A stretch of DNA of 33,142 nt from Anaerolineales bacterium (lineage in GTDB: Bacteria > Chloroflexota > Anaerolineae > Anaerolineales > Villigracilaceae). Numbering within the stretch: position 1 is the first letter of the stretch; the number at the start of each line of letters is the position of its first letter. The stretch covers positions 233 to 33,374 of the forward strand of contig JASEHI010000025.1 in NCBI GenBank assembly GCA_030018695.1, written 5' to 3'. Below are positions 1-33,142 of the stretch, piece by piece. The notes under the pieces are model-generated. The model saw nothing but the letters and a program-made list of their open reading frames with translations, was not told where the DNA came from and made no database searches. Made by a program: the position numbers and the translations under genes.

Positions 1-213
1 CATCCCGTACGTCCGCACGCCCCGGCCACGTCCGCACTTGGGACAGCCGCGCAGGAGCAGGTAATCCGTCCAGCGGAATGTTGCCTTGCAATCCGGGTTC
101 AGGCAAAGTGGCCGGTTAAGGCGCGCGGTGTGCGGCAACACGTCGGCCAGATAGTTGACCAGCCAACCAAGCGTAAGCCCGCTTAGTAAGGGAATGAACA
201 ATCTGATCTCCAT
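1..213 (-). CDS. Prepilin peptidase (A24 family), N-terminal part only
   Basis: Partial gene: reading from the ATG at 213 down to base 1 gives 71 uninterrupted codons, and the rest lies left of the window. The protein starts with a hydrophobic helix (MEIRLFIPLLSGLTLGWLVN), followed by a cysteine-rich segment with Cys pairs (CLNPDC and CPKCG). This order, membrane helix then a four-cysteine cytoplasmic loop containing RPLC and a WTDYL-like stretch, is typical of the N-terminal domain of type IV prepilin peptidases/leader peptidases, which cleave and N-methylate prepilin-like proteins at the inner face of the membrane. The catalytic aspartates of the family would be downstream and cannot be checked. 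The start is supported by a TATAAT box only six bases upstream, which implies a leaderless transcript. The gene diverges from murA. Confidence 0.75.
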   Translation of the reverse strand, partial: MEIRLFIPLLSGLTLGWLVNYLADVLPHTARLNRPLCLNPDCKATFRWTDYLLLRGCPKCGRGRGVRTYGM

Positions 214-219
214 ATTTAC

Positions 220-225
220 ATTATA
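220..225 (-). promoter_or_regulatory. -10 box of the prepilin peptidase gene (leaderless start)
   Basis: On the minus strand a perfect TATAAT is followed by six bases and then the ATG at 213, so the expected transcription start falls on or next to the start codon. No Shine-Dalgarno sequence fits in that space. I see no good -35 box. Confidence 0.55.
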
Positions 226-325
226 CCTGAATCCCTCAACATTTCTACTAATGAAATTGCAAGGTCAAATTGCGCGTAACCAATCTGTTCCTAAATTTGG
301 CCATGTACCTGTGCTTTTGCAGGTA

Positions 326-354
326 TTGGCGAATCGCCAAAACTAACTTACAAT
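326..354 (+). promoter_or_regulatory. murA promoter with palindrome over the -35 box
   Basis: TTGGCG (326-331), a 17-base spacer and TACAAT (349-354) form a reasonable sigma-70-type promoter 33 bases before murA. The -35 box lies inside a perfect 7-bp inverted repeat, TTGGCGA-A-TCGCCAA (326-340), which could be an operator. The operator role is inference from position only. Confidence 0.6.
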
Positions 355-386
355 CGCGTCTAAGTTTTGAAACGTTGGAGGAGCCA

Positions 387-1667
387 ATGGAAAAATTTAT
401 CATCCAGGGGGGGATTCCTTTGAAGGGCGAGATCACGCCCTCTGGAAATAAAAACGCTGCCCTGCCGTTGCTGGCCGCTTGCTTGTTGACCGACGAAGCG
501 GTCATTCTACACAACGTGCCGGATATCCGTGACGTTTACGACATGCGCATGTTGATCGAAAGCCTGGGCGTGGAGGTCGCTGACCTGGGAGACCGCTCGT
601 GGCGCGTCACCGCCCGCAGCGTGAGGCCAGCTGACCTGGACCCGGAGCTGTGTCGCCGCATCCGGGCTTCTATTCTGCTCGCCGGCCCGATGACCGCCCG
701 CGCAGGTGAAATGCACCTGCCGCCTCCCGGCGGGGATGTGATCGGCCGCCGCCGCGTGGATACGCACATTCTGGCGCTCAAGAAACTAGGCGCAAAGGTC
801 AATTACGCGCGCTCATTTAACTTCAAAGCCAAACGGTTGCGAGGCGCAGATATTTGGCTGGACGAGGCTTCGGTCACTGGGACGGAAAACGTCATCATGG
901 CGGCTGTCAGCGCCAAAGGGACGACTCTCCTGCGCAACGCCGCATCCGAGCCGCACGTGCAGGAACTCTGCCAGATGTTGAACAGTTTGGGGGCGAAGAT
1001 CAGCGACATTGGCTCCAATACGCTGCACATCGAGGGCGTGGACGCGCTCCACGGCGGCGAGTTCAACATTGGGCCGGATTACCTCGAAGTCATCAGTTTT
1101 ATCGGCGCGGCGGCGGTCACGCGCGGCGAGGTGCGCATCCGCAAGGCTGGTGTCCAATATCTGGATATGATCCGCCTGGTTTTCAATCGTTTGGGCGTGG
1201 ATTGGGTCGTGGATGGCGAAGATATCCTCGTCCCAGCCAGGCAGCGGCTGAAGGTCGAGCCGGATTTGGGTAATGCCATCCCGGAAATCAAGACCAATGT
1301 CTGGCCGGCATTTCCAACCGACCTGATGAGCATCGCCATCGTCGTCGCCACGCAGGCGAAGGGCAGCGTGCTCTTCCATGACTGGATGTACCCCGGCCGC
1401 ATGGTTTTCACGGACAAGCTGGTCGGCATGGGCGCGCAGATAGTGCTCTGCGACCCGCATCGCTGTATCGTCAACGGGCCGAATAAATTATACGGGGAGA
1501 AAATGGAAAGCCCGGATATCCGCGCCGGAATGTCGCTCCTGCTGGCCGCGCTGGCCGCGCAGGGACAGTCCACCATCCGCAATATCGGCCAAATCGAGCG
1601 CGGCTACGAGAACGTGGATGGCAAACTCCGTTCACTCGGTGCGCAGATCGAGAGGGTGAAAGAATAA
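387..1667 (+). CDS. murA: UDP-N-acetylglucosamine 1-carboxyvinyltransferase (MurA type)
   Basis: A 426-residue enzyme of the EPSP synthase/MurA fold that transfers enolpyruvate from PEP to UDP-GlcNAc, the first committed step of peptidoglycan synthesis in the cytoplasm. Length matches the family. Visible motifs: SGNKNAALP near residues 19-27 (the conserved Lys22-Asn23 pair), the active-site loop PPGGDVIGRRR around 113-123, FPTDLMS (the conserved Asp region) and the C-terminal IERGYENVDGKLRSLGA. The loop residue that is Cys115 in E. coli is Asp117 here. Asp at this position is known from mycobacterial and chlamydial MurA and is associated with natural fosfomycin insensitivity. The ATG at 387 was chosen over longer in-frame starts because GGAGGAG lies four bases upstream and the longer versions have no matching homology. 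It converges with trxA, seven bases apart. Confidence 0.93.
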   Translation: MEKFIIQGGIPLKGEITPSGNKNAALPLLAACLLTDEAVILHNVPDIRDVYDMRMLIESLGVEVADLGDRSWRVTARSVRPADLDPELCRRIRASILLAGPMTARAGEMHLPPPGGDVIGRRRVDTHILALKKLGAKVNYARSFNFKAKRLRGADIWLDEASVTGTENVIMAAVSAKGTTLLRNAASEPHVQELCQMLNSLGAKISDIGSNTLHIEGVDALHGGEFNIGPDYLEVISFIGAAAVTRGEVRIRKAGVQYLDMIRLVFNRLGVDWVVDGEDILVPARQRLKVEPDLGNAIPEIKTNVWPAFPTDLMSIAIVVATQAKGSVLFHDWMYPGRMVFTDKLVGMGAQIVLCDPHRCIVNGPNKLYGEKMESPDIRAGMSLLLAALAAQGQSTIRNIGQIERGYENVDGKLRSLGAQIERVKE

Positions 1668-1674
1668 ATTTCTA

Positions 1675-2025
1675 TCACTGCTTCGGCTGCGCCGTCACTT
1701 CCAAGAACTGTCCCACCGCCTCACGCAACATCCGTTCCGGCGTAGCGCCCACTTGCCGGTGGACGATCTTGCCGCCAAAGAGGAACAGCATGGTCGGGAT
1801 GCCTTGTACACCGTACTTGGTTGCCCACTCCGGGTTCTCGTCGGTGTTGATTTTGGCGACGATCAATTTGCCGGCCTGTTCTTTGGCGACCTTATCCAGC
1901 ATCGGCGCGATCATCTTGCACGGGCCGCACCACGGCGCCCAGAAATCCACGATCACGGGCAGCGGGTTCTGCAAAACCGATTTCTCGAAAGCGGCATCGG
2001 TGACATGAATGGGTTCTTCTATCAT
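1675..2025 (-). CDS. trxA: Thioredoxin
   Basis: A 116-residue single-domain thioredoxin, slightly longer than the usual 105-110. It carries the active-site motif WCGPCK (after VIVDFWAP), followed by APMLDKVAKEQ, the conserved cis-proline segment GIPTMLFLFGG and a C-terminal helix. It reduces protein disulfides in the cytoplasm, with electrons from thioredoxin reductase, which is not in this window. An AAGGAG ribosome-binding site precedes the ATG at 2025. No signal peptide or membrane helix is seen. The gene runs opposite to murA. Confidence 0.95.
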   Translation of the reverse strand: MIEEPIHVTDAAFEKSVLQNPLPVIVDFWAPWCGPCKMIAPMLDKVAKEQAGKLIVAKINTDENPEWATKYGVQGIPTMLFLFGGKIVHRQVGATPERMLREAVGQFLEVTAQPKQ

Positions 2026-2037
2026 TAAAATGCTCCT

Positions 2038-2098
2038 TAAACTATGAAACTATGAAACTGTGAAACTATCAGACTATCAGACTATTAGACTAAGCGAC
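2038..2098. repeat. Degenerate short tandem repeat
   Basis: A run of imperfect copies of an 8-10 base unit (gaaactat / agactatc variants) lies between the start of trxA and the end of the OsmC remnant. It has no coding signature. Similar low-complexity arrays with different units occur at 9155 and near the right edge. Confidence 0.7.
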
Positions 2099-2266
2099 TA
2101 ACTCGCCTGGTTTTAGAATACGGTACTCGGAATGGATGTGTGCCGCTTTTTCAAGCATGAGGCTCACAGAACAATACTTCTCCTCTGAAAGCTGGATGGC
2201 CTGTTCTACATCTTTGGGCTTGAGGCCTTCGCCCCAGAGATTGATTTCTGTCCAACCTTCGCTCAT
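2090..2266 (-). pseudogene. OsmC/Ohr-family C-terminal remnant
   Basis: The 58 residues from ATG 2266 match the end of OsmC-type peroxiredoxins: GEGLKPKDVEQAIQLSEEKYCSVSLM includes the helix and the second redox cysteine (EKYCSV) typical of the family, and the chain ends normally with HSEYRI. The first two thirds, including the first catalytic cysteine, are missing. Upstream in the same frame the sequence turns into an intergenic palindromic repeat, so the gene was truncated at its 5' side. GGAGG stands four bases before this ATG, so a short peptide could still be made, but it could not act as a complete peroxidase. Confidence 0.65.
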
Positions 2267-2323
2267 CTTGCCTCCAAATTCCAAGTCGAGTATATCATAG
2301 CGCGGCCTCCAGCCGTAACCGCA

Positions 2324-2350
2324 GTAAGTCGGATTGGCAATCCGACCTAC
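2324..2350. repeat. Palindromic dispersed-type repeat
   Basis: GTCGGATTG (2328-2336), one base, then CAATCCGAC (2338-2346) form a near-perfect palindrome extended by imperfect GTA/TAC ends. It sits exactly where the OsmC homology stops. Its form resembles the palindrome at 14745-14800, suggesting small mobile palindromic elements. Confidence 0.55.
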
Positions 2351-2436
2351 GAATTGCGCAGATAGCGCAAATGAGGCCGAGTAATACTCTATATAGATGC
2401 ACAAACACGAAAAAAGTTACAGCCGGGTCTCCATGT

Positions 2437-2442
2437 TATAAT
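2437..2442 (+). promoter_or_regulatory. -10 box for ftsY, very short leader
   Basis: A perfect TATAAT lies nine bases before the ftsY ATG at 2452. The predicted transcription start is within a few bases of the start codon and no Shine-Dalgarno is visible, so the message is probably leaderless or nearly so. No convincing -35 box. Confidence 0.5.
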
Positions 2443-2451
2443 CCCCGCGCT

Positions 2452-3360
2452 ATGGCAGATCTATTTGCACGTTGGAAGAACGGACTTACCCGCAGCAGTC
2501 AGGCTGCCTTTGGGCGACTGGCTGGTCTGCTCGGGGCGACGGAGATTACCGATGAAACCTGGGACGAACTGGAAGCTTTGTTGATCCAGGCTGACTTGGG
2601 TATCGAGACGGCGCAGTCCGTGCTGGAGGCGTTGAAAGGCGCTGTCCGGACCCGAGGCCTACGGCGCGCTTCTGAGCTTCAGTCTCTGCTCCAGGCCGAA
2701 CTCCGCTCCCGGCTGCTCGAACCGCCTTCATTTACGTTGACGACGCGACCGTTCATCATCTTACTTGTCGGCGTGAATGGCTCCGGGAAGACCACCACTG
2801 CCGCCAAACTGGGTCGCCGCTTTGCCCAGGCGGGATTCAAACCCCTGCTCGTCGCCGCGGACACCTTCCGCGCCGCAGCCGTTGACCAGTTGCAGATCTG
2901 GGCCGAGCGGCTGAATCTGCCGTTCTTTGCCGGGCAGGCAGGCGCCGATCCGGGCGCGGTGGCTTACGATGCCATCCATTCGGCTATTACTAAAAAGATG
3001 GACATCGTGCTGGTGGATACTGCCGGGCGTTTGCATACCCGCTATAATCTGATGGAAGAACTCAAAAAAGTGCAGCGTGTGGTCGGCAAAGCCCTGCCGG
3101 GCGCGCCGCACGCCGTCTGGCTGGTGCTGGATGCGACCACCGGTCAGAATGCCCTTCACCAGGCGCGCGCATTCAAAGAGACAGTCGCCGCGAATGGCAT
3201 CATCCTGGCGAAATTGGACAGTTCGGCGCGCGGCGGAATGGCCTTTGCGATCCAGCACGAACTTGGCCTGCCGATCTTATTTGCTGGCTTGGGCGAAAAG
3301 CCCGACGATTTACAGCCCTTCGACCCGGATGCGTTTGTGGAAGGGATTTTGTCTGCATAA
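2452..3360 (+). CDS. ftsY: Signal recognition particle receptor FtsY
   Basis: A 302-residue SRP-type GTPase that receives the ribosome-SRP complex at the membrane and hands nascent membrane proteins to the Sec translocon. An N-domain helical bundle (about residues 1-95) is followed by the G domain: GVNGSGKTTTAAKLG (P loop), DTFRAAAVDQL, DTAGRLH (G3), AKLDSSARGG (G4 region; AKLD where TKLD is usual) and the closing GEKPDDLQPFDP. It lacks the long acidic A domain of enterobacterial FtsY and so has the compact length seen in many bacteria. The GEKPDDL ending separates it from Ffh, as does the absence of an M domain. The ATG at 2452 was chosen because homology begins here and a TATAAT box lies just upstream. 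Confidence 0.95.
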   Translation: MADLFARWKNGLTRSSQAAFGRLAGLLGATEITDETWDELEALLIQADLGIETAQSVLEALKGAVRTRGLRRASELQSLLQAELRSRLLEPPSFTLTTRPFIILLVGVNGSGKTTTAAKLGRRFAQAGFKPLLVAADTFRAAAVDQLQIWAERLNLPFFAGQAGADPGAVAYDAIHSAITKKMDIVLVDTAGRLHTRYNLMEELKKVQRVVGKALPGAPHAVWLVLDATTGQNALHQARAFKETVAANGIILAKLDSSARGGMAFAIQHELGLPILFAGLGEKPDDLQPFDPDAFVEGILSA

Positions 3361-3426
3361 AATTAAACCGCCAAGGCGCGACCCCCTGGCGGGGGCAGGC
3401 GAACGCCAGGCATAATTTCGATAACT

Positions 3427-3469
3427 TTGCGCAATAATACTAGCTTGTGATACAATTGCAATACATTGC
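3427..3469 (+). promoter_or_regulatory. Candidate promoter and operator of the antitoxin gene
   Basis: TTGCGC (3427-3432, weak -35) and TACAAT (3451-3456) are separated by 18 bases. Immediately after the -10 box is the inverted repeat GCAAT-AC-ATTGC (3458-3469). RelB/DinJ antitoxins commonly bind palindromes at their own promoter, so autoregulation is plausible but inferred. Between ftsY and this promoter lies a hairpin (CCTGGCG 3385-3391 with CGCCAGG 3404-3410) without a T-run. Confidence 0.45.
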
Positions 3470-3484
3470 GAAATGGAGGTAGGC

Positions 3485-3745
3485 ATGACTAAGACCGCCA
3501 CGATTACTGTGCGCCTTGATCCCAACGTAAAAGCCGACGTTCAGGCTGTTCTCAACAAGTTAGGCCTGACCACCACCCAGGCCGTCAACCTGTTCTTCGC
3601 GCAGGTCAGTTTGAATAAGGGATTGCCATTCGATGTGCACATTCCCAACGAGGAAACGGCAAAGGCCATCGAAGATGGGCTGGCCGGGCGCAACCTGCAC
3701 ACGGCGACGAACGTTGACGATCTGTTTGCGCAACTGGAAGCATAG
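3485..3745 (+). CDS. RelB/DinJ family antitoxin (apparently orphan)
   Basis: An 86-residue protein with the classic N-terminal ribbon-helix-helix of the family: TATITVRLDPNVKADVQAVLNK, then LGLTTTQAVNLFFAQV and a disordered toxin-binding tail ending in ATNVDDLFAQLEA. Such antitoxins neutralise a YafQ/RelE-type ribosome-dependent mRNA endonuclease and repress their own operon. The ATG at 3485 follows GGAGGT at 3475-3480; the ATG at 3473 overlaps that site and is not preferred. A full toxin gene is missing: only a 20-codon remnant follows, then prfB. The protein itself looks intact. Confidence 0.88.
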   Translation: MTKTATITVRLDPNVKADVQAVLNKLGLTTTQAVNLFFAQVSLNKGLPFDVHIPNEETAKAIEDGLAGRNLHTATNVDDLFAQLEA

Positions 3746-3808
3746 ATGCTCACACCCCTCTACGCACAGGCACCCACACCGATCTCTTCAAATAGCAAGC
3801 GAGGTTGA
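3746..3808 (+). pseudogene. Possible remnant of a YafQ-type toxin start
   Basis: Directly after the antitoxin stop (TAG ATG) a 20-codon frame begins MLTPLYAQ. This resembles the first residues of YafQ toxins, which usually start ML-TP-Y and lie exactly here. The frame ends with a TGA two bases before the prfB start, and nothing else of a toxin is present. The match is only about six residues, so chance is possible. Confidence 0.35.
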
Positions 3809-3809
3809 A

Positions 3810-4896
3810 ATGCAAGACTTGATTGATCGTTTGTTCGCTGCGGGAGAGCTAATCTTTCAGTTACTGGTGCGTCTTTGACTTGGCGTCAAAGGAATCTCAG
3901 CTCGCGCTATTTGAAAAAGAAATAGAAGCATCTGATTTCTGGGACGATCCCTCCCATGCACAGCAAGTCATGAAGCGGGCTTCCGCTTTGCGCGAGGAAA
4001 TTGCCGATTGGCGCGGCTTTGCGCACAAAATATCCGACGCTTCTGAGCTGGCTGGCTTGGCGGACGAATCTTTGCGCGCCGAGCTCGAAAGCGAGGTCAC
4101 GGTCATCGAAGCGGAGTTAGACAAGCGTTCCTTCGCGGCCATGCTCTCCGGCCCTCACGACGCCGAGGACGCCTTGCTTGCCATCCACGCCGGCGCGGGC
4201 GGCACCGACTCGCAAGATTGGACTGCGATACTCATGCGCATGTACTTGCGCTGGGCCGAGCGCAATGGTTATGAGACGGATATCTGGGATATGACCGAGG
4301 GTGAGGAGGCGGGTGTAAAAAGCGTCACGATTGCCGTCACCGGCCGTTATGCCTTTGGCTACCTGCGTTCGGAGAAGGGCGTCCACCGCCTGGTGCGCCT
4401 GTCGCCTTTCGACTCCGCCCGTCGCCGCCACACTTCCTTCGCCCTGGTGGAGATATTGCCTCAGGCGGCGATGGACAGTCCCGACGAAGTATATATTGAG
4501 CCGGCGGATTTGAAAATTGACGTCTACCGTTCATCCAGCGCGGGCGGGCAGAATGTCCAAAAGAACGCCACCGCCATCCGCCTCACCCACCTCCCGACCG
4601 GCATTGTCGTCACTTGCCAGAACGAGCGTTCCCAAACGCAGAACCGCGAGAACGCCATGCGCGTCCTGCGCTCGCGTTTGTTGGAGATAAAGACCGCCGA
4701 AAAGGAAGAAGAGATCGCTGTCCTGCGGGGTGAATACACCAAGGCCGAATGGGGCAGCCAGATCCGCTCGTATGTGTTGCATCCCTATCAGATGGTGAAA
4801 GACCACCGCACGGAACATGAAACTGGCAACACCCAGGCCGTGCTGGATGGCGACCTGAATGCCTTTATGGAGGCGTATCTGCGGCATGGGTCGTGA
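3810..4896 (+). CDS. prfB: Peptide chain release factor 2, with programmed +1 frameshift
   Basis: RF2 recognises UGA and UAA stop codons in the ribosomal A site and triggers peptide release. The first 22 codons (from ATG 3810, preceded by GAGGT) end at an in-frame TGA (3876-3878). Reading shifts +1 at CTT TGA C, giving ...LLVRL-D-LASKESQ..., and continues to 4896, for about 361 residues, close to E. coli's 365. The second part holds the stop-codon recognition tripeptide SPF (RLVRLSPFDSARRR) and the catalytic GGQ loop (SSSAGGQNVQKNATAIRL) that enters the peptidyl-transferase centre. The frameshift allows autoregulation: low RF2 slows termination at its own UGA and promotes shifting. The gene sits 64 bases after the antitoxin gene, with no obvious promoter of its own. 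Confidence 0.93.
3864..3879 (+). promoter_or_regulatory. prfB +1 frameshift site
   Basis: CTG GTG CGT CTT TGA C: the slippery CTT (3873-3875) followed by TGA C is the conserved RF2 recoding signal. GGTG at 3866-3869 lies three bases upstream of CTT, where an internal Shine-Dalgarno-like element is expected (AGGGGG in E. coli). The match to that element is weaker here. Confidence 0.85.
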
Positions 4897-4905
4897 TGAA
4901 AAAGG

Positions 4906-6381
4906 ATGGAGATAATGAACAAGATTTCAAGTTGGATGCGCGTTATAGCCATTAGCCTTGTCTTGACAATGATTGCTTTGCTTTTCCCCTCCTATTCCGC
5001 CCGCGCTGACATAGCTCCGCCCGAGCAACCACCCGGCGCTAACATTCGCCCATATGGAGAAGTAACACAGGTGCGTATGGTCCGCGAAACTGTGCTTGTC
5101 AGTGTTCTTAAATCTCATCCGGCCTCCTCGCAGGGTCAAGCCGTTGTGATCGCTACTTTTGTGATGCGGAATTTGAGCAGCATGGAGGAGTATCTAGATG
5201 TCCGCTTCCCCCTTTCAATGCGTAACTGGCTTGGCGAGGTACTGGAGATTAAAGATTTTCGGGCGAAGGTGGACAATGTCTCTGTTGGTACACGCCGATT
5301 ATGGATGCCCGATTGTACGAGTGGTTATTGTTGGTGGGCTGTCTTTCCAGTAACTTTCCCGCCAGGCCAGGATGTCCTCATCGAGGCGACCTATACTGCC
5401 GAAGGAACAGCCTGGGATTATAATCCGGCGATAGAATTTGGTTATATCATGGCAACAGGCGCGGGCTGGAATGGTACCATCGGCAGCGCGGATATTATTG
5501 TGCGCCTGCCGTACGAGGCCAGCCGCATGAATGTGGAATTCGGATGGAACGGTTTGTTGAGTGGTTTTGCGAATGTCGAAGCGGAACCTGTTTTCACTGG
5601 CCAAGAAGTCCGTTGGCATCTCGAGGATTTTGAACCAGATGGCAATTACAATTTCCGAGTTTATGTGACAAGACCGAGTACCTGGCTGCGCGTCCTCAAC
5701 GAGCGCGAAAACGTGAACAAGAATCCAAACGACGGCGAAGCCTGGGGCCGGCTGGGGAAAGCCTATAAAGACGTTATTGATTGGGGCAAATACTACCGCC
5801 AGGATCCCGCCGGGTGGGAATTGTTTGAATTGAGTATTGAAGCATATGATAAGGCCGTTACGCTCCTGCCCGACGATGCGCTCTGGCATTTCGGCTTCGC
5901 CGAGCTGTTGGAAATGGGTTACAGCTCATACAATCATATGGGTTATGGCTCATACAGCTATGAGGCGCTGCTGCTGCGTGCCATGCAAGAACTTTCAATC
6001 TCTCTGCGGCTTGATCCAACGAATCAGAGGGCCATTGATATGGCAGATTGGATGAGTGATTGGCTTCCGACCTGGGTCCAAAAAACGGGCAGCGATTATA
6101 TATTTCTGGCTTTGACGGCAACACCGACGCCCGAACCGTCCCAGATGCCCACATCCATATATTGTGAAGATCACGATAGTCCGGGCTGTGTGAACAAACC
6201 GACGCGTACGCCGACCATCACGCCGACGCGCACGACGACCATCACACCCACACTGACGACCGCGTCGCTGGCGCAAAGTCCCACGCCAGCCGTTCCTTCC
6301 GGCGCGCCTCTGTGTGGCGCGGCGCTCATCTTGCCTGCCGTCGCAGCCGTCTTGAGATTGAAATTGCACCGGCAGGCTTGA
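4906..6381 (+). CDS. Secreted, C-terminally anchored protein with TPR-like region (DUF4424-like front)
   Basis: A 491-residue protein of unknown function. Residues 1-35 form a signal peptide (hydrophobic stretch VIAISLVLTMIALLFP, then SARADIA as a likely cleavage region). The next 230 residues are beta-rich and begin DIAPPEQPPGANIRPYGEV, which reminds me of DUF4424-type extracellular domains (tentative). Around 270-385 lies a helical segment with TPR character (NPNDGEAWGRLGKAYKDV; SIEAYDKAVTLLPDDALWHFGFAEL; AMQELSISLRLDPTNQRA). A Thr/Pro-rich linker (TPTPEPSQMPT to ITPTLTT) leads to a last helix, GAPLCGAALILPAVAAVL, and a basic tail LRLKLHRQA: a tripartite anchor that keeps it at the cell surface. 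Start is ATG 4906 or, with the same frame, ATG 4915, which is closer to GGATGGAG. It follows prfB by nine bases. Confidence 0.75.
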   Translation: MEIMNKISSWMRVIAISLVLTMIALLFPSYSARADIAPPEQPPGANIRPYGEVTQVRMVRETVLVSVLKSHPASSQGQAVVIATFVMRNLSSMEEYLDVRFPLSMRNWLGEVLEIKDFRAKVDNVSVGTRRLWMPDCTSGYCWWAVFPVTFPPGQDVLIEATYTAEGTAWDYNPAIEFGYIMATGAGWNGTIGSADIIVRLPYEASRMNVEFGWNGLLSGFANVEAEPVFTGQEVRWHLEDFEPDGNYNFRVYVTRPSTWLRVLNERENVNKNPNDGEAWGRLGKAYKDVIDWGKYYRQDPAGWELFELSIEAYDKAVTLLPDDALWHFGFAELLEMGYSSYNHMGYGSYSYEALLLRAMQELSISLRLDPTNQRAIDMADWMSDWLPTWVQKTGSDYIFLALTATPTPEPSQMPTSIYCEDHDSPGCVNKPTRTPTITPTRTTTITPTLTTASLAQSPTPAVPSGAPLCGAALILPAVAAVLRLKLHRQA

Positions 6382-6406
6382 CGCCCCTGCGCATCGCCAC
6401 TATAAT
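6378..6406 (+). promoter_or_regulatory. rpmF promoter
   Basis: TTGACG (6378-6383), 17 bases, then TATAAT (6401-6406): the -35 box overlaps the last codons and stop of the preceding gene. This is one of the best promoters in the window. It leaves an unusually long leader of about 220 bases before rpmF, filled by repeats. Confidence 0.75.
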
Positions 6407-6430
6407 CAACCCGCTTAACTGCCGGAAACG

Positions 6431-6605
6431 TGTCATTTCGGGGAGGGTCGAGTAGCCCATGCTTTTCGGGCGTATCGAGACCCGACGCCTGCCCTGAGCC
6501 TGTCGAAGGGAAGCAATCCCAAATTGCGGGAACTTTCTTCCAAAGATCAATTTTGCCTGTAACCGGGAGACTGCTTCACCGCAAGAGCGGCGGTTCGCAG
6601 TGACA
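6431..6605. repeat. Nested palindromic repeats in the rpmF leader
   Basis: The block starts TGTCATTTCG and ends CGCAGTGACA, giving imperfect inverted ends. Inside are a GGGTCGAGTAGCCC / GGGCGTATCGAGACCC hairpin (about 6446-6484) and CCCTGAGCCTGTCGAAGGG (6492-6510), a short element that recurs at 28870-28888. It has no coding potential. It looks like dispersed REP- or MITE-like elements stacked between promoter and gene. Confidence 0.6.
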
Positions 6606-6629
6606 TCAATTAACATAAAGGAGTAAGAA

Positions 6630-6827
6630 ATGCCCCCACAACCGAAACGTAAACTTTCGAAGGGCCGTCGTGACCGCCGCCGCGCCCACGATGCGCTGGA
6701 AACTGCCAACCTGGTGGCTTGCAGTAACTGTGGTGTGATGACCTTGCCGCACACCGTCTGTTCGAGTTGCGGTTTCTATAAAGGCCGCGAGGTCATCGAG
6801 ATCAAAAAGAAAAAGAAGAAGAAATAA
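6630..6827 (+). CDS. rpmF: Ribosomal protein bL32
   Basis: A 65-residue basic protein of the large ribosomal subunit. It begins MPPQPKRKLSKGRRDRRRAH as expected for bL32 and contains two CxxC pairs (CSNCGVMTLPHTVCSSCG) that form a zinc ribbon. The C-terminus is a run of seven lysines, which is unusual in its regularity. AAGGAG precedes the ATG by six bases. It lies just upstream of fabD, the common bacterial linkage between rpmF and fatty-acid synthesis genes. Confidence 0.95.
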   Translation: MPPQPKRKLSKGRRDRRRAHDALETANLVACSNCGVMTLPHTVCSSCGFYKGREVIEIKKKKKKK

Positions 6828-6839
6828 GCGACCGATAAG

Positions 6840-6868
6840 CGATGAGCCGTGACACTCACGGCTCATCG
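6840..6868 (+). terminator. Perfect hairpin between rpmF and fabD
   Basis: CGATGAGCCGTGA (6840-6852), a 3-base loop, then TCACGGCTCATCG (6856-6868): a 13-bp perfect stem 12 bases after the rpmF stop. No T-run follows, so it may be an attenuator, a stabiliser of the rpmF message or an incomplete terminator. Confidence 0.6.
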
Positions 6869-6882
6869 GTGTTATAAGGGGC

Positions 6883-7827
6883 ATGACACTCGACTTTCAG
6901 CATACTGCCTTACTTTTCCCTGGCCAGGGTTCGCAGAGCGTGGGCATGGGACGCGATCTTGCCGCCCGTTACGAAATTGCCCGTACGACTTTTGAAGAAG
7001 CCAACGAAATTCTGGGCTTTGACCTTGCGCGCCTGATGTGGGCCGGTCCGGAAGACGAATTGAACGATACGTTGAACACGCAACCGGCGCTGTATGTGCA
7101 TTCAATCGCGGCTTACCGGGTTATACAAGAGCGCTTTCCTGACCTCCAGCCGGCCTACGCCGCCGGTCACTCCCTGGGCGAACTGAGCGCGATGACCGCC
7201 GCCGGCGCATTGCCTTTCGCGGCTGGCCTGCGGCTGGTGAGGCGGCGCGGCGAACTGATGAAACGCGCCGGGCAGCTTGCTCCGGGAGGTATGGCTGCCA
7301 TCCTGGGACTGGACATTCCGACTCTCGAAAGCCTGTGCGCACAGGCCAGCCGCGCCGAGGAAATCGTGAAGGTGGCTAATGACAACTGCCCAGGCCAGGT
7401 CGTCCTTTCGGGGGCAAAACCGGCGCTGGAACGCGTCCTGGAGTTAGCCCGGGCGGCTGGGGCGCGCCGGGCAGTCCTGCTGGCGGTCAGCATCGCGGCG
7501 CACTCCCCGCTGATGGCCTCTGCCGAGTCGGATTTCAAAGCCGCCGTGGACGCCGCGCCATTTGCCGACGCACGGCTGCCGGTAATCAGCAATATCACCG
7601 CCCAGCCCATCTCAGAGGTCCATGCTTTGCGCGCCGACCTGAACGCGCAGTTGACCTGCCGCGTGCGCTGGACGGAATCGATCCAGTTCATGCTCGCCCA
7701 AGGGGTTACCACCTTCCTGGAAATTGGCGCCGGCAGTGTGCTTACCAGCCTGGTCAAACGCATTTCCGGGGAAACAACCCGTTTGACCCTCGGAACAGCG
7801 GAGGATTTCGAAAATCTTTCATTGTAG
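6883..7827 (+). CDS. fabD: Malonyl-CoA:ACP transacylase
   Basis: A 314-residue cytoplasmic enzyme that moves malonate from CoA to acyl carrier protein, supplying the extender for type II fatty-acid synthesis. Motifs: ALLFPGQGSQSVGMG near the N-terminus, the nucleophile elbow GHSLGE (catalytic Ser), the Arg-containing RRRGELM and the catalytic His in AAHSPLMASAE, followed by VISNITAQPI and a C-terminal FLEIGAGSVLTSLVKRI. Length is typical. The start ATG at 6883 is preceded by an AAGGGG-like site and homology begins within a few residues. Its acceptor protein gene, acpP, lies about 21 kb away at 28512. Confidence 0.95.
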   Translation: MTLDFQHTALLFPGQGSQSVGMGRDLAARYEIARTTFEEANEILGFDLARLMWAGPEDELNDTLNTQPALYVHSIAAYRVIQERFPDLQPAYAAGHSLGELSAMTAAGALPFAAGLRLVRRRGELMKRAGQLAPGGMAAILGLDIPTLESLCAQASRAEEIVKVANDNCPGQVVLSGAKPALERVLELARAAGARRAVLLAVSIAAHSPLMASAESDFKAAVDAAPFADARLPVISNITAQPISEVHALRADLNAQLTCRVRWTESIQFMLAQGVTTFLEIGAGSVLTSLVKRISGETTRLTLGTAEDFENLSL

Positions 7828-7833
7828 TATAAT
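7828..7833 (+). promoter_or_regulatory. -10 box ahead of the aminotransferase gene
   Basis: A perfect TATAAT overlaps the first base after the fabD stop region. The -35 region (TTTCGA, 16 bases upstream) is poor. It would give a leader of about 80 bases to the ATG at 7923. Confidence 0.4.
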
Positions 7834-7922
7834 CGCCTAAAGTAAATAAGAGCACTATCGAAGAATCTGGTCATGAGCACTGACCAGAATTTTTGTCAAT
7901 ATTGCTGGACAGGAGAAGCACC

Positions 7923-9155
7923 ATGAGCTTAAGTCTGGTTGCCTGTGCGATTGCCGAGTCGCCAACCCTCAGGTTGAACGAAGAGGCTCGCCTGCTGCGC
8001 GAGCGCGGGGAACCGGTCATCCACCTGGGGATCGGTGAACCCAAGAATAAAGCCCCCATAACCGCGATTTTAAGTTCAGCGGCTAAACTATGCAGCGGCG
8101 ACGTCAAGTACACGCCCACGGATGGGCTGCCTTCGCTGAAAAAGGCGATCATCCGCTATACCGAAGAAAATTACAACCGGATGGTATCTCCAGTTAACGT
8201 TATTGTCTCCGAGGGGGCGAAGCAGTCGCTTTTCAATATTATTTTTACGCTGTGCAACCCCCAGGATGAAATCATTGTCATTGCGCCCTACTGGGTCAGT
8301 TACCCGGAAATCATCAGGATGGTGGGGGCCATTCCGGTCATTGTCACCCCCGAGGATGGCGGATTTATCCCGTGCTATGAGGAAATCGAGCGGGCGGTCA
8401 GTTCATATACCAAGGCGATCATCGTCAACAGCCCGAATAATCCCTCCGGCGCGGTCTATCCGGATGAGTTGATCGCCAAATTGGTCGAACTATGCGAGAG
8501 CCGGGGCATTTATCTCATCTGTGATGACATTTACCATAAGCTGGTCTTCGATGGTCGCGTTCCCGCCCCGGCTTACAAATTCACCAATAAGGATACCGAA
8601 AACACGAAAGTGATTGTCGTCAACGGCGTGGCGAAACTGTACGGCATGACCGGCTTCCGCATCGGCTGGGCGGTGGCTTCTAAGTGGATGGTCGAGGTGA
8701 TGACCAACGTCCAATCGCAGACAACCACCTGCGTCTCGCCCGTGATGCAGGCCGCGGCCGAGGGCGCGCTGACCGGGATGCAAAGCATCGTCGAGAGCCT
8801 GCGCTTGAGCATCCAGAACAATCGCGATGTGCTGATGAAAGAACTGCATTCCTTCACGGATGTACATTGCGCCAAACCGGGCGGCACCTTCTATGCCCTG
8901 CCTGATTTCCGCGCTTATCTCCGCACGAGCGTGGCAAAAGACTCGGTGGATTTATCGAATTACCTGCTCAAGCGGGCACTCGTCGTCACCGTTCCGGGAG
9001 GCGAGTTTGGCATGGAAGGTCACCTGCGTCTCAGCTACGCCGGCAGCGTGAAAGATATCACCGAGGGCGTCGAGCGCATGAAGTGGGCGCTGGATGCCAA
9101 CGCCCCGAGCGAGATTTATATTGGCGATAGGAAGCTGGTGAGGGATTGGTTATAA
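7923..9155 (+). CDS. Class I/II PLP-dependent aminotransferase (aspartate aminotransferase-like)
   Basis: A 410-residue fold-type I aminotransferase. Seen motifs: HLGIGEPKNKAP near the N-terminus, KYTPTDGLPSLKKAI, the PLP-contacting NSPNNPSGAVY, a CDDIYHKLVF segment (Asp holding the pyridine nitrogen and Tyr), the Schiff-base lysine in VAKLYGMTGFRIGW and the substrate carboxylate-binding Arg in HLRLSYAGS. This pattern fits the aspartate/aromatic/prephenate aminotransferase subgroup; the actual amino donor cannot be set from sequence alone. The ATG at 7923 has GGAGAAG six bases upstream and was preferred over a TTG at 7893. It is followed by a repeat block and pckA. Confidence 0.88.
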   Translation: MSLSLVACAIAESPTLRLNEEARLLRERGEPVIHLGIGEPKNKAPITAILSSAAKLCSGDVKYTPTDGLPSLKKAIIRYTEENYNRMVSPVNVIVSEGAKQSLFNIIFTLCNPQDEIIVIAPYWVSYPEIIRMVGAIPVIVTPEDGGFIPCYEEIERAVSSYTKAIIVNSPNNPSGAVYPDELIAKLVELCESRGIYLICDDIYHKLVFDGRVPAPAYKFTNKDTENTKVIVVNGVAKLYGMTGFRIGWAVASKWMVEVMTNVQSQTTTCVSPVMQAAAEGALTGMQSIVESLRLSIQNNRDVLMKELHSFTDVHCAKPGGTFYALPDFRAYLRTSVAKDSVDLSNYLLKRALVVTVPGGEFGMEGHLRLSYAGSVKDITEGVERMKWALDANAPSEIYIGDRKLVRDWL

Positions 9156-9266
9156 GAGAGTCGTGAGTAGAGAGTCGTGAGCAGAGAGTCGTGAGTCGTG
9201 AGTAGAGAGTCGTGAGTATTGGAAGAACTAATCTCGACTCCCGACTCTCGACTCTCTCCTCTCTTA
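9155..9266. repeat. Tandem and inverted GAGTCGTGAGTA-type repeat block
   Basis: From 9156 to 9217 there are about four imperfect direct copies of AGAGAGTCGTGAGT. After a short unique stretch, 9232-9266 carries the complementary motif (CGACTCCCGACTCTCGACTC), so transcripts could fold into a long hairpin. It fills almost the whole gap between the aminotransferase and pckA and could end the upstream transcript. Confidence 0.75.
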
Positions 9267-9278
9267 CAAGGATGGATT

Positions 9279-10922
9279 ATGAACAATATCTTGAACATCA
9301 AAACTCCCACAGAAAGCGAAGCTGGAGCCATTCGTGGCGATTATGGATTGGATTATCTCGGCCTGACCAATCTGCGCAAAGTGTACTGGAATCTACCCAC
9401 CGAGGCGCTCTACGAAGAGATCGTCTTCCGCGGCGAGGCGCATATCTCGCAGATGGGGTCGCTCGTCGTCAACACTGGTAAACATACCGCTCGCGCTGCC
9501 AGTGATAAGTTCGTGGTGCGCGAAGCGACCAGCGAAGAAAACATCTGGTGGGGACAATACAACCGTCCCTTTGCGCCCGAAAAGTTTGACGAATTGTTCA
9601 GCCGCCTGCAGGGCTATCTGCAAGGGCGCGACATCTTCGTCCAGGATTGCTACGGCGGCGCGGACCCGGACTACAGGCTTCCGGTGCGGATCGTGACCGA
9701 GTACGCCTGGCACAGCCTTTTTGCGCGCAACATGTTTATCAAGCCGCAGACGGCCGAGGAATACCGGCGACACGCGCCGGAGTTTACCGTTATCTCCGCC
9801 CCTGGTTTCAAGGCTTTCCCGCAGATTGACCAGACGCCCACCGAGACCTTCATCGTGCTGAATTTTGCCCAGAAACTGTGCATCATCGGCAATACCGGCT
9901 ACGGCGGCGAGATCAAGAAGTCGGTTTTCACCCTGCTGAACTATCTCCTGCCGCTGCTCGACGGCGTGATGACCATGCACTGCTCGGCCAATGTGGGCCG
10001 GGACGGCGACGTGGCGCTCTTCTTCGGTCTCTCCGGGACCGGGAAAACGACCCTTTCCACGGACCCGGCGCGGGGTCTGATCGGCGACGACGAGCATGGC
10101 TGGAGTGACAATGGCGTCTTCAACTTCGAGGATGGCTGCTATGCCAAAGTCATCCAGCTTTCTGCCACTGCCGAGCCGCAGATCTACGCCTGCACGCGCC
10201 GCTTCGGGACGATCCTCGAAAACGTGATTTACGACCCGGTGACGCGCTTGATTGATCTGGAGGATGCCTCGCTGACTGAAAATACGCGCGCCGCGTATCC
10301 GCTGGATTATATCGAGAACGCCGTCACCGCGAAGCGCGGCGGCCACCCCAAGAACATCATCTTCCTGACCTGCGACGCCTCCGGCGTGATGCCTCCGATT
10401 GCGCGCTTGAGCGTGGAACAGGCCATGTACCATTTCATCTCCGGCTACACTTCCAAGATCGCCGGCACGGAGATCGGCCTGCGCGAGGAACCGGAGATCA
10501 CTTTCAGCGCCTGTTTCGGCGGACCGTTCATGGTGCATCGTCCAGCCTTCTACGCCGACTTGCTGCGGCGCAAGATCGAGCGCTACGGCGTCAAGTGCTG
10601 GCTGGTCAATACCGGCTGGGTGGGCGGGCCATACGGCGTCGGCAAGCGCATCAGCATCAAGCACACCCGCGACCTGCTCAACGCGGTGTTGAACGGCGCG
10701 CTGGATAATGTCGAATATTACACGGATCCGGTTTTCGGCTTCGAGGTCCCCCAAACCTGCCCGGAGGTGCCGGCGGATGTAATGTACCCATCCCATTCCT
10801 GGCAGAAAGAGGCCGATTACTGGAAGAAATACAAGCAACTGGCTTCGCGCTTTATTGATAACATGAAGAAATTCGAGGCGGATACGCCGAAGGAAGTGGT
10901 GGAGGCGGGACCAAAGATATAG
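9279..10922 (+). CDS. pckA: Phosphoenolpyruvate carboxykinase (ATP)
   Basis: A 547-residue ATP-dependent PEPCK that converts oxaloacetate and ATP to PEP and CO2, the entry step of gluconeogenesis. Motifs in order: NTGKHTARAASDKF, the substrate loop EYAWHSLFARNMFI, TMHCSANVG (metal-binding His), the kinase loop GLSGTGKTTLS, the metal/oxaloacetate site IGDDEHGW with NFEDGCYAK, ENTRAAYPLDYI and NTGWVGGPYGVGKRI. Length matches the ATP-type family. The ATG at 9279 follows AAGGATGG; an upstream in-frame ATG at 9219 lies in the repeat block and is not preferred. Together with sucCD it points to a working central carbon pathway. It converges with the small membrane protein gene. Confidence 0.96.
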   Translation: MNNILNIKTPTESEAGAIRGDYGLDYLGLTNLRKVYWNLPTEALYEEIVFRGEAHISQMGSLVVNTGKHTARAASDKFVVREATSEENIWWGQYNRPFAPEKFDELFSRLQGYLQGRDIFVQDCYGGADPDYRLPVRIVTEYAWHSLFARNMFIKPQTAEEYRRHAPEFTVISAPGFKAFPQIDQTPTETFIVLNFAQKLCIIGNTGYGGEIKKSVFTLLNYLLPLLDGVMTMHCSANVGRDGDVALFFGLSGTGKTTLSTDPARGLIGDDEHGWSDNGVFNFEDGCYAKVIQLSATAEPQIYACTRRFGTILENVIYDPVTRLIDLEDASLTENTRAAYPLDYIENAVTAKRGGHPKNIIFLTCDASGVMPPIARLSVEQAMYHFISGYTSKIAGTEIGLREEPEITFSACFGGPFMVHRPAFYADLLRRKIERYGVKCWLVNTGWVGGPYGVGKRISIKHTRDLLNAVLNGALDNVEYYTDPVFGFEVPQTCPEVPADVMYPSHSWQKEADYWKKYKQLASRFIDNMKKFEADTPKEVVEAGPKI

Positions 10923-10935
10923 TGATCAGTTCTGT

Positions 10936-11142
10936 TTACAGCGCCCATGCCAGCATCATGCTTAAAATGGCAAGGATCACCCCGATATGTAACAATAAAT
11001 TGGATTGCGCCAGCCAGCCAGGAGGCAGGAATTGCAGGATCAGGTTGACCAGGATCAAAAGAACGCCCAACAGCGGCAACAGTCCCTTGCGGTGGGCCAG
11101 GAATTCAGAGAGTTTGTCCAGTAGCGTGTTGAGCCATCGCAT
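10936..11142 (-). CDS. Small two-helix membrane protein of unknown function
   Basis: A 68-residue protein: a short amphipathic start (MRWLNTLLDKLSEFLAHRKG), then two hydrophobic helices, LLPLLGVLLILVNLILQFL and LLLHIGVILAILSMMLAWAL, separated by PPGWLAQSN. I do not recognise a family. It directly follows hflX: the ATG at 11142 is two bases after the hflX stop, or ATG 11154 overlaps it, and a strong GGAGGAGG lies at the end of hflX. The reading frame, hydrophobic pattern and placement make it a likely real gene translated with hflX. Confidence 0.65.
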   Translation of the reverse strand: MRWLNTLLDKLSEFLAHRKGLLPLLGVLLILVNLILQFLPPGWLAQSNLLLHIGVILAILSMMLAWAL

Positions 11143-11143
11143 T

Positions 11144-12502
11144 TTATACTTCATCCTCCTCCACTTCCATCTCTTTCTCGCCCGGCCGTAACTGCCAGAG
11201 ACTGAATTGAGCTGTCAGCCGGCCGGGGATGCTTCCCTGCATCAACACGCCGCCGCGCTCGTGCTCGACGCGCTCGATCTGGCCGACCTCGTGGAACAGT
11301 GAGATCAACTGTCCCTGCTGGTAGGGCAGGCGCACCAGGATGGGAGTGTAAGTCTCGTAAAGCGCGTTGTGCAGCAGCGCCAGCATGTCGGGGAGGCCAT
11401 CGCCCGTCCGGGCGGAGATGGCCACTGACTGCGGGTAATGCTGAATAGCGGCGCGCGCCGCCTGGGGGTCCGCGAGGCGGTCAATTTTATTCAGCACGGT
11501 GATCATCGGAATGTGTCCGGCGCCGATCTCTTTCAGCGTGTGTTGGACGGCCTGCGCCTGGTTCATGGCGCTGGGGTGAGAAATATCCACAATGTGCAGC
11601 AGCAGGTCGGCTTCGGCGATCTCTTCGAGCGTGGCGCGGAAGGCGGCCACCAGCGTGGTGGGCAATTTCTGGATGAAGCCGACTGTATCGGTGAGAAGGG
11701 CCTGGTATCCGCCGGGGAGTTCGACGCGCCGCGTGGTCGGGTCAAGGGTGGCGAAGAGTTTATCGGCCACGTAGACGTCCGCTTTGGCCAGGCGGTTGAG
11801 CAGCGTGGATTTACCGGCGTTGGTATAGCCGACCAGAGCCACAATCGGGACGCGCGAGCGTTTGCGTTGCAGGCGGTATCTCATGCGGTGGGCGCGCACC
11901 TTTTCCAGTTCACCTTTCAGGTGGGCGATGCGCTTGCGGATGTTGCGCCGGTCCAATTCCAGTTGCGTTTCGCCAGGGCCGCGCAGACCCACGCCGCCGA
12001 CCGAGCCGGCGCTCCCTCCTCCTCCGCCCGCCTGCCGCGCCAGGTGCGTCCATGCGCCGGTGAGACGCGGCAGGTAGTACTCGTATTGCGCCAGTTCGAC
12101 CTGCAACATGCCTTCGTTGGTATGGGCATGTTGGGCAAAAACATCCAGGATCAGTGCGGTGCGGTCGAGGATGCGGACGTTGGTACCGAGAAGTTTTTCC
12201 AGTTCGCGCTGGTGGCGGGGCGAGAGTTCGTCATCGAAAACGACCAACTGGGCGAGTGTCTCTTCTGCCAGGGCTTTGAGTTCGGCTACTTTTCCCGATC
12301 CGATGAAGGTTACGGCGTTTGCCCGCTCCAGTTTTTGGGTCAGTTCACCGGTCACCTCCAGGCCGGCCGTATCGGCCAGAAGGGTTAATTCGGCGAGTGA
12401 ATCCTCGAGCGAGAGCAGATGTTCCCGTCCATAAATTTCAACACCGACCAAATAGGCGCGCTCGCGCGGGGGCGTGGTTGGTAAAGGGAGTTTCTTAGAC
12501 AT
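11144..12502 (-). CDS. hflX: Ribosome-associated GTPase HflX
   Basis: A 452-residue GTPase of the Obg-HflX superfamily that binds the large ribosomal subunit and splits stalled ribosomes. The N-terminal HflX domain (about 1-185) contains the family helix FIGSGKVAEL and VVFDDELSPRHQRELEK, plus the glycine-rich loop RQAGGGGGSAGSVGG before GPGETQLELDRR. The G domain follows: GYTNAGKST (G1), DTVGFIQKLPT (G3) and NKID (G4). The acidic tail EKEMEVEEDEV is short. Its ATG overlaps the stop of the upstream histidine kinase (TAATG), so the two are translationally coupled, an unusual pairing. The small membrane protein gene follows. Confidence 0.95.
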   Translation of the reverse strand: MSKKLPLPTTPPRERAYLVGVEIYGREHLLSLEDSLAELTLLADTAGLEVTGELTQKLERANAVTFIGSGKVAELKALAEETLAQLVVFDDELSPRHQRELEKLLGTNVRILDRTALILDVFAQHAHTNEGMLQVELAQYEYYLPRLTGAWTHLARQAGGGGGSAGSVGGVGLRGPGETQLELDRRNIRKRIAHLKGELEKVRAHRMRYRLQRKRSRVPIVALVGYTNAGKSTLLNRLAKADVYVADKLFATLDPTTRRVELPGGYQALLTDTVGFIQKLPTTLVAAFRATLEEIAEADLLLHIVDISHPSAMNQAQAVQHTLKEIGAGHIPMITVLNKIDRLADPQAARAAIQHYPQSVAISARTGDGLPDMLALLHNALYETYTPILVRLPYQQGQLISLFHEVGQIERVEHERGGVLMQGSIPGRLTAQFSLWQLRPGEKEMEVEEDEV

Positions 12503-13728
12503 TAATCTTCTTTCTGATTGACTTCAAAGCCAAAAAGCCTGGCAATTTTGGGATCCGGCGGCTCTGTTCGGATCGGAAGCAAGACGTGGAATGTAGAGCC
12601 GGGACAGCGTTTCTCGTCGTGCCCTTTTGATTCGACCCAGATCGTCCCGCCATGCGCTTCAAGGATGCCGCGCGCGATCGGCAGACCGAGGCCAGGGCCG
12701 CCCCCTTTGAATTTGGTCTTTCCGCTGGAGTGTCGCGCAGTATCGCCAATTTGTCCAAATTTATCGAAGATGACGGCCTGATACTCAGGCGAGATACCGA
12801 TGCCGGTGTCCGTAATGGTGACTTCGATGAAACCCGGCAACATCCGCCCGTCCACCGTTATCCTGCCGCCATCCGGCGTATATTTAATCGCATTCACCAG
12901 GATGTTATGGAAAGCCTGATTGAGACGCTCCGAGTCGGCGAAGATCATTTCATTGCTGCCGGAAAAGGCACGGGTATTCAAGGATTGCCGACGGGAAGCG
13001 AGCGAATCATTAATTTTATATTTGAGTTGGCTGAAGATTTGATTTAGGCGGAGGGGTTGGAAATTCAGCGAGAGCAGGTCGGTGTCTATCCGCGAGACGT
13101 CAATCATGTCATCCACAATGGAACGTAAACGCTGGATGCCATTGCTGACGCCATCCAGGAGCGAAGCGATCTGACCATTTTCATCCTTCTTGAGCATCTC
13201 ACCTATCATCGCGCTGTAGCCTTCGATGAGCGTCAGCGGGGTCCTCAGTTCGTGGGCGGCCACGGCGATGAAATTCGATTTGTTGCGATCCAGCCGTTCC
13301 AGCTCCTGCTGGATATCAGCCAATTCGTTTGAGATGTACGTGACGCGCGTTTCCATTTCAAACCGGGCAGCCTTGTCCAAGGCATAGGTAAATATTGGCA
13401 GCACTGCACCCAATAAATCCAGGGCTTCCTTTTCCTCGAGGTCCTCACGGGCAATTTCGTAGGTATGGATGAGCATGTGATCCAGGACCGCGGAAACGTT
13501 CTTTTGCCCTTCCTGGAGGTCGCTCTGCGTCAAGGATGCCGCCCAGTTGTAAAGTACGGAATCCAGCCAGGACGGGTCGCCGGTCTCAACGGCTTGGATG
13601 AGGAGATCGTAGAATTGATCGAGTTGTTCCTCGAAATCAGCGCGCACGCCGGCGCCGCGCGCCATGCGATTGATGGCGCGTTGAAGAAAGGCAGGTCGGA
13701 TCCGAGCCAGGGTAGTTAGAACGCTCAT
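12502..13728 (-). CDS. Soluble sensor histidine kinase
   Basis: A 408-residue cytoplasmic kinase with no membrane helix. Residues 1-150 are helical with no domain I recognise and end in a coiled coil (YISNELADIQQELERLDRNK). The HisKA domain has its phosphorylated His at about 159 (VAAHELRTPLTLIEGYS). The HATPase part shows the N box (NILVNAIKYTPDGG), the G1 box DTGIGISPEY, the F box and the G2 box GPGLGLPIARGILEAHGG. The short C-terminal tail has no receiver. It should autophosphorylate and pass phosphate to an unlinked or distant response regulator; the nearest receivers are at 17.1-23.5 kb. It is coupled to hflX by the one-base TAATG overlap. Confidence 0.9.
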   Translation of the reverse strand: MSVLTTLARIRPAFLQRAINRMARGAGVRADFEEQLDQFYDLLIQAVETGDPSWLDSVLYNWAASLTQSDLQEGQKNVSAVLDHMLIHTYEIAREDLEEKEALDLLGAVLPIFTYALDKAARFEMETRVTYISNELADIQQELERLDRNKSNFIAVAAHELRTPLTLIEGYSAMIGEMLKKDENGQIASLLDGVSNGIQRLRSIVDDMIDVSRIDTDLLSLNFQPLRLNQIFSQLKYKINDSLASRRQSLNTRAFSGSNEMIFADSERLNQAFHNILVNAIKYTPDGGRITVDGRMLPGFIEVTITDTGIGISPEYQAVIFDKFGQIGDTARHSSGKTKFKGGGPGLGLPIARGILEAHGGTIWVESKGHDEKRCPGSTFHVLLPIRTEPPDPKIARLFGFEVNQKED

Positions 13729-13758
13729 AAACTTTGGCCTCAGGCCACCACCTATGGT

Positions 13759-13787
13759 AGTTTACGTCAGGTTGGCTGTTTTGGCAA
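13759..13787 (-). promoter_or_regulatory. Possible promoter of the kinase-hflX cluster
   Basis: On the minus strand TTGCCA (13787-13782), 17 bases, then TAAACT (13764-13759), 30 bases before the kinase start. The boxes match consensus only partly, so this is a weak call. Confidence 0.35.
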
Positions 13788-13812
13788 TGAGGGTAAATGC
13801 CGAAATGCCCTC

Positions 13813-14724
13813 TCAGCGACTGCCTTTTTGCGCGATCACCCAGGCCAGCAAAGTCTCGCCAACGGCTTTCAGGCTTTGTGCGGATACCTTGTCGGCGGTA
13901 TCGGCGCTGGTGTGCCAGTAAGGGTAATCGAAATCTATCAGCACTGCCGCAGGGGTACCGGCTTCGAGAAAGGGGGTATGATCATCCAAGATGTTATATT
14001 TGGGTATGGGGATGAAGGACTTCTCGTATCCTAGCGCGGCGGCCTGCGCCCATATCTCTGCAACTAACTGGGAATCGGAATTCCTCTCGATGTGGATATT
14101 CAAATCCGCGTCACCGACCATGTCCACGACGACGACCGCTCGCGGACGATGCTCGAGCGCGGCGACGAAAGCACGTGAGCCGAGGATCCAGTCCCAGCCG
14201 GGTAGACCGCCGTTATCCTCAGCGTCGAAGAAGACCAGCCAGACTGGAACGGTATCGGATGGCAACCTGCGCGCCAGTTCGAGCAGCACGGCCACACCCG
14301 AAGCGCCGTCGTTCGCCCCCGGAACGGGTTCGGAGCGTTTACCTGGATCTGCATCCCGATCGGCGACCAGGCGGCTGTCGTAGTGCGCGGCCAGGATGAT
14401 CTGTGGCGGTTGATTTGACCGGCTGGCGACGATGTTCTGAATGGGATGCCCCATCGCCGCGCTATTCTGGACTTCAGCCTGCCAGCCCACCGATTCCAAT
14501 TCGGAGCGCATCCATTCCACGATCTGGGCGTGCGCCGCGCTGCCGGGTATGCGCGCGCCGAGAGAGGTCTGGTATTGTACATCCTGCAGTGCCTTTTGGC
14601 CGTCGAATTCTCCGAGAGTTGCCTGGGGTAGAACCCAGCCCTTTGCAAACCGCCAGGCTGAAAGCGCGACCAGGGTCAGGAAGAGGAGGATAACGAGAAT
14701 GCGTCCGCTGTGGCGTAGGATCAT
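13813..14724 (-). CDS. M28-family metallopeptidase, glutaminyl-peptide cyclotransferase-like
   Basis: A 303-residue protein with an N-terminal membrane anchor or uncleaved signal (ILVILLFLTLVALSAWRF) and an extracytoplasmic zinc domain. Metal-binding residues of the M28 fold are visible in order: His in AAHYDSR, Asp in GANDGASGVAVLLELAR, Glu in FFDAEDNGG, Asp in VVDMVGDAD and a last His in YPYWHTSADTADKV. The stretch DDHTPFLEAGTPAAVLIDFDYPYWH closely resembles glutaminyl cyclases (DDHIPFL... WHT), which form N-terminal pyroglutamate, as well as aminopeptidases of the same fold. I therefore cannot choose between peptidase and cyclase activity. A modest AGGA site precedes ATG 14724. A palindromic repeat separates it from trmFO. 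Confidence 0.85.
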   Translation of the reverse strand: MILRHSGRILVILLFLTLVALSAWRFAKGWVLPQATLGEFDGQKALQDVQYQTSLGARIPGSAAHAQIVEWMRSELESVGWQAEVQNSAAMGHPIQNIVASRSNQPPQIILAAHYDSRLVADRDADPGKRSEPVPGANDGASGVAVLLELARRLPSDTVPVWLVFFDAEDNGGLPGWDWILGSRAFVAALEHRPRAVVVVDMVGDADLNIHIERNSDSQLVAEIWAQAAALGYEKSFIPIPKYNILDDHTPFLEAGTPAAVLIDFDYPYWHTSADTADKVSAQSLKAVGETLLAWVIAQKGSR

Positions 14725-14744
14725 AGAATTCCTATCTTTCTAGC

Positions 14745-14800
14745 GTAGGGCAGGTTTCTGAACCTGCCGCCAGACATGGCGGGTAAGAAACCTGCCCTAC
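14745..14800. repeat. 15-bp inverted repeat, possible trmFO terminator
   Basis: GTAGGGCAGGTTTCT (14745-14759) and its exact complement (14786-14800) flank a 26-base centre that also holds the weaker palindromic CCGCCAGACATGGCGGG. It starts two bases after the trmFO stop, so it may act as that operon's terminator although no clear T-run follows on the minus strand. Its form suggests a dispersed palindromic element. Confidence 0.65.
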
Positions 14801-14802
14801 TT

Positions 14803-16182
14803 TTATCGAGAAATTGATCCCAGGAATTGAGCCAAATCCAGCCGGGCGCGTTCGGCATAGGCTTTTGCGCGCTCGCGTTTACCCCCGAAGTGTGGGGGCT
14901 TGCCCATGAGCTGATCTATCACTAACGGCGGCAGGATGCCAAAGTTGGCCTTCATCGGCTGGTAATCAGCCAGGTCGGCATGAGTGATGTAATGACATAG
15001 CGCGCCGAGCATGGTCGTGACCGGCAGCGTGACGGGAGCCTGACCTTGCAACAGGCGCGCCGCATTCCAGCCGGCCAGAAGTCCGCTGGCGATGTTTCCC
15101 ATGTAGCCTTCCACGCCGGTGAGCTGTCCGGCGAAGAACAAATCGGCGCGGCCGCGGAATTGCAGCGTGGGGAGCAAAACCCTGGGGGCGGCGATGAAGG
15201 TATTGCGGTGCATCTGTCCGTAGCGCATAAATTCAGCCTTCTCCAAACCGGGGATCATACGCAGCACGCGCCTTTGTTCGGGGAAGGTCAGGTTGGTTTG
15301 GAAACCAACCAGGTTGTAAAGGCTGGCTGCCAGGTTATCTTGGCGCAACTGGACGACAGCATAAGGGCGTTTTGCCTGATGCGGGTCAGTCAGGCCGACC
15401 GGTCGCAGCGGTCCGAAGGCCAATGCTTCGCGCCCGCGCCGGGCCAGGATCTCTATCGGCAGGCAGCCCTCGAAGAAGCGATGGACGCCGGCCTTGACGC
15501 CGGCTTCGACTTCTCTCTCGAAGTCGCGCAATGGAATGCGCTCGGCAGAAATCAACGCCTCGACAAAGGATTCGTATTCTGCCGGCGTGAAAGGGCAGTT
15601 GATGTAGTCGCCCGCATCTTGTTCTCCCTTGCCGTAGCGTGAGGCGCGGAAGGCGACCTCCTTGTTGATCGATTCGAGCGTGACGATGGGCGCAATGGCA
15701 TCGTAGAAATGCAGATGCTCCTCGCCGGTCAGCTCTGCAATGGCTTTCGAGAGATTTTCGGAAGTCAGCGGGCCAGAAGCAATAATGGCTGGAGATCGCG
15801 GGATAGCGGTTACTTCCTGGCGATGTACTTCGATGCGTGGGTGGGAGGTGATCCGCTCGCTGACCAGCCGGGAGAAGCCGCCTCGGTCAACAGCCAGGGC
15901 ACTGCCGGCTGGCAGGGCGGTTGCTTCAGCACATTCCAGCAGCATCGAGCCGAGGCGGCGAAGCTCGTCTTTAAGCACCCCGGAGGCTCGATCTGGCAGG
16001 TTGGAACCGAATGAATTTGAGCAAACCAGTTCGGCCAGGTCGGGGGTTTGATGCGCGCCGGTAGAAATCCCTGGCCGCATTTCATACAAGTGAACATACA
16101 GCCCTTTTTGAGCTGCCTGCCATGCGGCTTCGCTGCCGGCCAATCCGCCGCCGACGACGAATAAATCAGGTGCGTTGCTCAT
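14803..16182 (-). CDS. trmFO: tRNA (uracil-54-C5)-methyltransferase, FAD/folate-dependent
   Basis: A 459-residue flavoprotein that makes ribothymidine at position 54 of tRNA using methylenetetrahydrofolate, the alternative to SAM-dependent TrmA. Evidence: the dinucleotide-binding start DLFVVGGGLAGSEAAWQAAQ, then YEMRP, the family signature VCSNSFGSN, FYDAIAPIV, NCPFTPAEYESF, GQLTGVEGYMGNIASGLLAG and FGILPPL near the end. Length is normal. The ATG at 16182 overlaps the upstream transporter's stop as ATGA; a GTG at 16191 is possible but less likely. It is the last gene of the six-gene minus-strand run. Confidence 0.95.
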   Translation of the reverse strand: MSNAPDLFVVGGGLAGSEAAWQAAQKGLYVHLYEMRPGISTGAHQTPDLAELVCSNSFGSNLPDRASGVLKDELRRLGSMLLECAEATALPAGSALAVDRGGFSRLVSERITSHPRIEVHRQEVTAIPRSPAIIASGPLTSENLSKAIAELTGEEHLHFYDAIAPIVTLESINKEVAFRASRYGKGEQDAGDYINCPFTPAEYESFVEALISAERIPLRDFEREVEAGVKAGVHRFFEGCLPIEILARRGREALAFGPLRPVGLTDPHQAKRPYAVVQLRQDNLAASLYNLVGFQTNLTFPEQRRVLRMIPGLEKAEFMRYGQMHRNTFIAAPRVLLPTLQFRGRADLFFAGQLTGVEGYMGNIASGLLAGWNAARLLQGQAPVTLPVTTMLGALCHYITHADLADYQPMKANFGILPPLVIDQLMGKPPHFGGKRERAKAYAERARLDLAQFLGSISR

Positions 16183-17129
16183 CGTCCCCACGGGATATTC
16201 GGTGGCACTTCCGGTGGTCTTACCCAGCTCAACCAGCCGCCCCGGGCGTCCCGTTTTTTGGGCGAGAATTTCTCAAGACCGATGAGGGTCAGGCTCAAGA
16301 CGAGAAGCGCTGCGCCGATCCATTGAAAGAATCCCAGAGTTTCGCGTAGCCACAAATGGCTCAATGTTACTGCTACAAAAAGCTCGCTCAAGCCCAGCAA
16401 CGCGGTTTGCATCCCGCCCAAATGCTTGACGCCCAGGAACAGGGCCAGGCGCGAGAGGAATGTGACCAGGGTCAAGCCGATCAGCGGCCACCAGGATACA
16501 TGTTCGTCGGGAAGTCCCCGGTCAAAGAGCAGATAAACGGGGACGACGACAACGCTCATCGCCAGGAGTGTGTAAAGCGTAACGGTGGGGGCGGGGATGT
16601 CATAGAGTACGCGCTGGTTGATGGGCAGGTGGAGGGCGTACATGGCCGCCGCGCCCAGCATCAGGGCCACACCGCTCCAATTTATACCATCCGCCTGGTT
16701 GTAGGTGAGGCAAATAACACCTGCGCTGGCAACACCCATGCGTAAATAGGTCAGAAGGCTAAATGTCTGGCGGTCGGTCAACAACCAGAAGGCAAGAAAG
16801 ACCGGATAGAGTGAAAATAAAAGCTGCCCAATGCTGGCATTCAAACGCCCAAGCGCAATGTAATAGAGAAGAGAACCAAAACCATTGATTGCGCCGGCCA
16901 GCGCACAGCCAAGCAAACCGGCAGGATAGATGTAAAGATAGGAACGTCGAAAAGTTGCGACGAGCAGCAGAAGCAAACCTGCGGCCATAATGGTGCGCAG
17001 GGCAACTACCGCAAGCGGAGAGAAACCGAGAATGATGGCTTGTTTTCCAAAGATGGGCGTTAGACCAAGGAAAAGAGCGGAAGCCAGGGCGGCTCCAATT
17101 CCGGTTGCGCGACCTTCCTTCTTGTGCAT
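16179..17129 (-). CDS. EamA/DMT-superfamily transporter
   Basis: A 316-residue integral membrane protein with about ten hydrophobic helices arranged as two EamA repeats (from IGAALASALFLGLTPIFGKQ and again from WSGVALMLGAAAMYALHLPINQ). Family features include GLTPIFGKQAI at the start, SLYPVFLAFW at the end of repeat one and LSELFVAVTLSHLWLRETLGFFQWIGAALLVLSL at the end of repeat two. Members export amino acids or other metabolites; E. coli RhtA, which exports threonine and homoserine, belongs to this superfamily. The substrate here is unknown, but the neighbour 17 bases upstream is a threonine synthase-receiver fusion, which makes an amino-acid role attractive. AAGGAG precedes ATG 17129. The basic C-terminal tail holds RPPEVPPNIPWGR. 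Confidence 0.88.
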   Translation of the reverse strand: MHKKEGRATGIGAALASALFLGLTPIFGKQAIILGFSPLAVVALRTIMAAGLLLLLVATFRRSYLYIYPAGLLGCALAGAINGFGSLLYYIALGRLNASIGQLLFSLYPVFLAFWLLTDRQTFSLLTYLRMGVASAGVICLTYNQADGINWSGVALMLGAAAMYALHLPINQRVLYDIPAPTVTLYTLLAMSVVVVPVYLLFDRGLPDEHVSWWPLIGLTLVTFLSRLALFLGVKHLGGMQTALLGLSELFVAVTLSHLWLRETLGFFQWIGAALLVLSLTLIGLEKFSPKKRDARGGWLSWVRPPEVPPNIPWGR

Positions 17130-17146
17130 CCGCTACTCCTTCTTGT

Positions 17147-18814
17147 TTATCCTTCGCGGAGCAGCGTGCTTACTTCAGCGAGAAATTCGTCATTGAGGAA
17201 ATCGCCTTTTTGCATCAGGGCCTGGATCTGGCCTGTCAGTCGGCTTTTCTCTGCGGCGGTCAATTCTTTCGCGGTTGCGACAATAACGGGGATCGCGGCT
17301 GTCGCCGGCGAGGCTCTGAGGCTGTCAAGGACGCTGAAACCATCCATTTCTGGCATCATTAAATCGAGGATGATGAGATCGGGGATTTCACGCGCGATCA
17401 TCTGCAAGGCTTCTTTGCCGCCAGCCGCCTCATAAATCGTGTAATTACCTTGCGCTTGCAGGATGCGCCGGATAAGCTGGCGCGCCTCCGGGCTGTCGTC
17501 CACGATGGCCACGCGCGGGAAGCGGTCGGGGGCGATGTGGCTGAGCGCGGAAAGCAGCCCCTCCTGCGGCGTCTCTTCTGCCCGCCGCTCGGTGAGGTCC
17601 ACGTTGCGCGTCCACTGGTCGCCCAGCAGGAAAGGTTCGGTCGGCATGGTGTGGCCGGTGCAGTTGACCACGACCGTCTCGTCAGGTTTGATCACACCCG
17701 CCCGTACCAATTTGAAGAGACCGGCGAAGGCGACCGCCGCCGCCGGTTCCATGGAAATTCCTTCCATCTTTGCCAGCACGTGCATAGCCCGATAAGCCTC
17801 TTCGTCGCTTACGCTTTCGAAGACGCCTTTCGTTTTGTCAATCCACTTGCGCAGCAAGGTGTACCCGCGTCCCGGGTCGCCGGTTGCCAGCGTCTCGATG
17901 TAGGTGTGCGGCGAAGTGACCGGGATGGCCTTCTCCAGGCCCTCTTTCCAGGCCGTGACCATCGGCGCGCAGCCTTCGGCCTGGATGGCGGCAATCGCCG
18001 GGATGCGTTCCACTATGTGCATGGCTTGCAGCTCCGCGAATCCTTTTGCCACCCCCAGCGGTCCCATCCCGCCGCTGATGGACTGGATGTACCAGTCCGG
18101 CGTCCGCCGGGGGGCAGAACCGAAGGCGGGTGCGGAAAGCAGCGTCAGTTGTTCGGCGATCTCGAAGGCAATCGTCTTCATCGCCTCGATCGAGGTAATG
18201 GTGCGCGCGCCCATGTCCAGGTAGAGGTTGCGCTGGTGGGCGAACTCGGCGGCGATCTGCTTGGCCTGGTCATACGAGCCGGTCACTTTGACCACCTGGC
18301 TGCCGTAGAGGGCGATCTCCCGCATCTTGACCGCCGGGACGAGGCTGGTGACGAAGGCCCACAATTTGATCCCGGCGCGGGCCGCGTAGGCGGAGTACGC
18401 AATCGCCACGTTACCCGTCGACGCGGCGACCATTTCGGTGACGCCGGCTTCTTTCAAGGCTGCCACGGTTACGGCAGCCTGGCGATCCTTGAAGGAATTG
18501 GTCGGTCCCTGGCGTTCGTCTTTGATGAAGATGTTGGGGCATCCCAGCATCATGCCGAGTTTGTTGGCCCGGATGAGGGGCGTGCCGCCCTCGCCGAGGG
18601 AAAGGGTTGGGTCGGGGTTTTGGACTGGCAGGAGGTCGCGATAGCGCCAAAGGTCAAAGGGCTGCCCATCCAAGCGGAGGAGAAAGGTATCGGCAAGGGA
18701 TTCGTAGTCGTAGCGCGCCTCGCGCCACTGGCTGTTGCAGCGCGGGCAGTTGACCGAGGTCGGGAAATAAGGTGCGGCGTCGCCGCAATCAAGACATTTG
18801 ATAATAAAAGACAT
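17147..18814 (-). CDS. Threonine synthase-like PLP enzyme fused to a response-regulator receiver domain
   Basis: A 555-residue two-part protein. Residues 1-30 form a rubredoxin-like zinc ribbon (C7, C10, C23, C26). Residues 60-410 are a fold-type II PLP enzyme: LGEGGTPLIRANKLG, then KDERQGPTNSFKDRQAA with Schiff-base Lys109, STGNVAIAYSAYAARAG, the phosphate-binding SISGGMGPLGVAKGF and CTGHTMPTEPF. This matches threonine synthases, which convert O-phosphohomoserine to threonine, though a related lyase activity is possible. After a linker (EETPQEGLLSALSH) residues 434-555 form a full receiver domain: VAIVDDSPEARQLI (Asp439/440), phosphorylatable Asp484 in IILDLMMPEMDGFSV, Thr514 in VATAKE and Lys536 in MQKGD. 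All catalytic receiver residues are present. No stop or frame change lies at the junction. It starts 39 bases after a large sensor kinase. An enzyme-receiver fusion of this type is unusual to me. Confidence 0.92.
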   Translation of the reverse strand: MSFIIKCLDCGDAAPYFPTSVNCPRCNSQWREARYDYESLADTFLLRLDGQPFDLWRYRDLLPVQNPDPTLSLGEGGTPLIRANKLGMMLGCPNIFIKDERQGPTNSFKDRQAAVTVAALKEAGVTEMVAASTGNVAIAYSAYAARAGIKLWAFVTSLVPAVKMREIALYGSQVVKVTGSYDQAKQIAAEFAHQRNLYLDMGARTITSIEAMKTIAFEIAEQLTLLSAPAFGSAPRRTPDWYIQSISGGMGPLGVAKGFAELQAMHIVERIPAIAAIQAEGCAPMVTAWKEGLEKAIPVTSPHTYIETLATGDPGRGYTLLRKWIDKTKGVFESVSDEEAYRAMHVLAKMEGISMEPAAAVAFAGLFKLVRAGVIKPDETVVVNCTGHTMPTEPFLLGDQWTRNVDLTERRAEETPQEGLLSALSHIAPDRFPRVAIVDDSPEARQLIRRILQAQGNYTIYEAAGGKEALQMIAREIPDLIILDLMMPEMDGFSVLDSLRASPATAAIPVIVATAKELTAAEKSRLTGQIQALMQKGDFLNDEFLAEVSTLLREG

Positions 18815-18853
18815 GCTTATTGACTACCTTCCCCGTGACGCAGGGCCGGGGAT

Positions 18854-21800
18854 TTACGCTGCTCCTGCGAGATTGGGGATCGGGAGGGTGAAGAAAAAGG
18901 TGCTGCCTTTGCCGACAGTACTCTGGACCCCTATCCGGCCGTTGTGCATTTCCACCAGGCGGCGAGAGATTGAAAGGCCCAACCCGCTGCCGCCCGTTTT
19001 GCGGGTTGGCGAGGCATCCACCTGCGAGAAGGGCTGGAAGAGTTTCTTCTGGTTTTCAGGCGTTATGCCTGGGCCGCTATCGGAGACCTTTATGATGACC
19101 TCCGGCTGGCCTTGGGGGTTGTTTTCCACACCCGCACGGATGGTGATCTTCCCTTTGCCCGCGAATTTTACCGCATTCGAAAGCAGGTTGAGCAGCACCT
19201 GGCGCAGGCGCATGGAGTCGGCGGGGATGTTGGGAATATCCGCTGCAATTATCCGTTCGAGTTTAATGGGTTTGTCTTGGATCAGGCCGGTAAGTGTGGG
19301 GATGACACTATTGATCATATCGGCGATATTGACATCCTCGAAGTTCAATTCCATTTTTCCGGCCTCGATCTTGGAAAGATCGAGAATATCGTTGATCAGC
19401 CTCAGCAGGTGCTGGCCGGAGTTATAGATGGCGGTTAAATCCTGTTGCTGCAATTCGGAAACCGGCCCGTCAATGCCTTTCAGGATCACGCGTGAGAAGC
19501 CAATGATGGAATTGAGCGGAGTGCGCAGTTCGTGACTCATATTGGCCAGGAACTGGCTCTTGAGGCTATCAAGCTCGCGCATCTCTTTAATGGCTTGCTG
19601 GGCGATTTCGTAGGAGCGGGCATTGTCTATGGCAATCGCGATCTGGTCAGCCAAAGCTTGCAGGACGGCAATATCGGCCGGAATGAACGCCTCCGCTTGC
19701 TGGGATTGGATGTCAATCGCGCCGATAATGCGCTCACCGATGCGCAGGGGGATGGCCGCTTCTGCGCGAGTATCCGGCAGCAGCGGGTTGTAACGATGGG
19801 TGGGATTAATGGCGGTGTTATTGACCACCAAAGGTGTTCCCGTCGAGGTCACCGTGCCGACGATGGACCGTGAACCGACTGGCAATGAGTGGCCGCGGCT
19901 CTTCATTTCCTCGCCGGCCTTGCCGGTGCCCTCTTCTAACACGGCATTCATCCCGCTTTCTTCGATTACGAATATGGCCGCGTGATAAAAGCCAAAGCGC
20001 TCGCGGATCAGGTTTACGGTACGCGTGAAGAGCGTGTTCAGGTCGAGGGTCGAAGTAATCAGGCGTCCGATTTCAGCCGAAGTTGCCAGGTACTCATTGT
20101 TGCGGCGCAGCGCATCCTCGAATTTCTTGCGCTCGGTTATGTCGCGCGCGATCCAGAAAACCTGGTCTTCGCTTAGGCGGGAGATACTGGCATCAAACGT
20201 GAAGGTTTGTCCGCCGATTTCAAGTGGATATTCAATGTTGGCCACTTCAGCGCTGCGTAAAGCTTTTTTGATCGCCGGGATGAATGGCTTGGTGATCTCC
20301 CGCGGCAAGATGTCGGTCATCTTTTTGCCGAGCAGTTCTTCCGGGGGGAGATAAAGCCGTGAAGGGTTGGTCGGTGCGATGCGGATGTAGCGGCTGTCTT
20401 TATCCACGACCAGAACAACGTCCGTCATCGAGGCGAACAAAGCGCGCAACTCTGCTTCGGAGCGGCTCAATGCCTCTGCGGTGCGCCTGCGTTCGGCAAT
20501 TTCTCGCTGCGCGGCATCATAAAGACGGATTTTCTCGATGATGTTTGTAACTTGAGCAAGGATCGTATTGACGAGGTCAATTTGCGCTTGCGTGAGGGTA
20601 ATGCCTTTTTGGACAATATCAATGCCCAGCGTTCCAATCACTTCGTTGTTGACAAAGATCGGAAAGATGCAGACAGACTCGATGCTGAGCTGCCGGAACA
20701 CAGCCCGAAGGTCGGGGGGAAGTGCAGGATTATTTTGAGCGTCGTCAACGATTACGGACTTATGCGTGGCAATGACCTGTTGACTGGACGGATTCCCCTC
20801 AATAGGAATCTTTACGCCAACGGCTGTTGTTTCGTTTGGATCTTTGGAGAAATCAGCCACAACCGTGAGCATGGTTTGCGCATCATCCAATAGCGCAATG
20901 CCTGACCGTCCTGCTGCAGGTATGGCGAAAACAAGTTCACGGGTGATGGTCTGCAAAGCTTCATCGAGGTTCATCGCAGTCGAGATCATGGAAACGACGC
21001 GGTTGATCGTCCCCAGTTCTTCATTGCGTTGGTGGGTTTCCTCGACCAGACGGGCGTTGGCAATTACCGCGGCCAGGCTTCCGCCCAGCGTGCCGAGCAT
21101 TTCCTGGTCGGTTTCGCTGAAAGCCTTTATGCGCTCGCTTTCAACGTTCAAGACCCCCAATATTTCGTCCCGGTAGAAAAGCGGGATGGCTAATTCGGAG
21201 CGTATATTCGGGTCAATGGAGATGTAACGCGGGTCCTGGGTAACATCCTCGATTCGCAGCGCTTTCTTGTGGGTGGCTACCCAACCGGTAATACCGCGAT
21301 CAAAGGGAACCTGGATATGTTTTACATTAGCGGAGTACCCGGCAGCCGCCTTTACTTCGAGGACTTGTTTCTCTTTGTCAGCCAAAAGGATCACAATCCG
21401 GTCTCCACCCATCGTGAGCTGGAGGTGTTGTACTGCGCTGTTCAAGGCTTCTTCGAGTGTGGCGCTGGAGGCTGCGGCAGTTGTGACCTGGTGCAGCAAG
21501 CGATGCTGGGCGAGGTGTTCCTGGGTTTCGGCGAATAATTCGGTGTTGATTGCTGCAACCGCCAATTGATCCGCTAGAACTTGCAGGACGTTTACATCAT
21601 CTCCAGTAAAGGAGTAAGGGACAGTGCTCTGGACATCCAGGACGCCGAGGATGCGCTGGCCTACTTTGAGCGGAAGAGCAGCTTCGGCGCGCGTCCCGGG
21701 CAAGAGAGGATTTGCGTAATAGGTTTCGTCCCGGCTGGTATCATTAACGACCAGGGGTTTTCCGTAGCCAGAGACGTAACCGACGATGGATTTGGAACCG

Positions 21801-22621
21801 ACGCCTAATTTGTGTCCGGCGCGTTTCATTTGGGCGCCAGCCTCGCCGGTCGCCTCGCGGATGACGGCATATTCGCCGCCGGGATCAAGCAGGAAAATCC
21901 CTGCATGGTAGAAGTTGAAGCGCTCACGCACCAACATCACGGCTTTGACAAATAACTCGTCCAGGTCGAGCGAGCTGGAAACATCCCGCGCAATTTCAGC
22001 CGCCGTTTGGAGTTGGAACGCGCGCTGGCGCGTCTCGTCCAAGAGGCGGGCGTTGTAGATCGCGCCCGCGACCTGCGCCGAAAGTGCGCTAATAAATCGC
22101 AGGTCTGTTTCGTCGAAAGCCCTATCGTTCCTGGTATCCTGGATGATGATCGCGCCGATCACCGCGTCAGCTACAATAAGCGGCGACCCCAGCCAGGATT
22201 TGGCTGGTTCTCCAACCACTTTTGCACCCAGCGCAGTGGCGCGTTTTATTGTGTCCTCGACGATCATCAGAGGCTGTTTGGTGCGGATCAGGATAGAGGT
22301 CAGACCTTCGCCGAGCGGGAAGGATTCCAGCGAGGTGGTTGCCCGGCCGGCAGCGGTTATTTCATAGAGATAGGGAATGTGGATCGAGTCGGTCGAGGGT
22401 TCATAAAGCGCGATCAGGAAATCCACATCCCCGATGGTCTGCCGGACGTGTTCATGTAACAATTCATAGAGTGCGGCGAGGTCGGGTGCGCTGGAAATCG
22501 CCTGGCTGCTGGCTGCAATAGCTTCCAATTCGCGGATGCGGCGGCGGTTGGCAGCGAAGATCGCTTCAAGCCTTCTTATCAGCCTGATCGAGGCCGGTCT
22601 TGGTTTGTTTTCAGGCGACAT
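18854..22621 (-). CDS. Large cytoplasmic histidine kinase with five GAF domains and one PAS
   Basis: A 1255-residue sensor without membrane helices. In order: an N-terminal coiled coil, GAF1 (about 45-200), GAF2 (210-370), GAF3 (385-535), GAF4 (545-705), a coiled coil, PAS (about 725-840, ending FWIARDITERKKFEDALRR), GAF5 (850-1010), HisKA with phospho-His at about 1030 (LANMSHELRTPLNSIIGFSR) and HATPase (LLNLLSNAVKFAGKG, DSGPGITPENQ, GGSGLGLSISRRLVEMHNG). GAF2 and GAF5 share long near-identical stretches (GHKLGVGSKSIVG / GHSLPVGSRSIVG; NPLLPGTRAEAALPL / NPLLPDTRAEAAIPL). It has no receiver of its own, but two receivers precede it and one follows fused to threonine synthase. ATG 22621 with upstream GGAGAAG is preferred to ATG 22633. 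Confidence 0.93.
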   Translation of the reverse strand: MSPENKPRPASIRLIRRLEAIFAANRRRIRELEAIAASSQAISSAPDLAALYELLHEHVRQTIGDVDFLIALYEPSTDSIHIPYLYEITAAGRATTSLESFPLGEGLTSILIRTKQPLMIVEDTIKRATALGAKVVGEPAKSWLGSPLIVADAVIGAIIIQDTRNDRAFDETDLRFISALSAQVAGAIYNARLLDETRQRAFQLQTAAEIARDVSSSLDLDELFVKAVMLVRERFNFYHAGIFLLDPGGEYAVIREATGEAGAQMKRAGHKLGVGSKSIVGYVSGYGKPLVVNDTSRDETYYANPLLPGTRAEAALPLKVGQRILGVLDVQSTVPYSFTGDDVNVLQVLADQLAVAAINTELFAETQEHLAQHRLLHQVTTAAASSATLEEALNSAVQHLQLTMGGDRIVILLADKEKQVLEVKAAAGYSANVKHIQVPFDRGITGWVATHKKALRIEDVTQDPRYISIDPNIRSELAIPLFYRDEILGVLNVESERIKAFSETDQEMLGTLGGSLAAVIANARLVEETHQRNEELGTINRVVSMISTAMNLDEALQTITRELVFAIPAAGRSGIALLDDAQTMLTVVADFSKDPNETTAVGVKIPIEGNPSSQQVIATHKSVIVDDAQNNPALPPDLRAVFRQLSIESVCIFPIFVNNEVIGTLGIDIVQKGITLTQAQIDLVNTILAQVTNIIEKIRLYDAAQREIAERRRTAEALSRSEAELRALFASMTDVVLVVDKDSRYIRIAPTNPSRLYLPPEELLGKKMTDILPREITKPFIPAIKKALRSAEVANIEYPLEIGGQTFTFDASISRLSEDQVFWIARDITERKKFEDALRRNNEYLATSAEIGRLITSTLDLNTLFTRTVNLIRERFGFYHAAIFVIEESGMNAVLEEGTGKAGEEMKSRGHSLPVGSRSIVGTVTSTGTPLVVNNTAINPTHRYNPLLPDTRAEAAIPLRIGERIIGAIDIQSQQAEAFIPADIAVLQALADQIAIAIDNARSYEIAQQAIKEMRELDSLKSQFLANMSHELRTPLNSIIGFSRVILKGIDGPVSELQQQDLTAIYNSGQHLLRLINDILDLSKIEAGKMELNFEDVNIADMINSVIPTLTGLIQDKPIKLERIIAADIPNIPADSMRLRQVLLNLLSNAVKFAGKGKITIRAGVENNPQGQPEVIIKVSDSGPGITPENQKKLFQPFSQVDASPTRKTGGSGLGLSISRRLVEMHNGRIGVQSTVGKGSTFFFTLPIPNLAGAA

Positions 22622-22672
22622 GCGCTTCTCCATCCTGGGTTTACTGGCAGGTTTTGCCGAAGGACTACTCGG

Positions 22673-23140
22673 CTAACTTATTTCCCAGACCGCTTCACCC
22701 CTCATGATGCGACGGATTTGCTCAGGGAACCGGTCGGGGTCGAGTGGTTTACCAAGAAAGCCGTCGAAGCCAGACTGACGCGCTTTATTCATCTGTTCTT
22801 GATTGGCTTCCGCCGTAACGGCGATTATCGGCACTTTCTTCAACCGTTCGGAGGCGCGGATCTTTTTTAAAGCGCCGTAGCCATCCTCGTACGGCAAGCG
22901 GATATCCATCAGGATCAAATCAATGCGGGGCAAGGTAGCGGCATATTCGACCACTTCATAGCCAGAGGTCTTCCACTCACAATGAATTCCGAGGTAGCCC
23001 AACATGCGCGCGATCAGCACGAAGTTCGAGACATTGTCTTCGACAACCAATACTGTCGCGTCCTTGGGGATGGGTGGTTTACGCATGCCGGGCTGGGTAT
23101 CAGCTATGGGGTTGCGGAGGGTGGTTTGATCGTTATACAT
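22673..23140 (-). CDS. Single-domain response regulator
   Basis: A 155-residue protein: about 27 residues of disordered N-terminus (with KPPIPKDATV), then one CheY-like receiver. VLVVEDNVSNFVLIARML supplies the acidic pair, LILMDIRLPYEDG the phospho-acceptor Asp79, then VPIIAVTAEAN with Thr and FLGKPLDPDRF with the conserved Lys. There is no output domain, so it acts through protein contact or as a phosphate relay or sink. It starts two bases after the stop of the upstream receiver gene and ends 51 bases before the large kinase, its likely partner. Receivers with DNVSNF...GKPLDP are frequent next to hybrid kinases. Confidence 0.92.
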   Translation of the reverse strand: MYNDQTTLRNPIADTQPGMRKPPIPKDATVLVVEDNVSNFVLIARMLGYLGIHCEWKTSGYEVVEYAATLPRIDLILMDIRLPYEDGYGALKKIRASERLKKVPIIAVTAEANQEQMNKARQSGFDGFLGKPLDPDRFPEQIRRIMRGEAVWEIS

Positions 23141-23142
23141 GT

Positions 23143-23517
23143 TTATCTCTTCGGCATGTGATCTTCGACTTGCTGCACGATCCGGTCAATATCAATCGGT
23201 TTTTGGATATAACCAACGCAACCAGCCTGCAGGGATTTCTCCCTGTCGCCCTGCATGACATTAGCAGTCAAAGCAAGGATCGGCATTTTCTCGAATCCGG
23301 GTATCCCTTTGATGTGTTTCGTCAGGGTATACCCATCTACCTCTGGCATGTTCATATCCATAAGGATCAAATCGGGATTTTCGGCTTGCATCTTCTCCAA
23401 GGCTTGGGCGGCATTCGCGGCCTCGAAAAACGCGAAATGCTCGGCTTCCAATACACGCCGCACCAAGTCTCGATTTTCGTTATTGTCTTCGATGTAAAGG
23501 ATGGTGCCTTTGATCAT
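23143..23517 (-). CDS. Single-domain response regulator (first gene of the operon)
   Basis: A 124-residue stand-alone receiver: ILYIEDNNENRDLVRRVL, phospho-acceptor Asp54 in LILMDMNMPEVDGYTL, MPILALTANVMQGDREKSL and GYIQKPIDIDRIVQQVE. Every core receiver residue is there and no output domain follows. This is the DivK/CheY-like class used in phosphorelays. The ATG at 23517 is preceded at nine bases by GGAG; a TTG 15 bases earlier lies over that site and is rejected. It leads the minus-strand run of receiver, receiver, kinase, threonine synthase-receiver, transporter, trmFO. Confidence 0.92.
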   Translation of the reverse strand: MIKGTILYIEDNNENRDLVRRVLEAEHFAFFEAANAAQALEKMQAENPDLILMDMNMPEVDGYTLTKHIKGIPGFEKMPILALTANVMQGDREKSLQAGCVGYIQKPIDIDRIVQQVEDHMPKR

Positions 23518-23603
23518 AATTTTTTGCTCCAAGCATATTCTAACATGGCGGGATTTATTTGGCCTAACAATAGCCTTTCAATATCCATCGCCCTATTAAA
23601 TGC

Positions 23604-23630
23604 AAAAATCGGGGCTAAGTCCCGATTTTT
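23604..23630 (-). terminator. Bidirectional-type terminator after tRNA-Gly
   Basis: AAAAATCGGG (23604-23613), a 7-base loop and CCCGATTTTT (23621-23630): a 10-bp perfect stem with A-tract and T-tract, so either strand would end in U-rich RNA. On the minus strand it separates the tRNA transcript from the response-regulator operon. Confidence 0.8.
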
Positions 23631-23686
23631 CGGGATACATTAGAAATGCCATGCTATTGGCTTTCCTCGATATTTTTCAAAAGCAG

Positions 23687-23758
23687 AGCGGGTGATGGGA
23701 TTCGAACCCACGATATTTTGCTTGGGAAGCAAACGTTCTACCACTGAACCACACCCGC
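23687..23758 (-). tRNA. tRNA-Gly (anticodon CCC)
   Basis: A 72-base cloverleaf including the discriminator base. The acceptor stem GCGGGTG pairs with CACCCGC; the D arm is GTTC-AGTGGTA-GAAC; the anticodon stem TTTGC/GCAAA closes the loop TTCCCAA with anticodon CCC, which reads GGG; the T arm has the loop TTCGAAT. The discriminator is U, as expected for glycine tRNA. CCA is not encoded. A consensus promoter lies just upstream and a strong terminator downstream, so it is a single-gene transcript. Confidence 0.95.
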
Positions 23759-23769
23759 ATTTCAAGGTG

Positions 23770-23797
23770 ATTATACCAGCCCAATTGATTGTGTCAA
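23770..23797 (-). promoter_or_regulatory. Consensus promoter of tRNA-Gly
   Basis: On the minus strand TTGACA (23797-23792), 16 bases, then TATAAT (23775-23770): both boxes are perfect. The -35 box overlaps the last codons of the chimeric gene that ends at 23794. Confidence 0.85.
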
Positions 23798-24972
23798 GAT
23801 TGGCGATTCAAGAGGCGATTCGTCAACTCAAACAACGCTTCACCGGCCTCGGCCTGGGGATCGGCCTGGCGCAAGGATTGCAATGCCAGAGCGGTCATCT
23901 GATCGGCAGTATCCTGGGTAAAGGCTTGCGCGCCTTCACGCGCCAATTGAGCGGCCAAGGCGGGGACTTCATCAGAACTTATCGGACCTTCAGCCCAGCG
24001 CCGCGCAAACGGGCCTTTTTTCTCCAGACCGTATAACACCGGTAGAGACTTCTTGCCTACCAGCAGGTCGCTCTCGGTGGATTTACCGGTCAAGGCGCTA
24101 TTGCCCCAGATGCCCAGGTAGTCATCCTGCACCTGGAAGGCCAGGCCGAGGTAGTAGCCGAAGCTGCGGTAGGCCGCTTGCGTCGCCTCGTCCACGCCGC
24201 CGAGGACGGCGCCGATTTCCGTACAGCTTGCCAGCAACGCGGCGGTCTTGCCCCTCGAATATCCCTTCACCTGCGTCGCAATGCTTGCTGGAGTATCCAG
24301 GCTGCGATGATCGGGATGAGAAGAAATATTATGCTTTAGGGCATCATGAAACTCCACCTCATATGCAAGCTTCTCGTCGTCTGGCGCATCGTAAGCGCGA
24401 GGGCCCAGTAGTAGTGATGGGGTTTGCTGCGCAATCAAGAGCCGGTCCTGCGCAGCAAGAGTGATGCTTGTGCCCAACTGATACATACTCTCGCGTGTAT
24501 TCGCTGTGAGGATCGTCATCGAACGCCTCCGGTCTACCTCGTCCAAGACTGCGGCGGCTAATTCTCTTTCAAAGTCGGAGAGACTACGATAATGACGGTA
24601 TTGATGAGGCACGTTAACCGGCGTGGCTCCTAACTCACGCTGAGACTTGATCTCATCCAAGAATTGGGCTAGGGGTTCATCACGTCTCTCATTGTCCTTA
24701 AGCAACTTTACTAGTATGACGACGGGCTTCCCCCTTTCTACTGCCTCAGCATACTCCCGACGAATCGAAAGATGATATCGGCGCCATACAATTAGCACAA
24801 ACACGTCGCAAACAGCAATAGGTACGCTCGGTTCAGTCACTCCCAATAATGATTGGTAGTCATGGGACACGAGCGGGTCAAAGTTCAGCTCCTGAAGTAC
24901 GCGCTCAGCGCTCTCGCGTTCATACTCAAGTTCCTCAAGAGAAGCGCTGATATATACCTTTTGCTTTGCCAT
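23794..24972 (-). CDS. Chimeric protein: DUF4062-like front, unknown middle, C-terminal half of a polyprenyl synthetase
   Basis: A 392-residue open frame made of unlike parts. Residues 1-145 resemble DUF4062 (KVYISASLEELEYERESAERVL; YAEAVERGKPVVILVK), a TIR-like nucleotide-fold domain seen at the front of signalling and defence proteins. Residues 155-225 (MYQLGTSITLAAQDRLLIAQQ, TPSLLLGPRAYD) fit no family I can name. From about residue 240 (RGKTAALLASCTEIGAVLGG, FQVQDDYLGIWG with the second Asp-rich motif, DLLVGKKSLPVLYGL) it is the C-terminal half of an isoprenyl diphosphate synthase whose front half is at 26.1-26.6 kb. Composition switches from AT-richer to GC-rich at this point (about 24255). 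The frame is open with an AGAGG site before ATG 24972, but it lacks the first Asp-rich motif and cannot be a working synthase. It probably arose by recombination; misassembly is not excluded. Confidence 0.75.
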   Translation of the reverse strand: MAKQKVYISASLEELEYERESAERVLQELNFDPLVSHDYQSLLGVTEPSVPIAVCDVFVLIVWRRYHLSIRREYAEAVERGKPVVILVKLLKDNERRDEPLAQFLDEIKSQRELGATPVNVPHQYRHYRSLSDFERELAAAVLDEVDRRRSMTILTANTRESMYQLGTSITLAAQDRLLIAQQTPSLLLGPRAYDAPDDEKLAYEVEFHDALKHNISSHPDHRSLDTPASIATQVKGYSRGKTAALLASCTEIGAVLGGVDEATQAAYRSFGYYLGLAFQVQDDYLGIWGNSALTGKSTESDLLVGKKSLPVLYGLEKKGPFARRWAEGPISSDEVPALAAQLAREGAQAFTQDTADQMTALALQSLRQADPQAEAGEALFELTNRLLNRQS

Positions 24973-26210
24973 GCTGATGCCTCTTTCATCGTGCCGTCAT
25001 AATTTCCTATCAACGAGGTAGTAGGCCCATTGCTCCAGCAAATCTCGGCTTCGTGTCCATGGCAATACTTTTAGCTGGTGTAACGCAGAAGTGACATACG
25101 ACCTTGCTAATGCGTGTGTCTCCTCGATACCACCTAGTGTCTGGAGCAAGTGGATTGCCTCGACAACATCCGATTGGCTTGCAGATTTGTTGCCTAATAT
25201 GCTTAGAAGGTGTGCTTTCTGTTTCGCCGAGGCCCGTTTCAGAGCGTAAAAGACAATGGTTGTTCTTTTCCCTTCCCTGAAATCTGAGCCTACAGGCTTC
25301 CCCAATTGGCTTTCGTCGCCCACGACTCCTAGGATGTCATCTTGGAGCTGAAACGCTGTTCCACACCTAGATGCGAATTCCGATATTGCTTTGACCAATG
25401 GGTGGTCATTGCTAGGTACATTGAGTCCAATCATCGCACCAGCAGCTCCGGCAAACCTGTAGAGAACGCCAGTCTTTTTCCATAGCATATCTGCGATGAC
25501 TGCATCGTCCAGAGACTCGAATGACCGATTTGAATACTGAATGTCCAGTGTCTCGCCTTCGATGAGAGTATTCTGTACATCCCAGTATAACATTTGGAGG
25601 ATACTTATTAGGGTTTCTGGTGCAGTAAAACCATTCTTGGCGAGCTCACACATTAGTGCTACTGACCAGGCCTGCTGGGCATCTCCTGTAAGTATTGCCA
25701 GAGATGTTCCGTAGTGTTCTGCTTCGGTGCCTTGTAAACCGAGTTCCTCTTTCGCTCTCTGTGCGAACTGGGCATGCACAGTAGGTAAACCTCTCCGCAT
25801 GCTATCCCGGTCAATGATGTCATCATGGACGAGGGTCCATGTATGATAGACCTCTATTGCCGCAGCTGCAGGTAATCCGTGATCTTCATTTCCACCCACG
25901 GCGCTGCAAGCCAGTAGAAGTACGGCTGGCCTTAATGATTTGCCTCCAGCCCAGATGTAGCTTAGAACTGCCTCTCGTACATGCTCAGGCCGAAAATGCT
26001 CCTCATAACGTCCAGCGCGAAGGAAGTCCGAGACTCGCCTCTTGCGTAAGTCCAATTCGTGGAGAAGTTCCTCGTATCCAGCTTGTGCTCTTTTCATCTT
26101 GCATCCTTTCGTTGTGTCAACCTCTATTTTACACGGATTAGATGAATTGGACTAAGCGATTCGATGTTTTCAGCGCCGGTGGCAAACATGGCGATGCGGA
26201 GTTGTCGCGT
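24256..26210. other. Foreign-looking 2-kb segment splitting a polyprenyl synthetase gene
   Basis: Between the two halves of a host-like polyprenyl synthetase lies DNA of visibly lower GC. In minus-strand order it holds about 27 codons resembling the tail of a type II IPP isomerase, a complete polyprenyl synthetase, and the front of a DUF4062 gene. I see no transposase, terminal repeats or target duplication, so homologous or microhomology recombination fits better than transposition. An AATTTGACG-like stretch at the right junction (about 26216) resembles the host idi 3' end. Confidence 0.6.
24997..26097 (-). CDS. Polyprenyl (geranylgeranyl-type) diphosphate synthase, intact
   Basis: A 366-residue trans-isoprenyl diphosphate synthase that condenses IPP with allylic diphosphates to make C15-C20 or longer chains for lipids, quinones or carotenoids. 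Motifs: AGGKSLRPAVLLLACSAVGG, the first Asp-rich motif in TLVHDDIIDRDSMRRG with the following PTVHAQF, LTGDAQQAWS, the Lys-Thr pair in WKKTGVLYRFAG and the second Asp-rich motif FQLQDDILGVVGDESQLGKPVGSDFREGKRT. All catalytic motifs are intact. The product chain length cannot be read reliably. AAGGATG precedes ATG 26097. The gene lies in the AT-richer insert and is 24 bases upstream of the chimeric DUF4062 gene. It may replace the function of the host gene that the insert broke. Confidence 0.9.
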   Translation of the reverse strand: MKRAQAGYEELLHELDLRKRRVSDFLRAGRYEEHFRPEHVREAVLSYIWAGGKSLRPAVLLLACSAVGGNEDHGLPAAAAIEVYHTWTLVHDDIIDRDSMRRGLPTVHAQFAQRAKEELGLQGTEAEHYGTSLAILTGDAQQAWSVALMCELAKNGFTAPETLISILQMLYWDVQNTLIEGETLDIQYSNRSFESLDDAVIADMLWKKTGVLYRFAGAAGAMIGLNVPSNDHPLVKAISEFASRCGTAFQLQDDILGVVGDESQLGKPVGSDFREGKRTTIVFYALKRASAKQKAHLLSILGNKSASQSDVVEAIHLLQTLGGIEETHALARSYVTSALHQLKVLPWTRSRDLLEQWAYYLVDRKL

Positions 26211-26585
26211 CAAATTCAGGCAGGTATTCTGGAGCACCTGCCCAGCGCGGAAGACTCGGTCGGGTGGGAATTTATCGTTAATGTCATCGTGAACGAGCGA
26301 GAAGTTGTGGATGAGCTCCATGCAGGCCGCGGCGGGTAGCGCAAATTGCCAACTTGCATTGAGCGTAGTCGAAGTGTCCGCTCCACAAGAGGCGGTGGTA
26401 AGTAACAACAGCAGCGGGCGGATGCGCTTGCCAGTCGCCTCCGCACCGGCACCCTCTCCCGTCCAGCCCATGTGATAGGTGAGCATCTCGTGGAAGGGAC
26501 GCGTGGGCGGTTCGTCGAGCCACGCGATTTGGCGTTGGAGTTCGGATTCGATGGAGGGGAGGATGAGTCGAATGAGGTTAGTCAT
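26124..26585 (-). pseudogene. Broken polyprenyl synthetase (N-terminal half) joined to an IPP-isomerase-like tail
   Basis: A 153-residue frame. Residues 1-104 are the front of an isoprenyl diphosphate synthase: GKRIRPLLLLLTTASCG, LPAAACMELIHNFSLVHDDIND with the first Asp-rich motif. The usual 45 or so residues after that motif are missing, and the sequence jumps to FPPDRVFRAGQVLQNTCLNLT, which normally lies further on. From about residue 124 the chain NLTRQLRIAMFATGAENIESL matches the end of type II IPP isomerases (the local idi ends [22 protein letters not shown]). The rest of the synthase, with its second Asp-rich motif, is at 23794-24257. So two events are visible: an internal deletion and a replacement at the 3' side. 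No good ribosome-binding site precedes ATG 26585. Confidence 0.75.
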
Positions 26586-26634
26586 TATTCTGTGTTTGGG
26601 GAAGAAGATTATGAGATTCAACAGTCTGGATGGA

Positions 26635-27018
26635 TTAGTCTGCTCGCGCGGCGATTTCATCCAGCACCGCAAAAATGTTGATGGGTTTTCCTGGTGTCAC
26701 TTCGCCCGTCCTGCCATCATGGATGTGATGCGGGAAGTTATTAAGTTTGGGGAAGTGGTTGGCATTGTCCCAGCGGCGAATCAATTTGTCGTTCTTATCT
26801 GACCAGTGATAACTGTAAGTCACAAGACGAATTTTGTTTTCCGCGCTTTGCTCAATGAATTCCGAAAATTCCAAATTGCTGTCATCCGAGAAGTCAACGC
26901 GGGCGCGCATATATCCATTTTTTGACCTGTCCACGTATTTGATAATTTTGAAGTCAACAACAAAAGAATCGGCCAGGATGCGATCCTTGACCGCTTCAAA
27001 GTATTCCGCGATGTTCAT
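26635..27018 (-). CDS. TumE-family toxin (DUF6516)
   Basis: A 127-residue protein with the traits of TumE-type toxins: MNIAEYFEAVKDRILADSFVVDFKI, then RARVDFSDDSNLEFSEF, the family stretch LVTYSYHWSDKNDKLIRRWDNANHFP and NFPHHIHDG near the end, rich in His/Asp/Trp that may form an active site. Partner of the upstream TumA-like protein; the two overlap by four bases (ATGA), so they are co-translated. The mechanism of this family is not settled, to my knowledge. Composition is lower in GC than the flanking housekeeping genes, in line with horizontal spread. Confidence 0.8.
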   Translation of the reverse strand: MNIAEYFEAVKDRILADSFVVDFKIIKYVDRSKNGYMRARVDFSDDSNLEFSEFIEQSAENKIRLVTYSYHWSDKNDKLIRRWDNANHFPKLNNFPHHIHDGRTGEVTPGKPINIFAVLDEIAARAD

Positions 27019-27347
27019 TTCTGGTTCTCGCTGGTGAGAAATTCGAGCCGCTTTCGCAGATTATTCGCCATTTGTGCCAGCGAAGCCCACTCCACATAGT
27101 CCATGCGGTCGTCAATTTCGCCCGCCTGCCACTGGCGAAAAAAATCGGTTGTGGTCATGTTGTATTGACGCTCAAACTCGCCCAAGTCTTTTTCCGTCGC
27201 GGCAAGATCTTTTTCGAGTTGGTTAACTTCAAGACCTAAAACTATGTTCAATCCGCGGACCGTCGTTTCATTTACTTGTCCATCTTCATAGAGTTTAAAC
27301 AGATTGCCAACTTGTTTTTTTGTGTTGGTTGATGAGTAAATAGTCAT
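27015..27347 (-). CDS. TumA-like antitoxin
   Basis: A 110-residue protein, mostly helical: an N-terminal LFKLYEDGQVNETTVRGLNIVLGLEVNQLEKDLAATEKDLGEFE that forms a coiled coil, and a C-terminal acidic/aromatic part (FFRQWQAGEIDDRMDYVEWASLAQM, then ANNLRKRLEFL). The family assignment comes mainly from its place directly before, and overlapping, the TumE gene, and from its size and helical character. AGAGGTG precedes ATG 27347, and a TATAAT box sits 17 bases before the start. Confidence 0.7.
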   Translation of the reverse strand: MTIYSSTNTKKQVGNLFKLYEDGQVNETTVRGLNIVLGLEVNQLEKDLAATEKDLGEFERQYNMTTTDFFRQWQAGEIDDRMDYVEWASLAQMANNLRKRLEFLTSENQK

Positions 27348-27364
27348 GGTACACCTCTATCTCA

Positions 27365-27370
27365 ATTATA
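27365..27370 (-). promoter_or_regulatory. -10 box of the TumA/TumE operon
   Basis: A perfect TATAAT on the minus strand just after the idi stop, 17 bases before the antitoxin ATG. The -35 region, inside the end of idi, is poor. It suggests the pair has its own promoter as well as possible read-through from idi. Confidence 0.5.
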
Positions 27371-27375
27371 CAACC

Positions 27376-28404
27376 TTACCGTTCCACCAACTTCCCAGCC
27401 TTCAAACCTTCCAACGTGCCAACCCCCGCCGCGAACATCGTCACCTCAATCTGCCTCTTCGTTAAATTCGTTATCTCAACCACATTCTTCGTTGAGATTG
27501 CCGCGACTCTCAGGAATTGCCCCGCCATCCCGCCCAGGGTTGCTCCCAACGCGATGCACTTGACGATGTCCAGCCCATCCTTGAGACCGCCGCTGGCGAA
27601 GATAGTCATTCCGGGCGCAGATTTCTTGACGTTCAAGATGGAGTCCGCGGTGGGGATGCCCCAACCGACAAATGTCGCGGCGAGTTGACGGGTGAATTCG
27701 TCCTCAGCGCGGTGCATTTCGACTTGCGACCAACTTGTCCCGCCCGCGCCGGCAACATCTATTGCTGATACGCCGCAATCGGCCAAAATCTTTGCGGTTC
27801 TTTCCGAAATTCCCCATCCAACCTCTTTCACTATGACCGGCACTTCAATTTTCTTACTTATTTCTTCTATCTTCTTTGCCAAACCAGCAAAATTTGTCTC
27901 CCCACCCGCCTGCACCGCTTCCTGCAATGAATTCAAGTGCAGGATGAGCGCGTCGGCCTGGATCATCTCGACGGCGCGGCGACATTCGTCTATGCCGTAG
28001 CCGTAGTTCAACTGGACTGCACCCAAATTGGCGAAGAGCAGAATGTCCGGCGCAATCTTGCGCACTTGGAAGGTTTTCGCCAGTTCAGGATGTTCGAGTG
28101 CGGCGCGTTGACTGCCGATGCCCATAGCCAGGCCGGTTTCCTGCGCGGCCTCGGCCAAGCGCAGGTTGAGCGTCGCGGCAGCCTCTGTCCCGCCAGTCAT
28201 CGAGGAGATCAGGATCGGCGCGGAGAGGGTTTTTCCGAACAGGCTCAAGGTGGTATTGATCCGCTTAAGATCGAGGTCGGGAAGGGCCTGATGAACGAAG
28301 CGATAGCGCTCGAGACCGGTAGTCAGCCCGGAACGGACATTCTCATCCAAGTTTATCTGGATGTGGTCGGCTTTTCGTTGCGAGATCGGCGTAACTTTCG
28401 GCAT
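27376..28404 (-). CDS. fni: Isopentenyl-diphosphate delta-isomerase, type II (FMN)
   Basis: A 342-residue TIM-barrel flavoenzyme that interconverts IPP and DMAPP, providing the primer for isoprenoid chains. Visible motifs: [14 protein letters not shown] at the start, [49 protein letters not shown] (substrate/metal residues), [25 protein letters not shown] and [20 protein letters not shown] (FMN phosphate site). Length is normal. I place the start at ATG 28404 because the longer version from 28443 would have a TATAAT promoter box inside its coding sequence and its extra residues are not conserved. It heads the minus-strand isoprenoid region. Confidence 0.95.
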
Positions 28405-28426
28405 GACGGCGTGTTCCTGTCTTTGA

Positions 28427-28432
28427 ATTATA
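28427..28432 (-). promoter_or_regulatory. -10 box of the IPP isomerase gene
   Basis: TATAAT on the minus strand, 22 bases before ATG 28404. It overlaps the divergent acpP promoter region, so the two genes share about 70 bases of control region. No clear -35 box. Confidence 0.55.
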
Positions 28433-28452
28433 CTGGCATTCATCTCGACGGG

Positions 28453-28480
28453 TTGACATGCCCGCCAGAAAGGTTACAAT
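28453..28480 (+). promoter_or_regulatory. acpP promoter
   Basis: TTGACA (28453-28458), 16 bases, then TACAAT (28475-28480): a strong promoter 31 bases before the acpP ATG. Confidence 0.8.
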
Positions 28481-28511
28481 TAGGCCAGTTCAATCTATTA
28501 AGGAGGAACAA

Positions 28512-28745
28512 ATGGCTGATACTTTTAGTGAGATCAAGGCGCTCATCGTGGATTTGTTGGGCGTGGACGAGAGCAAAGTCACGCTGGAAGCCCATTTCCG
28601 CGAAGACCTGGAGGCCGATTCGCTCGACCTGGTTGAGTTGATCATGGCTTTCGAGGACAAGTTCGGCAGCGAAATATCCGACGAGGATGCCCAGAAGATC
28701 ACCACGGTGGGTGAAGCCGTCAAATATATTGACGGGCACCGCTAA
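28512..28745 (+). CDS. acpP: Acyl carrier protein
   Basis: A 77-residue acidic four-helix protein that carries growing fatty acyl chains on a 4'-phosphopantetheine arm. The attachment serine lies in [19 protein letters not shown], and [11 protein letters not shown] is the family signature. Length and pI-type composition are typical. AGGAGG ends five bases before ATG 28512; an upstream in-frame ATG at 28458 overlaps the promoter and is rejected. It is the only + strand gene in this part of the window and ends in a strong terminator. It is the substrate of FabD (6883). Confidence 0.96.
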
Positions 28746-28769
28746 ATTCGTCTAAAATTGGGGGAGGTT

Positions 28770-28808
28770 GCGGGTTTGCGAACGGGTGAATCCCGTTCGC
28801 AAACCCGC
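28770..28808 (+). terminator. Strong hairpin terminator between acpP and sucD
   Basis: GCGGGTTTGCGAACGGG (28770-28786), loop TGAAT, then the exact complement (28792-28808): a 17-bp perfect stem followed by ATTTT. The two flanking genes converge, so it can serve both strands. Confidence 0.85.
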
Positions 28809-28833
28809 ATTTTCCGTCTTGTCGAAGAGCGTT

Positions 28834-28888
28834 GCCCTGAGCTGGCAGGTCGAGCCTGTCGAGACCTTGTCCTGAGCCTGTCGAAGGG
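28834..28888. repeat. CCTGAGCCTGTCGAAGGG-type palindromic repeats
   Basis: Three related short units: a degenerate one at 28834, GGTCGAGCCTGTCGAGACC (28848-28866, a near palindrome) and CCTGAGCCTGTCGAAGGG (28871-28888). The last also occurs in the rpmF leader at 6493-6510. It abuts the sucD stop codon. Confidence 0.65.
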
Positions 28889-29752
28889 TTATTCTAATAG
28901 GGACGGAATTTCTTCAGGATGTTTTGCCACGCGCACGCCGGCGGCTTCCAAGGCCTTGACCTTATCGGTCGCAGTGCCCGCGCCGCCTTCGATGATGGCG
29001 CCGGCGTGGCCCATACGTTTTCCGGGTGGCGCAGTCTGGCCGGCAATAAAGGCGACGACCGGCTTGGTCATTTGCGAAGCGATGAATTGGGCCGCCTTCT
29101 CCTCGTCCGTACCGCCGATTTCGCCGATCATGACCACTTTTTCGGTATGCGGGTCATCTTCGAACATGCCCAACACGTCAATGAAGTTTGTCCCGTTGAT
29201 CGGGTCTCCGCCGATGCCCACGCAGGTGGTGGCGCCCAGCTTGTTTTCCTTGAGTGCGTATAGCACCTCGTAGGTCAGCGTGCCGGAGCGCGAGACGACG
29301 CCCACCTCCCCGGGGATGACGATGTCGCCGGGGATGATGCCGACCTGGGCCTCGCCGGGCGTCAGCAGGCCGGGGCAGTTCGGGCCGATCAGGCGGACCT
29401 GCTTCTGATCCAGGTATTCGCAGACCCGCATCATATCCTGCACCGGTATGCCTTCTGTGATGCAGACGATGAGCGGGAATCCTGCATCCGCGGCTTCGAA
29501 CATGGCGTCGGGGGCGAAGCGAGCCGGGACAAAGATGACGGAGGCATTGGCGCCGGTGGCGTCGAGCGCGGCGCGGCAGGAGTCAAAGACGGGAACTTTG
29601 CCATCCAGCACCCATTCGCCGCCTTTACCGGGGGTCACACCGGCGACGACTTTAGTGCCGTAGGCCAGCATTTGTTGTGTGTGGAAGAGCCCTTCATTAC
29701 CGGTAATACCTTGCACCAAAAGGCGGGTGTTTTTATCAACCAATATACTCAT
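28889..29752 (-). CDS. sucD: Succinyl-CoA ligase, alpha subunit
   Basis: A 287-residue subunit that, with SucC, interconverts succinyl-CoA + ADP/GDP + Pi and succinate + CoA + ATP/GTP in the TCA cycle. The N-terminal CoA-binding Rossmann domain holds [19 protein letters not shown] and [31 protein letters not shown] is the CoA-ligase signature, and the phosphorylated His lies in [21 protein letters not shown]. Length is typical. ATG 29752 is preceded by an AGGAGATTATCC-type site. It lies 32 bases after sucC in the same transcript. Confidence 0.96.
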
Positions 29753-29784
29753 GGATAATCTCCTCGCAAGGACAGGCCGTTAAA

Positions 29785-30918
29785 TTATGCTTTCGCCGCG
29801 GCGACAGCTTTCTGCGCCGCGTCGGTGAGCGTGTTGGCGGTGATCATCCTGGCCTTGGCCAGCATCTGGCGGCCGGCCTCAGCGTTTGTGCCGACCAAGC
29901 GGACGACCATCGGAATATTCGGCTTGACCTCAGCCAGGGCTGTCAAAATGCCTTTGGCCACCTCGTCGCAGCGGGTAATGCCGCCAAAGATATTGAACAG
30001 GATTACTTTGACATTCTTGTCCGAAAGGATGATGCGCAGCGCGGCAGCGACTTTTTCCGCGCTGGCTCCGCCGCCGATATCCAGGAAGTTGGCCGGTTCG
30101 CCGCCAAACAGATTGACGATGTCCATGGTGGTCATCGCCAGGCCGGCGCCGTTGACCATGCAACCAATCTGGCCGTCCAGCTTGATGAAGGACAGGCCAT
30201 ACTTGCGCGCTTCGGTCTCCGCGACGGCTTCCTCGTCCAGGTCGCGCATCTCGGCCAGGTCTGAGTGGCGGAAGAGGGCGTTATCGTCCACCAGCATCTT
30301 GCCATCCAGGGCAACCAATTGCTTCTCTTTCGTGATGACCAGCGGATTGATTTCTGCCAGCGTGGCATCGTTCTCCGAATAGGCTTTCCATAGCCCGCGG
30401 GCAATCTCGCCGAAAACTTTCCAGTGCTGGCGCGGCAGGTCAATGCCGAGGGCGATGTCGCGCGCCTGGTAATCCCGCAAGCCGAGCAAAGGGTCAATAT
30501 GAATTTTGATGATCTTCTCAGGGGTAGTGCGGGCGACTTCCTCGATCTCCACGCCGCCGGCAGCCGAGGCCATCACGACCGGCCGGCGCGCAGCGCGGTC
30601 ATTGGTGATGCCCAGGTAAATTTCGTGTTGGATGCTGGCAGCCTCGTCCACCAGCACCTTGCGGACGGGCAGACCCTTTATTTCCATGCCCAGGATTTGC
30701 GTTGCGACTTCTTCGGCTTCTTTGGGCGATTTTGCCAGGCGAATGCCGCCGGCCTTGCCGCGGCCGCCGACCAGCACCTGCGATTTAATTACAACGCGAC
30801 CGCCCAGTTCTTCGGCGATTTGTCTCGCCTCGGTAGCGGTCGCTGCGACCTGTCCCTTCGGGATCGGGATGCCATATTTGGCGAAGAGTTGTTTGGATTG
30901 GTATTCGTGCAATTTCAT
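29785..30918 (-). CDS. sucC: Succinyl-CoA ligase, beta subunit
   Basis: A 377-residue subunit with an N-terminal ATP-grasp domain ([42 protein letters not shown] for metal binding) and a C-terminal ligase domain ([47 protein letters not shown]). It provides nucleotide binding and succinate specificity and joins SucD. Length is slightly under the E. coli 388. GGAGATAAAACTGC precedes ATG 30918. It is first gene of the sucC-sucD transcript. Confidence 0.96.
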
Positions 30919-30940
30919 GCAGTTTTATCTCCATGCAGCC

Positions 30941-30946
30941 ATTATA
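30941..30946 (-). promoter_or_regulatory. -10 box of sucC-sucD
   Basis: TATAAT on the minus strand 22 bases before the sucC start, in the 42-base gap after the NHL protein gene. No clear -35 box; read-through from upstream is possible. Confidence 0.5.
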
Positions 30947-30960
30947 TCATCTTGCCTGTA

Positions 30961-33142
30961 TCAGGGAAGCGTGAAGCGCAGTATCCGGCTATTGCCCGCG
31001 TCGCTGACCCAGACGCGCCCCTGGGCGTCAATGGCGATGCCAGTCAACAGGCTGATGTTTTCGGTTGTGAAAGCGGTGGTGTCCCAGGCGCGCACGAATC
31101 CGCCCTGTGCGGTGAATTCGAGTACGCGCCCGCCATCCGGATCGGTGATGAAGACGTGACCCTGTCCGTCAACGGCAATGTAAGGCTTGTTATCCAGCGA
31201 TTGGCCATACCAGGCAGCGAGATCCCATTGCGCCAGCGGGGTGAAAGTCAAATCATCTCCCGCGCGGATGAAGACCTGCACGCGCTGGTTCCAGGTATCG
31301 GCCACATAGAGATTACCGCGCTCATCGAATGCCAGGCCGACCGGTTCGTCGAATTGACCGGGCTGCAAGCCTGGCGAGCCTATTTGCGTCAGATAGTTCC
31401 CGTCCGCGTCGAAGATGACGATGCGCTTGTTACCGGTATCGGAGACATAGACGCGCCCCAGCGCGTCAACGGCGATGCCGCGCGGTCCCCAGAGGCCGAG
31501 CGGGTCATCCTGGCCGTAATAGGCGTGACCCCAAACCCTGGCCAGTTTGCCTTCCGAACTGAATTTCAGGATGCGATGGTTCCAGGTGTCGGCTACGTAA
31601 ACCCAACGGCCATCCGGCGAGACGGCGACGTCCCAAGGCTGGCAGAAGGTGCCGGTTGGGACGTCCGGCGGGGGAGCGCCGGGATAAGGGCAGCCAGGCG
31701 ATGTGCTGCCCCAGGTTTGCAAGAATTTACCCTCTCGATCGAAGCGCTGGATGCGGCCGTTTTGCATATCAGCCACATACAAGCTGCCATCCGCGGCGAT
31801 GGCGATGCCGCGCGGCCCGTTCAACTGACCCTCTGCCGCGCCTGTCGCGCCGAAGGAAAAATCAGCGGCCAGGGCGAGCATACCTTGCTCATAAGGGTCA
31901 GCTTCCACCAGTGTTGCCGGCGCGATGCCGTATTCCCAGATTTGTGCGGCGATATCTTTGCGGATGTACAAACGCATTTGATCGGAGGGCTCCCAGGTGG
32001 TCAGGGTCAGGTGAGTATTACCCGTCGCTTCCGCATAAGCCGAATAATCGCGATTGAGCCAGATCTGCAAGATTCCATCGCGGATCTTCGGATTCGTAAT
32101 TGCGTTCTTGACGCGTTCCCAGGTCAGGCCGAAATAATCCTGGTTGGGCCACCACATGCGCAGATAGTCAAAGCGGTAATAGGCCTGCCCAACGACCGGC
32201 TCGATCTTGTCGAAATTCTTCTGGTCAACGACGATGAACGGCGCATCGCGCAACGCCCGCGTTGGCTGGTCGAATGGACGCAGGTTCGGATAATCGCGCA
32301 GGTACCAGGTGAAAGGCCAGGAAACGCCCGTATCCGGCGCGCTGACATCGTAGGCGATGACCATGTTTGCGCCTCCGGCAGTGCGCCTGGAGATTTCACT
32401 GGCTTGAGCCATGATGTCTTTGACGCCCCGCGCGCCATGCGCATAAACGAGATACTCGGTGGCGTTATCGTAATCAATGTAATTCGCCCGGATAGAAGCC
32501 CGAGTGGTCAGAACTGCCAACAAACCGAAAAATGTCAGCGTGCCCAAGCGCAGGAATTGACTAAATTCCCAGTTTTTCAGCAGGTGGAACAACCCCGCGC
32601 CGCTCCCGATGAACGCCAGAATAGCGAACAGGAAGGAGGAGGTCGCCGCGAGTTGGAGCAAGTCCTTACCCTGGAAGGGCGGGGTGGGGCCGAGTACCGC
32701 GAGCAGCACGCCGGTAAAACTGGCAAGGAAGATACCCGTCAAAATGACCACCAGCAGGCCGCGTTTTTTCGCGACGTCAACCCAATCCGTGCGCTCGACG
32801 AGTTGGCCCAAGCCCCAGGCGCTCAAAAGGATCATCGGCAGGGCGATGTGGAAGGTCAGCCAGGGCATTTTTTCGCCGGCAATGCTGAAAGCGAGCAGGC
32901 TGCTGATCGTCCACCAAGCCAACAGGCTGAAAGTATGCTTGCCTTCCGCCCTCGTTTCCCCGCCATAATCTATTCGTTCATTCGTTTCCTCTTTAGCCGT
33001 TATTCGTTTATTCGTTTCCTCACTATTCGTTATTCGTTTATTCGTCTCCTCATTATTCGTTATTCGTTTATTCGTCTCCTCATTATTCGTTATTCGTTTA
33101 TTCGTTTCCTCACTATTCGTTATTCGTTTATTCGTCTCCTCA
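30961..33142 (-). CDS. Agl23-like (TIGR03663-type) membrane protein with C-terminal NHL repeats, partial
   Basis: The frame is open from the right edge to the stop at 30961, so at least 727 residues are inside the window and the N-terminus is outside. From the edge: about 58 residues of tandem 10-residue repeats and linker, then membrane helices (SLLAWWTISSLLAFSIAGEKMPWLTFHIALPMILLSAW; LLVVILTGIFLASFTGVLLAV; FLFAILAFIGSGAGLF; TLTFFGLLAVLTT). GEKMPWL is characteristic of Agl23/flippase-associated proteins of the glycosyltransferase 39-like class. A soluble domain follows (PFTWYLRDYPNLRPF; VVDQKNFDKI), and then at least five NHL units (GPRGIAIAADGSLYVADMQN; AVSPDGRWVYVADTWNHRIL; GIAVDALGRVYVSDTGNKRI; GLAFDERGNLYVADTWNQRV; GIAIDAQGRVWVSDAGNSRI) forming a beta-propeller. 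Likely an envelope glycosylation or glycolipid protein; function inferred only. Confidence 0.82.
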   Translation of the reverse strand, partial: EETNKRITNSEETNKRITNNEETNKRITNNEETNKRITNSEETNKRITAKEETNERIDYGGETRAEGKHTFSLLAWWTISSLLAFSIAGEKMPWLTFHIALPMILLSAWGLGQLVERTDWVDVAKKRGLLVVILTGIFLASFTGVLLAVLGPTPPFQGKDLLQLAATSSFLFAILAFIGSGAGLFHLLKNWEFSQFLRLGTLTFFGLLAVLTTRASIRANYIDYDNATEYLVYAHGARGVKDIMAQASEISRRTAGGANMVIAYDVSAPDTGVSWPFTWYLRDYPNLRPFDQPTRALRDAPFIVVDQKNFDKIEPVVGQAYYRFDYLRMWWPNQDYFGLTWERVKNAITNPKIRDGILQIWLNRDYSAYAEATGNTHLTLTTWEPSDQMRLYIRKDIAAQIWEYGIAPATLVEADPYEQGMLALAADFSFGATGAAEGQLNGPRGIAIAADGSLYVADMQNGRIQRFDREGKFLQTWGSTSPGCPYPGAPPPDVPTGTFCQPWDVAVSPDGRWVYVADTWNHRILKFSSEGKLARVWGHAYYGQDDPLGLWGPRGIAVDALGRVYVSDTGNKRIVIFDADGNYLTQIGSPGLQPGQFDEPVGLAFDERGNLYVADTWNQRVQVFIRAGDDLTFTPLAQWDLAAWYGQSLDNKPYIAVDGQGHVFITDPDGGRVLEFTAQGGFVRAWDTTAFTTENISLLTGIAIDAQGRVWVSDAGNSRILRFTLP
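32971..33142 (-). repeat. In-frame 30-bp tandem repeat
   Basis: The unit of 30 bases (attcgtttattcgt(c/t)tcctca-type on the + strand) repeats about 5.7 times up to the window edge. In the minus-strand frame of the Agl23-like gene it encodes EETNKRITNN or EETNKRITNS per copy; the innermost copy has diverged to EETNERIDYG. Copies differ at only a few bases, so the array looks young or homogenised. There are no spacers, so it is not a CRISPR. Confidence 0.88.

Follow-up and report, generated by a model that had tools for sequence, protein, structure and literature searches.

A threonine synthase paralogue fused to a response-regulator receiver in a conserved kinase- and transporter-linked operon of Chloroflexota

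A single gene in many Chloroflexota genomes encodes a PLP enzyme of the threonine synthase superfamily joined to a complete receiver domain, and it lies in a conserved operon with a sensor histidine kinase and an EamA-family transporter. We propose, with a probability of roughly 60%, that the protein is a two-component response regulator, with the PLP enzyme as its output, and that the kinase of its own operon switches it. If this is true, two-component signalling here controls an amino-acid-type PLP enzyme directly and bypasses transcription, an arrangement retained by many genera of one phylum.

We analyzed a 33,142-nucleotide stretch of an Anaerolineales genome (the window; contig JASEHI010000025.1). 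A first-pass annotation of its letters had described one open frame with a zinc ribbon, a PLP enzyme, and a complete receiver. This description was borne out: the frame runs on the minus strand from ATG to stop without internal stops, and the opposite strand holds only shadow frames over this interval (Table 1). Pfam detects PALP (E value, 2.9e-66) and Response_reg (residues 435 to 519; E value, 7.8e-20) in the 555-residue product. The residues that the annotation had quoted (Lys109 in NSFKDR, Asp439/Asp440, Asp484, Thr514, and Lys536) are all correct, and the frameshift or stop between the two parts that it had named as fatal to its proposal is absent.

Table 1. Features of the fusion gene and its neighbors in the window
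Feature	Length or residues	Position	Strand	Remarks
EamA-family (DMT) transporter	316 aa	16179..17129	-	17 bp downstream of fusion gene
PALP-receiver fusion protein	555 aa	17147..18814	-	ATG at 18814, stop at 17147; has full-length homologues
Zinc ribbon, N-terminal	~1-51	18662..18814	-	Cys7, Cys10, Cys23, Cys26 invariant
Fold-type II PLP domain (PALP, PF00291)	72-387	17654..18601	-	Schiff-base Lys109 in SFKDRQ; phosphate loop SGGMGP at 247-252
Linker, predicted flexible	388-430	17525..17653	-	AlphaFold pLDDT <50 at 389-418
Receiver	433-555	17150..17518	-	Asp439/Asp440, phospho-acceptor Asp484, Thr514, Lys536
Sensor histidine kinase	1259 aa	18854..22633	-	GAF repeats, PAS, HisKA (H-box ANMSHELRTPL), HATPase; 39 bp upstream of fusion gene
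Single-domain receiver	155 aa	22673..23140	-	39 bp upstream of kinase; probable operon member
Second single-domain receiver	129 aa	23143..23532	-	TTG start; directly upstream of the first; putative operon member
Protein with weak N-terminal DUF4062 match and partial polyprenyl synthetase match	392 aa	23794..24972	-	
Full polyprenyl synthetase		24997..26097		Adjoins the gene of the 392-aa protein

Both halves of the protein have kept their key residues. Across 77 distinct full-length fused homologues, reaching down to ~46% identity, the four zinc cysteines, Lys109, Asp440, Asp484, and Lys536 are invariant; position 439 is D in 50 and E in 27, and position 514 is T in 56 and S in 21. The receiver thus carries the two acidic residues, the phospho-acceptor Asp, the Thr/Ser, and the Lys of a response regulator, and we ruled out a degenerate domain. 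The Pfam domain, the invariant Lys109, and fold matches place the enzyme part among the fold-type II PLP enzymes. Mean pairwise identity is 67% in the PALP part, 57% in the receiver, 48% in the linker, and 43% in the first 50 residues. In an AlphaFold model built from 20 sequences (mean pLDDT, 78; pTM, 0.66), the enzyme and the receiver are predicted to be connected through a flexible linker, and no interface between them is defined.

The order of the domains is conserved across species, being kept by all 77 homologues; the first-pass annotation had named such conservation as support for its proposal. The source genome, of 2.86 Mb and 94% completeness, carries a single fused copy. Among 60 relatives, the full-length fusion is present in 31 of 33 noncongeneric members of the family and 16 of 24 members of the order; no fused copy was found in three congeners (85, 66, and 94% complete). 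Many relatives carry a second fused copy, ~50% identical (clade B). Named matches to the fusion come from Anaerolineales, Anaerolineae, Ardenticatenales, and Thermoflexales metagenome-assembled genomes, and a draw of 400 Chloroflexota genomes added a separate lineage of six genomes of 6 to 7 Mb, one of which is presumably Herpetosiphon aurantiacus DSM 785. Since the fusion occurs at full length in the family, in the order, and in a further Chloroflexota lineage, with an identical domain order in dozens of independent assemblies, we could rule out frameshift, misassembly, and chance. Named matches beyond Chloroflexota cover the receiver part only, with no PALP-receiver fusion among them. Five clade B fusions (L043 to L046 and L048; 700 to 722 aa) have two tandem receivers behind the PALP domain.

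The first-pass annotation had called the enzyme threonine synthase. That name held as far as the superfamily; the protein is probably not the ThrC of its genome. The nearest solved structures by both sequence and fold are threonine synthases, with a Z score of 43.1 to the Arabidopsis enzyme. Nevertheless, the fusion reaches no curated NCBIfam threonine synthase cut-off: it scores 166.9 bits against 167.1 for TIGR00260 (thrC), a shortfall of 0.2 bits, and 250.5 against 303 for PRK08197, and it misses the other threonine synthase models by at least 50 bits. The same genome encodes a separate bona fide ThrC that scores 288 bits with TIGR00260, 121 bits above the cut-off, and has every ThrC motif. 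The motif NSxNPxRxEGQKT is common to this ThrC and to the four top-ranking solved threonine synthases. In the fused sequences displayed, it is missing, as is GNAGN; these motifs, of the phosphate-side and the PLP-phosphate loop, respectively, do not vary among the solved ThrC enzymes. The first position reads, for example, LDMGARTITSIEAMKT in the fusion of the window and LDRGxxSIxARESMKT in clade B, and the second reads GGMGP or similar. In the alignment columns of N154, S155, R160, N188, and T88 of the solved threonine synthase 1uim, the fused proteins have M/R/P, G, S/A/G, G, and V/A/K, respectively; several of these residues presumably hold the substrate phosphate in the Thermus enzyme. Housekeeping ThrC is an unlikely identity, given the second ThrC of the genome. 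Because the cut-offs are not reached, a separate ThrC is present, and signature residues are replaced, the name threonine synthase should be applied at the superfamily level only. We conclude from these sequence comparisons that the fused enzyme is a threonine synthase paralogue distinct from housekeeping ThrC. A third threonine-synthase-like group, comprising a protein of the same genome (L002) and L155 (422 to 427 aa), scores ~10 bits above the TIGR00260 cut-off and lacks the Arg of NPxR.

We used a profile of the PALP part to delimit the subfamily. Fused copies score at least 613 bits, versus about 300 bits or less for other threonine-synthase-like proteins. There are 55 subfamily copies in 41 of the 400 Chloroflexota genomes, and none of the 55 has a frame shorter than 549 aa, so that all are fused; the opposite outcome, that homologues never keep the fusion, was another result named beforehand as refuting. 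In Cyanobacteriota, 4 of 292 genomes have a member (492 to 528 bits). Three of these proteins are unfused (398 to 420 aa), the fourth is cut by a contig end, and no gene neighborhood is common to the four genomes (G487, G465, G579, and G512). In 299, 199, and 249 genomes of three other phyla, profile searches that had no positive control there gave no subfamily member above ~285 bits. A maximum-likelihood tree separates the fused proteins and their relatives from the cyanobacterial phylum from the genome's own ThrC and 1uim by a branch supported at 100/100. The fused proteins are monophyletic (94/94; 97% of bootstrap trees), and the branching order of the unfused members is weakly supported. 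Since the fused proteins form one group, a single fusion event is the simplest history.

To describe the gene context, we clustered neighbors over 77 loci; some loci were sampled twice, but each set of identical proteins entered the counts a single time. Within 300 bp upstream of the fusion, 52 of 61 clade A loci and 12 of 16 clade B loci have a HisKA/HATPase kinase on the same strand, compared with 29 kinases among the 275 other open reading frames of at least 200 aa in those loci. The neighboring kinase that the first-pass annotation had invoked is thus a lasting feature, as expected of a response regulator with its cognate kinase nearby. EamA is downstream of the fusion in 50 of the 56 clade A loci with enough flank. 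In 13 of 16 clade B loci, a stand-alone receiver follows the fusion within 300 bp, and in 7 of 16 an unfused PRK08197-type enzyme comes after it. These latter clusters (L134, L135, L136, and L139 to L142) thereby hold two paralogous enzymes each, the PRK08197-type “threonine synthase” (positions 4894 to 6096 in L134) lying ~300 to 560 bp past the fusion with the single receiver between.

The kinases differ in their own receivers. Where a clade A locus has the kinase, it is a hybrid with two receivers of its own in 50 of 52 cases; the kinase of the window and the clade B kinases have none. In the window, two single receivers precede the receiver-less kinase, versus two C-terminal receivers on 50 of 52 related kinases, so that the parts are alike and their arrangement differs. 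Matches between the fusion receiver and the terminal receiver of clade A hybrid kinases score 71 to 103 bits, which suggests that the fusion receiver was derived from one of this type. It is nearer to that terminal receiver than the two stand-alone receivers of the window are.

We envisage the following mechanism. The GAF/PAS histidine kinase of the operon would phosphorylate Asp484 of the C-terminal receiver. The phosphorylated receiver, on a flexible tether of ~40 residues, would then alter the activity or the oligomeric state of the zinc-ribbon/PALP enzyme; fold-type II PLP enzymes are usually dimers, and the effect could be up or down. The enzyme probably catalyzes an elimination or a replacement with a small amino acid as substrate; the EamA protein probably carries its product or substrate through the membrane. 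Given an enzyme-receiver fusion in an operon with a kinase and a transporter, the cell probably tunes a metabolic reaction directly through signal phosphorylation, and direct posttranslational control is the most economical reading. Several points weigh on the other side. The AlphaFold model defines no contact surface between receiver and enzyme, and the three congeners searched yielded no fused copy. The receiver might work by binding a partner. In clade A, moreover, it is hard to see how the phosphoryl group would reach the fusion receiver, since 50 of the 52 kinases are hybrids with their own receivers. A broader version of the proposal, in which the kinase directly switches the PLP enzyme and the EamA protein exports the product, so that the output of this phylum-wide two-component pathway is a secreted, so far undescribed, amino-acid-derived small molecule and not gene expression, seems to us doubtful at present.

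The first-pass annotation had favored direct control over threonine supply, with a genuine threonine synthase set by phosphorylation. The closest solved structures and the near miss with TIGR00260 both speak for this reading, as does the transporter, because the EamA family includes threonine/homoserine exporters such as RhtA. We nevertheless consider it unlikely: the bona fide ThrC is encoded elsewhere in the genome, the fused subfamily is split from it by the fully supported branch, the five 1uim residues are replaced, and the other models are missed by wide margins. Control of threonine supply is therefore doubtful.

The direction of signalling might also be reversed, with the PLP domain serving as an amino acid sensor or performing a tethered reaction whose ligand state alters phosphorylation or dephosphorylation of the receiver and so signals on to the operon kinase or the single-domain receivers. 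Receivers do abound around the fusion, on the clade A hybrid kinases, as stand-alone proteins in clade B loci, and in the five tandem-receiver fusions. However, the catalytic Lys, the PLP loop, and the zinc Cys are retained in every copy, as would be expected of an enzyme, and unfused relatives occur elsewhere; we regard this reversal as improbable. Least probable, in our estimate, is a role for the receiver as phosphate sink or localization tag, with catalysis left unaltered. Receivers serving as phosphate sinks are known, and the long linker, predicted to be disordered, would suit such a role, but the operon with a transporter and the strict single fusion retained throughout the phylum argue for coupling of signal to enzyme. 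We favor the response regulator with a PLP enzyme as its output.

This reading has practical consequences. Members of the subfamily carry the annotation threonine synthase, and for this reason many Chloroflexota genomes may assign them the wrong activity. Should the reaction be identified, the kinase-enzyme-transporter operon would become a test system for receiver control over an unrelated catalytic domain. A cultivated Herpetosiphon carrying the fusion, if the probable identity of that genome is correct, would open the fusion to testing.

The fusion shares with the threonine synthases 1uim, 2d1f, 2zsj, and 1e5x the overall fold (Z scores, 35 to 43), the SFKDR lysine motif, the ASTGN loop, and the EPA motif, and its zinc-ribbon N terminus resembles that of PRK08197-type proteins. 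Unlike them, it lacks NSxNPxRxEGQKT and GNAGN, has SGG[ML/I]GP and [ST]GHT where ThrC has TGHG/TGNG, bears a receiver, and belongs to a separate subfamily in the tree. It also resembles the cysteate synthase CapA2 (9k3c), with a Z score of 37.3 across 371 residues including the N-terminal part in a comparison of folds; the 9k3c chain as described has no receiver. No other protein of its genome matches TIGR03844 (cysteate synthase) as well as the fusion does, at 116 bits versus 50 and 33. We rejected cysteate synthase as its identity: the score of 115.9 bits falls short of the cut-off of 324.9, and the profile of the fusion is nearer to threonine synthase than to cysteate synthase (203 versus 88 bits).

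Receivers on metabolic enzymes are known from multiple bacterial instances, and the archaeal ones are narrow in phyletic range (PMC5847659). The pairing of a receiver with a metabolic enzyme is thus a recognized kind of response regulator. We found no description in the literature of a threonine-synthase-type receiver output, although the censuses of Galperin (2006, 2010) may list one. Like the known metabolic-enzyme response regulators, the Chloroflexota protein joins a receiver to a metabolic enzyme; unlike them, it combines a threonine synthase paralogue with a C-terminal receiver and a fixed operon of kinase and EamA transporter, and it is spread over much of a phylum.
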